From contig MTMF02000009.1 in the NCBI GenBank assembly GCA_002011125.2, positions 364,006 through 428,005 on the forward strand: DNA of 64,000 bases, read 5' to 3'. This stretch comes from Candidatus Hydrothermarchaeum profundi (GTDB taxonomy: Archaea > Hydrothermarchaeota > Hydrothermarchaeia > Hydrothermarchaeales > Hydrothermarchaeaceae). How positions within the stretch are numbered: position 1 is the stretch's first letter; every line of letters starts with the position of its first letter. The notes beneath the pieces are model-generated. The model had not been told where the DNA came from, did not search any database, and was given only the letters and a program-made list of their open reading frames with translations. Of this stretch, positions 1 through 64,000 are shown piece after piece. The translations under genes and the position numbers were made by a program.

Positions 1-226
1 TAAACCAAAAACGTAGTCTTATAAGCACCAACATCAACACGCACAAACTCATCAACCCCATCCCCATCAACATCACCCAACAAGAAATCACCAACAGGAG
101 CAAAATACTCCAAAGAATCCTCCCTCACCAAGCCAACACTACCACCCTCAACAACACCAGGACTATACTGATAAACCAAAAACGTAGTCTTATAAGCACC
201 AACATCAACACGCACAAACTCATCAA
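1..226. repeat. 171-bp-period direct repeat inside the FG-GAP-like gene
   Basis: Bases 1-55 are identical to bases 172-226, giving a period of 171 bp (57 codons). The repeat lies in frame within the secreted protein gene and is cut by the window edge, so the true identity block may be longer. Exact nucleotide identity suggests recent duplication or gene conversion of propeller blades. Confidence 0.9.
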
Positions 227-284
227 AAGAACTTGCATATACAGGAGGCAGGAGTAGTAAAATCAATATTATCGTAGCTTTCAT
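1..284 (-). CDS. Secreted FG-GAP/VCBS-like repeat protein, N-terminal part (runs off the window)
   Basis: The reading frame starts at ATG 284 and continues past position 1, so only the first 94 residues are seen. Residues 1-17 form a signal peptide (MKAT, a hydrophobic stretch, then VYAS). After it come repeats containing GDVDGDGVDEF, the Asp-rich calcium-binding loop of FG-GAP/VCBS beta-propeller blades. The block DEFVRVDVGAYKTTFLVY occurs twice, 57 residues apart. Codons are strongly biased to T-ending GTT, GGT, GCT and TTG, unlike the neighbouring genes, so the gene may be a recent arrival or recently amplified. The product is probably an extracellular or surface protein. Its full length and architecture are not visible. 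Confidence 0.75.
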   Translation of the reverse strand, partial: MKATIILILLLLPPVYASSFDEFVRVDVGAYKTTFLVYQYSPGVVEGGSVGLVREDSLEYFAPVGDFLLGDVDGDGVDEFVRVDVGAYKTTFLV

Positions 285-310
285 ATATGACAAAAACTCC
301 TTCCAGTAGA

Positions 311-318
311 TATATAAA
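311..318. promoter_or_regulatory. Shared TATA-like box between divergent genes
   Basis: TATATAAA lies 27 bases upstream of ATG 284 on the minus strand and 29 bases upstream of TTG 347 on the plus strand. It reads as a TATA-like element in both directions. On the plus strand it predicts a start site near 340, which favours TTG 347 as a nearly leaderless start for the nuclease gene. Confidence 0.5.
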
Positions 319-346
319 TTTTTCAGTTGTTTTTTCTACTTAATTT

Positions 347-1402
347 TTGATAAATACTCTATCTCCACTTTTCCCACGCTCTTGGGAAACAGTAATTATA
401 GTACCGAATATAGTTTTAGCATCCATGATAGATTGGTTTAAGGAGGCTAAGGAATTCAAAAAGGTAGCCTCAGATAAGCTTTCCCCAACTGAATTCCTTG
501 AGCTGGAGCTGGTGGAAACTCCGGCTGAGTCAATATTACCTGGAAACATAGCTGTGCACGCCACAGAAATCCCAGGCATATATAAAGTTCAAAATTGCTA
601 CCACGGCGATAGCGAGTTGAAATATTTCATGGATGGAGTGCAAAGGACGATACTCTGGCAGTACTATAATTACGATGGATTCCAAATCCCTCTCTTCCTA
701 CACTTCTCTGGGGCAGTTATCATAAAAAGGCTTTCTCCCAGCGATTTTATCCCCTATGACTCTTTATATAAGAGCGCTATACTAGTGCCTTCTTTCATCT
801 ATGAGGAGTTGGACATAGAAGGAATTGAAGACACCGGCGCAGAGAGACCTTGGGATTTAAATGAAATAAAGACAAAGGCACGGATAAAATCTCGCTCATT
901 GCGCCAAGAACTTGAACAAACACTCATGCATAGATTCCTTATGTCTAGCAACGAAGAAATTCTAGTAAAAGATGGAAACATTTTTGGGACAATGAAGTCA
1001 GACGGAGTTATTGGAATAATAAAAACTCATCATACCTTATACCTTCAAAGCTCTTATCCCAGGATACAGCAGATGGTTTGGCATATGCCTGAGTTCTATA
1101 GGAGCATGAACTTTTCTATACAGTTGATCGAGAACAGCGGAGCATTAAGCCATAAAATCAATTCTTTTTATCTCAGAATCAATGAACCCATACATCCAGA
1201 GATGGGCCTCATCAGAGTAGAGTATAACGACTCAACACTTATTCCTGACAAACTATCATCATGGATTATTGCTGAAAGATGGATACGAGCAAACTGTGAG
1301 CGGTGGGATAGACAGATATATCCCATTCAAGTGTGTGAGAACTACCTTAGAACGCAGATCCCTAAATCCTCCCATTTGAAGGTAATGATACGCTCTTTGT
1401 GA
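347..1402 (+). CDS. nurA: NurA-domain nuclease
   Basis: This 351-residue protein carries NurA-family landmarks. FMDGVQRT supplies the first catalytic Asp (D96). LVKDGNIFG supplies the second (D209) and is followed by GIIKTHH. The closing motifs are FYLRI and GLIRVEY near residues 274-293. NurA is a 5'-3' exonuclease and endonuclease that works with the HerA translocase in DNA end resection, and related pairs act in phage defence. HerA follows after 7 bases, so the two are probably co-transcribed. TTG 347 is chosen because the TATA-like box at 311 leaves room for it. ATG 425 is the alternative and also lacks a ribosome-binding site. The family call is by motif only. Confidence 0.72.
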   Translation: MINTLSPLFPRSWETVIIVPNIVLASMIDWFKEAKEFKKVASDKLSPTEFLELELVETPAESILPGNIAVHATEIPGIYKVQNCYHGDSELKYFMDGVQRTILWQYYNYDGFQIPLFLHFSGAVIIKRLSPSDFIPYDSLYKSAILVPSFIYEELDIEGIEDTGAERPWDLNEIKTKARIKSRSLRQELEQTLMHRFLMSSNEEILVKDGNIFGTMKSDGVIGIIKTHHTLYLQSSYPRIQQMVWHMPEFYRSMNFSIQLIENSGALSHKINSFYLRINEPIHPEMGLIRVEYNDSTLIPDKLSSWIIAERWIRANCERWDRQIYPIQVCENYLRTQIPKSSHLKVMIRSL

Positions 1403-1409
1403 GGGAGAA

Positions 1410-3017
1410 ATGAAGACAATTGGAGCTGTTGTGGGAACTAAAACAAAACCGAATACACCGAGCGAATTCCATTTTTGGATTCCCAGCTGGGAGGAGAGCA
1501 TCTCTATAGGTTCAATAGTAAAGGCCGAGGATGGAATGAGAAGAGTCTACGGCGTCGTTGTAGAGATGCAAGGATATTCTGATATAGATGACGTACTTCT
1601 TCACCAACTATCCAGAGGCGGCGATCCAGAAGTAAAATCGCCTAACAAAGAACAGTCTGTCGTAGTCTGCACGGCGAGAGTTATAAAACAAGAAAGTGAC
1701 CGCCCTCTAAGAGAAGGATTAGTGAGCTACCCAAGTTACGAAGAGCTGGAGGAGACTCTCACAGTAGAAGGGTGCAATATACCCTTTGGTGTTTTTACGA
1801 ATACCGATGGGACCTCAATACCTGTTAAGGTTGATGAAAATTATCTTCTTGGATATGAAGGAGCTCATGTCAACATTTCTGGAATGTCTGGGCTCGGTAC
1901 TAAAACTTCGACCTTTCTTTTCATTTTAAGTTCAATATTTGCTCATTCGAAAGAAAGAGTTGCCTGTATTCTCTTCAATATTAAAAGCGATGACCTCCTT
2001 TATATCGATGAGGAGTCTCCCTATCTTTCTGAAAGTGATCTAGAAATATATGAGAAATGTGGTATAAAACCTAGTGGTTTCAATGCGAGATTCTTTGCGC
2101 CATCTAACGCCTTATCTCAGGGCGATTCCCTTAGAAGCGACATAGAAATATTTAGGTGGGGATACAGGGAGATCAGAGACTATATACCCTCCCTTTTAAA
2201 AGCCGGTGACCAAGACCAAAGAGAAAAATTGGACACTGCTTTCTATGATTTAATGCGGATGGCTCAGCAGAGGAATATTGTATCTTTTTCACAGCTGTTA
2301 GAATTCATGGAAAGAGAACTTCTACCTCCCAATAAGGGCGGCTCTGAGCTAATTCATGGTAGCTATAAAGCTACTTGGGGAAAGCTCTATAATCAAATTA
2401 AGGGTCTTAATTCGAAGTACGGAGGGCTTATAACAGAGTATGAAGACGATGTCGTAGAACTACCATACCAAGAACTTAAAGACAGGCAGGTATGGGTAAT
2501 AGACATACAGCAATTGGGTTTCTACGCTAGAAAGCTTGTTTTTGAGAAGGTGATCTCAGAATTTGAGAGAAGGCTGGAATCTAAAGAACTCAAGATTAAT
2601 AAAATTATACTCTTCATGGATGAACTGAATAAGTATGCTCCATCCCATAACTCAATAGAGGTCGCTTCTCTCAAAGCCAAATTAATAGACATCAGCGCTA
2701 GGGGAAGAAGTATAGGTTTCTCTCTTTTTGGGGCCGAGCAGTTCAAATCTAAAGTGGATCAGAATATTATTGGCAATGTTTCAACAGATGTTTATGGAAA
2801 AACTAAAGAATCTGAGCTTATGGACCCTCTCTATAAGATTTTTTCTGATGAGATAAAAGATAAGATAAGGAGATTCTCCAAAGGAGATAAACTTGTAGAA
2901 CACGAGTTATTTGACGCTCCAATCTTTGTTAAAATGCCTAGACCTCCATGCATGCTTGGCTCTGACAAAATCCGCCTTACACATAGCTCCTCTCTACTGA
3001 AGGCTGTCCCCTACTAA
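1410..3017 (+). CDS. herA: HerA-like DNA translocase ATPase
   Basis: The 535-residue protein has an N-terminal HAS-barrel-like region (residues 1-100) and a FtsK/HerA-type RecA core. The Walker A region is unusual: ISGMSGLGTKTS (156-167), with an extra residue before the Lys compared with the classical GxxGxGKT. Walker B is IILFMDELNKYAP with D404 and E405. The arginine-finger segment ARGRSIG (430-436) and the sensor FGAEQ follow. A GAGGGAG ribosome-binding site precedes ATG 1410. It pairs with the NurA-like nuclease just upstream to make a hexameric pump plus nuclease. The 3' end overlaps the convergent PAC2 gene by 41 bp. Confidence 0.8.
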   Translation: MKTIGAVVGTKTKPNTPSEFHFWIPSWEESISIGSIVKAEDGMRRVYGVVVEMQGYSDIDDVLLHQLSRGGDPEVKSPNKEQSVVVCTARVIKQESDRPLREGLVSYPSYEELEETLTVEGCNIPFGVFTNTDGTSIPVKVDENYLLGYEGAHVNISGMSGLGTKTSTFLFILSSIFAHSKERVACILFNIKSDDLLYIDEESPYLSESDLEIYEKCGIKPSGFNARFFAPSNALSQGDSLRSDIEIFRWGYREIRDYIPSLLKAGDQDQREKLDTAFYDLMRMAQQRNIVSFSQLLEFMERELLPPNKGGSELIHGSYKATWGKLYNQIKGLNSKYGGLITEYEDDVVELPYQELKDRQVWVIDIQQLGFYARKLVFEKVISEFERRLESKELKINKIILFMDELNKYAPSHNSIEVASLKAKLIDISARGRSIGFSLFGAEQFKSKVDQNIIGNVSTDVYGKTKESELMDPLYKIFSDEIKDKIRRFSKGDKLVEHELFDAPIFVKMPRPPCMLGSDKIRLTHSSSLLKAVPY

Positions 3018-3711
3018 TTAGCCCTTCAATATCCATAGGGAGATTTAAAAACCGAGAAAGCTTCTCCAGTAAAGCCTTAGCTGCTAGCGGATCAGGGTAA
3101 AGTGGATCCTCAGTAATCGCTTCAGTCTCACCAAAAAGTCCTATACACTTTATCCCCTTCTTTTGCCCCTCACCTATAATTAATCCGGAAAATCCAAGAA
3201 ATGGTCCTGGCTCTTTTTTTTCTATACCTAACTTTTCCATCTTTTTGCTTTTAATCAATTCAGGATCATTAGTGCAGTATGAAACCCTTCTCTTTTCTGT
3301 TAATGGTCTTGGCTCAACAGGTACATATCCCCCTAGCGAGATTATCTCAGCTACTCCAATGTCTACTAAAAGTTCTACCGACTTCCGCGCCACAATATAT
3401 TGGCCGAAGATATCCGCATGATAACCCTTCACTATCACATAGTTATCTTTATGGTAGAATTCTACTCGAGGAAGCTCAGCAAGGTCCTTTTCTACCATAA
3501 CTCCTCCCTCACCAATAGTACCGGCATACGGTATTCCATAATATGCTACCGGGAAGTTTGAAGAATAAAGTTCTGCGATTTTTTCTGGTTTTAACTCTTT
3601 TATTAAGTGGTTTATTGCGAGTAAACCTGAGGAACGTAATCCTGCTGAGCCAGCTATGGCAGTTCCGTTACTTACCCGCAACTTCTTTAAAAATTTAATG
3701 TTTAGTTCCAT
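2977..3711 (-). CDS. PAC2-family protein (proteasome assembly chaperone-like)
   Basis: This 244-residue protein matches the archaeal PAC2/PsmG-type family. It shows a GSAGLRSSGLLAINHL start, a central YGIPYAGTIGEGGV segment, FLGFSGLIIGEG and a C-terminal LYPDPLAAKALLEKL. In eukaryotes PAC2 proteins assist 20S proteasome assembly. The archaeal relatives are widespread, and their substrate is not settled. Its last 41 bases overlap the end of the herA-like gene on the other strand. It probably has its own promoter, since the next gene upstream lies on the plus strand or is more than 80 bases away. Confidence 0.8.
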   Translation of the reverse strand: MELNIKFLKKLRVSNGTAIAGSAGLRSSGLLAINHLIKELKPEKIAELYSSNFPVAYYGIPYAGTIGEGGVMVEKDLAELPRVEFYHKDNYVIVKGYHADIFGQYIVARKSVELLVDIGVAEIISLGGYVPVEPRPLTEKRRVSYCTNDPELIKSKKMEKLGIEKKEPGPFLGFSGLIIGEGQKKGIKCIGLFGETEAITEDPLYPDPLAAKALLEKLSRFLNLPMDIEGLISRGQPSVERSYV

Positions 3712-3793
3712 CGCTTTAAAACCATTCTTTTTTAACTCTAGGTTTTATAAAATAAGCCTTTATTAATTTTCCTTAAGCTGAAATTTACATATA

Positions 3794-4222
3794 TTACCTG
3801 GTCAAAAAAAAGCCTGCTATCACCGCCAGTAAGATGCCTACCGCGTTAACTGCCTTTATTTCTTCTTTTAGAACTGCAATAGATAACAACGCTCCCACCG
3901 CAGGATATAGTGCCGTAAGAGGTATCACTATACTGCCCGGATACTTCCTAAGGGCTAAAATAAAGAGTAAGCTTGCAGAAACTCCGAATACAGTGCCTAT
4001 TGCAAGAAATCCTGTTGCAGAATTAACTGGAAATCCTACTCCCCTATTGATTAGATAAGCTATCACAACGATGTTTATGAAGGTATAAACAGTACTAGTA
4101 ACTAGCACTGCTTTACTGAATCCTATTTTCATCACACCGTACTTGTAGAGGAACCCCCATAGCCCCCAAAAAAAGATCACCACTAAGCTGATTAACTGCA
4201 TACTATCTTTCAAATCATCCAC
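3794..4222 (-). CDS. Small EamA/DMT-type membrane protein
   Basis: The product has 142 residues with about five hydrophobic helices. The half-transporter pattern FWGLWGFLYKYG, ALRKYPGSIVIPLTALYPAVGALLS and NAVGILLAVIAGF is typical of a single EamA domain. Many DMT carriers have two such domains, so this one may act as a dimer. The GTG start at 4222 overlaps the end of the thiamine kinase gene by 8 bp, which suggests translational coupling. ATG 4201 is an alternative start. Linkage to thiDN hints at transport of a pyrimidine or thiamine precursor, but that is inference. Confidence 0.7.
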   Translation of the reverse strand: MDDLKDSMQLISLVVIFFWGLWGFLYKYGVMKIGFSKAVLVTSTVYTFINIVVIAYLINRGVGFPVNSATGFLAIGTVFGVSASLLFILALRKYPGSIVIPLTALYPAVGALLSIAVLKEEIKAVNAVGILLAVIAGFFLTR

Positions 4223-5531
4223 CTTCCATCGCTTTCAAGATTTTTTCTACTTTTTTAATGACAACCGCAGGATTTTCACCTAAGAGCCTTATCATCGGCT
4301 CCTTCCCAACAGCTCCAAGATCATAGATTACATCTGGAACAGCCCCACACTTTTCTATAGCCTTAGCAGTTCCCCATTCCATCGTACTTTTTCCTTCAGG
4401 CTCCTCCCTCCTAGAAAAATCTGAAACTGTAAAGCCTATATTCCTAGAGGCTTCTAAAATTTCCCTTGAATACCTGAGATTTATAGCTGACCTAATCCTA
4501 CCATCGTATTTATTGGCAGTGAGGACTATTTTAGCTACATGTTTAGATGCCCCCATAGTAACCTGGCCAACGGCTTTAACTTTTACTCCGCTTTTTACGA
4601 TCCTCCCCTCAACAGCTGCTATGTCCTCTATACCTTCAGGATTTGAAACCGCATATGCGATATTCGTTCCAACCTCTGGAACTAGCATATGAAATCCTTT
4701 TATCTCAAGTAGCATATCAACCGCTTTTTGTAACTCCAATATTACTGTGCATTTCTCTGAATTCCGTAATAACCTACCAACCGGATTAACTACTCTAAGA
4801 CCTTTACCTGGAGTATAAGATAGTTTCATAGCACTTGTTATAAATTCCTTTGCGCTCTTAACCGCATTAATAAGGTCCTTGCCTTTAGCTAGTTCAGCAG
4901 TAATAGCCGAGGCGAACGTGCACCCAGAACCATGAGTTGAAAAATCAAACTTCTTATCCTTAAATTCATAGAATCTACCCTCATGGTATAAGATATCAGT
5001 TGCATTCATGTGCCCCCCTTTTACAACAACGCTTGTCCCTAACTGTGATATGATTTCACAAGCTTTTTTCATGTCATCTATGCTACTTATCTTAGTGCCG
5101 CTTAGGACTTCTGCTTCAGGTATATTTGGAGTAACCAGTTTCGATTTTGTTATGAGCATTTCTTTTAAGGTTGAAATAGCATCCTCGGCCAATAACCTGC
5201 CCCCAGATTCAGCAACCATAACAGGATCAACGACCAGAGGATAGTCGCCTATGTTTCTAGCAACGGTAGTTATTATATCCTTATTACTGAGCATTCCGGT
5301 CTTAGCTGCCTTTATATCAAAATCATTATGCAATGCATCTAACTGCGCTTTAATGAACCTCGGAGTAATATCAAAAACACCTTCTACTGCTCGTGTGTTT
5401 TGAGCTGTCAGTGAAGTAATAACCGAAACACCGTGGACTCCTAAAGCGGCGAACGTCTTCAAATCAGCCTGCACTCCAGCTCCGCCTCCTGAATCTGAGC
5501 CTGCTATAGTCAATACGGTCTTCAATGCCAC
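4215..5531 (-). CDS. thiDN: Bifunctional HMP/HMP-P kinase and ThiN thiamine-phosphate synthase
   Basis: Residues 1-265 form a ribokinase-like Thi[21 protein letters not shown] at the start, VVDPVM in the middle and [11 protein letters not shown] at the anion hole. It phosphorylates hydroxymethylpyrimidine twice. Residues 270-438 form the archaeal ThiN domain, which replaces ThiE and joins HMP-PP to the thiazole phosphate. The 438-residue length fits known archaeal ThiDN fusions. Start ATG 5531 sits directly before the conserved strand. It leads a two-gene unit with the small DMT permease. Confidence 0.92.
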
Positions 5532-5579
5532 TTCACCTCGATGAAAAAAATATCTTAATAGGTAGCAGACCGAAAAAAA

Positions 5580-7523
5580 TCATTTAATCTCCTTTCTCCT
5601 CCTCTCCCTGTACTCGCTTATAAAGGTTTCCAGCCACTCTTCTTTCCTCGCCGCTTCCCTTAGCTCAATCAAATCTTTTTCTCTTGCTATTTCCTCTTCA
5701 AGCAATTTTCTCTCAGTAATACCAAAACCATTAATCAACTTTATATCAAGTTTTGCTGGATCGAGCACAGGGATAGTCCTTAAGACCTCTTTTGCGAAGT
5801 GGGACATCCTGCCCTTGTCTGTGATAAGACACTTAGGCTTGAGTTTTAATAGTTCCTCTGCTGCAGATCTTCCACCACCACTGCTATCTCTGATATAAAG
5901 AATATCGCCCTCCCTGAAATCATTTTTAATGCGTAGTACCTCCTCCCTAGTAAAATGAGGAATAACCTTTATAAGTGCTACATCACTAGAAAACTCTAGA
6001 TTCTGAACTATTCTCAGCTTTTTTTCAAAATCTATTCGTCTTTCACGTTCTTCTCTCAATTTAGCTCTCAAGTCAGCTATCCTCCGTTCCATCAACTTAA
6101 TTTCTTTTTCTCTTCTAAGCTTTCTATACTCCCCCCTCTTAATCTCGGATATTAAATTCTCAAGCTTTTGAAGCTTCTTTTCTTTGACCTCTAGTTTCTT
6201 TAGAAGATTTTCTCTTTCAGACTTAAGGACTTTGATTTCTGCTTTTAAGCTTCTTATAATTCCCTTATACTCATCCGTGGCTCCAATAACAGGCTTCTCG
6301 GCCTCTTCCTCCTCTTCTTCTATTTGTGTGAGTTTTTTAATTGCATTATCCACGCTTTCCCCCTTAATTACAAGCCTCTTTACTTCCTTGGATAATTTTT
6401 GAAGATTCATCTCTTGAAGTTTTTTATCAACGTGCTCAAGTTTATTCTTCCAACTATTGTAAGCCTTAATAGCGGCAGCAAGAGCATCCCTTTCATGAGC
6501 ATTCCTATAGGTATCTTTAGAGAATTTTTCATATACTAGACCAATTTTTTCATCAACACTCATAGAGTAAGGAGGTATGAACAAAACAGTACTCAACGAA
6601 GAGGATATTTTTGAGACAAACTTTGGAGCTGGATTAACATCTGTAGCAATAATTACCGCTGCCTTGTATTTGCTTAGATATGAAACCGCCTCGCTATAGG
6701 AAAAATCTCTCCTGCTAAAAACCTCGGCGAGATCACCGTCTAGAGTTAACACAGCAATACCTGTAGTCGTACCTGGATCAATCCCGACTATTACATCCTT
6801 ATCTTCAGATCCTAGAGGCTCGAAAGAAAGCCTGCCTTTTTCCACCGGCAATATTTTAACCTGCACGTCTGGCCCTTTTCGACTTTTTATCTTGTTTAAC
6901 TTCTCCCTAGGCATGTCAACTATGAATTCCCCCCTAGAATAGCCGTAGTCCGCTTTCACAGTTCTCAGAGAATATTTTACTTTCATCTCATCTAAAATTT
7001 CTTTTATTTGCTTTATATTTAGAGCAACCATAGAATGGACTTTTCTCCTATAACGGTCCTGGCTCTGGCCTCCCTTTCCCATGCTCCTAGCCCGGCTCAC
7101 AATAATTCTGCTCTGATCTTCAAATGCTTTAACCTCATAACCTACATTCATGTGTGCCAACCTTGCACATGCCTCCGCCTCTTCCATGGATGTCGCCCGT
7201 GAAGTAAGAGGTATACCATTCCTTTTAGCCAATACATGCAACGGCTCCATGTTCTCCGGGGTACCGTTTACTTGAATAAGCTGAGTCTTAGATGGCAATA
7301 AGAAAAAAAATCTCTTGATCTTTTCCTTAGGAAAAAGTTCAAAAAGGTTATCGCAGGCAATTCTATCAAGATTAAGAGACCTAAGTGACCTAAGTAAACG
7401 TATTCTAGTAAGCTCTTCTCGAGAGATTACTTTTCCGTCCTCAAGGAGAACCGCTGAGTACCTAGGCTGGCTCTTCGAGTCTGGAGATCCAGATAAAATG
7501 TCAATCCCCAGGATTCTCATCAT
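5580..7523 (-). CDS. DUF460 (COG2433-like) RuvC-fold protein
   Basis: This 647-residue protein has the archaeal DUF460 layout. Residues 1-120 are an N-terminal domain. Around residues 245-365 lies an RNase H/RuvC-like domain with VGIDPGTTTGIAVL and a closing HERDALAAAIKAY. A long charged coiled coil spans about 375-520. A C-terminal domain contains DSSGGGRSAAEELL and LITDKGRMSH. The DxG motif and the final Asp suggest a nucleic-acid enzyme or binder, but no function has been shown that I can name. It lies 21 bases after the MFS gene and may be co-transcribed with it. Confidence 0.85.
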   Translation of the reverse strand: MMRILGIDILSGSPDSKSQPRYSAVLLEDGKVISREELTRIRLLRSLRSLNLDRIACDNLFELFPKEKIKRFFFLLPSKTQLIQVNGTPENMEPLHVLAKRNGIPLTSRATSMEEAEACARLAHMNVGYEVKAFEDQSRIIVSRARSMGKGGQSQDRYRRKVHSMVALNIKQIKEILDEMKVKYSLRTVKADYGYSRGEFIVDMPREKLNKIKSRKGPDVQVKILPVEKGRLSFEPLGSEDKDVIVGIDPGTTTGIAVLTLDGDLAEVFSRRDFSYSEAVSYLSKYKAAVIIATDVNPAPKFVSKISSSLSTVLFIPPYSMSVDEKIGLVYEKFSKDTYRNAHERDALAAAIKAYNSWKNKLEHVDKKLQEMNLQKLSKEVKRLVIKGESVDNAIKKLTQIEEEEEEAEKPVIGATDEYKGIIRSLKAEIKVLKSERENLLKKLEVKEKKLQKLENLISEIKRGEYRKLRREKEIKLMERRIADLRAKLREERERRIDFEKKLRIVQNLEFSSDVALIKVIPHFTREEVLRIKNDFREGDILYIRDSSGGGRSAAEELLKLKPKCLITDKGRMSHFAKEVLRTIPVLDPAKLDIKLINGFGITERKLLEEEIAREKDLIELREAARKEEWLETFISEYRERRRKEIK

Positions 7524-7544
7524 TAATGAAAGAGGAAGATAACG

Positions 7545-8705
7545 TCACCTTACTAAAACTAAGAGTAAGAGAGCCGCCAAACTAGCCATCACTGCCCCAT
7601 AAACAAAAGTTGCCACAGGATTTATATATTCCCACAGCACTCCGGCTATAAAACTTGCTGGTAAAGCTGTAAGCCCGAGAATCGTGTGAAACAGGCCATA
7701 CGCACTTCCTCTAACGTCTACCTCTACCAGATCAGCAACATAGGCCTTCTGCACTCCTTCCATTACTGCTTGAAACATCCCATATAAGCCAAAGAATAGA
7801 GCAATGTAAGTTAATTGCGAGGTTAAAGCAAGACCCATGCACATAAAAGCGAAAATTAAGTACCCGAGTATTATTACAGTCTTCCTCTCTACTCTATCAG
7901 AAAGCTCTCCCATAGGGATAGAAATAGCGGCATATACAATATTGTATAAGAGATAGAAGGCAATAACGGTTCTATCAGACGCTCCGGCAGAATTTGCCTT
8001 CAATACTATGAATGCATAGCTAAAGTTTGCCAAGCCGAAAACAGTCACTGCTATCAGGAAAAGTTTATACTCTTTGCCAAACCGTGACCTTAAGGTTAGT
8101 TTATTCTTTTCTACAGATTTACGTCTTTCTTCGACAAAAAATACGAGGATACACACAGATAAAGCAGCCGGAAGAAATGCTAGGAGAAATATCTGCCTAT
8201 AGCTGAAGTAAGAGACTAAGACTAATGCTAGTATAACGCCTATAATTGCTCCAGAAGTATCCATCGCCCTATGAAATCCAAAAGCTCTTCCATAGTAATC
8301 CTTATCAGTTGAATCCGCAATTAAGGCATCCCTTGGTGAGGTTCTTAACCCTTTACCCACCCTTTCAGCGAATCTAATCATTAAAACCTGCGGCCAAGTT
8401 GTTGCTATAGCAAAAAAGATTTTAGCGATTGCTGACATCGTATAACCGGAAGTAACAAAAACCTTTCTCTTACCGATTTTATCAGAATACCAGCCTGAAT
8501 ACACTTTCATAAGACTTGCAATGCTTTCTGCTATTCCCTCGATTAATCCTATTGCAACCCCTCCAGCTCCGAGCGTGATGTAAAATAGCGGTAGTAAGAT
8601 AAGTATCATCTCAGAACTAACATCTGTGAAAAAGCTGACGATACCCAGCATTAAAACATTCTTACTCAATCTGAGGAACATATCATCCAATAAGCTAAGA
8701 AACAT
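7545..8705 (-). CDS. Major facilitator superfamily transporter
   Basis: The 386-residue protein has about twelve hydrophobic helices. The loop 2-3 motif YSGWYSDKIGKRK is the MFS motif A, and a degenerate copy, MGELSDRVERK, sits between helices 8 and 9. GKGLRTSPRDALIADS after helix 4 is typical of a group of drug or metabolite MFS carriers. The substrate is unknown. ATG 8705 and ATG 8681 are both possible starts. The gene is followed after 21 bases by the DUF460 gene. Confidence 0.85.
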   Translation of the reverse strand: MFLSLLDDMFLRLSKNVLMLGIVSFFTDVSSEMILILLPLFYITLGAGGVAIGLIEGIAESIASLMKVYSGWYSDKIGKRKVFVTSGYTMSAIAKIFFAIATTWPQVLMIRFAERVGKGLRTSPRDALIADSTDKDYYGRAFGFHRAMDTSGAIIGVILALVLVSYFSYRQIFLLAFLPAALSVCILVFFVEERRKSVEKNKLTLRSRFGKEYKLFLIAVTVFGLANFSYAFIVLKANSAGASDRTVIAFYLLYNIVYAAISIPMGELSDRVERKTVIILGYLIFAFMCMGLALTSQLTYIALFFGLYGMFQAVMEGVQKAYVADLVEVDVRGSAYGLFHTILGLTALPASFIAGVLWEYINPVATFVYGAVMASLAALLLLVLVR

Positions 8706-8770
8706 TAAAAATTAACCACATAATAAAAATAGATCTGTCTCTCACTTACCTCCTGAGTCTCCCTATTTTA

Positions 8771-11071
8771 TTACCAGTTTCTGTAACTTATAGGCAATGT
8801 AAAATAGAACTTGCTACCCTCACCAACCTTGCTCTCAGCCCATATTCTCCCACCATGCGCCTCTACAATCTTCTTAGCTACCGCAAGCCCCATTCCAGTA
8901 CCGCTATATCTCCTTGAAGTAGAACTTTCAATCTGATAAAAGCGGTCAAAGATCTTCTCAAGCTTATCTTTAGGTATGCCGATACCACCATCTTCTACGC
9001 AAACAACCACTTCTCCATCTTTCTTTTCAACACTTACAGAGATCTCGCCACCATCTTTATTAAATTTTACAGCATTATCGAAAATATTACGCAAGACCTG
9101 GGCAAGATAGCTGTAGTCCCCAATAACGGTGAGGCCCTTATCAATATCAACCTTAATCATTAATTCTTTTTTAGAGGCTGCATATCTGAATTCGGCTTCA
9201 ATGAGAGTTATTAAATGGTAAAGATTTACTTCTTCAAAATTCAACTTAATCTCGGCCTTCTCTATTCTCATCGCCTCAACTAAGTTGCTTATAATTCTCT
9301 CCTGCCGTATTAAAGCAGACGAAGCAATATTAATATACTTGTTCTTTTCCTTTGGATCTTTTTCTTCTCTTGCAATTTCAAGGGAACTCTTTATTATTGT
9401 GACAGGTGTCCGAAGTTCGTGGGTTACATTCGTGAGGATATTAGTCTTCAAGCTATCTAAAGACTTAAGCTCCTCATATGCTCTTTTAATCTCTTCAAAG
9501 AGTTTTGCGTGTGCAATTGCCACAGAAGACTGTGAAGCTAATGTGGTTAGAGTCCGTACCTGATCCTTTCTAAACTTTCTCCTATTCCGATTAGCAACAT
9601 AAAGTACACCGACGGGATCTCTTCCGCGTGATATTATAGGAACGACTAGGAATGATTTTAGGCCTTCTTTTTCTACTTCTTGGTAGGGCGCTTTTTTGAG
9701 CCTTTGGTCTGAGAAGAAGTCGTCCACTATTATCGGCTTTTTTTCTTGGATGGCGAGCCATCCTAGGCCTGCGCCTTTTTCTAGCCGTATTCTCTTAAAG
9801 TCCTCGGTATGTATGCCGTTAAAGCTGTGATGAACAATAACGTCATCCTCCACAAAGCCAAAAAAGGCAGCATCCGCGCCAGTAAGCTCCCTCGCCTTAC
9901 CTACCACAAATTGTAGGAGGGCTTGTAAGTCTAGGTTTTCTAATATATTCTTATCAATTTCATGAACTACCGTAAGTTCTTTGATATAACTATTTAGCTT
10001 TTCCTCCATCCTTTTACGCTGCGAGATATCTCGTAGAATACTAGTAAAGAATGTTCCTTCTTGTGTTGCCCACTTATTTATAGAAACCTCTGCAGGAAAT
10101 TCAGTACCATCTCTTTTAACGCCAAACCATTCAACCCTTTTATGGGTAATATCCAATTTTCCAGCAGCTATCTTTTCCATTCCATTCTCGAAATCTCTTC
10201 TAAAACGCTTTGGGATTATTATTGTAAGCGGCTTACCAATAGCTTCCCTAGCTGAATATCCAAAAATAGCTTCTGCAGCGTCATTCCAAGAGACAATATT
10301 TCCTTTTATATCAATAGTTATAATAGCATCTCTCGCAGTTTGCACAAGAGTGCGGTACTTCTTTTCACTTTCCCTTAGCGCTTTCTCAGCTTTTCTGTGC
10401 TCAGTTATATCTTTACCTGAGCTAACTGCGCCAATGATGTCCCCCTCTTCATCTGTAAGCGCTTTTATATGCCAACTAATAGTCCTTTCTTCGCCAGTCT
10501 TCGTTATAATGGGGTTCTCATAATATCTTTCGCTCTCGATTTCTCCTGAGATCAGTTTATGAAAAAAATGCGCAGCATACCTTCGAGACCTTTTAGGAAT
10601 AAAGTTGTTAAACCAGTTTTTCCCTATAATTTCATTCTTTTTATACCCAAGAATTTCACAGCCCTTTCTATTTATCAAACAAACCCTTTCATCAGCGCCT
10701 ATAACCACAAATATTACTTCCGCAACATCAAGATACCTCTCTGTCTGGTTTTCCTTTTCTTCTAGTTCTCGCAGAATCTTTATGATTTTATAATAAAAAG
10801 TGCTTAGAGCTTCTCCAGTAAAATCTTCATTCAAATTAATTGTCCTAATAACCCTAACTAAAAACTCGCAAGAACTTGACAGATTCCTATCATTTAATAG
10901 TTGCCGATTTTTCTGTATAATATTCAAATGAATATCTATTATTTTAGAAAGTGGGATCTTTTTTTCTGTGCATTGTTTGCCAAATGCAATACACAAATTT
11001 TCTTCAGCCAGATTGTTTAGATAAGCGGATAAACTCCTAAAATATTCTTTTTGTAACCATTCTTCTACTAT
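8771..11071 (-). CDS. PAS-PAS-GAF sensor histidine kinase with RsbU-like N-terminus
   Basis: Domains in order: a helical N-terminal region (YLNNLAEENLCIAFG through IIDIHLNIIQ) resembling the RsbU N-terminal domain, two PAS domains (first closing with AVSSGKDITEHRKAE, second with SILRDISQRKRMEE), a GAF domain, a HisKA helix with the phosphoacceptor in VTHELRTPV, and a HATPase domain with NIFDNAVKFN, DGGIGIPKDK and GTGMGLAVAKK. No receiver domain or transmembrane helix is seen, so the kinase is cytoplasmic. The first standard start in frame is TTG 10996, but that cuts the N-terminal domain. The frame is open to 11086, and GGAGGGGG at 11076-11083 lies 7 bases before an in-frame ATA at 11071. No partner regulator is adjacent. 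Confidence 0.8.
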   Translation of the reverse strand: MVEEWLQKEYFRSLSAYLNNLAEENLCIAFGKQCTEKKIPLSKIIDIHLNIIQKNRQLLNDRNLSSSCEFLVRVIRTINLNEDFTGEALSTFYYKIIKILRELEEKENQTERYLDVAEVIFVVIGADERVCLINRKGCEILGYKKNEIIGKNWFNNFIPKRSRRYAAHFFHKLISGEIESERYYENPIITKTGEERTISWHIKALTDEEGDIIGAVSSGKDITEHRKAEKALRESEKKYRTLVQTARDAIITIDIKGNIVSWNDAAEAIFGYSAREAIGKPLTIIIPKRFRRDFENGMEKIAAGKLDITHKRVEWFGVKRDGTEFPAEVSINKWATQEGTFFTSILRDISQRKRMEEKLNSYIKELTVVHEIDKNILENLDLQALLQFVVGKARELTGADAAFFGFVEDDVIVHHSFNGIHTEDFKRIRLEKGAGLGWLAIQEKKPIIVDDFFSDQRLKKAPYQEVEKEGLKSFLVVPIISRGRDPVGVLYVANRNRRKFRKDQVRTLTTLASQSSVAIAHAKLFEEIKRAYEELKSLDSLKTNILTNVTHELRTPVTIIKSSLEIAREEKDPKEKNKYINIASSALIRQERIISNLVEAMRIEKAEIKLNFEEVNLYHLITLIEAEFRYAASKKELMIKVDIDKGLTVIGDYSYLAQVLRNIFDNAVKFNKDGGEISVSVEKKDGEVVVCVEDGGIGIPKDKLEKIFDRFYQIESSTSRRYSGTGMGLAVAKKIVEAHGGRIWAESKVGEGSKFYFTLPISYRNW

Positions 11072-11075
11072 TTTT

Positions 11076-11083
11076 CCCCCTCC
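11076..11083 (-). promoter_or_regulatory. Strong ribosome-binding site before an apparent AUA start
   Basis: GGAGGGGG on the minus strand stands 7 bases before ATA 11071, which is in frame with the sensor kinase. The only ATG nearby (11060) is out of frame and reaches a stop after seven codons. The site therefore points to initiation at or near 11071. Confidence 0.55.
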
Positions 11084-11122
11084 AACTTACTAAAATTTGT
11101 TAAATTTTCCATAGACATCTTT

Positions 11123-11135
11123 TCTTGAATCAAGA
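11123..11135. promoter_or_regulatory. Perfect palindrome in the divergent kinase/AbrB intergenic region
   Basis: TCTTGAATCAAGA is a perfect 6-1-6 palindrome between the sensor kinase and the AbrB-like gene. Its position just upstream of the TATA-like box at 11150 suits an operator. No binding protein is known. Confidence 0.35.
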
Positions 11136-11149
11136 TTTCAATGTTTACA

Positions 11150-11157
11150 TTATATAA
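11150..11157 (+). promoter_or_regulatory. TATA-like box for the AbrB-like gene
   Basis: TTATATAA lies about 40 bases upstream of ATG 11193. Transcription would begin near 11176, downstream of ATG 11163. That rules against the longer start for the AbrB-like protein. Confidence 0.5.
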
Positions 11158-11192
11158 AATTTATGTTAAATATTATAGAAAGAGTCATTAAA

Positions 11193-11381
11193 ATGGCCAT
11201 ACGAATAGAAATGAAAAAGCATTTTGCCCAAGCAAAAGTAACCGTGCGGAAACAGATAGCAATACCTAAAAAAGTCCAAGAAAAATTAGAAGGAATTATA
11301 GAAGGAGACTATGTGCTTTTTTTCGAAGAAAATGGAAGAATTTATATCGAGAAAGGTGAAATAGTTCCAGTGAAAGAATAA
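11193..11381 (+). CDS. SpoVT-AbrB/MazE-type DNA-binding protein
   Basis: This protein of about 62 residues has the swapped-hairpin AbrB core KVTVRKQIAIPKKVQEKLE, then EGDYVLFFEENGRIYIEKG. Such proteins bind DNA as dimers, either as antitoxins or as transcription regulators. No toxin gene is adjacent, so a stand-alone regulator is more likely. The longer start at 11163 is rejected because the TATA-like box at 11150 would place the transcript start downstream of it. It is divergent from the sensor kinase and may act on the palindrome between them. Confidence 0.8.
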   Translation: MAIRIEMKKHFAQAKVTVRKQIAIPKKVQEKLEGIIEGDYVLFFEENGRIYIEKGEIVPVKE

Positions 11382-11399
11382 TTCTAACATTAGAAGCTT
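11382..11399 (+). terminator. Hairpin after the AbrB-like gene
   Basis: TTCTAA-CA-TTAGAA begins directly after the stop codon and is followed by GCTTTT. A short AT-rich stem followed by T residues is compatible with a terminator, but the stem is weak. Confidence 0.3.
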
Positions 11400-11508
11400 T
11401 TAAACAATACCTCGTGTTCTTCTTGCAAAGGCAACTATGAATATAATAAGAACTCCACCAGAGGGGTTAAAAATAGCAAGAACAACTTGCAGAAAAAAGT
11501 ATTTCTAG

Positions 11509-12609
11509 TTAGGCTCTGATGAGATGACAAGCGCCCAATTTTAAAGAAACCCTTATTTTCTTACCTTCCTTAAGGGCCATTTTATCAACTACATGTCTAG
11601 GAACATCAATAATTAAGGGGGGATTTTTAAGTTTTATTCTAAACATAGCGCCTCCCTGAGGATGAATCTCAGCGATTACCCCGGTAAGGATATTTTTATG
11701 CTTTGGGTTCACCGGAATATCCTCTCTTATTATCATTATTTCCTCAGGCCTAATACAAACATTTATCAAGTCACCCTTAGTCAATCCAGGACCTGCCGCA
11801 GAGAGCCTAAATCCCCAGCTAGTTCTTATAATAACCTCTCTACCATTAGAGAATTCAACGACTCCATCTATAACGTTCTCGGTACCTACAAATTCTGCAA
11901 CGACCCTAGAGCGAGGTTTATAAAATATTTCTTCCGGACTTCCAATTTGCTCAATCTGGCCATTATACAATACAGCAATTTTATCAGCCAAACTAATCGC
12001 TTCATTCTGCTTATGGGTTGCAAGCACTACGGTTATTCCTATTTTATTAATCTTCATTATAATGTCCTCTATTGCCTTCTCTCTTATTGGGTCTAAGTTA
12101 GCTGTTGGTTCATCTAAGAAGAGAACATCTGGGGAAAATATAGTTGCCATAGCAAACGCGACTCTCTGCATCTCTCCACCTGATAGCGTTCTTGCATTCC
12201 TATTCTCATATCCTTTAAGCCCAACCATCTCAAGGGCTTCACTTACTTTATTCTTAATATAACTCCTTGAATAACCCCTAACCCTAAGCCCGTATGCTAC
12301 ATTATCGAATACCGATGCTCTAAAAAGAGGAGCCCCCTGCGCTACTAACGCCATTCTCCTCCTTAGCTCCAGCCTCTCGCTACCTCTAATTGAGGAAGCC
12401 TCTTTTCCAAAGAAATATATCTCCCCGCAAGTAGGAGCCTCGAGAAGATTTAAGAGTCTCAGTAGAGTAGTTTTTCCAGCGCCACTAGATCCCATCACAG
12501 CGAAAACTTCGCCTTTTTCAATCTTTAAGTTCACATCCTTCAGCGCATACTTTTCCCCATATTTCTTGCAGAGATTTCTAGCTTCAATCACAGACTCAGA
12601 CATTTTCAT
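11509..12609 (-). CDS. tupC: Tungstate ABC transporter ATPase
   Basis: The 366-residue ATPase shows Walker A GSSGAGKTT, signature LSGGEMQRV and Walker B VLFLDEPTANLD. A C-terminal extension of about 100 residues resembles the oxyanion-binding TOBE region seen in molybdate/tungstate ATPases. It powers import with the adjacent permease and binding protein. Its start overlaps the end of tupB by 14 bp, with AAGGGA as a possible ribosome-binding site. Tungstate is preferred over molybdate because the permease and binding protein are of the Tup type, but the metal is inferred. Confidence 0.88.
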   Translation of the reverse strand: MKMSESVIEARNLCKKYGEKYALKDVNLKIEKGEVFAVMGSSGAGKTTLLRLLNLLEAPTCGEIYFFGKEASSIRGSERLELRRRMALVAQGAPLFRASVFDNVAYGLRVRGYSRSYIKNKVSEALEMVGLKGYENRNARTLSGGEMQRVAFAMATIFSPDVLFLDEPTANLDPIREKAIEDIIMKINKIGITVVLATHKQNEAISLADKIAVLYNGQIEQIGSPEEIFYKPRSRVVAEFVGTENVIDGVVEFSNGREVIIRTSWGFRLSAAGPGLTKGDLINVCIRPEEIMIIREDIPVNPKHKNILTGVIAEIHPQGGAMFRIKLKNPPLIIDVPRHVVDKMALKEGKKIRVSLKLGACHLIRA

Positions 12610-13339
12610 ATCCCTTTGAAAATCTCATTACATAATTGACCAGTACCACATTAACTATGAAAGCAAGGGAGATGAGTATTATCCCAAAGGCTATCGCTTC
12701 AGGTATATTTCCCTGCCGAGCTTCAACAGTGATAGCGGTAGTAAGGGTTCTTGTGTAAGAAACTTCTTGGGACCCGATGATATGCACAATATTCCCACCG
12801 ACAGTTAATATCGCTCCAACCTCTGCAATAGCTCTGCCAAATCCTGCAAGTATGCCCGTTAGAATACCTAATTTAGCCTCTTTTACAACAATCCATATAA
12901 CATCACTATATCTCCCGCCTAAGCTGAAGGCCATATCCTTAATTTTCTGAGGAACTTCTTCAAGCGCTGAAAGGCTTACTCCTAAAATTATCGGAGTAGC
13001 TAAGATATACTGTGCGAGTATCATTGCACTTGGAGTGTAAAGTAGATCTAGAAAACCTAAAGGGCCCCTCCTAGTTATCAAGAGAAAAACAAAAAGACCA
13101 ACCCCAACTGGCGGAAGTCCCATTGCTGTGGTTATCAATCCTTGGCTCATCGCTTTTCCTGGAAATTTTGTAAACGCCAAGAGAATTGCAAGCGGTATAG
13201 CAGTAAGTGTTCCAAGAACAACGGCGGTGCCAGAAACTGCAAGCTGAACCTTTGTAACGCTTAATACATATGGATCAAGAGAAATAATTAGCTTTAATGC
13301 TTTGATAAACCCCTCATACAAAAACTCCATGCTGCCCAT
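12596..13339 (-). CDS. tupB: Tungstate ABC transporter permease
   Basis: This 247-residue membrane protein has about six helices and the binding-protein-dependent permease loop FGRAIAEVGAILTVGGNI, which contacts the ATPase. The TupB pattern LDPYVLSVTKVQLAVSGTA is present near the N-terminus. It is encoded 6 bases after the binding protein and overlaps the ATPase gene. The three form one operon that brings tungstate in for tungstopterin enzymes. Confidence 0.9.
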   Translation of the reverse strand: MGSMEFLYEGFIKALKLIISLDPYVLSVTKVQLAVSGTAVVLGTLTAIPLAILLAFTKFPGKAMSQGLITTAMGLPPVGVGLFVFLLITRRGPLGFLDLLYTPSAMILAQYILATPIILGVSLSALEEVPQKIKDMAFSLGGRYSDVIWIVVKEAKLGILTGILAGFGRAIAEVGAILTVGGNIVHIIGSQEVSYTRTLTTAITVEARQGNIPEAIAFGIILISLAFIVNVVLVNYVMRFSKGYENV

Positions 13340-13345
13340 CTTTCT

Positions 13346-14170
13346 TCAAGCATTAGGATAAAACAAATGCTCACCATTTATAGTATAATTCTTTATGATC
13401 TCTTGCCCTTCAAGAGAAGTTACGAATGCTATATACGCCATAGCCATCTCATAATTCACATTGGAGTAAACCTTTGGATTTACTGCGATTATGCCATAAG
13501 GATTCATCAGCCTAGTGTCTCCACCCTTAACTGGGCCCTCTACCAGTATTTGGAGAGTAAAGCCCGGTTTATCCTTCCATTTCAAATAAGTACCCCTATC
13601 AGTTAACGTGTAACCCTGCTTCTCATTAGCTATGGTAAGAGTCTCCCCCATTCCCATTCCTAATAAATAATACCATTTGCCTGAGGGCTCCAAGCCCGCC
13701 AACTTCCAAATAGTTTTCTCTTTTTCATGAGTCCCTGAGTTATCTCCCCTAGAATAAAAGGGCACTTGCGCTTCATATATCCTCCTAAATGCCTCGGTTA
13801 CATTTTTCAAGCCCTTAATACCCGCTGGATCGCTCGCTGGACCTACAATAACGAAGTCATTATACATGACATCTCTCCTATTAACCCCATATCCTTCTGC
13901 CACAAACGCTTCTTCCCTTTGTCTCGAATGTACGAAAATCAAGTCGGCATTTCCTTCCTTAGCTATCCGAAGAGCAGCTCCTGTACCTTTTGCTATTACT
14001 TCTACTGTGCAATGATATTTCTCCTGAAATACCGGGTTTAATTGGTCTAGCAAGCCTGAATCGTAAGTACTTGTAGTAGTTGCCATAACAAGCTTGCAAT
14101 TCGATTGTATTGGAGGGCGAGTAATACAACCAAGTGTTAAAATTAAAATAGCAAGAAGCAATTTTCTCAT
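13346..14170 (-). CDS. tupA: Tungstate-binding lipoprotein/periplasmic-type protein
   Basis: This 274-residue protein has a lipoprotein-like signal (LLLAILILTLGC) with the lipid-attachment Cys near residue 15. The TupA motif MATTTSTYDSGLLDQL follows, where the TTS segment contacts the oxyanion. Later motifs include FYSRGDNSGTHEKE and GPVKGGDTRLMNPYGII. It captures tungstate outside the membrane for TupB and TupC. The promoter lies in the 90-base region shared with the divergent tfx gene, so common control is plausible. Confidence 0.9.
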   Translation of the reverse strand: MRKLLLAILILTLGCITRPPIQSNCKLVMATTTSTYDSGLLDQLNPVFQEKYHCTVEVIAKGTGAALRIAKEGNADLIFVHSRQREEAFVAEGYGVNRRDVMYNDFVIVGPASDPAGIKGLKNVTEAFRRIYEAQVPFYSRGDNSGTHEKEKTIWKLAGLEPSGKWYYLLGMGMGETLTIANEKQGYTLTDRGTYLKWKDKPGFTLQILVEGPVKGGDTRLMNPYGIIAVNPKVYSNVNYEMAMAYIAFVTSLEGQEIIKNYTINGEHLFYPNA

Positions 14171-14226
14171 AAGAGTAAGATGAATAATATACGTTTATTT
14201 AAATTTTTTTATTTTTTGACGGAAAA

Positions 14227-14244
14227 GTAAATATATTAGTTTAC
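14227..14244. promoter_or_regulatory. Inverted repeat between tupA and tfx
   Basis: GTAAA and TTTAC arms flank an 8-base spacer (TATATTAG). A TATA-like TTATAAAA follows at 14246-14253, just before ATG 14261 of tfx. The repeat is a candidate operator for tfx autoregulation or for metal-dependent control of the tup operon. Confidence 0.35.
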
Positions 14245-14260
14245 ATTATAAAAAAACTCA

Positions 14261-14665
14261 ATGGTAAAAGAAATGTTTCTAACCGAGAAGCAGCTAAAAA
14301 TATTAGCCCTTAGAAGTGAAGGACTAACTCAAGAAGAGATAGCAAAGAAGCTTGGTACTAGTAGAGAAAACGTGACGATTACCGAAAAAAGAGCAAGAGA
14401 AAATATAGAAAAAGCAAGACGGACTATCCTAGCATATGAAAGGCTTAATCCTATCCTAATGACAATAGAAGAGGGGACAGATATCTTTAATATCCCTCGC
14501 AAGATATTTAGAGAAGCGGACAAACATGGGATCAAAGTTCTTCACAATACTACGTCTCTAATAGGCATGTTAAGAAGAAAGGCAAGTGGAAAAATACTTG
14601 GAAATAAAGTCAATAAAACCTTTAAAATACTCATACTACGAAGCGGGAAGATAGAGATAGAATAA
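14261..14665 (+). CDS. tfx: Tfx-family DNA-binding regulator
   Basis: The 134-residue protein starts with a helix-turn-helix (LTEKQLKILALRSEGLTQEE, then IAKKLGTSRENVT). The region after it, EKRARENIEKARRT, also matches Tfx. In Methanothermobacter, Tfx binds DNA downstream of the fmd promoter and is proposed to activate the molybdenum formylmethanofuran dehydrogenase operon. Here it sits between tungstate uptake genes and molybdopterin synthase genes, which supports a role in Mo/W enzyme control. Its stop codon directly abuts the stop codon of moaE on the other strand, with no gap. Confidence 0.88.
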   Translation: MVKEMFLTEKQLKILALRSEGLTQEEIAKKLGTSRENVTITEKRARENIEKARRTILAYERLNPILMTIEEGTDIFNIPRKIFREADKHGIKVLHNTTSLIGMLRRKASGKILGNKVNKTFKILILRSGKIEIE

Positions 14666-15091
14666 CTAAGGATGCTCCTCTATCCAAATTTCGCCTTCAG
14701 TTGTTATCTCCTTCTTCCATATTGGCACTATCTTCTTTAACTCATCAATACAAAACTTGCATGCTTCAAAAGCATCTTTCCTATGCTCTGCACCAACTAT
14801 AATTAAAACTATGTTCTCCCCTATCCCTATCTCGCCGAAACGGTGGATTATACTAACTTCTATCACATCAAATTTCTCAAGCGCCTTTTCTCTTAGTTCT
14901 ACAAGCTTTTTCTCAGCCATCCCTGGGTAGTGTTCGAAAACCAGCTTCTTAACCTCTTTACCTCTCGAGAAATCTCTAACAGTGCCTAGGAAGGTAACAA
15001 TGCCCCCTATCCTACGAGACTTCGCCTTAACCTTTTTAATCTCCTCTTCTATAGAAAAGTCTTCTCTTTGAACCTTAATCACTTTAACCAC
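14666..15091 (-). CDS. moaE: Molybdopterin synthase large subunit
   Basis: The 141-residue protein has the MoaE signatures GGIVTFLGTVRDFSRG, ISIIHRFGEIGIGENIV, GAEHRKDAFEACKFCID and the lysine-rich IVPIWKKE near the active site. With MoaD it converts precursor Z (cPMP) to molybdopterin by adding two sulfurs. The start overlaps the end of moaD by 8 bp. The two are the last genes of a five-gene minus-strand operon. Confidence 0.95.
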   Translation of the reverse strand: MVKVIKVQREDFSIEEEIKKVKAKSRRIGGIVTFLGTVRDFSRGKEVKKLVFEHYPGMAEKKLVELREKALEKFDVIEVSIIHRFGEIGIGENIVLIIVGAEHRKDAFEACKFCIDELKKIVPIWKKEITTEGEIWIEEHP

Positions 15092-15332
15092 CAGAGACCG
15101 GAGGGAATATAGCTACTTCATCTCCATTTTTTATAACCGTATCCTCATCAGCTACCTTATGGTTTACGGCAATAATCGCATTTCTCTCGGCAAGAGGTTT
15201 TTTTAATGCCGGTATTTCATCACAAAGACGAGAAATAAATTCATTTAGGGATATATCTCTTCCTAAGGAAATATCAAAATTAGATTTTTTGGCTAGTTCT
15301 CTGAATCCTGCGAAAAGCTTCACCTTCACCAT
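15084..15332 (-). CDS. moaD: Molybdopterin synthase sulfur-carrier subunit
   Basis: This 82-residue ubiquitin-fold protein ends in FPPVSGG. The terminal Gly-Gly is the site of thiocarboxylate formation. It donates sulfur to MoaE during molybdopterin synthesis. The gene overlaps moaE by 8 bp and starts 9 bases after hxlB, so it belongs to the same transcript. The adenylating enzyme MoeB is not in this window. Confidence 0.95.
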   Translation of the reverse strand: MVKVKLFAGFRELAKKSNFDISLGRDISLNEFISRLCDEIPALKKPLAERNAIIAVNHKVADEDTVIKNGDEVAIFPPVSGG

Positions 15333-15341
15333 TTTATCAGT

Positions 15342-15950
15342 TCACTCTATCGTTGCATGCCTTACTCGCATCTGCTCTTCAGTTATGCCAAGGCGTGTCA
15401 TGAGCTCGACTATTAAACCGTCTAAGAAAATAAGGGCTGAGACCTCGAAAAGTGTTCCAAGAGGCGCGAGAGAATAATGCTCCCCTTTTATCTGACGCAT
15501 TAGAAAGTCTTTCTCACCCTCTAATTTAGTTCTTCCCTTCACCACCACCACATAGTCTGCAATTTTCCCAAGAGTTGAATTCGGGTAAGAGGTGATTGCC
15601 GTAATCTTGGCTTTAGCATTCTTAGCTATCCTTGCCGCATTAACTATCGATATGGTTTCTCCAGAACCGGAGATTGTCACAAGACAGTCTTCTTCCTCTA
15701 TGGCTGGATTAAGTATCTCGCCAATCACATAAACATTTATTCCCAAATGCATGAGACGCATTGCGAATGCCTTTGCAACAAGCCCGGACCTCCCGGCCCC
15801 ATATACAAATACCTTCTTAGCATTAAGTAAACAGTCTATCATAGCGTTTACTTCACCAGGATCTAAAGAATCCACTACACCCTCTACATGCTTTAATATG
15901 CTACGCATTGCTTCTTTTAAAATCTCCATATTTTTTCCTCTAACCTTCAT
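15342..15950 (-). CDS. hxlB: 6-phospho-3-hexuloisomerase
   Basis: The 202-residue SIS-domain protein has the PHI pattern VFVYGAGRSGLVAKAFAMRL, NVYVIGE and TISGSGETISIVNAA. It interconverts hexulose 6-phosphate and fructose 6-phosphate. In archaea this step, with Hps, usually runs toward ribulose 5-phosphate and formaldehyde to make pentoses. Two Hps domains are encoded at 47749-50314. It abuts the preceding unknown gene exactly (stop 15951, start 15950). ATG 15929 is an alternative start. Confidence 0.92.
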   Translation of the reverse strand: MKVRGKNMEILKEAMRSILKHVEGVVDSLDPGEVNAMIDCLLNAKKVFVYGAGRSGLVAKAFAMRLMHLGINVYVIGEILNPAIEEEDCLVTISGSGETISIVNAARIAKNAKAKITAITSYPNSTLGKIADYVVVVKGRTKLEGEKDFLMRQIKGEHYSLAPLGTLFEVSALIFLDGLIVELMTRLGITEEQMRVRHATIE

Positions 15951-16757
15951 TTATTGTTCCTTTTTATTATTTGGACAGTGATTATATTCACATGCCCTAC
16001 AATCTCCCCTAATAGGCTTAATAGGTGTTTCGCCTTTAATTGACTTTATTATTTCTATTGCTTTATTAACATCTTCTTCTTTACCAATAACTATAAAAGT
16101 CCTAGAGGTATTTCCCCCTACTCCACCTGAAGCGATATTTACCGCCTCTGTGCCTGATAAGATCCTAAAAGCTTCGATTTCAGTCAGCAACTCTCCAGTA
16201 AAAGGCATTAGACCTACCGGCACTCCATCAGAATAGTCCATTTCATATATCCCGGCCATATTAGAGGAATTGTTTAAGGAGTGAGGTACCAGCTTTTCTA
16301 GACCAACCGGTATTATTAACTTCACACCTTTAGCTTTGATAATACCAAGCACCTTCGCAATTGTGCCGCCAAGCTTGCTCGCCATCATTACTGCTGCTAC
16401 TCCATTAAAATCAACCGCGTTCGCACCTTTAATCATAACATCCCTAGGGCCCATCTCCTCAACGGCTTCATCTATCCTTTTATCAATAACTTTTCCGTTC
16501 TTCAGTATTACTTCACTTAATCTCTCCGACTTTGGTACTACACATGCCCCTCGAATTTCATCTATATAGCCGGCAATGTATCTCTCTTTTTCTAACTTTT
16601 TTCCAAGTATCTCTTCCACTACGTAGCTATTGGTCGAACCTAGAGCAATTGCTACAATACCCCTACCTAAGGCTTTTTTTACCAGAGGATGTTCTTTAAC
16701 TGCTTTTGCAATCAGTCTTCTAGACTCCGCTGGTGTAAGGGAAATTTGAGCTTTCAA
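15951..16757 (-). CDS. Conserved protein of unknown function with C-terminal Cys cluster
   Basis: I do not recognise this 268-residue protein with certainty. It has no membrane segment. The region VAIALGSTNSYVVEEILG resembles the phosphate- or CoA-binding loop of the RpiA/CoA-transferase-like fold, but this is only a visual likeness. The C-terminus ends in CRACEYNHCPNNKK, a CxxCxxxxC arrangement that could bind a metal or Fe-S cluster. It is the second gene of an operon with a 100-residue protein, hxlB, moaD and moaE, with zero-base junctions on both sides. The tight packing suggests a shared task, perhaps in sugar-phosphate or cofactor metabolism. Confidence 0.7.
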   Translation of the reverse strand: MKAQISLTPAESRRLIAKAVKEHPLVKKALGRGIVAIALGSTNSYVVEEILGKKLEKERYIAGYIDEIRGACVVPKSERLSEVILKNGKVIDKRIDEAVEEMGPRDVMIKGANAVDFNGVAAVMMASKLGGTIAKVLGIIKAKGVKLIIPVGLEKLVPHSLNNSSNMAGIYEMDYSDGVPVGLMPFTGELLTEIEAFRILSGTEAVNIASGGVGGNTSRTFIVIGKEEDVNKAIEIIKSIKGETPIKPIRGDCRACEYNHCPNNKKEQ

Positions 16758-17060
16758 TTAATCAACCCTCTCTCTAATATAATCTATTCTACATTCAAGT
16801 TCTTTCGCTAATTTCTTTATTTCTTCTACTGCCTTATCTCTTTCTTCTTTAACTCCTACCAGATAAAATCTCATAATAGACGGCATCTTCTCTTCTATAC
16901 CCGCTTTTAGGGCAGCAAAAGAAACTTCACAGTGCATCACTTCTACATCTATATCTTTCAGTATCTCTGAAAGTTTGAATATTACTCCTCTTTCTAAAAT
17001 ATGTCCTACCATTCTTATTTCAGTCTTTGGATCTAGCAAACTATCACCTCTACGGTTCAC
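16758..17060 (-). CDS. Small conserved protein, possibly ACT-like
   Basis: This 100-residue protein is unrecognised. Its alternation of helices and strands (GVIFKLSEILKDIDVEVM, SIMRFYLVGVKEERDKAVEE, then LAKELECRIDYI) resembles a ferredoxin-like ACT or NIL domain, an inference from pattern alone. It is the first gene of the operon ending in moaE, and its stop directly precedes the start of the 268-residue unknown. The two may form a complex or a sensor-enzyme pair. Confidence 0.65.
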   Translation of the reverse strand: MNRRGDSLLDPKTEIRMVGHILERGVIFKLSEILKDIDVEVMHCEVSFAALKAGIEEKMPSIMRFYLVGVKEERDKAVEEIKKLAKELECRIDYIRERVD

Positions 17061-17096
17061 TAATATTTAGTAGTTAATAAAACTACTTCTAATTAG

Positions 17097-18782
17097 ATGT
17101 TTCCCATAGTAAAACACGAGCTAGAAGATATCCTTTTTAATAGGAGGTATATGGCTGGTTTTATAGTTCAGGTCCTGCTTCTTATCGCTCTTTTACCTAT
17201 ATTTAGTTCCCAGCTCGCTGAATCAAATCCGAGTCTGCTAACTCCGGATATTAAGGAGTTCATACCTGTTGGAGTACTGCAAGTATCTGATAAAAGCGAT
17301 ATTTTGATGCAGGAACTCCTTGAGGAAAAAAAGTTGGACATAACTATATATAAGGAGAATCCGATGGACAAGCTTCTAAATGGTGAGATAGCTGCCATTG
17401 TTGTAATACCAAGAGACTACGACGAGGATGCGATAAAGGAAATCCCGGTATGGCTAATAGTCTCCTCTTCAAATCCAAAGAGAGAATCAGTTTCAGATGT
17501 CTTGATAAACCTCTTTGACAGAGCATCCAAAAAAATCAGCGAAAAGAGAAAAGAAAAACTCGGGGTAGACTCCCAAGAGCCTATTATAATAAAAAGAGAG
17601 TTGCTGACACCCGTAGTAATAGAAAAAGATGGAAACAGATTCTCAAGTTTTTTTATAGGCTACCTTATACCAATAGCACTTTTTTTCCCGCTCTTCATGT
17701 CAGGCGGACTTATCGTAGATTCTGTCGTCGGAGAAAAAGAAAAAAAGACAATCGAGGCACTTCTCACCCTACCCATTAAAAGAGAAAAAATAATTCAAGG
17801 GAAGCTACTAGGGGTCTTTAGCTGGATTACCTTCCAGTGCTTCTTTTGGCTACTTATCCTGCGAATCTTTGGCATTCCCTTTGAAAACTTTTGGGGGATA
17901 CTTCTTTTATTGTCTCTCATAAATCTCTCAATCCTTTCTACCGCATTCGTAATAGCTACATATTCCTCCTCTGTAAAAGAGGCTAATATCTCCCTAATGT
18001 TGTTCTATGTACTTGCGTTCATATCAATAATCATTTCTCTAAGTTTAGAATTCTTCAACCCCAGGGGATTTTACGATTTTATTCCGTTTAATATAATCTC
18101 CTCACTGTCAGCCGGAGACCCTATAAGAATCATGCCAGTGGTCTTCACTATTATTACCCTCATAGGATACTCTATCGCAATGATGAGAGTTAACTCTGAA
18201 TTATTTAAGAGAGACGATGTTATCTTTGGTCCCGCTCCATCTATTCCTCAGTTAGCCGGATCATGCATCGATTATATCTTGCGTAGATTTGAAACCCGCC
18301 CTTATATCGGGAAATCTATTGTTTCAATTATTTCTGGGATTATTGCTCTGCCAATATCCCTGATAATACAAATATCCCTTGGTATTTCTATACTATACTT
18401 CTTAGGCTATTCTAGTTCTACCCTAGTAGTAATGATAGCGATATTCGCATTGCTGGAGGAAATACTCAAGCCAATGGCACTTTTTTATGCACGCATAGAA
18501 AGGAAAAGAGACCTAGCGATTTATGGTGGAATAGCAGGAATTAGCTTTTTCACAGCAGAAAGCCTTCTTATTCTAATATCATCGTCATTTTCAATGCCCT
18601 TATGGATGCTTTATAGGATTTTTACGCTCAGGATGAGCTCTACGCTTTTAATCCATATTATTTCTTCAAGCATGGTGGGCTACGGGATATATAAGGGGAA
18701 GAAAGAATTTGTCATCTATTTACTTTTAGCGACGTATATCCATGTAGCCTATAACCTAGTTGTATTGGGTGTTAGATTATGA
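17097..18782 (+). CDS. ABC-2 permease fused to PrsW-like intramembrane protease domain
   Basis: Residues 1-370 are an ABC-2/NatB-type permease: one N-terminal helix, a soluble domain, then five helices, with VDSVVGEKEKKTIEALLTLP before the second membrane block. Residues 405-561 are a second membrane domain with the PrsW-type motifs EEILKP (EExxK), FFTAES (FxxxE), LIHIISSS and HVAYN. PrsW enzymes are membrane-embedded metalloproteases that cut anti-sigma factors. CPBP protease fusions to NatB-like permeases are common, but the EExxK pattern here fits PrsW better. The following permease overlaps by 4 bp. No ATPase gene is adjacent. Confidence 0.78.
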   Translation: MFPIVKHELEDILFNRRYMAGFIVQVLLLIALLPIFSSQLAESNPSLLTPDIKEFIPVGVLQVSDKSDILMQELLEEKKLDITIYKENPMDKLLNGEIAAIVVIPRDYDEDAIKEIPVWLIVSSSNPKRESVSDVLINLFDRASKKISEKRKEKLGVDSQEPIIIKRELLTPVVIEKDGNRFSSFFIGYLIPIALFFPLFMSGGLIVDSVVGEKEKKTIEALLTLPIKREKIIQGKLLGVFSWITFQCFFWLLILRIFGIPFENFWGILLLLSLINLSILSTAFVIATYSSSVKEANISLMLFYVLAFISIIISLSLEFFNPRGFYDFIPFNIISSLSAGDPIRIMPVVFTIITLIGYSIAMMRVNSELFKRDDVIFGPAPSIPQLAGSCIDYILRRFETRPYIGKSIVSIISGIIALPISLIIQISLGISILYFLGYSSSTLVVMIAIFALLEEILKPMALFYARIERKRDLAIYGGIAGISFFTAESLLILISSSFSMPLWMLYRIFTLRMSSTLLIHIISSSMVGYGIYKGKKEFVIYLLLATYIHVAYNLVVLGVRL

Positions 18783-19900
18783 AGATCGTCACTCTATTCA
18801 AGAAGGAATTCATGGACATAGTTACTGAGAAAGTCTATTTACTTGCATTTTTAGTGCAAATGATCATGGTTGTTGGTATAATTTATACCGCCTTATTATA
18901 CACTTCAATAAATAACCCTGCTTATACAGCTTCATCCGGACTCAAAACTCAGACTCCGAGGATAGGAGTTGTAGGACTCGACATGAAATTCGAAGGCTTG
19001 CGAGCATTTAAATTGGAATCAGCAGATACTAGCGCTATTAGAGATTTAAACCTAGTTGCACTTGTAATCGCTCCTGAAAACATGAATATAGCGCTTCAAA
19101 ATGGAGAGAACGTTGAAATCACCATAATATTAGATAATACAAACATACTATCTGGATATGCCGATGCAGTAATCACGAGACACCTTCAGAAGTTGTCCGA
19201 GAAGATTAAAAAAGAAAGGATTTCAAGGATAGGAGATGCAGAAGCGATTTTAAATCCAATATTTATTGAAAAAACCGTAGTTGGAGAGGAAAAAAAGATT
19301 TTTTTTGACTCCCCAAAATTTATAGAACTGATGTACGGCTTTTTAATGCCGTTTATACTTCTACTGCCCACTTTTCTATCTATGAATATGACTACCGACT
19401 CTATTGTAGGTGAAAAAGAAAAGAAAACCTACGAGATACTAATTTCCACTCCCTTAACAAAGAAGGAGATCATGTTGGGCAAGGTACTCCCCATATTGCT
19501 CATCTCAGATATTCAAGCATTAGTATGGATTTTTATCCTACAAGTTAAGAGTATAGTTGTTTTCAATATCCCTCTGATTATTCTTTTTCTCACATTACTC
19601 AATCTCTCTTTCATTGGAGTAGGAGTGATAATTTCTGCGTTTTCCGATACAAACAAAGATGCTGACATCGGAGTAACTCTCTCAATTATCCTATTCTCAC
19701 TTATCTTTTTCGCACCATTATCGCTAGGTAAGAATATTTACACGCTATCCCCCCTTGCCGTACTTTCAAAGCTTGCCTCAAATCCTGTTGTAAATATATA
19801 CAAAATTATTCCCATCTATTTTATCCTATTTTTAGGCAGTATAGCTATAATTTGCCTGGGAGGAAGACTACTAGAATGGAAGGAAAACCTCAGATTATAG
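18779..19900 (+). CDS. ABC-2 type permease
   Basis: The 373-residue membrane protein has one N-terminal helix, an extracytoplasmic domain of about 140 residues, then five helices. MTTDSIVGEKEKKTYEILIST is the ABC-2 loop, shared with the partner gene upstream. ATG 18779 overlaps the stop of that gene by 4 bp, so the two are coupled and probably form a heterodimer. The cognate ATPase must lie elsewhere, because none is encoded next to the pair. Confidence 0.85.
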   Translation: MKIVTLFKKEFMDIVTEKVYLLAFLVQMIMVVGIIYTALLYTSINNPAYTASSGLKTQTPRIGVVGLDMKFEGLRAFKLESADTSAIRDLNLVALVIAPENMNIALQNGENVEITIILDNTNILSGYADAVITRHLQKLSEKIKKERISRIGDAEAILNPIFIEKTVVGEEKKIFFDSPKFIELMYGFLMPFILLLPTFLSMNMTTDSIVGEKEKKTYEILISTPLTKKEIMLGKVLPILLISDIQALVWIFILQVKSIVVFNIPLIILFLTLLNLSFIGVGVIISAFSDTNKDADIGVTLSIILFSLIFFAPLSLGKNIYTLSPLAVLSKLASNPVVNIYKIIPIYFILFLGSIAIICLGGRLLEWKENLRL

Positions 19901-19942
19901 CGAAACTTATTTATTTCTTTATTAATTAGAGGAAACTAAGAA

Positions 19943-20431
19943 ATGTTCGGCCAAGAAGAGTTTTCCGCGGCTCTCAAAGCTTATGAGAAAGAGACAAGTA
20001 TAAAAGGTAATGACGATTTTACATCCCTTAGAAATAATCATACTTTCTTCAAAGAAATCAGAGATAAAGAAGCTGTGAAAAAACAAGTAAACCTATTCAT
20101 AGAGCTTATATCAAATATGGACCATGATATTTATGCGAATCGCTACGTAGTCCAGACATTCCTCTTAGAATTCTGCAGGTATCTCGATAAGGACTTTCTT
20201 TTTAGTATTAAGGATCGTGAAAGCTTCTTTCAGATGAAAGAAACACTAAAGAAATTCACCGGCGAAATATACGAAAATCACAAAAAATTCACTCAAAACG
20301 TAGGACTCAATAGTCTGGAACACCTTCTAGAGGACTACGGCTCTCTTTTAAAATTCTCAGACCTAGACGAGAAAGAAGATACTACATCAAGCTCGTTAGG
20401 AGACTTTCTATCAGGAGGAAAGCTCTGGTAA
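19943..20431 (+). CDS. Hypothetical helical protein
   Basis: The 162-residue protein is predicted to be soluble and mostly alpha-helical, with an acidic, Ser-rich tail (DEKEDTTSSSLGDFLSGG). I do not recognise its family. It starts 42 bases after the ABC-2 permease gene and may be co-transcribed. GAGGAAACTAAG upstream of ATG 19943 offers a weak ribosome-binding site. Its stop codon directly abuts the stop of the next gene on the opposite strand. Confidence 0.55.
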   Translation: MFGQEEFSAALKAYEKETSIKGNDDFTSLRNNHTFFKEIRDKEAVKKQVNLFIELISNMDHDIYANRYVVQTFLLEFCRYLDKDFLFSIKDRESFFQMKETLKKFTGEIYENHKKFTQNVGLNSLEHLLEDYGSLLKFSDLDEKEDTTSSSLGDFLSGGKLW

Positions 20432-20716
20432 TTATAAGAGGTTAAAAAGAAAGGTCCAAACAATAATCCAAACCATAAAGAAAATTAGAAACCCCTTAGC
20501 AATCCATTCTTTAATCTTAAAGTCTTCATCAGACAGATTGAATATTTTCATTGAAATTATCCGTAGAGGATAAGAGACAATTAATCCTATGATTAAAACG
20601 CTTAGAAAAGTGAGTTCCCTATTGATTATGAAAGGGGTAACAACTCCAAAAATTGCGCCAATACCAGCATGAATTAAACTTATTTTTCTTTCAACCTCTT
20701 TTTCCATAATCATCAT
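20432..20716 (-). CDS. Small membrane protein of unknown function
   Basis: The 94-residue protein has three hydrophobic helices (IHAGIGAIFGVVTPFII, LTFLSVLIIGLIVSY and a C-terminal LIFFMVWIIVWTFLF) joined by short charged loops. No family is recognised. It is a single gene, convergent with the helical hypothetical and divergent from the Rqc2 gene. Confidence 0.6.
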   Translation of the reverse strand: MMIMEKEVERKISLIHAGIGAIFGVVTPFIINRELTFLSVLIIGLIVSYPLRIISMKIFNLSDEDFKIKEWIAKGFLIFFMVWIIVWTFLFNLL

Positions 20717-20807
20717 CCTAAAATTTTACCAGGCTATTGGTCATTTCCTCTGCCTTAATAAAGTTTTTCTCTATTATCCTTTAGCTAACCTTTGTTTTTT
20801 TATATAG

Positions 20808-20837
20808 AGTTTTACCAGTATAACATGTTGTAAAACT
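20808..20837 (+). promoter_or_regulatory. Inverted repeat at the rqcH promoter
   Basis: AGTTTTAC and GTAAAACT are perfect 8-base arms separated by 14 bases. A TATA-like TTTATATA precedes at 20798-20805, so the repeat covers the predicted transcription start. It may be an operator or a 5'-leader hairpin. Confidence 0.35.
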
Positions 20838-20877
20838 ACCCCATACTTTCGGATGGAGTCTCCTTGAGGTGCTTAAG

Positions 20878-22860
20878 ATGAAAACTTCTCTTAATAGTCT
20901 GGATGTCTTAGCTATCGTAAAAGAACTTAAAAAAATACTCGCTGATAGCAGGATAAGCAAGATATTCCAGGTTACTCCAGATGAATTAAAAATCCAGCTT
21001 AATCTGCCTGAGATTGGAAAGAGTTATCTTGTAATAGAAGCCGGTAAAAGGGTACATCTCACAGAATATCCTAAACCCAGCCCTCAAACACCAAGCACAT
21101 TCACCATGACTCTTAGAAAACATATCGGCAACGGCATAATAAGAGAAGTCAAACAACTCGGATTCGATAGGATAATTGAATTCAAAATCGAAAGAGTAGG
21201 TGAGTATTATCTGATAGCCGAACTTTTTGGAAAAGGCAACGTAGTGCTCACAGAAAAAGACTATACTATCCTTGCTGTAATGAAGCCTGAAAAGTATAAG
21301 GACAGAGAACTGCTGATACACAGAGAATATAATCCCCCTCCACAGAAAATCAACCCATTTGATGTAACACCTGAAGAATTAGTAAAAATAGTAAGTGACT
21401 CAAAATCTGACGTAGTTAGAACTCTTGCTACCAAGCTGGGCTTAGGCGGCGTTATCTCTGAAGAAATATGTCTACTTTCGAGAGTAGATAAGAGAAAAGT
21501 AGAGATTGACTACGCCGAAGCTTCTGAAATCTTAAAGGCTATAAAACAGCTAAAGGATAACATAGAGGGGAAGGGATTTATTATCTTTGATAATAGTACT
21601 CCCCTGGATGTTGTGCCTTTAGAAATGGAATTTTACAGAGAAAAACGGCGGAAAGAATTTGAAAGCTTTAATAATGCTATAGACGAATATTTTACTAAAT
21701 ATGAAATAGAGAGAATAGAATCAGAGACAGAGCAAAAATATTTAGAAAAACTTGGAAAGCTTAAAGCAAGGCTTGAAGAACAAACTCAAACCCTTCAAAA
21801 ATATATAGAAACCGAAAAGAAACTTCGTAAAAAAGGGGACCTAATTTTCCAAAACTTTGGAGTGGTTGAAGACATACTTAAAACTATATCAGAAGCGAAG
21901 AAAAACTTCTCATGGAAAGAGATTGACAGAAGAATCAGAAATAGCCAAGGAAAAATCCTGGCCGCAGACCTTGTTAAAAAAATTCTGCCAAAAGAAGGCA
22001 GCGTAATTCTCCAGCTAAATGGAGAGGAGATAATTCTCGATATAAAAAAATCTGCCGGCGAAAATGCTAACGAGTACTATTCCCAAGCAAAGAAAGCAAA
22101 GAATAAAATTGCTGGAGCAAAAGAAGCAATTGAAAAGACCAAGGCTGAGATACAAAAGATAGAAGAACTGGGCGAAAAAGCAGTTTATATAGAAGAGGCA
22201 AAGCCAAGGAAAAAGACGAAACGTAAAAAGGAATGGTATGAGAAATTTAGGTGGTTCATCTCATCAGATGGTTTTCTTGTCCTCGGAGGCAGAGATGCCA
22301 CTTCCAACGAAATCCTTGTTAAAAAACATATGACAAACAGCGACATCTTTATTCATGCAGATATTCAGGGCGCTCCAGCTGTTATTATTAAAACAGAAGG
22401 GAAAGAAGTCCCAGAACAAACAATCAAAGAAGCTTTCGACTTTGCAGCATCTTACTCAAAAGCATGGAAACATGGGATTTTCGCTTTAGATGTATACTGG
22501 GTTACCCCAGAGCAAGTGAGCAAAACTGCAGAGCATGGCGAATATTTGGCTAAGGGAGCATTTATAATAAGGGGGAAGAAGAACTATGGTAGCGGTAAGG
22601 TTGAAGTCGCCATTGGAGTTAAGTTAGACGAGACACCAAAAGTAATTGGAGGCCCAAAACACTCGATAGAAAAGCGCGCAGATTACTATGTAACTATAGT
22701 ACCTGGAAAAATGAAGAGTAAAGAGATCGCAGAAAAAATTAAGAAACTGTGGCTCCAAATGGCGAGCGAAGAAGATAGAGAAAAAATACGTATTATAAAC
22801 ATAGAAGAGATACAGGAATTCCTCCCTGCAGGAGGAAGCGAGATTTCTACTAAAGTTTGA
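20878..22860 (+). CDS. rqcH: Archaeal Rqc2/RqcH/NEMF-family ribosome quality control factor
   Basis: The protein has the NFACT-N domain, a central coiled coil (about residues 270-330 and 400-430) and the NFACT-R domain (GGRDATSNEILVKKH, HADIQGAPAVIIK). The DR pair in GFDRIIEF falls at residues 97-98 when ATG 20878 is the start, matching the DR motif needed for C-terminal tailing in bacterial RqcH. Rqc2 proteins bind the 60S/50S subunit blocked by peptidyl-tRNA and add Ala or other residues to the stalled chain. ATG 20878 is preferred over GTG 20869 because GAGGTG at 20866-20871 lies 6 bases upstream of it and overlaps the GTG. Confidence 0.9.
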   Translation: MKTSLNSLDVLAIVKELKKILADSRISKIFQVTPDELKIQLNLPEIGKSYLVIEAGKRVHLTEYPKPSPQTPSTFTMTLRKHIGNGIIREVKQLGFDRIIEFKIERVGEYYLIAELFGKGNVVLTEKDYTILAVMKPEKYKDRELLIHREYNPPPQKINPFDVTPEELVKIVSDSKSDVVRTLATKLGLGGVISEEICLLSRVDKRKVEIDYAEASEILKAIKQLKDNIEGKGFIIFDNSTPLDVVPLEMEFYREKRRKEFESFNNAIDEYFTKYEIERIESETEQKYLEKLGKLKARLEEQTQTLQKYIETEKKLRKKGDLIFQNFGVVEDILKTISEAKKNFSWKEIDRRIRNSQGKILAADLVKKILPKEGSVILQLNGEEIILDIKKSAGENANEYYSQAKKAKNKIAGAKEAIEKTKAEIQKIEELGEKAVYIEEAKPRKKTKRKKEWYEKFRWFISSDGFLVLGGRDATSNEILVKKHMTNSDIFIHADIQGAPAVIIKTEGKEVPEQTIKEAFDFAASYSKAWKHGIFALDVYWVTPEQVSKTAEHGEYLAKGAFIIRGKKNYGSGKVEVAIGVKLDETPKVIGGPKHSIEKRADYYVTIVPGKMKSKEIAEKIKKLWLQMASEEDREKIRIINIEEIQEFLPAGGSEISTKV

Positions 22861-22865
22861 GGATA

Positions 22866-23957
22866 CTACTTGCGCTTCTTGAATTCCTTATACATTTTTT
22901 CAAGGTCCTCAGGTATCTTCTGAAAGTCGGTTTTCGCTTCAAGCATCTTCTCATATTTCTTGATAAACAAAGGGATGTCTATTCTTTCCTCAAGCGACAT
23001 GTCGCTTAGAAGCCTCTCGATAAGCTCGCTTTTTCTACCACTAACACGCAAGCCCCGCTTTCTAAGTATCTCCTTAAGCACAGGAACCTTTTTTCTTTTG
23101 AGGTCCTCTTCCATGTGAGAAACTATTTTTCGCAATTCTTCAACTCTCTCTCGGAACTCATGTTCAATCATTTTTTTAGGCTCTATCTCCAGAAGATTCT
23201 TAGTAAGGACCCTTCTAATTTGATTGACTGTTTTTTCTCCTATGCCTTCTACTGGAAACTTCTTCGGACTATACTCGAGAAATGCGTTAAATACCCTCAT
23301 AGGAGTCCCAAACTCCTTTAATAAGCTTTCAGCCCTCTTTGTACTTATTCCAGTTAACCCGGAAATTAAGAACAATTGCCTATCGAAATCTGTAAAGACC
23401 TTCTTTTTCTGTCTAATAGACAGATATTCACGTTTTTCTCCCCTAGTTGCCCAAAAATGTAATGTATCTGCCGTATCATAAGCGCTGCCTGTAAAGATTA
23501 CCTTTATCCCCATATCCTGAATCTTTTCGAAAATAGATATAAGCGCGTGAGGATGTACGAAATATTGAGTGCTCCACATAGTTCGAGGCTGGCTTCTCGT
23601 ACTTGCATTAGGGTTTAATGCTCTTCCAAGACTATCTACGGCATAGCATCTGCCATTTTTAGTGCTAGTAAATATAGCACCTTCTACGAGTATCCTTGCA
23701 TCTTCATACTCTGTTAGATTCTCGATCTGCTCGAACAAGCGGCCATCTTTAATGCTAGTTAAGAAGTCGCCAGCCCGCTTCCTTTCGACTGCCATTGTGC
23801 CCTTTTCTGTTTCTACGAGATAATCAGCGATTTCAAGTTGCCTTTTTACTAGCACTATATCATCGAATTCCTTGAGGTATCTAACAACAAAGGTCTTTGC
23901 CTCGTGCAAATCATAGATTATTACTGGTTTGTCGCTAATGAAATCATCTATGAGCAT
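22866..23957 (-). CDS. XPF/ERCC4-type nuclease with HhH and SAP domains
   Basis: Residues 1-150 are an ERCC4 nuclease with EIADYLV (D45) and VERKRAGDF (E58, R59, K60, D64). Residues 195-260 are a helix-hairpin-helix pair (LTGISTKRAESLLKEFG, VEGIGEKTVNQI). Residues 292-320 look like a SAP DNA-binding helix pair (VPVLKEILRKRGLRVSGRK). XPF/Hef nucleases cut forked and flapped DNA. Unlike Hef there is no helicase domain, and no C-terminal PCNA-binding motif is seen. The gene lies between rqcH and pelA but on the other strand. Confidence 0.85.
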   Translation of the reverse strand: MLIDDFISDKPVIIYDLHEAKTFVVRYLKEFDDIVLVKRQLEIADYLVETEKGTMAVERKRAGDFLTSIKDGRLFEQIENLTEYEDARILVEGAIFTSTKNGRCYAVDSLGRALNPNASTRSQPRTMWSTQYFVHPHALISIFEKIQDMGIKVIFTGSAYDTADTLHFWATRGEKREYLSIRQKKKVFTDFDRQLFLISGLTGISTKRAESLLKEFGTPMRVFNAFLEYSPKKFPVEGIGEKTVNQIRRVLTKNLLEIEPKKMIEHEFRERVEELRKIVSHMEEDLKRKKVPVLKEILRKRGLRVSGRKSELIERLLSDMSLEERIDIPLFIKKYEKMLEAKTDFQKIPEDLEKMYKEFKKRK

Positions 23958-24065
23958 AATCGAAATTCTACGTTAGCTTATAAAAATATACTTTGGAAAT
24001 TTGATAGCATTTATGTATTAGATAATTAAGAATGCAAATTGGTTTTATTCCAAGGGATGCCAGAT

Positions 24066-25130
24066 ATGCGGATTATATATTGTAATCTTAAAGAAGGCAA
24101 AGTTAAGATTAAGCCTGAAAATTTGGATGATCTCTGGTATTTAAAAAGCATTATAAGAGAAGGAGATTTAGTATCAGGCAAAAGTTACCGCAGAATAAAA
24201 GACGAAGAAAAACTTAGATCTGACAAGGGCGTCAGAGTTCCCGTGTACCTAACTATCCGAGCTGAAAATGTAGAATTTGCTAAATATATATCGCGCTTGC
24301 GGATAACAGGGAAAATAGTAGAGGGACCTGAAGATCTCGTATCTTTCGGCTCATATCACACCATCGAAGTTCAGCCAAACGAAGTATTAACGATTAGTAA
24401 GGATAGTTGGAACAACTGGGAGCTGGACAGACTAAAAGAAGCCGAGCAAGCGACCGCTGCCCCTATCGTTTTAATAGTTTGCATCGAGGAAGGGGAAGCA
24501 GAGATAGCACTTCTTAGGGGATATGGAGTCGACTTCCTAGCTCGTGTAACATCAAATGTTTCAGGAAAACTTGATATCGATGCTCATGAAGCTACTGCAA
24601 GCCAATTTTATAGCGAAGTTACCAAGAAGATTCTCGAAGTGATTAAAAAAGAGAAGATAGATTCCATAATAATATGCGGGCCAGGGTTCTCTAAGGATAA
24701 CATTTTAGGGTTCATAAAGGAAAAATATCCTGAAGTAGCCAATAAATGTACCATCGAGAGTACCGGTTCTGGAGGAAGAGTTGGAGTACAGGAGATATTA
24801 AAGAGAGGCGTAGTTGAGAAGATAGTTAAAGAGAATAGGGTTTCAAAAGAAGCTAGAGAAGTAGAAAGGATTTTCACAGAAATCGGGAGGGATTCTGGAT
24901 TAGCGGCCTATGGTATTAATGAAGTCAAGAAGGCATTAGACTACGGAGCAGTAGCCAAGCTCCTTATGAGCGATCTCTTTCTGAGAAGATGTAATGAAAC
25001 AGATGAGCTCATTGAAAAAGCAAAGAAAGCTCGGGGTGAGATTATAATAGTCTCTACGGAACATGACGCGGGGAACATGTTAGAAGGCATCGGTGGAATT
25101 GCGGCTTTACTTAGGTTCAAGGTGGGATAG
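24066..25130 (+). CDS. pelA: aPelota, ribosome rescue factor
   Basis: The protein follows the archaeal Pelota pattern. It begins MRIIYCNLKEGKVKIKPENL (the Sm-like N-terminal domain that enters the empty A site), then has eRF1-like central and C-terminal domains with YGINEVKKALDYGAVAKLL and a final IGGIAALLRFKVG. It works with aEF1A and with ABCE1 (52721-54484) to split stalled ribosomes. ATG 24066 is chosen because it matches the usual N-terminus and has AAGGGATG upstream. TTG 24039 would add nine residues outside the family pattern. Confidence 0.94.
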   Translation: MRIIYCNLKEGKVKIKPENLDDLWYLKSIIREGDLVSGKSYRRIKDEEKLRSDKGVRVPVYLTIRAENVEFAKYISRLRITGKIVEGPEDLVSFGSYHTIEVQPNEVLTISKDSWNNWELDRLKEAEQATAAPIVLIVCIEEGEAEIALLRGYGVDFLARVTSNVSGKLDIDAHEATASQFYSEVTKKILEVIKKEKIDSIIICGPGFSKDNILGFIKEKYPEVANKCTIESTGSGGRVGVQEILKRGVVEKIVKENRVSKEAREVERIFTEIGRDSGLAAYGINEVKKALDYGAVAKLLMSDLFLRRCNETDELIEKAKKARGEIIIVSTEHDAGNMLEGIGGIAALLRFKVG

Positions 25131-25144
25131 AAATAGAACGGCAT

Positions 25145-25573
25145 ATGATTGAGCATTTTGCCTCTGGAGCTATGATCCTTGCATGGGTCTCCGTAGGGAT
25201 ATACGTTTACAAGAAGGTTCCACCCGGCATGTTTGCTTTCATGGTATCTGTGATTTTCGCAAGTAGCATTATAAATACAGCATTAAAGGCCCTAATAAAA
25301 AAAGAGCGTCCCGAAGGGCTAGAAAAACACAGCGCAAAATTTTATTTTGGGCCTCAAAAATATTCTTTCCCCAGCGGCCACGTGCAAGTAAGTTTTACTG
25401 CTCTCGCTTTGCTTGAGAAATTTTATCCACCCATTACTTCCGTGGGATTAGTGCTGGCTATTCTTACCTCAGGCGTACGATTTTTCTTAGGTAGACACAC
25501 AGTCTCGGATATTCTTGGAGGAGCGATCATAGGATACGCAATAGGCCGAATTTATATAAACTGGATGATTTAA
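25145..25573 (+). CDS. PAP2-family membrane phosphatase
   Basis: The 142-residue protein has four or five helices and the three PAP2 motifs: KKERPEGLEK, FPSGHVQVS and RFFLGRHTVSDILGG. These enzymes remove phosphate from lipid phosphates or polyprenyl diphosphates at the membrane. In archaea a role in lipid-carrier recycling is plausible but inferred. It starts 15 bases after pelA and is probably co-transcribed. Confidence 0.88.
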   Translation: MIEHFASGAMILAWVSVGIYVYKKVPPGMFAFMVSVIFASSIINTALKALIKKERPEGLEKHSAKFYFGPQKYSFPSGHVQVSFTALALLEKFYPPITSVGLVLAILTSGVRFFLGRHTVSDILGGAIIGYAIGRIYINWMI

Positions 25574-25627
25574 GCCATAAGCTTTATTTCGGAATACTCA
25601 TTAAATGTAGAAACGGAAAGGAATAAA

Positions 25628-27091
25628 ATGATTCGAAAAGGTAGATTAGGACAACGAATGGATTGGGACGCAGTTGTTTTTACATCGTCCCTGGACTTTG
25701 ATAGAGTTCTATTACGTTTTGACATCTTAGGTGACATAGCCCACGTCATAATGCTAAGTGAAGCTGGAATATTAGGTAGAGATGATGCTAAAAAAATATT
25801 GAAGGGATTAAAAACCTTACTTGCTGATTGCGATAATCTAGAGTTCGCCCATGAATTAGAAGACATCCATATGGCCCTCGAAGCAGAACTCATTAGGAGA
25901 ATAGGCGATGTTGGTGGAAAACTCCATACAGCTAGGTCTAGGAACGATCAGGTAGCTTGTGATCTCAGAATGTGGGTCAGAGAGGAAGTAAATACTATTT
26001 CTTATCTTTTAATTCGTTTAATTAAAACGCTATTGAAGCTTTCAAACTCACACCGTGAGACCATTATGCCCGGATATACGCACCTTCAGCATGCACAGCC
26101 AACGACCCTCGCCCACCACCTCCTCTCTTACTGTGATGCATATTTTAGGAATCTACAACGGTTAAGAGAATGCTATAAAAGGATAAACTTGAATCCCTTA
26201 GGAGCAGGCGCTTTATCTACGACAAGTTATCCTATAGACCGAAGAGTAACAACCCGACTCCTCGGATTTGATGGAATCATAGAAAATTCAATGGACGCTG
26301 TGAGTTCTAGAGATTTCCTGTTGGAAACGATGGCATCATTATCCCTGCTCGCTGTTGATATTTCAAGATTCGCAGAAGATCTTATCCTGTGGTCCACTTA
26401 CGAGTTTGGTTTCGTGGAGATATCTAATGAATTTGCCTCAACCTCAAGCATTATGCCTCAAAAAAAGAATCCTGACACTTTAGAGATAATAAGGGGAAAA
26501 ACTGGAAGAGTGATAGGTAATTTAACAGCATGTCTAGCTATATCTAAGTCCCTACCAAACTCCTATAACAGAGATCTACAAGAAATCTCTCCTCTCGCTT
26601 CAAACTCTATAGAGATTATTAAGGCTTCACTTACTCTTATGGAAAAAATCCTTGCGAGCCTAAAAGTAAATCAAGAGAAGATGGCTGCATCATGTAATGA
26701 GACTTTTATCACTGCTACTGAGCTAGCAGATTTTTTTGTAAAAAAGAAAGGTCTCCCATTTAGAACGGCGCATGAGATAGTTGGAAAAATAGTTTCTGAA
26801 GCAATGAAAGCAGGCCTGAAGCCGAGCGATGTGGATCTAAACTTCATCGAAAAAGTTTATGGTAAAAAACTTGGGATAACAGAGACAGAGGTAAAAAGGA
26901 TTTTATCCCCGATTGAAGCAGTAAAATCAAGAAAAACTCTAGGAAGTCCTTCACCCGAAGAAACATCCCGTATGATAAAGATGAGAGAAAGATGGATAGA
27001 CAGAGAAGAAGAGAACTTGAAACGGAGAATTAACAGACTTAGAAGCTGTGAAAAAACTTTGTTTAAGGAAGTTGAGAGACTGGTCGGATAA
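25628..27091 (+). CDS. argH: Argininosuccinate lyase
   Basis: The 487-residue enzyme contains LHTARSRNDQVACDLR, PGYTHLQHAQPTTLAHHLL, NLNPLGAGALSTTSYPIDR and the family signature SSIMPQKKNPD. It splits argininosuccinate to arginine and fumarate in the last step of arginine synthesis. gatD starts 3 bases after its stop, so the two share a transcript. No other arg gene is in the window. Confidence 0.96.
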   Translation: MIRKGRLGQRMDWDAVVFTSSLDFDRVLLRFDILGDIAHVIMLSEAGILGRDDAKKILKGLKTLLADCDNLEFAHELEDIHMALEAELIRRIGDVGGKLHTARSRNDQVACDLRMWVREEVNTISYLLIRLIKTLLKLSNSHRETIMPGYTHLQHAQPTTLAHHLLSYCDAYFRNLQRLRECYKRINLNPLGAGALSTTSYPIDRRVTTRLLGFDGIIENSMDAVSSRDFLLETMASLSLLAVDISRFAEDLILWSTYEFGFVEISNEFASTSSIMPQKKNPDTLEIIRGKTGRVIGNLTACLAISKSLPNSYNRDLQEISPLASNSIEIIKASLTLMEKILASLKVNQEKMAASCNETFITATELADFFVKKKGLPFRTAHEIVGKIVSEAMKAGLKPSDVDLNFIEKVYGKKLGITETEVKRILSPIEAVKSRKTLGSPSPEETSRMIKMRERWIDREEENLKRRINRLRSCEKTLFKEVERLVG

Positions 27092-27093
27092 AA

Positions 27094-28374
27094 ATGTACA
27101 GGGGGAAGGCAAAGGAACTATTACAAGATATAAGCCCGGGGGATAGGATTAGAATTAAGAAAGGAAGTGCAACATATGAAGGCATTCTCATGCCTAGGAG
27201 CGAGCTGGGGGATGATCAACACATCGTAATTAAGCTGGACAATGGATATAATATCGGTATCGAAATCACAGGAGCCTCCATTGAAAGAATTGCTGAAAGA
27301 GAATCCACTAAAAAACCTAAGATAAAAGTTAAAAAAACTGTAGGAAAAGACAAAGTTACAATTCTTGGCACTGGAGGAACGATTGCCTCAAAAATAGACT
27401 ATAAGACAGGCGCAGTTCACCCTTCATTCTCTACAGAAGAGATAATAAACGCTATACCTGAGCTTGGAGATCTAGCTGAGCTAAAGACAAAGCTTCTTTT
27501 TAACATTCTTAGTGAAAACATGACCCCAGAATACTGGAAAAAAATTGCCGAAGAAGTCGCAAATGAGCTTAACTCTGGAGCGAGCGGCGTGGTAATTGCT
27601 CACGGCACAGATACACTGTCTTACACTTCTGCGGCTCTAAGCTTTATGCTTAAAAATCTCTATAAACCCGTGGTACTTGTGGGGTCTCAAAGATCGTCTG
27701 ATAGACCCTCATCAGATGCACATTTGAATCTAATATCGTCTGTGAAAGTAGCTTGTTCTGAAATCGGGGAAGTAGTTGTCGTGATGCACGAGTCCAGTAG
27801 TGATGTCTCCTGCCTTATCCACAGAGGTACTAGAGTTAGAAAGATGCATTCTTCTAGGAGAGATGCATTTAAAAGCATAAATTCTCGGCCTATCGGAAGA
27901 ATAAATGGAAAGCTAGAGATATTCCAGACCTTCAGGAAGAGGCGTGAAAAGGAGAAAGTAGAAGCTGATACGAGGCTAAATGAAAATATTGCTCTACTAA
28001 AAATATATCCTGGAATCTCAAGTGAAATACTCGATTATTATATTGATAAGTTCGATGGCTTAGTGCTAGAAGGCACAGGATTAGGTCATGCACCAGAATC
28101 TCTAATAAATTCTGTTGAGAGAGCCAAAGAGATTGGGAAACCTATAGTGATGACCACACAAACATTATACGGCAGGGTGGATATGAAAGTGTATTCTACT
28201 GGTAGAAAGCTTTTAGCTAGGGGAGTTATTCCTGGAGGAGATATGTTGCCAGAGGTTGCTTATGTAAAATTGATGCATGTACTCGGAGTTGCAGAAGACT
28301 TAAATGAAGTCAAAACACTGATGATCACCAATCTGGCTGGAGAATTATCCGAAAGAACTCTCTATTTTGCATAA
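27094..28374 (+). CDS. gatD: Glu-tRNA(Gln) amidotransferase subunit D
   Basis: The 426-residue protein has an N-terminal beta-barrel (residues 1-75, IRIKKGSATYEGILMPRSE) and an asparaginase-like domain with GTGGTIASKIDYKTGAVHPS and IAHGTDTLSYTSAALSFML, the threonine pair and Asp of the amidase. GatD releases ammonia from glutamine for GatE. The archaeal GatDE complex makes Gln-tRNA(Gln). Its partner gatE begins 310 bases downstream, behind a structured element, rather than in an overlapping pair. Confidence 0.95.
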   Translation: MYRGKAKELLQDISPGDRIRIKKGSATYEGILMPRSELGDDQHIVIKLDNGYNIGIEITGASIERIAERESTKKPKIKVKKTVGKDKVTILGTGGTIASKIDYKTGAVHPSFSTEEIINAIPELGDLAELKTKLLFNILSENMTPEYWKKIAEEVANELNSGASGVVIAHGTDTLSYTSAALSFMLKNLYKPVVLVGSQRSSDRPSSDAHLNLISSVKVACSEIGEVVVVMHESSSDVSCLIHRGTRVRKMHSSRRDAFKSINSRPIGRINGKLEIFQTFRKRREKEKVEADTRLNENIALLKIYPGISSEILDYYIDKFDGLVLEGTGLGHAPESLINSVERAKEIGKPIVMTTQTLYGRVDMKVYSTGRKLLARGVIPGGDMLPEVAYVKLMHVLGVAEDLNEVKTLMITNLAGELSERTLYFA

Positions 28375-28439
28375 GAACTAATGGAAATAAAGGTTAAGTG
28401 ATAGAAAATAATAAAGGTTATAAGTTCATATAATCCCCT

Positions 28440-28501
28440 GGGGCGGCTGTAAGACTCTCTTCTCCACCTCAAACTCTTTGTTTGTCCGTCTTACAGTCCC
28501 C
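28440..28501. ncRNA. Candidate structured RNA or terminator in the gatD-gatE gap
   Basis: The 310-base gap between gatD and gatE holds a strong inverted repeat. GGGG (28440-28443) plus CTGTAAGAC (28447-28455) pair with GTCTTACAG (28488-28496) plus CCCC (28498-28501). The 32-base loop contains a second stem, CAAAC/GTTTG, leaving an unequal internal loop of 14 and 3 bases. TTATAA-like boxes precede it at about 28419-28434, and a T-rich tract (CTTATTATTTTT) follows. It could be a small RNA with its own promoter, a leader element or a gatD terminator. The rest of the gap shows no open frame of interest. Confidence 0.45.
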
Positions 28502-28621
28502 TTTAATCTCTTATTATTTTTAAGGGAGAAATAAGTTAAAATGTGATAATTTTTAGGGTTGCAACATAGAACGCTGCCTAAACATAGTATTTTGCAAAAT
28601 CAAATAAAATAAGAATCAGTC

Positions 28622-28629
28622 TTATATAC
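28622..28629 (+). promoter_or_regulatory. TATA-like box for gatE
   Basis: TTATATAC lies 63 bases upstream of ATG 28685, giving a predicted 5' leader of about 35 bases. GGAG 2 bases before the ATG is the only ribosome-binding-like sequence, and it is unusually close. Confidence 0.4.
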
Positions 28630-28684
28630 TACGAAACTAATTAAAACTCCGGGGAGAGATAATACTTATCGGGTGTAATGGAGC

Positions 28685-30589
28685 ATGAAAATAGGTTTTG
28701 AGATACATCAACAGCTTGATACAAACAAGTTGTTCTGCAACTGCCCCTCGGTCCTAAGAGAAGATAAGCCGGACATAGTTCTTAAACGTAGGCTTAGACC
28801 TACTCAAAGCGAACTCGGTGAAATAGACAAGGCTGCGCTACAAGAATTCTTAAAGGGGAAGGGATTCATTTACGAGGCTTACCAAGAGACAACATGCTTA
28901 GTCGAGATGGACGAAGAGCCTCCCCATATGCCTAACGAAGAGGCTATTTCAACGGCCCTTGAAGTGGCTCTTTTGCTAAATGCTAATCCAGTTGAAGAGA
29001 TTCATTTTATGAGAAAGCTCGTAATTGACGGATCTAATACGAGCGGATTTCAAAGAACTGCTATCATCGCTCAAAACGGGAAACTAGAAACCCCGGAAGG
29101 CGTAGTAGGAATTCCTATGATTTGCCTTGAAGAAGAAGCTGCAAGAAAAACCGGAGAAGAAGGAATGAATGTAATATTCCGGTTGGACAGATTAGGGATT
29201 CCTTTAGTAGAAATCACAACATCCCCTGATATTAGAACCCCGCAACAAGCCCGTGAAGTCGCTAAAAAAATCGGAGAACTCTTAAGAGCCACTGGAAAGG
29301 TAAAAAGGGGGATAGGAACTATAAGACAAGACATAAACATTTCTATTGAAGGCGGCGCTAGGGTGGAGATAAAAGGAGTCCAAGAATTGAATCAGATCCC
29401 TATAATAGTAGAAAACGAGGCAATGCGACAGCAAAGACTGATTAAAACCTCTGCAGAATTGAGGAAGAAAAATCCAAAGAGAGATCTTAGTTTTAAAATA
29501 GTAGATGTCACAAAAGTATTTTCCAATACTTCATCAAAGATTATCAACGCTCAACTTAATAGAGGAGGGAGAGTGTTAGCACTAAAGCTCAAAGGATTTA
29601 AGGGTACCATGGGAAGTCTCGCTTGCTCAACTCCGGGCAAAAAGAGTACAAATGAAGTGGCCCAAAAAAAACTTGGCCCTGAGTTTGCTCAATATGCCCG
29701 AGTAGTAGCTGGAGTAAAAGGCATATTTCACTCAGATGAGCTTCCCGGATATGGGATCTCGGAGGAAGAGGTTAGAAAGATCGAGGATATATTGAAATTA
29801 GAAGAAGATGATGGCTTCGTTTTAGTTGCAGAAAAGAAAGAGAAAGCAAAAAAAGCTTTAAAAGCGGTTTTTAAGCGGGCTAGAATGGCATTTGACGGAG
29901 TTCCTGAAGAAACTAGAGTTGCAAATCCTGATGGGACTACATCTTACATGAGGCCTCTTCCAGGCGCAGCAAGAATGTATCCTGAGACCGATATACCTCC
30001 CATTGTTGTGACAGAGAAGGTCTTAGAGAAGATTCGGTCAAGTCTTCCTGAACTGTATGAGGAGAAAATCCAAAGATACATTAGAGAGTACTCTTTAAGC
30101 GGGGAACTAGCTGCCCAAATGGTTAAATCTGATAGGAGTTTATTATTTGAGAAAATTATTGGTAAAACAACCGCCTCGCCCACAATAGTTGCAAACACGC
30201 TTTTAGGAACTATGAAAGACCTCAAAAGAGAAGGCATTGCCGTAGAAAATGTTACTGATGAACGATTAATTGAGATATTTAGTCTTGTAGCTGATAATAG
30301 AATAGCGAAGGAGGCTATACCCGAGATAATTATATTTTTATCACATCACCCCAATGCAACCCTAAACGAGGCAAGGGAAAGTCTTGGAATATCATCCTTC
30401 AAGGAAAATGAAATCGAGGAACTTATTGATAAAATAATAAAAGAAAAAGAGAGCTTCATAAAGGAACGTGGGCTTGCAGCAGAAAAACCTTTAATGGGCC
30501 TAATTATGAGTAAGGTTAGAGGAAAAATAGATGGAAAGACCGTAAACAAGATACTAAAGATGAAACTGGAAAATTTTTTAAACGCTTAA
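28685..30589 (+). CDS. gatE: Glu-tRNA(Gln) amidotransferase subunit E
   Basis: The 634-residue protein starts directly with KIGFEIHQQLDTNKLFCNC, the GatB/E core with zinc-binding cysteines. It has ILDG-type segments MRKLVIDGSNTSGFQRT and IRQDINISIEGGARVEIKG, a GatE-specific AspRS-like insertion (residues 270-400) and a C-terminal YqeY-like tail. It phosphorylates Glu-tRNA(Gln) and amidates it using ammonia from GatD. glmS follows after 10 bases. Confidence 0.96.
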   Translation: MKIGFEIHQQLDTNKLFCNCPSVLREDKPDIVLKRRLRPTQSELGEIDKAALQEFLKGKGFIYEAYQETTCLVEMDEEPPHMPNEEAISTALEVALLLNANPVEEIHFMRKLVIDGSNTSGFQRTAIIAQNGKLETPEGVVGIPMICLEEEAARKTGEEGMNVIFRLDRLGIPLVEITTSPDIRTPQQAREVAKKIGELLRATGKVKRGIGTIRQDINISIEGGARVEIKGVQELNQIPIIVENEAMRQQRLIKTSAELRKKNPKRDLSFKIVDVTKVFSNTSSKIINAQLNRGGRVLALKLKGFKGTMGSLACSTPGKKSTNEVAQKKLGPEFAQYARVVAGVKGIFHSDELPGYGISEEEVRKIEDILKLEEDDGFVLVAEKKEKAKKALKAVFKRARMAFDGVPEETRVANPDGTTSYMRPLPGAARMYPETDIPPIVVTEKVLEKIRSSLPELYEEKIQRYIREYSLSGELAAQMVKSDRSLLFEKIIGKTTASPTIVANTLLGTMKDLKREGIAVENVTDERLIEIFSLVADNRIAKEAIPEIIIFLSHHPNATLNEARESLGISSFKENEIEELIDKIIKEKESFIKERGLAAEKPLMGLIMSKVRGKIDGKTVNKILKMKLENFLNA

Positions 30590-30599
30590 GGAAATTAAA

Positions 30600-32381
30600 A
30601 TGTGCGGAATAGTCGGTTATGTAGGGAATAAAAAAGCGTCTCCAATTTTACATGAGAATCTTAAACGCTTAGAGTACCGGGGATATGATTCATGTGGAAT
30701 AGCTACTATAGATGCTACAGTTATGGTTAAGAAAGGCGCTGGAATGATCGATGACGTTCACAAAAGACTTAATCTTACCTCACTTCCGGGAAGTATAGGT
30801 ATAGGTCACACTAGGTGGGCTACTCATGGCATGGTAACTGACGAAAATGCTCACCCCCATCTGGACTGCGAAGGTAAGATTGCAGTAGTCCACAATGGTA
30901 TTATCTCTAACCATATTGAATTACGTGAAAAACTCCTTAAAAACGGACATATCTTTAAATCAGATACAGATACCGAGTGCCTTTCCCACTTAATTGAAGA
31001 GAAATACTCTGGGAACCTAGAAGAAGCTGTTAGAAAAGCCCTAAAGGAGGTTAAAGGAACCTACGCTATAATAGCTATATCTCAACACGAGCCTAATAAG
31101 ATGGTCTGCGCTAAAAATGAAAGTCCACTCATAATAGGCTTAGGGGATAATGAGATATTTGTAGGCTCTGATATTGCCTCGTTCCTCAACCATACAAAGA
31201 GAGCTATAATCTTAGATGACGGAGAATGTGCTACAATAACAAGAGACAGGCTTAGAATCTACAAAATAGCTTCTGGAACGCCCATAAAAAAAGAATCGTT
31301 CAAGATTAGTTGGAGCATCAGTGACGCGGAAAAAGAAGGTTATTCTCATTTTATGTTAAAGGAGATAATGGAACAGCCTAGAACTATAGTTAGCGCATTA
31401 AATGTTTACCCTGATGAGATTAATAAACTCGCTGAAATGATAAAGGAAGCAGATCGTGTGTTAATAGCAGCTGCCGGCACAAGCCTACATGCTGCTATGG
31501 TATCTGAATACTGGTTTTCACAGCTCTGTGACAAATTCGTAGTGGCAATGGATTCCTCCGAACTTGTTAATAAAGGAGTGATAGATGGAAAAACCTTAGT
31601 GATAGGAATTACCCAGTCAGGAGAAACATATGATACCCTAGCTGCCATGAGATATGCCAAGAGAAAAGGTGCAAAGACAGCTGCAATAGTAAACGTGATA
31701 GGATCAACTGCAACGAGGATCGCTGACCATGTGATATTACAGGGCTCCGGAATAGAGATATCAGTCTGCGCTACTAAGACCTTTACTAGCCAATTAGTAG
31801 TGTTGCTAAGGACTGCTATAGCCCTTGGAAGGACTCTTGGAAAAGATACAGCTAATTTAGAGGAAGAACTTAATAATCTACCTGTTATCGTTAAACAAGT
31901 ACTGGATAAAAAAGAAGCTATCAAAAACATAGCGGATGAGTACTTTACAAAGAAAAACTATATTTATATAGGTAAGGGGATAAATCTGCCAAGCGCATTA
32001 GAAGGTGCTCTCAAGTTAAAGGAGATAACTTATTTTCATGCTGAAGGAATGAGTGGAGGAATGCTTAAACATGGTACGATTTCTCTCATTGACGATGAAT
32101 TTTTAACTGTCGCTATTGCTCCACTGAGGAGCGACAACCGTGCTAAAATTAAGAGCAATATTCAAGAAGTAAAGGCTAGAGGAGGAAAAGTCGTTTGCAT
32201 AGCTGTTGGAAGACCCATTACCATCTGTGATGCCAATATCACTACTTCGGCTTGTAGCGAGGCTTTATCTCCTATATTAGTAGCCCCGGTATACCAGCTC
32301 CTCGCCTTCTATACAGCTGTTAAATTTGGGAGAAATGTCGATAAACCTCGAGCTTTAGCTAAATCAGTTACGGTGGAATAA
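30600..32381 (+). CDS. glmS: Glutamine-fructose-6-phosphate aminotransferase
   Basis: The 593-residue enzyme begins MCGIVGYVG, so Cys2 is the glutaminase nucleophile after Met removal. GHTRWATHG and HNGIISNH belong to the amidotransferase domain. Two SIS domains follow (AAAGTSLHAAMVSEYWF, then YIGKGINLPSALEGALKLKE), ending in KPRALAKSVTVE. It makes glucosamine 6-phosphate for surface glycans. It probably shares a transcript with gatE. Confidence 0.97.
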   Translation: MCGIVGYVGNKKASPILHENLKRLEYRGYDSCGIATIDATVMVKKGAGMIDDVHKRLNLTSLPGSIGIGHTRWATHGMVTDENAHPHLDCEGKIAVVHNGIISNHIELREKLLKNGHIFKSDTDTECLSHLIEEKYSGNLEEAVRKALKEVKGTYAIIAISQHEPNKMVCAKNESPLIIGLGDNEIFVGSDIASFLNHTKRAIILDDGECATITRDRLRIYKIASGTPIKKESFKISWSISDAEKEGYSHFMLKEIMEQPRTIVSALNVYPDEINKLAEMIKEADRVLIAAAGTSLHAAMVSEYWFSQLCDKFVVAMDSSELVNKGVIDGKTLVIGITQSGETYDTLAAMRYAKRKGAKTAAIVNVIGSTATRIADHVILQGSGIEISVCATKTFTSQLVVLLRTAIALGRTLGKDTANLEEELNNLPVIVKQVLDKKEAIKNIADEYFTKKNYIYIGKGINLPSALEGALKLKEITYFHAEGMSGGMLKHGTISLIDDEFLTVAIAPLRSDNRAKIKSNIQEVKARGGKVVCIAVGRPITICDANITTSACSEALSPILVAPVYQLLAFYTAVKFGRNVDKPRALAKSVTVE

Positions 32382-32470
32382 GATATTTTATTCATTAAAA
32401 ACTAAGACAGTTTTAATAAAAGATTTTCTCTATCGCTAAAGAAATTATAGAAATATCTTTTTTGTAAAAG

Positions 32471-32478
32471 TATTTATA
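32471..32478 (+). promoter_or_regulatory. TATA-like box upstream of the 130-residue unknown
   Basis: TATTTATA lies 46 bases before ATG 32517. It separates the two small unknown genes from glmS as a likely independent unit. Confidence 0.35.
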
Positions 32479-32516
32479 GTAGGTAGGAGAATATTTTTTT
32501 ATGTGGGGGTTTTCCA

Positions 32517-32909
32517 ATGGAGGCGCAAAGGGCATCTACAGACAAAGAGTTTGGTTTATATAAGATTTCAATAGAAGACTTACCAGAAGGCTGGAATCCT
32601 TCAGCTAATGCGATTTTAAACGGTACTAAAGAGAATCAGCTTAAAAGTTACTCTAAAATATTTAGGCTACTTCCTCCTCTCTCTCCTAAATTTCTATCCA
32701 AAGACGGCGATAAGAATTACTATTCTATATACGCCAGCGTCGAAATAGAAAAGCAGGAAGACGTTTATTCAATCAAATGTAAACTAGAAAAGCTCGGAGT
32801 ACAGGGGGATATTCTCGGACCTCTTTTCGAGGTAGCTACTCAAGCCGAAACTCTTGAAAGTGCGAACTATATTGCCCTCAGATTTATGAAGGCTGTCAAT
32901 CAAATATAA
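32517..32909 (+). CDS. Hypothetical protein, 130 residues
   Basis: The protein is soluble with mixed helix and strand and no recognised family. A proline-rich stretch (LLPPLSPKF) sits in the middle. TATTTATA upstream at 32471 and its own 135-base gap after glmS suggest a separate promoter. The next small gene starts 10 bases downstream and is probably co-transcribed. ATG 32501 in another frame was considered, but that frame is not followed by a longer coding region. Confidence 0.55.
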   Translation: MEAQRASTDKEFGLYKISIEDLPEGWNPSANAILNGTKENQLKSYSKIFRLLPPLSPKFLSKDGDKNYYSIYASVEIEKQEDVYSIKCKLEKLGVQGDILGPLFEVATQAETLESANYIALRFMKAVNQI

Positions 32910-32919
32910 GCTTCTCACA

Positions 32920-33228
32920 ATGCCTAAATTCATAGGTAAAAGAAACTTAATAAGGGCACAAATAATAGGATTAGAAGAATTCCCTATAGACGTAGAAAAA
33001 GCTCTGTTAAGATCATTTATCAAAAAAATAGAAGAACATCTTGAAAAAAATTATATCACGGAGAAGACATACATAGAACTTAGAAGTGACTGCGAGATTA
33101 AACTTGCTCTTCTTGAAATGGGAATCAGAACTAAGAAAATAAACTGTCCAGAATGCGGGAAAAAAACTATTGCGATAATTAATCCTACTGGAATTGCTTT
33201 GTTCTCATGTAATAATAAAGCATTTTAA
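32920..33228 (+). CDS. Small zinc-ribbon-like protein
   Basis: The 102-residue protein has a basic N-terminus (MPKFIGKRNLIRAQIIG), a helical middle and a C-terminal CPECGKK followed 19 residues later by SCNN. This pattern may bind zinc as a half or full ribbon. No family is recognised. It follows the 130-residue unknown by 10 bases, and the pair may form one functional unit. Confidence 0.55.
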   Translation: MPKFIGKRNLIRAQIIGLEEFPIDVEKALLRSFIKKIEEHLEKNYITEKTYIELRSDCEIKLALLEMGIRTKKINCPECGKKTIAIINPTGIALFSCNNKAF

Positions 33229-33271
33229 CTTCTTCTGGAAAGCCCGTATACGAAAGCATAGGGTAGTTTCT

Positions 33272-33898
33272 TTAGAGAATTCTGACTTCTATATCTGGAT
33301 CTTTAATTAAACTTTTAAACTCTTCAGGATTAGCCGTTGTTTCTTTAAGGTAGTTATAATGCATCGGTATAACTATCCTAGGCTTTATGGCCATAGCAGC
33401 TTCGGCAGCTTCTTTAATGTTCATTGTATACGTCCCACCTATGGGGAGGAGTGCGACATCGGCCTCAATGTCCTTCATCTCAGGGATAAAATCCGTATCT
33501 CCTGCATGATAAATTCTTAAATTATTGACCTTAAAGACATATCCTACACCAGAGTTTTTGCTATGAAATGGCTTTGAAATATTGTAAGAATCTACAGCCT
33601 TAATTTCAACTCCTTTAATAGATACCGAATCACCCGGCATTACCGTAGTGAGATTCCCCTTAACCTTTCCTTTACAGGCCGGTGGAGAAACAATTACTGT
33701 ATCATCTTTTTTCAACTTCTCAATATTTCCAACATCACAATGATCGTAGTGCTCATGCGTAACTAGGATTATATCCGCTTTTTCGCTATCATCGTTTAGA
33801 ACATATGGATCCACAAATATAACGGAATTCCCTTTTATCTTAAAACTCGCATGACCTAACCAACTTATCGTTACATTATCAACCTCTGTAACGCCCAA
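33272..33898 (-). CDS. MBL-fold metal-dependent hydrolase, UlaG-like (UPF0173)
   Basis: The 208-residue protein has the metallo-beta-lactamase metal motif THEHYDHCD, a second ligand region IYHAGDTDF and a final IPMHYNY. Length and spacing fit the UlaG/UPF0173 group, which are phosphodiesterase- or lactonase-type enzymes of broad and mostly unknown substrate. The gene stands alone between convergent and divergent neighbours. Confidence 0.87.
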   Translation of the reverse strand: MGVTEVDNVTISWLGHASFKIKGNSVIFVDPYVLNDDSEKADIILVTHEHYDHCDVGNIEKLKKDDTVIVSPPACKGKVKGNLTTVMPGDSVSIKGVEIKAVDSYNISKPFHSKNSGVGYVFKVNNLRIYHAGDTDFIPEMKDIEADVALLPIGGTYTMNIKEAAEAAMAIKPRIVIPMHYNYLKETTANPEEFKSLIKDPDIEVRIL

Positions 33899-34037
33899 TT
33901 TACCACCTCCTAACCAATATTGTCAAGTCTCTTACTTTACTTAGATAATTATGATGCATAGCTTGAGAAACATAAGCGAATTATAAAACCCATACACTCC
34001 TTGTTAAATCTATAGTTTCAAAAGTTAAAAAAACTTT

Positions 34038-35024
34038 CTAACCAAATACTACTCTCTCATGTAACTCTGCAGATCTCCTCGCACCAAGAGCTACTTCTAA
34101 AGCGATTTTACCATCTCTAGCAGTACACATATGTGGTGTATTATGAACTATAGCCTCCAAAAAGTGTTCAACCTCATCACTTATCCACATACCCGGAGCA
34201 CGTAAAAGATCAGGTATTACTGCTTTCTCCTCCGTATATATCTGGAGGGGTAAACTAGTGGTAGTATCTACCGTCAAAATACCTTTAGTGCCAAATATCC
34301 TAAGCCCTACATCCAAAGGGCTTGGAAATGATTTTGGCAGAAATCTCGAAATATCTATTGAAGCAAAACTATTGTTCTTGAACTTAAGTAACATAATTGC
34401 GGAATCCTCGCTCTTAGCATTCAAATATACGAAGTTACCTGATCTACATTCTACCATCCTCACTTCAGACTCCATAAGCCACCTCAGAAGATCTATCATA
34501 AATATCCCTAAGTCAACGATAAGGCCGCCACTTTTATCTACCTCCCATATCCAGCCTTTCTTTGATGAGGCTCTATGCATCCACCTACCATGCGCCATAT
34601 AAGGCCGGCCTATCTGAGCTATTCTTTCCTTAGCGGCTTTGAATCCAACATGAAATCTCTCTGAAAAACCGACCATAAGCCTAGCATTACCTTCTTCAGA
34701 CAATCGAACTAGTTCTTCAGCCTCATTTAAATCCAGCGTTATTGGCTTTTCCACAAGGACATGGATTTCTTTTTCTAATGCCTCTTTAGCCATTTCGTAG
34801 TGAAGATAGGGTGGAGTTGCTATACTAACTATTTGAACACCTGTATCTAAAAGCTCGTGATAGTCCGTGGTATGGGAGACTTCAAATTTCTCTCCAAGCC
34901 TTCGTGCATTGTCCTCTGCGATATCAGCGACTCCAACTAATTCTGCGTGTGTTGCTCCAGTGTAAGCTTGAGCATGCATTAATCCAACCCAGCCTGCACC
35001 TATTACCCCTGCCTTTAGCTTCAT
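34038..35024 (-). CDS. Gfo/Idh/MocA-family oxidoreductase
   Basis: The protein has an N-terminal Rossmann fold with AGVIGAGWVGLMHAQAY, the EKP motif in LVEKPITLDLNEAEEL and a C-terminal substrate domain. Members use NAD(P) to oxidise or reduce sugars and sugar nucleotides. The substrate is not evident, but glmS nearby makes a surface-sugar role possible. ATG 35024 places the first strand directly at the N-terminus. TTG 35045 would add seven residues. A TATA-like TTTATATG lies at about 35070-35077. Confidence 0.87.
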   Translation of the reverse strand: MKLKAGVIGAGWVGLMHAQAYTGATHAELVGVADIAEDNARRLGEKFEVSHTTDYHELLDTGVQIVSIATPPYLHYEMAKEALEKEIHVLVEKPITLDLNEAEELVRLSEEGNARLMVGFSERFHVGFKAAKERIAQIGRPYMAHGRWMHRASSKKGWIWEVDKSGGLIVDLGIFMIDLLRWLMESEVRMVECRSGNFVYLNAKSEDSAIMLLKFKNNSFASIDISRFLPKSFPSPLDVGLRIFGTKGILTVDTTTSLPLQIYTEEKAVIPDLLRAPGMWISDEVEHFLEAIVHNTPHMCTARDGKIALEVALGARRSAELHERVVFG

Positions 35025-35256
35025 AATGATAGAGTCTATAGGCAAGTATTTCTAATTTTCCTCCTATCACATATAAATTAGAATTTAATAGTAGAGAAGG
35101 CTTCCTTAGATGGTAAAAATCAGGGCTATTATAAAATAAACACGTTTTAATAATCCTACTACCTTCTCAATATAAACATTTTTAAGGTCTCCATTAAATG
35201 AATCATTTTAATAAAAACAGGCTGTCTATTAGATAGTTTTTTAAATGAAATCATAA

Positions 35257-35264
35257 TTTTTATA
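35257..35264 (+). promoter_or_regulatory. TATA-like box for pyrD
   Basis: TTTTATAC lies 25 bases before ATG 35282. A GGAG at 35270-35273 is also correctly spaced for translation, so a very short or absent leader is predicted. Confidence 0.45.
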
Positions 35265-35281
35265 CATCTGGAGTTGTATTT

Positions 35282-36193
35282 ATGGTAGATATTTCCACTA
35301 AAATTAGCGGAATAAAGCTTAAGACTCCATTAATGCTCGCATCAGGTATTTTAGGCACCGCCGGCACATCGCTCAAAAGGATAGCGGTTTTCGGAGGAGC
35401 TTCAGCCATAGTAACCAAATCCCTGGGAGTTGAACCTAGAAGCGGCCATAAAGGTCCAACCATTGTAAAGAGCATAGCAGGAGGCCTTATAAGTGCCATT
35501 GGCTTGGCTAATCCGGGATATGAAGCATTCAAAGAGGAGCTAGATATCGCTAAAGAAGGAGGAGTGCCCGTTATTGGAAGTGCATATGGATTTAGTTTCC
35601 GAGAGTATATAGAAGTAGCCCAAGCCCTTGAAAGCTATGGGGCCTCCGCAGTAGAACTCAATCTCTCCTATCCAAATGTAGGAAAAACTGGAGCATTCTA
35701 CGGTAAGCATACAGAACTTAGTTATGAGGTAGTAAAAGCTGTCAAGGAGAGCGTGAATATTCCTGTTTTTGCAAAATTAACAGCTAATGTATCAGATATC
35801 GTTAAGGTGGCTAAAGCATGCGAGGAAGCAGGAGTAGATGCAATCACTGCAATAACTTCTCTAGAGGCCATGAAAATAGATGTAAACACTGGAAGACCTG
35901 TGTTAGGCAACAAGGTAGGCGGCTTAAGTGGTCCGTGTATAAAACCTATAGCTCTACGATGCGTTTATGCAATCACCAAAGAAGTGGATGTACCTGTAAT
36001 AGGATGCGGAGGGATAACCACAGGCGAGGATGCCCTAGAGTTTATTATGGCAGGCGCCCAAGCATGTCAAATAGGAACCGGGATACTTACGAGAGGTATA
36101 ACTATATTTAAGAAAATTGCAAGAGAAATGGAAGAGATAATGGAAAAACAGGGCTACCGAAATCTAGATGAAATAAGAGGAATAGCTCACTAG
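35282..36193 (+). CDS. pyrD: Dihydroorotate dehydrogenase-like catalytic subunit (class 1B)
   Basis: The 303-residue flavin TIM barrel matches PyrD class 1B: LASGILGTAG, AIGLANPGYEAF, VFAKLTANV and CGGITTGEDALEFIMAGAQACQIGT. It should oxidise dihydroorotate to orotate in UMP synthesis, with PyrK passing electrons to NAD. One oddity stands out: the usual SCPN segment that carries the catalytic Cys reads LNLSYPNVG, with Tyr130 in its place. The neighbouring pyrK is intact. The enzyme may use another base, be a variant oxidoreductase, or carry an error. Confidence 0.88.
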   Translation: MVDISTKISGIKLKTPLMLASGILGTAGTSLKRIAVFGGASAIVTKSLGVEPRSGHKGPTIVKSIAGGLISAIGLANPGYEAFKEELDIAKEGGVPVIGSAYGFSFREYIEVAQALESYGASAVELNLSYPNVGKTGAFYGKHTELSYEVVKAVKESVNIPVFAKLTANVSDIVKVAKACEEAGVDAITAITSLEAMKIDVNTGRPVLGNKVGGLSGPCIKPIALRCVYAITKEVDVPVIGCGGITTGEDALEFIMAGAQACQIGTGILTRGITIFKKIAREMEEIMEKQGYRNLDEIRGIAH

Positions 36194-36230
36194 TCGACTC
36201 CCCCTCTGTGATCAAGAAAGGTGAAGTAAC

Positions 36231-37016
36231 ATGAGAGTTACAAAAATAAAGGAGATAATTAGAGAAACAGAGCGAATAAGGACCTTTGTTTTCGAAGAAA
36301 AAGTTGACGCTTTACCCGGTCAATTTGTGATGGTATGGATACCTGATGTAGATGAAAAACCGTTAAGCCTATCCAAACATAAAGGAGATTTGACTATAAC
36401 AGTACTTGCCCAAGGACCTTTCACTAATAAAATGGCAGAACTCAAAGTAGGAGATAAAGTAGGTATTAGGGGCCCCTTCGGCAGAGGCTTCAAAATAATA
36501 GGAGACAACCTCTTGCTAGTTGGGGGAGGAGTAGGTGTACCGCCTCTTGCTGCTCTTGCTGACAAAGCGGTTGAAGAAGGTAAAAATGTAACCGCCATCG
36601 TTGGAGCAATAACGGCAAGCGAACTTTTATTCGTAGATCGATTAGAGAATATAGGTGCTAGAGTTTTAACGTGCACAGACGATGGTACTGCTGGAAAGAA
36701 AGGATTTACAACCGACTTACTTAGGGATTTACTCCAGAAAGAAACTTTTGACTCATGTTATACCTGCGGTCCAGAGATAATGATGGTTAAGGTATTAGAA
36801 CAGACGAAAGCGAAGGGTATACCCACACAAGTATCTATGGAAAGATATGTCAAATGTGGTATTGGGATATGTGGGCATTGTATAGTAGATGGAACAGGAC
36901 AAAGGGTCTGCAAAGAAGGACCTGTTTTTAGGGACATAGAGGTTGAAAAAATTACTGAATTTGGGAAATATCGGAGAGATGCTTCTGGAACAAAGGTATA
37001 CTTTAGAAATAGATAG
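36231..37016 (+). CDS. pyrK: Dihydroorotate dehydrogenase electron-transfer subunit
   Basis: The 261-residue protein has an FAD-binding barrel (PGQFVMVWIPDVDEKPLSLS, RGPFGRGF), an NAD-binding region (LLVGGGVGVPPLAALAD) and a C-terminal 2Fe-2S site KCGIGICGHCIVDGTGQRVC. It takes electrons from PyrD. GGTGA upstream of ATG 36231 serves as ribosome-binding site. The gene starts 37 bases after pyrD in the usual order. Confidence 0.94.
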   Translation: MRVTKIKEIIRETERIRTFVFEEKVDALPGQFVMVWIPDVDEKPLSLSKHKGDLTITVLAQGPFTNKMAELKVGDKVGIRGPFGRGFKIIGDNLLLVGGGVGVPPLAALADKAVEEGKNVTAIVGAITASELLFVDRLENIGARVLTCTDDGTAGKKGFTTDLLRDLLQKETFDSCYTCGPEIMMVKVLEQTKAKGIPTQVSMERYVKCGIGICGHCIVDGTGQRVCKEGPVFRDIEVEKITEFGKYRRDASGTKVYFRNR

Positions 37017-37032
37017 TAGTATTTATTACAAC

Positions 37033-37386
37033 CTATTTTGTCCGAAAATTTCCATTTTCTAAATCTTTGAAAGATTTCTCAGCTATCGTAGTTACATTAG
37101 AAACCGCTTTAGCTATATACTCCTTAGATTTTTTCATATTAACGGTGTTGAACTCTTTAATTGCTTTATGGAGATTATGATATGCAGAGTCTGCTTCCTT
37201 CTCATGGGTTTTATCTCTCAACGCAACAAATAATGTTCTCATCTCCCCGTCCAATGAGTCAAACATTGCATGAATAATGTCTTCTTTCTTATCGTAGTTT
37301 TCATAAGCCTCTAGAAGATTATTCGCCATCAAAAGTAGCGTCTTCATTTTATCAGAATAATGATACGCCATAAGAGAACTTTTCAT
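37033..37386 (-). CDS. Unknown helical protein translationally coupled to NreA
   Basis: The 117-residue protein is predicted to be all-helical, with no cysteine or membrane segment. It resembles four-helix-bundle proteins in pattern but matches no family I can name. Its ATG overlaps the nreA stop by 4 bp (ATGA), so it is translated with NreA and may bind it or act in the same repair step. Confidence 0.6.
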   Translation of the reverse strand: MKSSLMAYHYSDKMKTLLLMANNLLEAYENYDKKEDIIHAMFDSLDGEMRTLFVALRDKTHEKEADSAYHNLHKAIKEFNTVNMKKSKEYIAKAVSNVTTIAEKSFKDLENGNFRTK

Positions 37387-38648
37387 ATAAACTCCTCCAA
37401 TCTTTTCTGCTTAAGCATTTTACTTTTTTTCAAATATTCCTTCATTGGAATCTTCAGCCTCTTAGAGATATCCCTCAAAGCTTCGCTTAAAGTATCAAAC
37501 TTTCTAGGCGGGTTTTTCATCGCTTGACGAACATTTTCCCTTACCTCCCAAACTCCTACGGGGATAATATAGCCTTCATAGATTTCTCTAAATACGATAA
37601 CTCCTGCCTGTCTTCTCATCCTATAAAGAGCCTCTTGCACAGCAAGTCTCGCTGCATAATAGCCTCCTCCTTCTGAATAAGCATACTCACTTCTACCCCA
37701 ATAGCCCTCATTTTCCTGATTAATCGCAGGTTCTTTATAGGACAAGGTCCACAGAGTATCTGGAGCCCACGCCTCAAACTGCTCATATTCCCATCTCCGA
37801 GGCATGAGCAACACTTCAAAATGATTATCCAGATATGTATTATGGTATACCAGAAATTCATTAACGGTTGGATAAGACCTTATATTTTCTAAAAGTCTTT
37901 TCCCAACTATATCATCAACCGCAGTTATGCTCCATCTTGTTGGAACCATCTTCTTACCCAAATCCAATCCTAAAACGCCGGAGGATAAAATCCTACTCAA
38001 ATAATATACATCATATCCATAGTGGTAGAGCTTAGAGATAGCCTCACCTGCCTTAAATTCGTCAGATACTACAGAATCCACCTTTTTGGGTATTGCGGGA
38101 TTTTCAGCTATATCAAAATTTCTCAGCATACCGCTAGGGCCTAACGGCTGAGATAACGGAGAGAAAGACAAGCTATATTTTGGTTTAGATTTAAATTCTA
38201 CCTCAGTATCCACAGGCTTAATAGAAAGCACTACTTCCTGGACCTTTTCTACTATCTTCGATCTCTCCTTCACGCCGCATCGGGTTTTCGATCTGACAAG
38301 CAGTGAACGCATTTTTATTATCTGGTTAAAATCTAGCCCATACCACTTGCTAGGATCATCTAAAAGGCTTGCATTCTCATACTCTATAGAAGTTAGCGGA
38401 CCAACAAAAACATTAGGATACCCCTTCCATCCTACAAAAATACTAGGAGAGGGTCCAAACATGTTTTCTTTGAGCATGCCCTCAATAGGGCTTTGAATAT
38501 AAATTTTAGCTAGTAAAGGACAAGAAGGTCTCCCACAAAGTAATCTTCCCCCTTTGCACTCCAAGCATAAAGTTCTGCTCATGGGTCTAAGCTTTCTAAT
38601 GGCCCTTACGATTTCACATTTTGGATCCTGCCAGTCTTCCATATTCAC
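37383..38648 (-). CDS. nreA: NreA-family DNA repair protein
   Basis: The 421-residue protein has the N-terminal zinc-finger-like motif LCLECKGGRLLCGRPSC. The Nre core includes PSIFVGWKGYPNVFVGPL and PLGPSGMLRNFDIAENPAIP. The C-terminus ends in QKRLEEFI, which fits a PCNA-interacting peptide (Qxx-L-xx-F-I). Nre proteins are archaeal and have been linked genetically to repair of DNA damage. PCNA is encoded at 62953. The next gene overlaps by 4 bp. Confidence 0.9.
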   Translation of the reverse strand: MNMEDWQDPKCEIVRAIRKLRPMSRTLCLECKGGRLLCGRPSCPLLAKIYIQSPIEGMLKENMFGPSPSIFVGWKGYPNVFVGPLTSIEYENASLLDDPSKWYGLDFNQIIKMRSLLVRSKTRCGVKERSKIVEKVQEVVLSIKPVDTEVEFKSKPKYSLSFSPLSQPLGPSGMLRNFDIAENPAIPKKVDSVVSDEFKAGEAISKLYHYGYDVYYLSRILSSGVLGLDLGKKMVPTRWSITAVDDIVGKRLLENIRSYPTVNEFLVYHNTYLDNHFEVLLMPRRWEYEQFEAWAPDTLWTLSYKEPAINQENEGYWGRSEYAYSEGGGYYAARLAVQEALYRMRRQAGVIVFREIYEGYIIPVGVWEVRENVRQAMKNPPRKFDTLSEALRDISKRLKIPMKEYLKKSKMLKQKRLEEFI

Positions 38649-38720
38649 TCTACTTTAAAATGAGAAAACTGCCATAAACAAGGTTAGCAGATCAAAGAAA
38701 ATAGATGCTAAAATTAAAAC

Positions 38721-38728
38721 TTTATATC
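38721..38728 (+). promoter_or_regulatory. TATA-like box for the primase-polymerase gene
   Basis: TTTATATC begins 28 bases before ATG 38749. This predicts a leaderless or nearly leaderless transcript, in line with the lack of a ribosome-binding site. Confidence 0.5.
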
Positions 38729-38748
38729 AAAAAAACAATTTTTTATAT

Positions 38749-39882
38749 ATGGCTACTCCGGAAGATCGTATCCTCCTACTACTTGCTATTAAAGAAAAAG
38801 GTAAAAGAATAAACTTTGAACACATCGCTGAAAAAGTTATCAGAGACGAGCAAGGGAAGATATCTGAAAAAGAAGTTAAAGAAACCCTAGAAGAACTCTT
38901 AAAAAAACAAATGGTCTCTGAGAAAAATAGAATGTATGCAATTACGGAGAAAGGCAGAGCTACAATTTTAGAAAAGCTTAAAGACATTGAAAATGAGCTA
39001 AATTTATCATATCGCCGGGTACTAGTGGCAAAAGACTACTATCCCTCAGTTGCAGAGGCTATGGTTCCATATTTAAAAGAGAGAGCTACGAGTACTGTAA
39101 AAGTTTTCAGCGACGAAAAAGACCCTTTTAATAATCTAAAACCCCTTTTCGTAAGATATTCCAGATATAAGCCTAAAAAAACCCCTATAATAATCGAAAC
39201 TGTAGACGAACTACTTAGATATGTAAACGCTCATGCGATTGATTTCATACCCTATGTGCATAAGCTTAACTCCTCTGAGCCAGATTGGCTTATACTAGAC
39301 CTAGATGCTGGTTTAGAATTCAGACGGCATGAGAAAGGTTTTGATCTGGTGAAATTAGCTGCAAAGAAAGTTATAGAAGTCCTAGAATACCACGAGATAA
39401 CACCGTGTATAAAATTTTCAGGATCTAGAGGTATACAGATATGGGCCGCACTAGATAACGGCAAATTACCGCCAGGAGACAAATTTGCTCAATATAGGAA
39501 TCTTGCTATAGTTATACAAAGAATGACCGAACAAGCAATACAGGACTCAGATGTCGCAGACGAATTTTATCAAATTACAAAGAAAAATAAGCCTATAACA
39601 ACCTCCACAGTCGCCAAGAAAGAAGAGAGGGCAGATCAAATCCTAATAGACTGGAGTAGCATGAAACCAAATGGGGATGTAAGAGCCCCTTTCAGCATTC
39701 ACTATAAAACAGGACTTGTATCCTGTCCAATCAGCAAACATCATCTCATAGACTTTAAAATAAGCGAGGCAGAACCTAAAACTGTGGCTGAAAATATAAA
39801 TAAACTAAGAAAAGACTTCGAGATTGTAAAATCAGATCCAAGTCTATTATGTAGAGCTAGCCGGTTTGCTACCTTGGAATAA
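38749..39882 (+). CDS. Archaeo-eukaryotic primase-superfamily polymerase with winged-helix N-terminus
   Basis: Residues 1-90 are a winged-helix-like domain (FEHIAEKVIRDEQGKISEKE, then a wing ending ITEKGRATIL). The rest is an AEP primase-polymerase core: LILDLDAG with metal-binding D184 and D186, the SGSRGIQIW nucleotide-binding segment (224-232), a third Asp in LIDWS (D301), and RAPFSIHYKTGL (312-323). This last block resembles PriS, while DLDAG resembles LigD polymerase domains. The cell also has PriL (63750), so PriS is expected elsewhere. A role in repair, lesion bypass or priming is likely. No Ku or ligase gene is adjacent. Confidence 0.82.
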   Translation: MATPEDRILLLLAIKEKGKRINFEHIAEKVIRDEQGKISEKEVKETLEELLKKQMVSEKNRMYAITEKGRATILEKLKDIENELNLSYRRVLVAKDYYPSVAEAMVPYLKERATSTVKVFSDEKDPFNNLKPLFVRYSRYKPKKTPIIIETVDELLRYVNAHAIDFIPYVHKLNSSEPDWLILDLDAGLEFRRHEKGFDLVKLAAKKVIEVLEYHEITPCIKFSGSRGIQIWAALDNGKLPPGDKFAQYRNLAIVIQRMTEQAIQDSDVADEFYQITKKNKPITTSTVAKKEERADQILIDWSSMKPNGDVRAPFSIHYKTGLVSCPISKHHLIDFKISEAEPKTVAENINKLRKDFEIVKSDPSLLCRASRFATLE

Positions 39883-39911
39883 AAGAAAGATTACGTAACT
39901 ATCTTAGAACA

Positions 39912-41102
39912 TTATTCGTATCTCAAAGCCTCAACCGGATCTAGCTTGGCCGCTTTCCATGCAGGGTATGCTCCAGAGGCACTTCCTACAATAATAGAAA
40001 AAATAAGAGCTCCTATAAGCACTGTAACAGAAACATATGTTTCAAATAATGTACCAATGTAAAACTGACCGATTTCCTCTATCATCTTCGAAGTAACGAG
40101 ACCAAAAATTATCCCAACAGCCCCTCCAACAAGCCCTACAAGAGAAGATTCCGCAAGAAATACGCCTAGAATGCGGTAGTTAGTCGCACCCGTTGCCTTC
40201 ATTATACCTATCTCTCGAGTCCTCTCAATTACGCTCATTAACATAGTATTCATTATTATTACCCCCCCTACCAAAAGAGAAACCGAGGCAATTCCTCCGA
40301 GAACGAAAGTTAATATATCTAAAACCTGATTTATTTGCCCAGCTTGGTCTTCTGTAGTTAAGACCTCAAAATCTTTTCCTCCTCTAAGTTTTTTAAGGCG
40401 CTCTTCAATTTTTTTCGAAACTTCCCCTACTACGCCTTTACTGTCTGCTTGAACCATTATAAAATTAATATCATCCCCAACGTCAAAAAGTGACTGCGCA
40501 GCCTTTATCGACATATAAATCTGAGAATCATCTGGCTTTGACCCTATCTCCTCGATGATTCCAGTTACTCTAAACTTTTTACCGCTTATCTCTAGGTAAT
40601 CTCCTACCCTAATTTCTTTTTCAAACATCCCTTTTGAAACATAATAACCTATAAACACCGCCTCTGTCTCGGTTTCATCAATATATCGGCCTTCTTTCAA
40701 TGTAAGAAACTCACGATAAAGTTCTATTCCTTCTTCTGTCCCCCCTATTATGTTCGCAGTTACCTCTTCAGTACCCACTTTAACCTTTGCTGATGCGAAA
40801 TACATAGGAGCTACTTTTTTAACCCCTGGAATAGTATTTATCTCTCTCAGCTCAGCATTGCCGAAGGGTACGAATTCTTTTGGAGGCCCAAAGCCTCCTC
40901 CAAAAAATCCCGCTGGTGAAACATATATCTTATCGGCTCCAACCTTGTCAAGCTGTTCATTTACTGTCCTCCTCATACCCTCACCAATAGAAATCATAGC
41001 CACAATTACCGCAATACCTATAACAATGCCTGATAGAGTAAGAAAAGTTCTAGACTTCCTTTGAACCATATTCCTAAACGAATACTTTATGTACTCGATC
41101 AT
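39912..41102 (-). CDS. MacB-type ABC transporter permease
   Basis: The 396-residue protein has one N-terminal helix, a large external MacB-like domain (residues 40-270) and three C-terminal helices with EIGIMKATGATNYRILGVFL. It shares design and about the same length with the permease encoded just upstream, so the pair is probably a heterodimer. Its start overlaps that gene by 4 bp. It is the last gene of a five-gene PadR operon. Confidence 0.87.
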   Translation of the reverse strand: MIEYIKYSFRNMVQRKSRTFLTLSGIVIGIAVIVAMISIGEGMRRTVNEQLDKVGADKIYVSPAGFFGGGFGPPKEFVPFGNAELREINTIPGVKKVAPMYFASAKVKVGTEEVTANIIGGTEEGIELYREFLTLKEGRYIDETETEAVFIGYYVSKGMFEKEIRVGDYLEISGKKFRVTGIIEEIGSKPDDSQIYMSIKAAQSLFDVGDDINFIMVQADSKGVVGEVSKKIEERLKKLRGGKDFEVLTTEDQAGQINQVLDILTFVLGGIASVSLLVGGVIIMNTMLMSVIERTREIGIMKATGATNYRILGVFLAESSLVGLVGGAVGIIFGLVTSKMIEEIGQFYIGTLFETYVSVTVLIGALIFSIIVGSASGAYPAWKAAKLDPVEALRYE

Positions 41103-42280
41103 GCTCTGAGAGCCTCCACTGGATCCAATTTTACGGCCTTATACGCGGGATATAAACCAGAGATAACGCCAGCTAATATAGCAAAGCTAATAGCATAGAA
41201 TGCCAAGCTAGGGGTTACCGCGGTAGTCAAAACACCTGGGCCCAAATAGTTTTCAGCTAGCTCATTTATAATTGTAGAGATAATGTAACCTATCAAAACT
41301 CCTATCATACCTCCAAAAAATCCAAAAACCCCTGATTCGAAGAGAAATATTCTCATTACTTGAGAATTAGTAGCCCCAGTTGCTTTCATTATACCTATTT
41401 CCTGGGTCCTTTCAACTACGTTCATAATCATTGTATTGGCTATGCCTATACCCCCAACAATCAAAGATACTCCAGCTATACCTCCAAATACGACCTGGAT
41501 TACTTTTAGCGAAGACGATATGGCATTAATCAGTTGCTGGGAGGTAAATACATCGAACTCCACCCCTTCATGGCGTCTTTCAAGACTGTCTTCTATTTTT
41601 TGACGGACTTCGTCCACATCATAACCTGGTTTTACCCTTACGACTATTGCTGTTACACTTTTTTCTCTCCCCATGAGTTCCCTTAACTTATCTATGTTAA
41701 CCATTACAGCTTCATCATGTTCTGGATCTCCAGTTTCTTTAAAAATACCTACAACACGGAATTTTTCTCCTTGGATTTTTATGCTGTTTCCGAGCTCTAC
41801 TTTACTTTTAAAAAAATCGTCATGAACTCTATAACCCAAGACAACTACATTTCGGTCTCCTGGCTCGAGCCATCTACCTTTAAGGAGGCGGTATCCCCCG
41901 ACATCAGAAAAAGTTCGTTCTGCTTTACCGGGATCTAAACCCCATACAGTTATGACCTTTTCTTCACCCTTAAATTCGCCTCCTGCAGCAACACTATACA
42001 TAGGGGAAACAAACTCCACACCCACTATATCCTCAATATTCGAAACATCGCCATCAGTTAAGCCTTTTCCTCTTACCCCATATTCCATCGTAGAAGTAAC
42101 GAGTATTTTATTGGTGCCAAACGCCTCAAACTGTTCCCTTACAGCCTTTGTCATGCCTTCCCCAATAGACACCATCGAAACTACAGCTGTTATACCGATA
42201 ATTACACCAAGTGTTGTAAGAATAGCCCTAGCTTTTCTATAAGATAAATTTTTTAAGGAAAGCTCTATATATTGCAACAT
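41099..42280 (-). CDS. MacB-type ABC transporter permease
   Basis: This 393-residue permease has the FtsX/MacB layout: LTTLGVIIGITAVVSMVSIG at the first helix, an external domain, then three helices with EIGIMKATGATNSQVMRIFL. MacB-like systems couple ATP use to mechanical work on extracytoplasmic partners rather than to classic transport. The adjacent CARDB-like surface protein is a natural partner. The ATPase gene ends 6 bases upstream. Confidence 0.87.
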   Translation of the reverse strand: MLQYIELSLKNLSYRKARAILTTLGVIIGITAVVSMVSIGEGMTKAVREQFEAFGTNKILVTSTMEYGVRGKGLTDGDVSNIEDIVGVEFVSPMYSVAAGGEFKGEEKVITVWGLDPGKAERTFSDVGGYRLLKGRWLEPGDRNVVVLGYRVHDDFFKSKVELGNSIKIQGEKFRVVGIFKETGDPEHDEAVMVNIDKLRELMGREKSVTAIVVRVKPGYDVDEVRQKIEDSLERRHEGVEFDVFTSQQLINAISSSLKVIQVVFGGIAGVSLIVGGIGIANTMIMNVVERTQEIGIMKATGATNSQVMRIFLFESGVFGFFGGMIGVLIGYIISTIINELAENYLGPGVLTTAVTPSLAFYAISFAILAGVISGLYPAYKAVKLDPVEALRA

Positions 42281-42286
42281 CTCACT

Positions 42287-42964
42287 TCAGCCTACGATCC
42301 TCCCATCCCTGATTTTTATTATAGTGTTTGCTCGCTTACCAAATTCCCTCTCATGCGTTACCAACACGATCGTCTTACCTCTCTCATTGAGTTCTTCTAA
42401 AATTCTCATAATACCTTCACCAGACTTAGTATCCAGATTACCAGTTGGCTCGTCAGCCAAAATTATTTCCGGATCATTCCCAAGAGCTCTAGCGATGCAA
42501 ACCCTCTGCCTTTCTCCACCTGAAAGTTCTGTTGGCCGATGCTTCATTCGGTCGCCTAAACCCACGAGTTTTAGAAGTTCCGCAGCTCTTTTCACTCTTT
42601 GGACTTTAGGCACTCCTGCAAACCACATGGGGAGCTCTACGTTTTCGATAGCTGTAAGACGAGGTATTAAATTGAATTGTTGAAATACGAAGCCTATTTT
42701 CTCTCTGCGAATTCTCGCTAGAGAATTATCTGACAGTTTCGAAATATCTCTTCCCTCAATGAAAACCCTTCCTTTCGTTGGCCTATCCAAAGCTCCAATC
42801 AAATTCATCAAAGTGCTTTTCCCGCTCCCAGAGGGCCCCATAATCGAAACATAATCACCCTTTTCAATAGAAAGGTTTATACCTCGTAAAGCCGGCACTT
42901 TGACACGATCCATGAGATAAGTCTTTTCAACTCCTTCGAGTCTCACTATATCCAAACCTTTCAC
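42287..42964 (-). CDS. LolD/MacB-type ABC ATPase
   Basis: The 225-residue ATPase has Walker A GPSGSGKSTLMNLIG, Q-loop FVFQQFNLIPRL, signature LSGGERQRVCIARAL and Walker B ILADEPTGNLD. This is the LolD/FtsE/MacB subgroup that pairs with FtsX-like permeases, two of which follow. Its start overlaps the surface-protein gene by 4 bp. Confidence 0.93.
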   Translation of the reverse strand: MKGLDIVRLEGVEKTYLMDRVKVPALRGINLSIEKGDYVSIMGPSGSGKSTLMNLIGALDRPTKGRVFIEGRDISKLSDNSLARIRREKIGFVFQQFNLIPRLTAIENVELPMWFAGVPKVQRVKRAAELLKLVGLGDRMKHRPTELSGGERQRVCIARALGNDPEIILADEPTGNLDTKSGEGIMRILEELNERGKTIVLVTHEREFGKRANTIIKIRDGRIVG

Positions 42965-44181
42965 CCTTCAATAACTTGCGATGCTGCCTTCTTATATCTC
43001 CAGACTACAACTAAAATAAGCGCAAGAATTATCAGAGGCACAGCTATGTAGTAAACTTTTTTCCGTGGAGGCTCGTCCACATAAATGCTAAATGTCTTCG
43101 TATCGTAGAATTCGTCTCCTTTTTCATCGGTATAAACAATCTTCATTTTAAAAGTGTGGTCTCCGGGCGCTACTGATTTAGTAGCTCTAAGGTCAAATAT
43201 ACCTGAAGACACATCGTCCACTTCAATCTTGCCTATAAAGGACGAAAATTCTCCGACAAACCCTTCAGTATTCGAAATCGTCGCCATAACTGATTTAGCA
43301 TCTTGGGTGCCAATATTTTCCAATTGCACAGAGAGAGTAAAATCAGTTCCAGGATAAATCTTAGATGGAGAGGTACTTATCCCCGCTATCTCTAAATCAA
43401 CATCACCATACGAGCTAACAAAAATCTGAAAGGGTCTTTCAACCTTTTTTAGAACTCCTTCTTCATTATAATAAATCAATATAAGAGTGAAATCATAAGC
43501 CCTACTTTCCGCTTTCTTTGATGCTTTGAGGTCAAAAGAGAGAGAAACTTTTTTGTCTTTCTCCAATGTGCCTATATACCCCGATCCTTCCCCAGAAAAC
43601 TCCTCAGGCATAACAAGTCTGGCTTCAACAGCTTTTGCATCCTCATCTCCTATATTCTCAACACCTAAAACTAGAGAGAACTCCTGATCAGGATATACTC
43701 GTTCCGGGGAAGTATTGACCCCTGCTATAACCAGATTTGGCTCCCCTTCTACTATAACACCTACGTAGATTATTTGACTCTTTTCTTCCTTCCTAGCGTC
43801 TTCCCAATTTAATACTATCGGAATTTGATATGCCCCTATTGCAGCATTATCTTTTACCTTGACTTGATATTGTAGTATTAACTCATCACTTTGCCTTACA
43901 ACTCCGAAATACTCCATTGATTCTACAGCGCCAGCTGCTTTCCCTAAAAACTTCTTAGGCGACGATAGCGCTGTGAACGGAGATGTTCCGTCAGGGTCAA
44001 ATGAAGCCCGAAGATATGCGGCATAATCTGTTCCCAGATTCTTTATCGTTATATTCACCGTCACAATTTCTCCAGGATAAACCTTATCCGGAGAAACGTT
44101 CATAACATAAAAGTCAGCAGTCGAGGCAGATACTATGGGAACCATAAGAAGTACAATGAAAAACCATTCTTTCATTTCCAT
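42961..44181 (-). CDS. Secreted CARDB/NEW3-like (COG1361-type) surface protein
   Basis: The 406-residue protein has a signal peptide (WFFIVLLMVPIVSAS) and three repeated beta-sandwich domains. Each starts with a phrase like VSPDKVYPGEIVTV, TSPERVYPDQEFSL or TSPSKIYPGTDFTL. A C-terminal helix (YIAVPLIILALILVVVW) with a basic tail follows, so it is anchored outside the membrane. It overlaps both padR and the ATPase gene. Co-expression suggests it is the extracytoplasmic partner of the MacB-like ABC complex. Confidence 0.85.
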   Translation of the reverse strand: MEMKEWFFIVLLMVPIVSASTADFYVMNVSPDKVYPGEIVTVNITIKNLGTDYAAYLRASFDPDGTSPFTALSSPKKFLGKAAGAVESMEYFGVVRQSDELILQYQVKVKDNAAIGAYQIPIVLNWEDARKEEKSQIIYVGVIVEGEPNLVIAGVNTSPERVYPDQEFSLVLGVENIGDEDAKAVEARLVMPEEFSGEGSGYIGTLEKDKKVSLSFDLKASKKAESRAYDFTLILIYYNEEGVLKKVERPFQIFVSSYGDVDLEIAGISTSPSKIYPGTDFTLSVQLENIGTQDAKSVMATISNTEGFVGEFSSFIGKIEVDDVSSGIFDLRATKSVAPGDHTFKMKIVYTDEKGDEFYDTKTFSIYVDEPPRKKVYYIAVPLIILALILVVVWRYKKAASQVIEG

Positions 44182-44687
44182 TCCTCCAAAATTTTATTTA
44201 ACCATTTTATTTCGGTCTCTGCATGCATTATCCCCCTCTCTAACGCAGCCAGTTTAAACCTCGGCAAACTCTCCTTACATTCCGTTCTCGTCTTCAAAAG
44301 TTCATCGAGCAAATCTACGTTACCTTTAAGTTTTTCTTCGAAAAGACTTTTCTCCACACCGTCATCCAAATAGTCCAGCAAGAAAAGATGTAGAGTAAAT
44401 TCATCTCTCACGTGGGGTTCTTTTTTTATCCTTGATTTTAAAATTCTGACAAACTCGTTTCTACCCTCCTCTGTAATCTCGTATATTATCTTCCCAACCG
44501 TTTTTGATAGCTCTTTTCTACTTTTAACTAAGCCAGCTTCTTCTAGTTTTTTAAGGGTAGGGTAGATAGATCCAAAATTTATCATCCAAAATACACCTTT
44601 GCTTAGCTCAAAAAAACGCTTCATTTCATAGCCGTGCATTGGCTTTTCCATCAATGCTCCAAGAATACAGAGTTTTGCAAGAGACAT
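44172..44687 (-). CDS. PadR-family transcriptional regulator
   Basis: The 171-residue protein has the PadR winged helix: LCILGALMEKPMHGYEMKRF, GSIYPTLKKLEEAGLV and YEITEEGRNEF. A C-terminal dimerisation helix region follows. It leads the operon with the surface protein and ABC genes, overlapping the next gene by 10 bp. A tandem 15-bp repeat directly upstream of its ATG is a likely autoregulatory site. PadR repressors of this type often control drug or envelope-stress transporters. Confidence 0.9.
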   Translation of the reverse strand: MSLAKLCILGALMEKPMHGYEMKRFFELSKGVFWMINFGSIYPTLKKLEEAGLVKSRKELSKTVGKIIYEITEEGRNEFVRILKSRIKKEPHVRDEFTLHLFLLDYLDDGVEKSLFEEKLKGNVDLLDELLKTRTECKESLPRFKLAALERGIMHAETEIKWLNKILEEWK

Positions 44688-44717
44688 TATATCAACTTAA
44701 TATATATCAATTTAATA
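44688..44717 (-). promoter_or_regulatory. Tandem 15-bp repeat at the padR promoter
   Basis: Two direct copies, TATTAAATTGATATA and TATTAAGTTGATATA on the minus strand, differ at one base. The second copy ends at the base next to the padR start codon (44687). They overlap the expected core promoter of a leaderless gene, so binding there would block transcription. Confidence 0.55.
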
Positions 44718-44834
44718 TAAAAACTTTAGCTTATCTAAAAAATACATAAACTCAATTCAACATAAGATTTAAAGTTCCGCAATAAAAAAACCTATAGAAG
44801 AAATAATAAAATCCTAAAATGAAGGTTTCAAAGC

Positions 44835-46046
44835 ATGATTCAACTTAGATGCATAAAATGCAATAAAAAATATCCTCCAGAAAAAAGAATTTATACCTGC
44901 CAGTGTAGTGGGGTACTAGAAGTAGAAATAGATCTCGGGGAGGTATCAATAGACAAAGATAGGCTGAGAAGGAGAAAGTTCGGAGTATGGCGTTACAGAG
45001 AACTGCTGCCGATAAACAAGGAATCGAAAATAATTACCTTAGGCGAAGGTGGAACTCCTCTTTATAAAGCCGAAACCCTTGGAAGAAAAATAGGAGTTAA
45101 AAACCTATATATAAAGAATGAGGGCGCAAATCCAACGGGCTCTTTTAAAGACAGGGGCATGACAATAGGAGTTACAAAGGCACTAGAATTCGGAGCAACT
45201 ATAGTAGGATGTGCCTCGACAGGAAACACTTCTGCTTCACTAGCTGCATATGCGGCTAAAGCTCAAATCAAATGTCTAGTTTTATTACCATCTGGAAAGA
45301 TTGCATTAGGAAAACTAGCACAAGCCATACTACACGGAGCTAAAGTTATAGGAATTAAAGGAAACTTTGATACCGCATTAAAACTTGTAAGAGAAGCCTC
45401 CGAAGAGCTAAATATATACCTACTGAATTCTATAAATCCTTGGAGATTAGAAGGGCAGAAAACAGAGGCTTTTGAGATAGCAGACCAACTAGACTTTCAA
45501 CCACCTGATAGAGTTGTATTACCAGTAGGAAATTGCGGTAACATTTCAGCCATCTGGAAGGGATTTAAAGAACTCAAAATAGTAGGCTTAATAGACTCCT
45601 TACCTATAATGACCGGTATACAGGCTAAGGGAGCATCACCAGTTGTAAAAGCTTTCAAGCAAGGCAGAGAAGATATTACGCCAGTTGAAAAGCCAGAAAC
45701 CATAGCTAGCGCCATAAGAATAGGCGCCCCCGTGAACGCATTGAAAGCTCTCAGAGCCCTTAAAGAGTCGGGCGGAATAGCTGAAAGCGTTTCTGATGAC
45801 GAAATTCTCAACGCCCAGAAGATGATCGCCTGCCTCGAGGGAATAGGAGTTGAACCCGCCTCTGCTTCTTCAATAGCAGGATTAATTAAATTATTAGAAG
45901 CGGGAGAGATAGACAGAGACGAAAGGATAGTATGTATTACAACAGGCCATGCACTGAAAGATCCAGAAATCATTTTTAAAGAATATGAAAGGCCGATAGA
46001 GATAGAACCCAGGCTAGATAAATTAAAGGAGGTAATAAAATGGTAG
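44835..46046 (+). CDS. thrC: Threonine synthase
   Basis: The 403-residue enzyme has an N-terminal zinc-ribbon-like start (LRCIKCNKKYPPEKRIYTCQC), the PLP-binding NPTGSFKDRGMT, the phosphate loop ASTGNTSASLAAYAAKA and SSIAGLIKLL near the C-terminus. It converts phosphohomoserine to threonine. The downstream RAM-domain gene overlaps by 7 bp, which suggests amino-acid feedback on the pathway. Confidence 0.94.
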   Translation: MIQLRCIKCNKKYPPEKRIYTCQCSGVLEVEIDLGEVSIDKDRLRRRKFGVWRYRELLPINKESKIITLGEGGTPLYKAETLGRKIGVKNLYIKNEGANPTGSFKDRGMTIGVTKALEFGATIVGCASTGNTSASLAAYAAKAQIKCLVLLPSGKIALGKLAQAILHGAKVIGIKGNFDTALKLVREASEELNIYLLNSINPWRLEGQKTEAFEIADQLDFQPPDRVVLPVGNCGNISAIWKGFKELKIVGLIDSLPIMTGIQAKGASPVVKAFKQGREDITPVEKPETIASAIRIGAPVNALKALRALKESGGIAESVSDDEILNAQKMIACLEGIGVEPASASSIAGLIKLLEAGEIDRDERIVCITTGHALKDPEIIFKEYERPIEIEPRLDKLKEVIKW

Positions 46047-46270
46047 TTGGCGTATGCCTTATAAATGTAGAACTTGGATCCGAGAGTAATGTACGAGATG
46101 AACTATCAAAGATTAGAGGGATAAGAGAACTTTTTCACCTCTTCGGAGAATATGATTTCATAGCTATTATTGAAACAGAAGGCCTAAAACCCTTAAACGA
46201 TATCGTAGATAATATAAGAAATATCCCTGGAGTAGCCTCTACAAGAACTATTATTGGAGCAGAATTCTAA
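46040..46270 (+). CDS. Stand-alone Lrp/AsnC effector-binding (RAM) domain
   Basis: The 76-residue protein is a single ferredoxin-like RAM domain: VGVCLINVELGSESNVRDEL, GEYDFIAIIETE and IPGVASTRTIIG. No DNA-binding domain is attached. Such proteins bind amino acids and may modulate Lrp-type regulators or enzymes. ATG 46040 overlaps the thrC stop by 7 bp, so the two are translated together. Confidence 0.88.
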   Translation: MVVGVCLINVELGSESNVRDELSKIRGIRELFHLFGEYDFIAIIETEGLKPLNDIVDNIRNIPGVASTRTIIGAEF

Positions 46271-46274
46271 CCTT

Positions 46275-46640
46275 TTATGGCGACAACTCTTCTATCCACT
46301 TGGTCACAGCTTGACACCACTTTGCAATACTAGCCTTCATTGTTTCCTTGACCTCGCTGAAGGGAGCGGCGTGATACACATAGTAATACCCGCCGTTTTT
46401 AATGTTTTTCTGCTCCCGGTATATGAGCCCCGCTATAGCCAGATTCTGAAGAGCTCGTTGAATAGTGCTCCTATCCTTGTCGTAGCTTTTTACAAGGTCG
46501 TTAACTGTAACCGAACCTTTATTCACTACCTCAAAATAGGTTTCTGTTTCGAAGCTTTTTAAACCGAACATACAGTCCATTATATCTGCCACAGTCATTT
46601 CCCTAAAGGGAGTTTTCAGATTTGGTAGTTTCTTCAGCAA
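46275..46640 (-). CDS. Winged-helix transcriptional regulator
   Basis: The protein of about 121 residues has a winged helix: YFEVVNKGSVTVNDLVKSYD, then DRSTIQRALQNLAIAGLIYR and a tyrosine-rich wing NGGYYYVYH. It resembles TrmB/MarR-like archaeal regulators. TTG 46640 is chosen because GGAGGTGA lies immediately upstream. A TATA-like box at about 46668-46685 lies downstream of ATG 46691, so that longer start would not be transcribed. It is next to thioredoxin reductase but not overlapping. Confidence 0.78.
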   Translation of the reverse strand: MLKKLPNLKTPFREMTVADIMDCMFGLKSFETETYFEVVNKGSVTVNDLVKSYDKDRSTIQRALQNLAIAGLIYREQKNIKNGGYYYVYHAAPFSEVKETMKASIAKWCQAVTKWIEELSP

Positions 46641-46650
46641 GGTCACCTCC
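46641..46650 (-). promoter_or_regulatory. Perfect Shine-Dalgarno before a TTG start
   Basis: GGAGGTGACC precedes TTG 46640, with 5 bases between GGAGG and the TTG. It fits the archaeal 16S rRNA 3' end closely and decides the start of the winged-helix regulator. Confidence 0.75.
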
Positions 46651-46746
46651 TCTAAAATTTTTTGCCCCCTCAATTGGATTATAAAATTCATAGAATTTTA
46701 AAAAAATATAAGAAAGAATACCCATAGTAAAGAGTAAAAAAGACAT

Positions 46747-47670
46747 TTAACCTCTCCCGTTCAAATAAGCATAAGCTTGTAGAGCTGCAACCGTGCCTTG
46801 CGCTACTGCAACGCCTAACTGCTTAACGCTTGCACTAGTAACATCTCCGGCCGCAAAGATTCCAGGAATATTAGTTTCCTGACGATCATTTGTAATAACA
46901 TACCCTGCAGAATCCATTTTTATAGGCAGATTTTTTAAGAAATCTGTATTCGGAGTTTTTCCGATTTCTACGAAAACACCATCCGTCTCAATTTCTCCTA
47001 GTTCGCCGTTTTTTAAATTTCTAATTTTTATACCTCTTACAAGCTCATCCCCATAAATTTCTATGACCTCGGTTAAAGGTATTGTTTCAATTCCACTATT
47101 TTTCATCCTAGAGTACTGTATCTTTTCTCTAGGCGCATAATTTTTAGCTTTCATAATCATTTTAACATTCTTGGCTAATTTACCTAGATATAAAGCCGCT
47201 TCTACCGCACTTGTACCACTTCCAACGACAACTACATTTTTATCTCGGAAAAAAGGACCATCACAAGTGAAACAATAGCTTACTCCCCTGCCAGTAAATT
47301 CCTTCTCACCTTGGACCCCAAGCTTACGATGCCTCAAGCCGGTTGCTATAATCACAGCTCTCGCAAAGTAGCTATTTGAATTACTCCTAACAAGGAATCT
47401 ATTCCTCTCAATCTCAACAGATTCCACTTCCTGCATAGGTAATATCTGCGCGCCTGCTTTTTCCGCTTGCAGTCTGAAATTCTCAGCTAATTTAATCCCC
47501 ATTATTCCCTCTGGAAACCCCGGGTAATTCTCAACTATTCCTGCTGTCGCTATTTGGCCCCCTGGCTGGCGTGATTCTAATACGAGAGTTTCTAATTCAG
47601 CCCTCACCCCGTATAGGCCTGCAGAAAGCCCGGCTGGCCCTCCTCCAACTACTATTAGATCCCAGTCCAT
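46747..47670 (-). CDS. trxB: Thioredoxin reductase
   Basis: The protein of about 307 residues has an N-terminal FAD motif VVGGGPAGLSAGLYG, the redox pair in YCFTCDGPFF, an NAD motif VVVGSGTSAVEAALYLG and a C-terminal FAD motif GIFAAGDVTS. It reduces thioredoxin or a similar carrier. ATG 47670 is preferred over ATG 47709, because a TATA-like CTATAAATA near 47718 would place the transcript start downstream of the longer one. An inverted repeat lies between them. Confidence 0.93.
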   Translation of the reverse strand: MDWDLIVVGGGPAGLSAGLYGVRAELETLVLESRQPGGQIATAGIVENYPGFPEGIMGIKLAENFRLQAEKAGAQILPMQEVESVEIERNRFLVRSNSNSYFARAVIIATGLRHRKLGVQGEKEFTGRGVSYCFTCDGPFFRDKNVVVVGSGTSAVEAALYLGKLAKNVKMIMKAKNYAPREKIQYSRMKNSGIETIPLTEVIEIYGDELVRGIKIRNLKNGELGEIETDGVFVEIGKTPNTDFLKNLPIKMDSAGYVITNDRQETNIPGIFAAGDVTSASVKQLGVAVAQGTVAALQAYAYLNGRG

Positions 47671-47685
47671 AGTAATCCCGTTAGT

Positions 47686-47700
47686 GTGCAGTATATGCAC
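47686..47700. promoter_or_regulatory. Inverted repeat in the trxB leader
   Basis: GTGCA-GTATA-TGCAC forms two perfect 5-base arms 16 bases upstream of ATG 47670 and close to the predicted transcription start. A redox- or metal-responsive operator is possible. Confidence 0.35.
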
Positions 47701-47748
47701 AATTGTCATATGCTGTATTTATAGTTTTTGCTGTCTGCAACACAACCA

Positions 47749-49020
47749 TTAAAGACCAAAAAGTTCAGATAACGTCTTTCCTTTCTTTATAGCCTCCTTG
47801 TACCTCTTTTCTTTTTTGGCAATCTCTTTTGATTTTTGTAATATCTCATAGGCTTTCTCTTTTGGCACAACGACGACGCCAACCTCATCAGCTACTATTA
47901 TATCTCCTCTTTTTACTGGTACACCGCAACAACTTATTTCACACCCAATCTCGCCATGACCATGCGGCTCGCCAGCATTTGGAACAAAATATTTTGCCCA
48001 TAGCGGGAATCCTAACTCCCTAATGTCATCTATATCCCTAGCTGCTCCATCTACTATTACTCCCCTTACTCCCTTCCTTTTTGCACTAAGAGTCGCAAGC
48101 TCCCCCCAAACAGCTATCTCAGCTCCTTGAGCATCTACCACTATAATATCTCCCTCCTCCGCTAAGTCGACTGCCTTAACCACCTTACCCCAGTCCCCAC
48201 CTAATGTTCTAACAGTTAAAGCTTTTCCAGCAACTCTTACCTCCTTTAATAAAGGCTTCAATCCTCGCATAGCACCAAATCTTTTCATGGCATCTGAGAT
48301 GAATGGTGTCGGAATCCCTTCAAAATCTTTAAGAATATCCTCGAATGAAGGCTCTTTCTCCTCTACCTTTTCAGTCCTTACTCCTATAGCTTTGCAGAGT
48401 TTTCTTACAGTTAATGTAACATCCTTTGCCTTGGTAACAGCTCTGCCCACCACAAAGATCTCAACACCCGCTTCTTTTAAAAATGGCGCTGTCTCTACGC
48501 TAATTCCGCCAGCCGCCGCAATAGGTATTCTAACCACTTTTTTAAGTTTTATAATCTCATCTAAAGACGAATTTATTTTCTGTGCTTTCACTTTCTGGAT
48601 ATCGACCGGAGAATGGATAAGAATATAGTCAACGCCAAGGGTCTCTACTTCTTTTGCACGTTTAATCTTGTTTTTAACGCCTATTAGATCGGCCATTATT
48701 TTTATACCATGTGCCCTAGCTGAATTTACTGCTCTTTTTATCGTAAAATCATCAGCAAGCGCTAAGATGGAAACGATATCAGCTCCGTTTTTAGCAGCTA
48801 TTTCAACTTCAAGGTCCCCTGTGTCCATAGTTTTCATATCTGCGACTATAACCTCATTTGGGAAATTATATCTCAGAGTTTTTACAGCCGCCATCCCATG
48901 ATTCTTTATAAGTGGAGTGCCCACTTCAAGCCATTGTGCTCCTCCTTTTACTGCTTCCTCGGATATAGTTATAGCGTCCTCAATCGAAAGTAGGTCCAAA
49001 GCTATTTGAAGGACCGGCAT
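47749..49020 (-). CDS. 3-hexulose-6-phosphate synthase fused to RraA-like domain
   Basis: Residues 1-210 are an Hps/KGPDC-type TIM barrel (MPVLQIALDLLSIEDAI, VADMKTMDTGDLE, AAGGISVETAPFL, FVVGRAVTKAKDV). Residues 235-423 are an RraA/HMG-aldolase-like domain (PTPFISDAMKRFG, GGDWGKVVKAVDLAEEGDI, VIVDGAARDID). Hps interconverts ribulose 5-phosphate plus formaldehyde and hexulose 6-phosphate. The role of RraA in this fusion is not known; class II aldolase activity is possible. ATG 49020 fits the family start, while TTG 49077 would add 19 unlike residues. Confidence 0.9.
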   Translation of the reverse strand: MPVLQIALDLLSIEDAITISEEAVKGGAQWLEVGTPLIKNHGMAAVKTLRYNFPNEVIVADMKTMDTGDLEVEIAAKNGADIVSILALADDFTIKRAVNSARAHGIKIMADLIGVKNKIKRAKEVETLGVDYILIHSPVDIQKVKAQKINSSLDEIIKLKKVVRIPIAAAGGISVETAPFLKEAGVEIFVVGRAVTKAKDVTLTVRKLCKAIGVRTEKVEEKEPSFEDILKDFEGIPTPFISDAMKRFGAMRGLKPLLKEVRVAGKALTVRTLGGDWGKVVKAVDLAEEGDIIVVDAQGAEIAVWGELATLSAKRKGVRGVIVDGAARDIDDIRELGFPLWAKYFVPNAGEPHGHGEIGCEISCCGVPVKRGDIIVADEVGVVVVPKEKAYEILQKSKEIAKKEKRYKEAIKKGKTLSELFGL

Positions 49021-49117
49021 AAATGAGTATCGGTGCACGCTTCTGATAAATTTTTGGGTAGAGAAAACTACTTCCAACTTCTAAAGAAGACCCTATCCGT
49101 AAAGTCTTACGTAGTTT

Positions 49118-50314
49118 TTAGTAGTCAGTCATTATCCTAAACTGATCCACTTCTTCAACTCCCATCTCATGGAGGAAAGCCCTTGCCGCTCCAGTTACGT
49201 CTTTAGCAGCAGTAATCGCCCTTCCAACCACCAGTATATCTGCTCCAGATTTTAAAGCTTCTTTGACTTTATCGACTCTTATACCTCCTGCTACTGCCAC
49301 CAATACTTTGTTATTGCATATTCTTTTAATCTCCTGAATGTTACCCCACTGAGCCTCTTCGCTCTCTTCTACATCTATAGCTCTGTGAAGTTCTACTATA
49401 TCGGGCTTTACTTTTAGGCTCTTTAAAACTTCTATCGGGTCGGCAACATTGAGGGTGTCCATCAAGGAGAGGGCCCCAACCTTCTTACACTCCTCTATGA
49501 ACTTTTCCATAGTCTTTAGTGGAGCGAGTCCTGAAAAACCTATCACGTCAGCAGTTGCATCACCAGCCATTCTAGCCTCAAGATTGCCTGTATCCAAAGT
49601 TTTGAGATCAGCTAAAACAATAGTTTCTGGTCTAAGCTGATGGATTTTCTGCACAACCTCAACACCATACCTCTTTATAAGAGGCGTCCCCGCTTCTATT
49701 ATTATTGCATCTGATCTCGGCAGGGCTCTAATTACTCCTTCAACCCTCCTCCAATCCGGAATATCGAAGGCGACCTCCAGATAGGGTGGTTTTTTCAAAT
49801 TATTTATTCTAAATCCGATCATCGCATGTGCTGCCTTATCTTTTTCCTCTAAAACTGTATCTATACCGGGGAACCTTTCCATAGCTCTTCTTATTGCAAG
49901 CTTTGTGGCTCCATAATTATATCTATAAATCCTTTGGTAGTCTTTACCTCGGGGATGAATAAAAACCGACACTATAATAGCGATTTCTTCTACTTTTTCT
50001 TTTGGTATAATATCTTCCTCAACCGCATCAGCTACTGCTTTAGCGATGGCGCTTTGCGCAGGCCCAAATAGTCTTTCAGCACCTTCCAAATTCCTAATTG
50101 TTACCTTGGGCACAATCAAAGTGGCAGGCTTAACTGGAACATTAGGTCTAACCACAGCTAGGATAGGGGTGTGGCCTTGTCTAGGTTGAGCTAGGGAATT
50201 TGCAAATGCTTGTCCCATTACACCTCTTTTTTCTCCGATTATGAGGTCAATATGCGCTACCTCTGGCTCTTCACCTACTAGAGCTTCTCCTACAAGAAAT
50301 CCTTCCTCAATCAT
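49118..50314 (-). CDS. fae-hps: Bifunctional formaldehyde-activating enzyme / hexulose-6-phosphate synthase
   Basis: Residues 1-165 are Fae: [26 protein letters not shown], with the catalytic His in AHID. Fae joins formaldehyde to tetrahydromethanopterin. Residues 170-398 are Hps: [36 protein letters not shown] and [15 protein letters not shown]. In archaea the fusion captures formaldehyde released when hexulose phosphate is turned into ribulose phosphate. ATG 50314 matches the normal Fae start and overlaps the preceding small gene by 8 bp. Confidence 0.94.
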
Positions 50315-50615
50315 AGTGGTCAATTCTATATTCGTAGCCTTTATCCTTTGCAAACTCAACAAGCTCGCTATCTTGGTGCCATATCCTAATATGGATGAAT
50401 CCAGATCTATCGTCTAGCCCCATTATTTCTCTAACAAAAGTTGGAAAATCCGGAGGGACAACCTTATTTTTCCTTATAAGATAATCAAGATAATCTTTTA
50501 GAAATTCTATCCTTCCTTCATTCCCAGGTTTTTTTAATTTTACCTTTAGTTTCTTATGAAATACACTTTCTTGACCTTCTCTATCAATGCCAGACAAATT
50601 AATCACCGAATTCAA
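50307..50615 (-). CDS. Hypothetical protein upstream of fae-hps
   Basis: This 102-residue basic protein is unrecognised. It contains KLKVKLKKPGNEGRIEFLKDY-like charged helices and ends HIRIWHQDSELVEFAKDKGY. The first available start is TTG 50615 (GTG 50606 is another). Its stop overlaps the fae-hps start by 8 bp, which supports real translation and coupling. Its role is unknown. Confidence 0.55.
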   Translation of the reverse strand: MNSVINLSGIDREGQESVFHKKLKVKLKKPGNEGRIEFLKDYLDYLIRKNKVVPPDFPTFVREIMGLDDRSGFIHIRIWHQDSELVEFAKDKGYEYRIDHYD

Positions 50616-50700
50616 CCATTTACAAATCTATATTTAACATTTTTCTTTTATACAGGAGATTGAACTTCTCAGAAAAACACCCTATTATACTTTTCTATTC

Positions 50701-52050
50701 TCACATCCTCCTCCAGCCAGCGAAGAGAATAAGTACCGGAATAATCTCTAGTCTTCCAATCCACATGTGAAATATCATCAAAATTTTTTCTACAGAAGTA
50801 TAAGTTGTCAACGTAACCAAGCCATTGTTACCCATAGCAGAGGAAACCATAAAAACCGCATCCATAAAAGACCTGCCAGTATACATAAATATAAGGATGC
50901 TCGGTACTTGAAGTACTATATAAAGAAGGCAAAACAGTAGAGTCGCTAAAACTTCTTCTTCGGAAAATACTCTCCCTTGCAACTTAAAAGGAATTATGGC
51001 TCTGCTAGGGGAAGTTATTTTCCTTATAAACCATTCCACAGATTTTAACGCTACAACAAATCGCATTAATTTTATACCGCTAGCAGTTGCCCCATAGCTT
51101 CCTCCAACATTCATAAGAATTATTATATATGCCTTTGATAGCTCGCTCAAGCCAGATATATTTACGCTCGCAAAACCCGTCGTAGTTATAGCTGAAATAG
51201 ACTGAAAGAAAGAATCCACAAGGGGCATCCCATCAAAGTAAAGAAGAAAAGCAAATATCACAACAATGGCGATCAGCGCTTTTACTTCTAAACTTGTATA
51301 TAATGATTTATAATCACCACGAATCCATTTCATATGTACAGCGAAACTTATTCCTCCTACCACCATGAAAATCATAGTGATTATCTTCACGATAGGACTC
51401 ATCGTAAAATAGCTATCATCATGAGGTGAAAAGCCGCCTGTAGGAAGTGCGGTGAGTGAGTGATTGATTGCATCAAATACGGGTGCGCCTGCGAGAAAGA
51501 GGAGAATAGCGCATATTACTGTAAATCCTATATATATGTAGAAAGTTTTTTTTGCAGTATTGACGATATTAGGCTCTATCCTATCCGTTCTCGCTTCTGC
51601 GAAATAAAACCTAGAAGCTATAGGAGAAGGTGCAAAAATAGCTAAAAATGCCATTACAATACCAACACCTCCAAGCCACTCTGTAAAACTTCTCCAAAGA
51701 ATAAGAGACTTAGGAAGCTGACTTGGAGTAAATACTGTTATCCCTGAGGTTGTCCATCCAGACATCGTCTCAAAATAAGCATCCAAAAGAGAAGCCTTAA
51801 AAATCAGAACATATGGTATGCAACCTACAAATGTAGCAATAAGCCAGCCGAGAGCACATATAATATAGGCACTTTTAAGATCTATTCTTTCAATTTTCTT
51901 ACCTCTTTGAGGAACATAGCCTATGAGTATAGATAAAACTCCGGGGATGATAAAATATTTTACTAAATCTATTTCCCCCAAAAATACGGCTGCCAATGCC
52001 GGCACAAAGAGGAGTACTCCGGTAGTAGCGGTTATTAATCCCAAATACAT
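50701..52050 (-). CDS. trkH: TrkH-type potassium channel subunit
   Basis: The 449-residue membrane protein has the four pore segments of Trk/Ktr channels, with selectivity-filter phrases TTSGITVF, LPTGGFSP, TTTGFASV and MGNNGLVT. It moves K+ (or Na+) across the membrane and normally needs a TrkA/KtrA gating ring, which is not encoded nearby. A 188-base gap separates it from the LOG-like gene, so it probably has its own promoter. Confidence 0.92.
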   Translation of the reverse strand: MYLGLITATTGVLLFVPALAAVFLGEIDLVKYFIIPGVLSILIGYVPQRGKKIERIDLKSAYIICALGWLIATFVGCIPYVLIFKASLLDAYFETMSGWTTSGITVFTPSQLPKSLILWRSFTEWLGGVGIVMAFLAIFAPSPIASRFYFAEARTDRIEPNIVNTAKKTFYIYIGFTVICAILLFLAGAPVFDAINHSLTALPTGGFSPHDDSYFTMSPIVKIITMIFMVVGGISFAVHMKWIRGDYKSLYTSLEVKALIAIVVIFAFLLYFDGMPLVDSFFQSISAITTTGFASVNISGLSELSKAYIIILMNVGGSYGATASGIKLMRFVVALKSVEWFIRKITSPSRAIIPFKLQGRVFSEEEVLATLLFCLLYIVLQVPSILIFMYTGRSFMDAVFMVSSAMGNNGLVTLTTYTSVEKILMIFHMWIGRLEIIPVLILFAGWRRM

Positions 52051-52238
52051 TAAAATAGCCGTTATTCACTCCTCCTAATACGTATTATAGAAGTAATAAA
52101 CTCTTTAGTATTTTTGACACTCTACCACGAACCTCTCATTTACATATAATAATGTTAGGGTAGTATGGAAATTAACAACACGAACGCTCAAATCTCCTAT
52201 TGAGCCAATCCACTGTATTTTGTCGCTATTCTAGGGTT

Positions 52239-52721
52239 TTATTTATTAAAATTTTTTCCTGTAACCTTATATGCGAGTTCAACCGCCTCTATAGGATTTT
52301 TCGCAATTAAGATATCCTTAAAAATACTGGTCACATTTGGAATCGTGTTCTCTAAAACAATTACCGGCTTTCCGACTTTTAATCCAAGAGCTATCTCTGA
52401 GATTGTACCTAGGCTTCCATCAATTGCTATAAGCACATCCGCGCTTCTGGCTATAATAGCGTTTCTAGCGTGGCTCATAGCGGTAGGAATTTTTATATCT
52501 ATATAAGGATTTGCCTCATGGCTATTAAATCCCGGAAGAATCCCTACCGTGATGCCACCAGCCTCCTTCGCTCCTTTAGCACATGCTTCCATTACGCCTC
52601 CTAAGCCCCCACAAATTAAGATAGCCCCAGACTTTGCTATTTCTCTGCCCACTTCTTTGGCAATTGCATAAATCTGGCCTTTAGCTTCTCCTCCCCCTAT
52701 TACCCCTATTTGCATATGCAC
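52239..52721 (-). CDS. LOG/TIGR00725-type Rossmann protein
   Basis: The 160-residue protein has ICGGLGGVMEACAKGAKEAGG and DGSLGTISEIALGLKVGKP, a lysine decarboxylase-like (LOG) pattern of the TIGR00725 group. LOG proteins can release cytokinin-type bases from nucleotides, but the role of this short group is unsettled. The GTG at 52721 overlaps the ABCE1 stop by one base. ATG 52715 is equally plausible. Confidence 0.85.
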   Translation of the reverse strand: MHMQIGVIGGGEAKGQIYAIAKEVGREIAKSGAILICGGLGGVMEACAKGAKEAGGITVGILPGFNSHEANPYIDIKIPTAMSHARNAIIARSADVLIAIDGSLGTISEIALGLKVGKPVIVLENTIPNVTSIFKDILIAKNPIEAVELAYKVTGKNFNK

Positions 52722-54484
52722 TACCTATAGTAATATTCTCCTTTATCTTTCTGTTCTCTATCTTTCTTACTTCCCTCTTTATTTATTCTCGGTCTACCAG
52801 TATCCTTATCTCTTCGGAAAGTAACTCCAATGTCCTTTAAAAACGCATTCATTCCCTCCCTCATATTTAAAGGCTTAGTGGAATAACCTTTTACCCCCGG
52901 TTTCCCATAGAATGCCATAATCCTGTCAGATATATAATCGATAAAAAGGATATCATGGTCAACTACTATCCCTGTAGCTTCCCTTTTTTCCATAACCCTC
53001 CTTATCATCTTAGCAACTTTTAGTCTTTGCTCTACATCAAGATACGCCGAAGGCTCGTCTAATAAGTAAATATCCGCCTCCCTACCTAGACAGATTGCAA
53101 TAGCTACTCTCTGAAGCTCACCTCCACTAAGGTCCCCCATCTGCCTTTCATATAGAAACTCCAGGTCGAGATAATTTGAGATTTCAGTCTGAAAAATCCC
53201 CGAAGAAATATCAACCGCTTTATTCAAAGCTTCTAAAACAGTTATGTTTTCATCGGGCTTAATATATTGTGGTTTATAAGAGACTTTTATTTTCAAATCA
53301 ACGATTCCAACATCCGGCTTGATAATATTTGCAAGCATCTTAACAAAAGTTGTTTTTCCTGTAGCATTTGGACCCACTGCGCCAATTACTTCTCCTCTTC
53401 TTATTTCTCCTCCCTCTACCTCTAATGAGAAGCCATTATAATTTTTTTTCAAGTCTGAGTAAGTGAGCAAAATCTCTCCTCCCCATCCTTCCGACGGAGG
53501 CCTAACTTCAAATTTGACGGGCTCATCCCGGAATCTAATATTTTCCTCTTTTAAATACCCCTGTAAATACACATTAATTCCCTGTCTAACTAATCTAGGA
53601 TGCGAAACTATACCATATGCACCGACAGAACCATACATCATATTCACATAATCTGCAAGATAATCGAGAACTACTAAATCATGCTCAACTACTAAAACAC
53701 GCCTATCTTTTGCTATCTCTCTAATTAATCTCGCCACATTCAGCCGTTGCTTCACATCCAAGTAGCTCGAGGGTTCATCTAAGATATAAAAATCTGCGTC
53801 TTTAAGAAGGCATGCAGCGATAGCGACTCTCTGAAGCTCACCACCAGATATCTTATCAATGTCCCTCTCAATAGCCTCTTCTAATTCCAGCTTTTCAACT
53901 ATTGAATGAAAATCTCCTTTTTCATCTACTTTTTTCAATAAATCACCAACATTTCCTTTAACCGCCTTAGGCAACAAATCTACATATTGAGGCTTATGAA
54001 CAACATTAATCTCATTCTCATATAGGGCGTAAAAAAAATCATAAAGAGCTAGACCGGAATAATATTCTAATACCTTTTCTTTATTGCCCTCTTCTTTAAA
54101 ATTTCCAAAATTTGGAATGAGTTCACCAGAAAATATCTTTACTATTGTAGTCTTCCCCATTCCATTTTGACCTATTATACCTGTAACTGAATTTTCACGC
54201 GGATACGGCAGCCTGAATAACCTAAAAGCATTTTCCCCATATTGATGAATGATGTCTTTTTTTAGCTCCTCAGGTAATCCTATAATTGATATGGCTTTAA
54301 AGGGACATTTCTTGGGACAGATACCACAACCTGTGCAAAGCTCCTCAGAAATAAGAGGTTTATTATCTTCTCCTATTATTATACACTCTTTTCCTGTCCT
54401 GTTAATAGGACAAACTCTGCCGCATATAAAGTTACAGTTAATACCGTTTTTACATTGGTCTCGTTTGAGTACTGCTATTCTCAT
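52721..54484 (-). CDS. abcE1: ABCE1/RLI ribosome recycling ATPase
   Basis: The 587-residue protein begins with two 4Fe-4S motifs (NGINCNFICGRVCPI, CTGCGICPKKCPF). Two ABC ATPase halves follow: Walker A GQNGMGKTT and GPNATGKTT, with signatures ISGGELQRVAIA and LSGGELQRVAIA. ABCE1 splits ribosomes after termination or rescue together with aPelota or aRF1. aPelota is encoded at 24066. It lies between a small zincin-like gene and the LOG-like gene, with tight spacing on both sides. Confidence 0.96.
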   Translation of the reverse strand: MRIAVLKRDQCKNGINCNFICGRVCPINRTGKECIIIGEDNKPLISEELCTGCGICPKKCPFKAISIIGLPEELKKDIIHQYGENAFRLFRLPYPRENSVTGIIGQNGMGKTTIVKIFSGELIPNFGNFKEEGNKEKVLEYYSGLALYDFFYALYENEINVVHKPQYVDLLPKAVKGNVGDLLKKVDEKGDFHSIVEKLELEEAIERDIDKISGGELQRVAIAACLLKDADFYILDEPSSYLDVKQRLNVARLIREIAKDRRVLVVEHDLVVLDYLADYVNMMYGSVGAYGIVSHPRLVRQGINVYLQGYLKEENIRFRDEPVKFEVRPPSEGWGGEILLTYSDLKKNYNGFSLEVEGGEIRRGEVIGAVGPNATGKTTFVKMLANIIKPDVGIVDLKIKVSYKPQYIKPDENITVLEALNKAVDISSGIFQTEISNYLDLEFLYERQMGDLSGGELQRVAIAICLGREADIYLLDEPSAYLDVEQRLKVAKMIRRVMEKREATGIVVDHDILFIDYISDRIMAFYGKPGVKGYSTKPLNMREGMNAFLKDIGVTFRRDKDTGRPRINKEGSKKDREQKDKGEYYYR

Positions 54485-54506
54485 AAGTCAACCAATCCAA
54501 ATTAGT

Positions 54507-55007
54507 TTACATTATATACTCTATGTTGGAGCGGTCAAAATCTTTTACCACTTCTATTTGGAATTCTCTATCAACTTTCCAATCCAACGAAGGATATATT
54601 ACCTTTGGTAGATATTTCTCTATGTTCCTTGCAATCTTGGTTACGATGTGATCTTCTCCAAAGAGTTCTCTGCTAATTTGATAAACTAACTCCCTCGTTG
54701 AGATCTCATCCAAGAATCCTAAGGAATGAAGATATTCGTGAAGCAAAACATGGAAAGCATAGGGCTTGAATAGTTCAGGCTTATCCCTAAAAATGCTTCT
54801 TAATGGCGTTTTGTTTACAATAATTATGTTAGAACCTACCGGATAAAATGCTCCAATCCAGAAGTTTTTATCCCCGCCCAACTCAGCTAACCCCAGAGTT
54901 AGACCTGCTCTACCAATATTAAATACTTTCCTTACACCTTCTTTTACAACTTCAAATATGTCCGCAAAACTTTCCGCTTCACCTAAACGTTCAGAAAATG
55001 TTTTCAT
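54507..55007 (-). CDS. Small zincin-like protein
   Basis: The 166-residue protein has HEYLHSLGFLDE, an HExxHxxGxxD zinc-peptidase motif of metzincin-like spacing. No signal peptide is seen, so it acts inside the cell or is inactive. The rest matches no family I recognise. It ends 22 bases before abcE1 and is probably co-transcribed with it, hinting at a link with translation or protein turnover. Confidence 0.65.
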   Translation of the reverse strand: MKTFSERLGEAESFADIFEVVKEGVRKVFNIGRAGLTLGLAELGGDKNFWIGAFYPVGSNIIIVNKTPLRSIFRDKPELFKPYAFHVLLHEYLHSLGFLDEISTRELVYQISRELFGEDHIVTKIARNIEKYLPKVIYPSLDWKVDREFQIEVVKDFDRSNIEYIM

Positions 55008-55056
55008 ATAACGTCACTTTAAGTAACTTTTTGTAAGAATAACATCTAAAATTTTA

Positions 55057-55722
55057 TCAAAACCCATAAAAAAGTCTTTGGGCTAATCGCTCCGGTAGAC
55101 CGACTTCTCCAATACGCTGTGCAACCTCATTAATGTTATAGGATACCCTCCTTATCTCTACTTTTCTCGTATCGGTATTAAACACAGCATAACTGGCACG
55201 GGGATCACCATCCCTAGGTTGGCCCACAGATCCAGGATTAATTACCATCTTTCCATTAATTTTTTTTACAAAGGGAATATGAGTATGCCCAATGATTACC
55301 ACATCGCTTTTAACGTAATTGAAAAAATCGAGGAAAACATAATCGGGGGAATCAGGAAAAATATACTCTTCAAGTGGATCTTTTGGGCTTCCATGAGTCA
55401 TATATAAATCATCGTTATAGGTTAGAGGAAGCCTTTGTAAAAACTCCTTGTTCTTATCCTCTAAAACGTTAATCGTCCAATCTATCGCAGCTGCAGCAAT
55501 TGGATTAAACCAAGAAGTGTCACCAGTAATTACAGCGCGGTCATGATTGCCTAATACTGAAATAATTTTTTTCTCTTTAAATATCTCTATAACTTCATTT
55601 GGGTAAGGATTATAACCCACTAGATCACCAGAGCAATATATTGGCAAACCGCCAATATCTTCTAAGACCTCTAGAAAGGCAGGTAAATTGGAATGAATAT
55701 CAGCGATTATTGCAACCTCCAT
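55057..55722 (-). CDS. YfcE/MJ0936-like metallophosphoesterase
   Basis: The 221-residue protein has all calcineurin-like phosphoesterase motifs: IADIHSNLPAFLEVL, GDLVGYNPYP, GNHDRAV, THGSPKDP and GHTHIPF. MJ0936-type enzymes act on phosphodiesters with Mn or Ni. The natural substrate is unknown. It is divergent from the GT-C gene. Confidence 0.92.
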   Translation of the reverse strand: MEVAIIADIHSNLPAFLEVLEDIGGLPIYCSGDLVGYNPYPNEVIEIFKEKKIISVLGNHDRAVITGDTSWFNPIAAAAIDWTINVLEDKNKEFLQRLPLTYNDDLYMTHGSPKDPLEEYIFPDSPDYVFLDFFNYVKSDVVIIGHTHIPFVKKINGKMVINPGSVGQPRDGDPRASYAVFNTDTRKVEIRRVSYNINEVAQRIGEVGLPERLAQRLFYGF

Positions 55723-55781
55723 GAATTTAAATCTACGTATAAAGAATTTTTAAAATGTTGCTATGGTGAGGAGGTATCTAG

Positions 55782-57443
55782 TTGGAAATACGCCGATTGG
55801 AAATTTCGTTTTTAATAGTTATATATTTAATAGGATTATACTTTCGTTTGGCACCTAGGCTTGATATCAATCCTCATCTATTAACTTTTCAAGGGGATAT
55901 ATGGTACCGCATATGTATGGCACAGTTCATCTACGACCATAAAGCACTTCCCCACCCAGACATTAGATATTTAGCTTATGGATATGTCCCGATGTGGTAT
56001 CCTCCCCTCTCCCCAATTTTATTCGCACTGGCAAGCTATATATTAAAAATTGATATCCCAACCCTAAGCTCTAGAGTCATTCCTTTTATAGAATCCCTGA
56101 CGCCATTAAGCATTTATTTTCTGGCCAAGTATTTATATAACGAAAAAGTCGCCTTTATTTCTACTTTAGCCCTCGCGCTTACACCTTCTTTTATTTTTTG
56201 GTCAGGCATTTCAGACCCCCAATCCTTCACCCTTTTTATGATCCCTATACTCGTTCTATTATGGGTTGACTACTCTAGAAAGCAAGATATCTTCAAACAG
56301 AAGCGAGATCTTCGCAGGCTAATAGTAATAGGCGTGTTACTAGCATTTAATTTTCTGACGCATTTGTCCTATTTTCTCGAGCTTCTAATACTTTTCATGG
56401 TCACTTTAGCATTGATTGGTATTAGAGAAGCCAAAAAAAGCCTCGTTCTGGATTACTTTTTAGTGCTTGGAATTTCTCAAATTCTTACCGCCCCTTGGTG
56501 GGCTCTAATGGACTCAAAAACACTTTATTGGTGGTGGATTAAAGCCCTTGTAACATCGAGTGGACTATATTCAGCTACAAAACAGCTGAATGAATACGGA
56601 GTTATAGCGGCTATTCTAGGAATTCTTGGATTCATTTATATTACCCACCAATACATATTTCGCCGCAGGCTAAGAAATCTCATAATAATACTTTGGACTA
56701 TTCCTCTCTTTTTAGAGACCCAAAATGAGATAATAATCTCGGGTCTATCGATTGTTACTCCCTCTCTCGCTCATTCTTTAGAATGGTCAACGCTAGGTAA
56801 ACCATTGGAAGGATTTAGATTTTATCCATTCCTAGCGCAACCTATTTCATTAGCAATAGGAGTAGTGGTAACTGATATCGCGGCTAGAATGAATATATCA
56901 CTAAAAAAATCCGGCTACATATTTATTTTTTTGATCATTTCTTTTCTTGCGTGGGGGGTATACTATTATAATCTTGATGTCCGGTTCCAAACCTCAGGGC
57001 TTGTTATAGACGAGTATAATGCGGCTTTGTGGTTTAGGGAGAACTCTGGGCCAAATGATAGAATTATCGCGGACTATTATAGAGCACAGATGTTCGCAGG
57101 GGTCAATGGCGGAAAAGCTCTCTTGGGAGGCATGTTTCCACTTAGAAACTTAGAGTATCCCTATATTAAGGCACCAGGTCAGGTACAAAATGACTTGTAC
57201 GTCCTATACAAAACCTCGGATCCTAAAATAGCTTGGGAGATCGCTAAGAGGTATGGGGCTACTCATATTTTTTACTCTGATAATATGATCAGATACGGTA
57301 ATCTACTATCCTACTACAAACCCGCCAGCCAATACGGAGTAGATATAAGCAAGTCAAAATTTAATGATAACAGATATTTCGAAATTATATACAACTCCCG
57401 CTCGATCTACGGAGAAACTGTTATCGTCAAAGTAAAGGATTAA
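55782..57443 (+). CDS. GT-C-type membrane glycosyltransferase, STT3/AglB-like
   Basis: The 553-residue protein has about 11 hydrophobic helices. An early loop, FQGDIWYRICMAQFIYDH, resembles the Asp-containing DxxYY/R loop of STT3/AglB enzymes. A C-terminal soluble domain (GPNDRIIADYYRAQ, YGATHIFYSDN) follows. It is shorter than typical AglB and lacks a clear WWDYG motif, so a related lipid-linked sugar transferase is more likely. TTG 55782 is supported by GAGGAGGT at 55768-55775. Confidence 0.7.
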   Translation: MEIRRLEISFLIVIYLIGLYFRLAPRLDINPHLLTFQGDIWYRICMAQFIYDHKALPHPDIRYLAYGYVPMWYPPLSPILFALASYILKIDIPTLSSRVIPFIESLTPLSIYFLAKYLYNEKVAFISTLALALTPSFIFWSGISDPQSFTLFMIPILVLLWVDYSRKQDIFKQKRDLRRLIVIGVLLAFNFLTHLSYFLELLILFMVTLALIGIREAKKSLVLDYFLVLGISQILTAPWWALMDSKTLYWWWIKALVTSSGLYSATKQLNEYGVIAAILGILGFIYITHQYIFRRRLRNLIIILWTIPLFLETQNEIIISGLSIVTPSLAHSLEWSTLGKPLEGFRFYPFLAQPISLAIGVVVTDIAARMNISLKKSGYIFIFLIISFLAWGVYYYNLDVRFQTSGLVIDEYNAALWFRENSGPNDRIIADYYRAQMFAGVNGGKALLGGMFPLRNLEYPYIKAPGQVQNDLYVLYKTSDPKIAWEIAKRYGATHIFYSDNMIRYGNLLSYYKPASQYGVDISKSKFNDNRYFEIIYNSRSIYGETVIVKVKD

Positions 57444-57516
57444 ATTATTTACATGCAAGCTTGAGATAAAACTTAAATAACTACGAGACGAAAAACAAGG
57501 GCAAGGTGAAATTTTA

Positions 57517-60246
57517 ATGGGAGTTTGCCCGAAGTGTGGAGAGCCTATCTCTCCAGATGCAGAGTTTTGCTTGAGTTGTGGATGGAGGATCGTAGAAAAG
57601 GAGAAACCCCAAATAAAAGATTCTGAAGAGGATATAAAATTAATAGAAAAGGGAAAAGAATATATTGAATCCAAAAAGTATGAGAAAGCTTTAGAAAAAT
57701 TTAATGAAGCTTTAAAGCTTAAAAAGAGCCCTGAAGCATTGTTTTATAAGGCATTGACCTTGAAAGAGTGGGGTCTTTCTTTAGGCGATAATAAGAAGCT
57801 TAAATCTTCTCTTGAGATCTTTGCAGAATATGAAGAACTATATCCGCCGGACGCTAAACTGTGGTATAACAGGGGAGTAATTCTCGCTACCCTTGGAAAT
57901 TATAAAAAAGCGGCTGATTGCTATGAAAAGGCGTTAAGACTTGACCCCGGGAATCCTCTATATCGGAGATCATTAGAAACTATTGAAAAGCCTAAGGTGA
58001 GCCACGTAACTGAAAATGAAGGAGCGATTCTTAAAAAGGTGAACCTCTCTGAAAAGTTGGACCTTCCTTTTCCAAAAAATTATGTATGTTTGGTTTCTGG
58101 GCCCCCCGGAGTAGGAAAACATGAATACTGTCTTCAACTCGTAAAAAAATATCTGGAAAAAGGAGAAAACATAGTATACATTACCACAGAGAGATCTCCG
58201 ACAGAAATTAAAAAGATGATGCGCAGGTTAGGAGTCGATATTACCCTCTATGAAGGCAAACGATTTATATTCATTGATATATATTCCCATACAACCGGAG
58301 AGAGATATGAAAAAGCTCTCCGAGTGGATAACCCTGCCAATTTGAATGCTATTAGCGTACAGCTTTCAAAAGCTATTGACATCGTTGGAAAACCGGCGAG
58401 AATATTTTTCGATTCAATTTCTAATCTTTTCCTTTACGCGGCAGAACCAGAGATTAAAAAATTTTTCGGCACCCTTTCATCTAGGATTAAAAGCGAATAC
58501 GGTTTTATCCTTTACACCTTGCAGGAAGATATGCATGATGAAAAAACAGTGATTGCTCTCAAGGCGATGGTAGACGCTGTATTAGAGATGAGATTTGAAG
58601 AAGGTCCTCCACTCAAAAGATATTTCAGAGTACACCATGCCAAAGGGTTAAAAATATCTCCTCAGTGGTATGAGTTCACGATAGAGGAAGACGGAATTAG
58701 GATAGTAACAGAAAAAGTTGTTGAGAAGAAAAAAGTCAAACCTAAAAAAGTATCTACCACCATTATAAAAGCAGGAGTAGTGCTGATAATTTTAATTATT
58801 GGAACTATAGCTTTTCAACTAATTTCACCGGGAACTGAGAAAGAAGCAAGTGAAATTAGATTTGAACCGCCGTCACAACAACAAATCTCTCAACTACAGA
58901 AATGGATAGAGGATAATCCCGGTAAATGGGAAGAATTAAAGGCAAAATATAAAGTGGAAAAGCTTGAGGAACTATCTAAGGAAGAGGCTTCGCAAATAAT
59001 AGAAGAATTCGTTTCTGTATCTATTAACGAGATATACTCATTTTATCCAAATAAAATGGTAAGAATCAATGGAAAAGAGGTACCTGCCTTCATTGAGGTT
59101 AAAAACCGTATTGACCCCAAAGCCCCAAATAAGGGATGGCTCCTTATGGAAACTCCATTCTATAGGATAGAACTTAATCTAGACCATCCCTACTATCTAC
59201 TTAGAGATAAACTAAACAATCGAGATGTTCTCGTATATAACGATACGGTAGAAAACCCTATCGACATGATAACAGGCAGTGACATGGGATTTGCAGACCA
59301 TTCTGGGGAGAATAAGATACAGTGGTCCACGACGGCCTTACACGACTCTGACGGTATTACAAGATATAAGGTTGTTTTCGAAGATAAGAAAAATGGATTC
59401 GTGCTTATTGACACAGAGGGTTGGGATGTGCTCTCCCAAGAGCCTTTCTCTGGTTACGACATAGAAGGAGAAGTAATGTTTGGCTTATTCACTGATAGAC
59501 CATACTTTATCGATGCAACTGAGCTAAACAATTTGCAGGAAATGGGGCTAGCATTACCTAAGAAATTCCGAAACCCGGATGAGATTGTAAAGTCTTGGGT
59601 TCTCAACCCAGAGTACAGCTCAGCTGTGATAAAGGGGGGAGATCCAAATCACCTAAATAGGCGACTTTATGAAGAACTGTATGAGGTAAGGGATGTAGCC
59701 AATGTTGGGAGAAAACCTTACCACTTTGGGTCTACAGCCATATCCAAGATGTTCCCTACACATTACCTTTTCGGAGATAAAAGAAGTTTTGCAATAATTT
59801 TTTCATTGCCTGAAGGAAAATTCAGATGGGACGATTCATTAGGAGTATATGGCGAACAGATAACAGGTGAATTCATATTATATGTGGATAAGCCTCAACC
59901 AGCTGTATCTTTCTCTGTTGAACCTGTCAACGAGCTCGAGTTCCTTTACGATATAAAAGACTTTTCTACCATAGAAGGCTACCAAGAGTCTATGAAAGAA
60001 ATACTCCAGAAATACGGACTAGAGTATCCTGGGGAACCGATTGAATACGATAAGTGGGTTACAAAAAGATTCGCATATGTAATCACATTAACAAAAAACT
60101 GGTATAATCCTGCAACTAATAAGCCGATAGACGAAGCCTGGAACATCGCAGACAAAGGGCTTGAAGACTTTAAAAACTATGAAGACATAATATATAAGCA
60201 GATGGAGGCAACTTTACCACTAGCTTTGATGCTAGCCGGTAGATAA
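57517..60246 (+). CDS. Zinc-ribbon/TPR/KaiC-like/transmembrane fusion protein
   Basis: This 909-residue protein has a zinc ribbon (CPKCGEP, CLSCGWR; C4, C7, C18, C21), TPR repeats (residues 45-150) and a RecA/KaiC-like domain (185-400). The Walker A is GPPGVGKHE, with His in place of the usual Ser/Thr. Walker B is RIFFDSISNLF. One transmembrane helix (416-436) and a C-terminal domain of about 470 residues predicted to be outside the cell follow. I know no described family with this full order. The KaiC-like ATPase gene follows after 23 bases and may be a partner. Confidence 0.75.
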   Translation: MGVCPKCGEPISPDAEFCLSCGWRIVEKEKPQIKDSEEDIKLIEKGKEYIESKKYEKALEKFNEALKLKKSPEALFYKALTLKEWGLSLGDNKKLKSSLEIFAEYEELYPPDAKLWYNRGVILATLGNYKKAADCYEKALRLDPGNPLYRRSLETIEKPKVSHVTENEGAILKKVNLSEKLDLPFPKNYVCLVSGPPGVGKHEYCLQLVKKYLEKGENIVYITTERSPTEIKKMMRRLGVDITLYEGKRFIFIDIYSHTTGERYEKALRVDNPANLNAISVQLSKAIDIVGKPARIFFDSISNLFLYAAEPEIKKFFGTLSSRIKSEYGFILYTLQEDMHDEKTVIALKAMVDAVLEMRFEEGPPLKRYFRVHHAKGLKISPQWYEFTIEEDGIRIVTEKVVEKKKVKPKKVSTTIIKAGVVLIILIIGTIAFQLISPGTEKEASEIRFEPPSQQQISQLQKWIEDNPGKWEELKAKYKVEKLEELSKEEASQIIEEFVSVSINEIYSFYPNKMVRINGKEVPAFIEVKNRIDPKAPNKGWLLMETPFYRIELNLDHPYYLLRDKLNNRDVLVYNDTVENPIDMITGSDMGFADHSGENKIQWSTTALHDSDGITRYKVVFEDKKNGFVLIDTEGWDVLSQEPFSGYDIEGEVMFGLFTDRPYFIDATELNNLQEMGLALPKKFRNPDEIVKSWVLNPEYSSAVIKGGDPNHLNRRLYEELYEVRDVANVGRKPYHFGSTAISKMFPTHYLFGDKRSFAIIFSLPEGKFRWDDSLGVYGEQITGEFILYVDKPQPAVSFSVEPVNELEFLYDIKDFSTIEGYQESMKEILQKYGLEYPGEPIEYDKWVTKRFAYVITLTKNWYNPATNKPIDEAWNIADKGLEDFKNYEDIIYKQMEATLPLALMLAGR

Positions 60247-60269
60247 AAAAATATGAAGTGAGAGAAAGC

Positions 60270-61040
60270 ATGATTGAGAGAACCCCAACCGGTATACCCG
60301 GACTTGATGAAATGTTAAATGGAGGTATCCCCAAAGGGTATACTGTACTAATCGCCGGAGGTCCGGGATCTGGTAAAAGTACCTTCGCAATGCAGGTCTT
60401 AGCTAATGGGGTATCCAAATATGGTGAGAACGGCGTCTATATTTCACTAGAAGAAAGAGCTACTGATATTATTAAAAACTTCTCTCCATTCGGATGGGAT
60501 TTGAGTAAAATAAAAATTATAAGCATGATCCCTCAGAAAGCGAGTCTCGCTAAAGATGTGAAGTATCTAAGCCCTGAGGAAGTGTCTGGTAAAGCTGAAG
60601 AAAAAAATTACCTAGAACTTAATCCTAAAAGATTCTCAGTCGACACAGCTAAAGATGTCATAATTAAAGAAGTAGCAAAAACTAATGCCAAAAGACTTGT
60701 TATAGATTCATTAGCAGGATTTTCAATGCAAATAAATGATCCCTTTGAAATTAGGCAAGAAATTCTAGGTCTTAGCAATCTACTCAATAACTTAGGGTGC
60801 ACCTCATTCCTTCTCACCGAGATGCCAGAAGGCCAAAAAGGCGTAAGTAGATACGGGATGGAAGAATTCATATGCCAGGGAGTCATAGCTTTATATAATA
60901 TAAGGAAAGGCAGTGAACGTGTACGTGGTCTGGAGATACTGAAGATGAGAGGTACTAAGCACAGTCAGAAGATAGTAATGTTAGAGATAGGTCCAAAAGG
61001 AGTTGTCGTCTACCCTGACGAAGAACTATATCGAGAGTAA
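60270..61040 (+). CDS. KaiC/RadA-like ATPase
   Basis: The protein of about 256 residues starts IERTPTGIPGLDEMLNGGIP and has Walker A GGPGSGKSTFA, the catalytic pair in YISLEERA and Walker B RLVIDSLAGFS. It is a single-domain archaeal KaiC/RAD55 relative, often linked with signalling and membrane proteins. ATG 60270 is chosen over GTG 60258. It follows the zinc-ribbon/TPR/KaiC fusion gene directly and abuts the stop of the convergent secretion ATPase. Confidence 0.86.
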   Translation: MIERTPTGIPGLDEMLNGGIPKGYTVLIAGGPGSGKSTFAMQVLANGVSKYGENGVYISLEERATDIIKNFSPFGWDLSKIKIISMIPQKASLAKDVKYLSPEEVSGKAEEKNYLELNPKRFSVDTAKDVIIKEVAKTNAKRLVIDSLAGFSMQINDPFEIRQEILGLSNLLNNLGCTSFLLTEMPEGQKGVSRYGMEEFICQGVIALYNIRKGSERVRGLEILKMRGTKHSQKIVMLEIGPKGVVVYPDEELYRE

Positions 61041-62540
61041 TTAGGTTTTTATAGATTCCTGAATTTTATCTAAAACCATATCCGGCTTCTTGTAATAATC
61101 CTGAATCCATTTAGTGACTTCTTCCTGTTTTGTTATTCCTTTCCTCATTAGAAACTCAAGTATTATTTGCCTCTTCTGCATTTCTACGTTAACCTCATCT
61201 AACGATATCCCTGCTCTTTTAGCGATTTCCTGCATTAATCTACTGGGAGTACCTGTAGACTTTATTTTGTCTAACCTTGGATCGTACTCATAAATTCGGT
61301 TAAGCAATACTTTATCGCCCTCGGTTCCTGCAACTTCAGCTATTTCAGTTATCCTTCTCTTTATTTTACCCATAGCAACTATCCTATTTTGCATAATGAT
61401 AAGGTCCAAAGCAGGTATCATTATTAGAGGTACACTCATAGGCGGGTTTAATAATCTAGTGATGGTTTCGTTTGCCGTATTAGCATGACATGTGCCCATA
61501 TTACCATCATGCCCTGTATTCATAGCAACGAATAGCGTTGAAGCCTCTTCACCTCTTATCTCACCAAGTATTATTCTATCTGGACGCATTCTCAGAGTAT
61601 TTATAAGAAGCTGGTTAAAAGTTAGCCCACCCTTACCCTCAATATTTGGCGGTTTTGTTTCTAGTCTTATAAGATGTTTTAGCGGGAGCTGAAGTTCAGC
61701 TGTATCCTCAATTGTTATAACTCTATCATTTTTTGGAATAAAAGAACCAAGACAATTCAACGTCGTAGTTTTCCCAGAGCCTGTTCCACCAGATATTAAA
61801 ATATTAGAGGGTTTTACTCTTAAACCTTCTACTGCGATCCATAGAAAAGCACCCACTTCAGGCGTAAGAGTTCCAAAATTTAAAATATCTATAATGCTCA
61901 GAGCCTCTGCTCTAAATTTCCTTATTGTTATCGTAGAACCATCCAAAGAAGCCGGTCTTAAAGTAGCATTTACCCTATCGCCATTGGGTAGTCTGGCATC
62001 TAGTAGGGGATTGGCTGCATCTATCTTTCTTCCAGTGAACCTAGCGATTTTTTCAATTATTCTCTGAATGCTTTCATCATTTGTGAAAATGACGTTAGTA
62101 GGTATTGTACCGTATTTCCTATGCGCAACATAAACTGGAGCGTTTACACCTATAACCATTACTTCTTCCAAGTTATCATCTTGTAATAAAGGATCAATCG
62201 CACCATATCCTACCATGTTGTCAAGTACTATCGCCTTCATAGCCATTAGCTTTTCATTATCCGGGATCTCAAAATTTTCCATCTTTTTTAATCCGTCTTT
62301 TATGGCCTCAAGTTCCCCAAGCATTATTTTTAAAACATCCTCCTCTAATGCTTTCTTCTTTAAAGCGATATCAGTTACCGTTTCAACGTTTACGGTTACC
62401 TCTTTTATTGCCCGATCTTCTACGTCCTTCAAAAATTTTTTTTCAGCTAAAGTAAGGCGAGGAAGTTTGAGATGATAAGTAATATCATCCTCCTCTTCGA
62501 TAATCTCATAATTAGGCCCTGAGTCTAAAATTCGCATCAC
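61041..62540 (-). CDS. Type II/IV secretion or type IV pilus ATPase
   Basis: The 499-residue ATPase of the GspE/CpaF/VirB11 superfamily has Walker A ISGGTGSGKTTT, the Asp box VITIEDTAELQLP, Walker B DRIILGEIRGEEA and the His box MGTCHANTANETI. It would drive archaeal pilus or adhesion filament assembly. The partner membrane protein (GspF/TadC-like) is not next to it, so it stands alone here. Its stop directly abuts that of the KaiC-like gene. Confidence 0.88.
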   Translation of the reverse strand: MMRILDSGPNYEIIEEEDDITYHLKLPRLTLAEKKFLKDVEDRAIKEVTVNVETVTDIALKKKALEEDVLKIMLGELEAIKDGLKKMENFEIPDNEKLMAMKAIVLDNMVGYGAIDPLLQDDNLEEVMVIGVNAPVYVAHRKYGTIPTNVIFTNDESIQRIIEKIARFTGRKIDAANPLLDARLPNGDRVNATLRPASLDGSTITIRKFRAEALSIIDILNFGTLTPEVGAFLWIAVEGLRVKPSNILISGGTGSGKTTTLNCLGSFIPKNDRVITIEDTAELQLPLKHLIRLETKPPNIEGKGGLTFNQLLINTLRMRPDRIILGEIRGEEASTLFVAMNTGHDGNMGTCHANTANETITRLLNPPMSVPLIMIPALDLIIMQNRIVAMGKIKRRITEIAEVAGTEGDKVLLNRIYEYDPRLDKIKSTGTPSRLMQEIAKRAGISLDEVNVEMQKRQIILEFLMRKGITKQEEVTKWIQDYYKKPDMVLDKIQESIKT

Positions 62541-62618
62541 ATTATCTTTATAGTGTTCATACTAAAAATTTTTCCGCTATAGATAAACTTAATAAATGGG
62601 CTTGGCTTACATATCAAT

Positions 62619-62948
62619 ATGGAAAGACAGCGAAGACTTCCGGCTGTAGAAAGAAAAATATCAGATTTATCTCCAGAGGACTACCGTGTAAAAATTCTAG
62701 GAACCATTGTGGATAGGAATGAAGTTGATAATTCTGTAATGATAGACGACGGAACTGGAAGACTTGTCGCCTATTTTGCTAATGAAGAAGGTTTTTTAAA
62801 AGCGGAGGAAGGTAAAATAGTTAGATTAATAGGTAGAATAAGAAAAGAAGATAATTATGAAATGGACGTTGAGATAATTCAAAATATGGAGAAGTTAGAT
62901 ATAGGGTTATACGACCAGTTAAAGTATATAGAAGAAAAGTTGAGGTGA
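62619..62948 (+). CDS. OB-fold nucleic-acid-binding protein
   Basis: The 109-residue protein has an OB-fold pattern: VKILGTIVDRNEVDNSVMID, DGTGRLVAYF, KIVRLIGRIRK and MDVEIIQNMEK. It resembles archaeal RPA-like or tRNA_anti OB folds. It is followed after 4 bases by PCNA, whose ribosome-binding site (GAGGTGAT) overlaps its stop codon. Co-expression with PCNA supports a replication or repair role. Confidence 0.78.
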   Translation: MERQRRLPAVERKISDLSPEDYRVKILGTIVDRNEVDNSVMIDDGTGRLVAYFANEEGFLKAEEGKIVRLIGRIRKEDNYEMDVEIIQNMEKLDIGLYDQLKYIEEKLR

Positions 62949-62952
62949 TTAA

Positions 62953-63693
62953 ATGTTTAAAGCGCGCTTGGCTGACCCTAAAATATTGAAATACTCTATT
63001 GATGCAGTCTCCAATATGATAGATGAGGCAGGAGTGAGTGTTACAAAGGATGGACTCCGGCTTAAAGCAATGGATCCTGCTCATGTGGCATTAGTGGATC
63101 TTGAGCTTAAGAAAGAAGCTTTTGACGAATTCGAAGTAGAAGAGCCCCTTGTATTGGGTATTGACTTAGAAAGATTAAACACTATACTCAAGAGGGCTGG
63201 TACTGATCAAATACTCATACAGCTTGATAGTGAAAATAATGTCCTTAAAATAAGATTTAAAAATTCATCAACAAGGACTTTTGACTTACCACTCATTGAA
63301 GTTTCTGAAGAGGAGCTTAAAGTACCAAATCTGGATTTTCCAAGCCAAATAGAAATTCCACCAAAAATACTTAGCGAGAGCATAAAAGACGCAGAGATAG
63401 TAAGTGACCATGTAACCCTGATGGTTGATGAAGAAAACTTATTCATCTCAGCAAAGGGCGATTTAGGCAATGTTGAAGTTAAGGTCCCGAAAGATGAAGC
63501 AAAGTCCTTTGAGGTCTCCAAAAGTTGCCGTAGTATGTTCTCATTGGAATATTTAAAGGACATGATCAAAGCTAGTGATATAGCTGACTCGGTTAAAATA
63601 TATTTAGGGGACAATATTCCTGTGAGGATGGACTTTACAACAGAAAATGCTAGGCTAAGCTTTCTTTTAGCTCCCAGAATCGAAAGCGAATAA
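62953..63693 (+). CDS. pcn: DNA polymerase sliding clamp (PCNA)
   Basis: The 246-residue protein matches archaeal PCNA: FKARLADPKILKYSIDAV, LRLKAMDPAHVALVDLEL, LGIDLERLNTILKRA and a final LSFLLAPRIE. It forms a ring on DNA that tethers polymerases, ligase and FEN1. GAGGTGAT lies directly upstream. NreA in this window ends with a motif that should dock on it. The PriL gene follows, a common archaeal order. Confidence 0.97.
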   Translation: MFKARLADPKILKYSIDAVSNMIDEAGVSVTKDGLRLKAMDPAHVALVDLELKKEAFDEFEVEEPLVLGIDLERLNTILKRAGTDQILIQLDSENNVLKIRFKNSSTRTFDLPLIEVSEEELKVPNLDFPSQIEIPPKILSESIKDAEIVSDHVTLMVDEENLFISAKGDLGNVEVKVPKDEAKSFEVSKSCRSMFSLEYLKDMIKASDIADSVKIYLGDNIPVRMDFTTENARLSFLLAPRIESE

Positions 63694-63749
63694 TTTTTCC
63701 TACGGACTTGGATAAAATTAAATACATTTTATTTTAAATAGTCTGTATA

Positions 63750-64000
63750 ATGGGTATATTAGTTGATCCCTTAGCACCTGAAGCAAAGGAGCTGGTTAAG
63801 AAATCTGAAGCTATTATAGACCTTCCAGAAGAAGTATTTATATTGGCTGAAAAGAAAATCCGGTGGAAAAAAACCACTAAGAGGCCTCCGAGGGATTTAA
63901 TAGAATTAGAACCAGAGAAAGATGTTTTATCATATTATATTCTTTTTTTGATAGCTGGAATCAATTATAGTCCATATTCTAATGAAGTAAAACTTGTTAA
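63750..64000 (+). CDS. priL: DNA primase large subunit, N-terminal part (runs off the window)
   Basis: From ATG 63750 the frame reads MGILVDPLAPEAKELVKKSE and reaches KDVLSYYILFLIAGINYSPY before the window ends. The length seen, 83 residues, covers only the start of the helical N-terminal domain. The pattern and the place directly after PCNA fit archaeal PriL, which holds the Fe-S domain needed for primer initiation. The call rests partly on gene order. Confidence 0.72.
   Translation, partial: MGILVDPLAPEAKELVKKSEAIIDLPEEVFILAEKKIRWKKTTKRPPRDLIELEPEKDVLSYYILFLIAGINYSPYSNEVKLV

Follow-up and report, generated by a model that had tools for sequence, protein, structure and literature searches.

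A winged-helix family of archaeal primase-polymerases, related to LigD-Pol and PriS, with a plausible role in DNA repair

RESULTS

A stand-alone primase-polymerase gene with an N-terminal winged helix

The window, by which we mean the whole stretch of 64 kb that was analysed, carries a gene for a winged-helix primase-polymerase at 38749..39882 on the plus strand (ATG start, 377 amino acids, stop included). The gene is monocistronic, a plus-strand gene flanked by two minus-strand genes, just as the first-pass annotation had described it as standing alone. A 100-bp intergenic region (38649..38748) is common to this gene and to the divergent gene of an NreA-type Nre protein (37383..38648, minus strand; PF04894, E 5.7e-95; PF04895, E 3.7e-39), the C-terminal QKRLEEFI of which resembles a PIP box. 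Within this region, a TATA-like TTTATAT at 38721..38727 on the plus strand, about 25 nt before the ATG, is a putative leaderless promoter by its position only; the spacing fits the leaderless promoter that had been claimed, but the 7-mer has 22 copies on the plus strand of the 64-kb window and does not amount to proof. The genes downstream, in one run on the minus strand (window 39912-44181), encode two permeases of ABC exporters with the corresponding ATPase, and a CARDB-domain protein.

The fusion of an N-terminal winged helix to an AEP core, also claimed earlier, holds. The winged helix spans about residues 1 to 83 (38749..38997, plus strand) and is present in the non-truncated members of the family. 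Pfam winged-helix models match residues 8 to 84 weakly (PF14277, 1.5e-4; PF14947, 2.5e-4), and an AlphaFold2 model computed from an 18-row alignment (mean pLDDT 92, pTM 0.90) joins the domain to the AEP core, with secondary structure elements H4-13, H23-33, H40-52, E56-59, E62-65 and H67-83. The AEP, LigD_Prim-Pol-like catalytic core covers residues 96 to 353 (39034..39807, plus strand) and is matched by PF21686 (LigD_Prim-Pol; E 1e-23), passing the gathering score of 27.4 with 84.7 bits. The NCBIfam equivalog TIGR02778 (ligD_pol; 63.2 bits, cut-off 214.7) and the PriS family PF01896 (E 0.0087; 16.9 bits, gathering score 26.8) both fail. Searches of the protein found neither a zinc finger nor a PriL-like or PriCT domain.

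A Foldseek search with the model against the PDB gave 56 matches at E <= 1e-3, and the best 50 of the 56 are all AEPs. Top among the matches listed is Mycobacterium smegmatis Prim-PolC (6sa0, 5op0; E 2e-12, TM to target 0.66), followed by LigD polymerase domains (PolDom; TM to target up to 0.71), including that of archaeal Methanocella, and then by CRISPR-associated Prim-Pol and human PriS.

Conserved motifs and a distinct nucleotide pocket

The features of the AEP superfamily found in the protein are motifs I (hhhDhD) and III (hD) and the AEP fold. Motif I, D-L-D-A-G at residues 184 to 188 (39298..39312, plus strand), holds the metal-binding DxD in invariant alignment columns, and motif III is represented by the invariant Asp301 of ILID (39649..39651, plus strand); D184, D186 and D301 are unchanged in all 18 aligned members. 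Motif II, S-G-S-R-G-I-Q at residues 224 to 230 (39418..39438, plus strand), has Gln230 in place of the usual AEP His, a change that the first-pass annotation had not remarked on. Motif IV, R-A-P-F-S-I-H at residues 312 to 318 (39682..39702, plus strand), would supply a PriS-like nucleotide-pocket Arg and His, a role assigned by homology: R312 and H318 are invariant and correspond to the PriS-type motif IV Arg/Lys and His, and the homologous pocket residues of human PriS are Lys318 and His324 (PMC5862659). This motif opens the stretch RAPFSIHYKTGL at residues 312 to 323, which is invariant or near-invariant among relatives.

All 50 of the 50 intact members have DxDAG in motif I, SG[SG]RGxQ in motif II and R-x-P-x-S-x-H in motif IV. 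That the DxD, the S-G-[SG]-R-G-x-Q, the RxPxSxH and the motif III Asp are invariant among intact members from several phyla implies that selection maintains a functional site for metal and nucleotide. At the three pocket positions every aligned intact member of the family reads Q|R|H, LigD-Pol reads H|I/A/V|R, and most PriS read H|R|H. The mix of LigD-type (DLDAG) and PriS-type features reported by the first-pass annotation is real, since the family profile picks up LigD-Pol structures through the central part of the core and, through a C-terminal stretch like KSPFSVHPKTG, structures of eukaryotic PriS.

The motif II Gln need not mean an inactive enzyme, because Gln together with a motif IV Arg occurs in active AEPs. 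PolpTN2, compared here through its published description, has Gln at motif II, is dead as an R231A mutant, and primes with dNTPs (PMC5862659).

A group separate from LigD-Pol and PriS in the tree

Records of Methanomethylicota, Nitrososphaeria, Njordarchaeota/Asgard and Hadarchaeum contain homologues with 37 to 52% identity, of which nearly all are full length and have the winged helix. In a tree of 60 rows, LigD-Pol forms one group (100/100) and PriS another (100/99), and a third group (96/97) unites the winged-helix family, a relative named L060 and a degenerate crenarchaeal group. The AU test did not reject a placement of the window row nearest to LigD (p 0.13) and was borderline for a grouping of the family with PriS (p 0.055); these tests are weak, and the separation of the family from LigD-Pol and PriS is supported by branch support and the pocket signature. 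In the tree the window protein does not group with the main PriS; the proteins that always have the winged helix make up a family by themselves. Multi-phylum homologues, the tree and the Q|R|H pocket together support, from sequence, a distinct winged-helix AEP family, which bears out the earlier suggestion of a separate group of archaeal primase-polymerases. The idea that the window protein is itself the main PriS was rejected; the genome has a separate PriS gene (G000:C9:430200), and the PriS clade excludes the window protein.

How does this family compare with known AEPs? It has the AEP fold, the PF21686 match and the core layout in common with LigD-Pol, the NHEJ Prim-PolD of M. tuberculosis, P. 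aeruginosa and Methanocella, but a winged helix replaces the docking segment at the N-terminus of LigD, motif II has Gln where LigD has His, motif IV has Arg and His where LigD has I/A/V and Arg, linkage to Ku or ligase is absent, and the place in the tree is separate. The N-terminal TK before YY and the RxPxG after it that mark LigD were not seen in the family, but one search pattern behind this result was too strict to pick up most bacterial LigD. Mycobacterial Prim-PolC is alike in giving the best Foldseek matches, in being a stand-alone AEP and in its proposed Ku-independent short-gap repair, whereas the family is archaeal, with an N-terminal winged helix, a Q|R|H pocket, no adjoining ligase and no recognisable 5'-phosphate pocket. 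With archaeal and eukaryotic PriS it has in common the motif IV R/K-x-P-x-S-x-H stretch and the SG-x-RG frame of motif II, but it lacks the motif II His and lies outside the PriS clade in a genome with its own PriS. The PrimPol-PV1 supergroup (PolpTN2-like, PrimQH) likewise combines a motif II Gln with a motif IV Arg (here Q230 and R312); unlike it, the family is chromosomal and not in mobile elements, is without a PriCT, PriL or helicase part, and has His as third pocket residue, where Gln usually pairs with Asn.

Several relatives depart from the family pattern. The crenarchaeal-type relatives L061-L072 (e.g., L062; L197:5043-5954) are without the winged helix, have DxK for the motif I DxD and DGMNGxK for motif II, and have lost the motif III Asp, while the RxPxSxH stretch is kept. 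Four Asgard proteins, L116-L119 (G543-G546), have the winged helix and keep motif III, but their motif I reads E/D-x-S/G and their motif IV has Asn or Ser for His; their genes adjoin a sugar-kinase-like gene. L171/L060 (G431:C108:21-818), cut by the contig end, has a motif II His and matches both LigD_Prim-Pol (1.3e-19) and DNA_primase_S (1.5e-11).

Distribution among archaea

Genome surveys with an 18-row family profile found the family in 25 of 28 Hadarchaeota genomes, in 16 of the 398 genomes of the Thermoproteota sample (together with one His-type relative), and in the 228 Asgard genomes as 7 intact and 4 degenerate members. The window's own phylum has it in 1 of 23 genomes, besides a contig-edge N-terminal fragment in G004. 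In another archaeal phylum it was found in none of 115 genomes, where two weak matches lay in longer reading frames only. Retention in 25 of 28 genomes indicates that the family is core in Hadarchaeota. No relatives were found among phages and IMG/VR, and the plasmid search matched bacterial LigD-type proteins at 22 to 26% identity; a mobile-element origin was rejected on these grounds. The open-access literature yielded no published name or description of a winged-helix AEP family, although an earlier mention is possible, and LigD- or NHEJ-type enzymes are not mentioned in the main text of a 2025 study of Asgard primases.

Ku and NHEJ genes in carrier genomes

That neither Ku nor ligase stands beside the gene, as noted earlier, is true of the locus but not of the genome, which has a full NHEJ operon 320 kb away (LigD-Pol, Ku and ligase-phosphoesterase; G000:C9 about 719.5-722.6 kb, L194:6502-9551). 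Its LigD-Pol has 286 amino acids (PF21686, E 5.6e-84), and the ligase has a C-terminal 3'-phosphoesterase domain. The presence of a separate LigD-Pol in the Ku operon argues that the winged-helix protein does something else. Of about 62 distinct carrier genomes, 9 have Ku. Because many of these genomes are incomplete MAGs, a missing Ku is uncertain in any single one, but the picture across all of about 62 is clear. NHEJ as the main role was rejected on the scarcity of Ku among carriers and on the canonical LigD-Pol already present in the Ku operon. Two Hadarchaeal genomes, G035 (L035) and G057 (L034), have a Ku-ligase pair and no second LigD-Pol-like gene; there the winged-helix enzyme may be the only candidate NHEJ polymerase, and the family could serve NHEJ.

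Gene neighbourhoods

The gene divergently upstream of the family member is a repair gene in three lineages. In the window it is Nre; of 19 distinct Hadarchaeal loci, 17 have endonuclease V in this place; and 4 Thermoproteota loci have an HhH-GPD glycosylase that resembles endonuclease III. The Nre protein of Haloferax acts with UvrABC and PCNA (PMC4929162). In most other lineages the neighbours are MFS, HAD, AmmeMemoRadiSam or xylulokinase genes, with no repair neighbour, and no replication-fork gene is among the identified neighbours. Because the genes next to the family are unrelated in these other lineages, the context is suggestive only. A nuclease of Mrr-like type with a winged helix is encoded close to the primase-polymerase in Nitrososphaeria, and also close to the degenerate relatives in crenarchaeal genomes (L020:9562-10146, L029:1466-2101, L197:6791-7477); as a conserved partner it was rejected, since the window's genome lacks an Mrr-like gene and the nuclease is therefore not required.

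DISCUSSION

A repair role with several alternatives

The winged-helix AEP family is real and, as far as the open-access literature goes, undescribed; it is related to LigD-Pol and PriS and, to judge by branch support and the pocket signature, a member of neither. The enzymes of excision-repair synthesis in archaea have been poorly assigned so far, and it is chiefly mycobacteria that are known to have stand-alone AEPs with roles in repair. With its distinct pocket and its presence in nearly all Hadarchaeota, this widespread archaeal family makes primase-type short-gap repair in archaea directly testable, and it offers a test of AEP function with Gln for the motif II His.

Judged by gene context, a repair role for the family is plausible. 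The specific form that we favour, at about even odds, is Ku-independent filling of short gaps in excision repair, which would make the family an archaeal counterpart of mycobacterial Prim-PolC. The winged helix would help to position the enzyme on the duplex DNA of an intermediate in lesion processing; a metal site of D184, D186 and D301 and a triphosphate pocket of Q230, R312 and H318 would then let the AEP core add one or a few nucleotides at the 3' end, so that a short gap left by excision-repair nucleases is filled without Ku and the nick is sealed by a ligase encoded elsewhere. The closest solved folds, Prim-PolC and LigD PolDom, and the divergent repair neighbours in three lineages point to this model. 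Prim-PolC works in base excision repair, where it fills short gaps, using ribonucleotides, and where its complex interacts with enzymes of the pathway (PMC5663958, PMC7442782). As the LigD N-terminal stretch was not seen, gap recognition would have to differ, and the winged helix may substitute for the LigD segments in DNA docking. Lesion bypass as a family role has no specific support.

Among other activities, a PrimPol-like repriming primase, which would lay down primers ahead of a lesion or a stalled fork and not fill gaps, would suit a motif IV resembling that of PriS, eukaryotic PriS included; AEPs commonly prime, and the Gln-type PolpTN2 does so with dNTPs (PMC5862659). We consider it unlikely, given that the protein has no recognised zinc-finger, PriL-like or PriCT domain, that the solved folds nearest to it belong to enzymes of gap filling and NHEJ, and that replication-fork genes are missing from the identified neighbours. 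A polymerase for end joining, either together with Ku or through microhomology without it, draws on PF21686 as the best family match and on the Ku-ligase pairs of G035 and G057, but the rarity of Ku among carriers, the canonical LigD-Pol in the window's genome and the absence of the LigD signature H|I/A/V|R leave it a somewhat smaller chance still.

The motif II Gln and the two degenerate lineages leave room for a non-catalytic role, in which a catalytically dead or regulatory DNA-binding protein would use the AEP fold as a scaffold; motif I is broken in four Asgard genomes, and the crenarchaeal relatives have lost residues of motifs I, II and III. Against this, the signatures of motifs I, II and IV are kept in every intact member, the motif III Asp is invariant, and active AEPs with Gln at motif II are known, which makes such a scaffold improbable for the family. 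The Gln/Arg signature is also like that of PrimPol-PV1 enzymes of mobile elements, yet we give a replication primase of a mobile element hardly any credence in view of the phage, IMG/VR and plasmid searches, the near-constant presence in Hadarchaeota and the ordinary chromosomal neighbours.

Extending the gap-filling reading, we put forward tentatively, as a possibility that falls short of probable, that this is a new, conserved family of repair polymerases in archaea, core to Hadarchaeota, which combines a nucleotide pocket of its own, made of a Gln-type motif II and a PriS-like motif IV, with a winged helix and carries out Ku-free excision-repair synthesis; standing between LigD-Pol and PriS by sequence, it may preserve an intermediate stage in the evolutionary history of both.

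A further small AEP group (L073, L089 and L095, in G107 and G063) has DxD, SGRRGFH and YSLHE motifs and lies outside the PriS and LigD clades; G063 has two copies of it.
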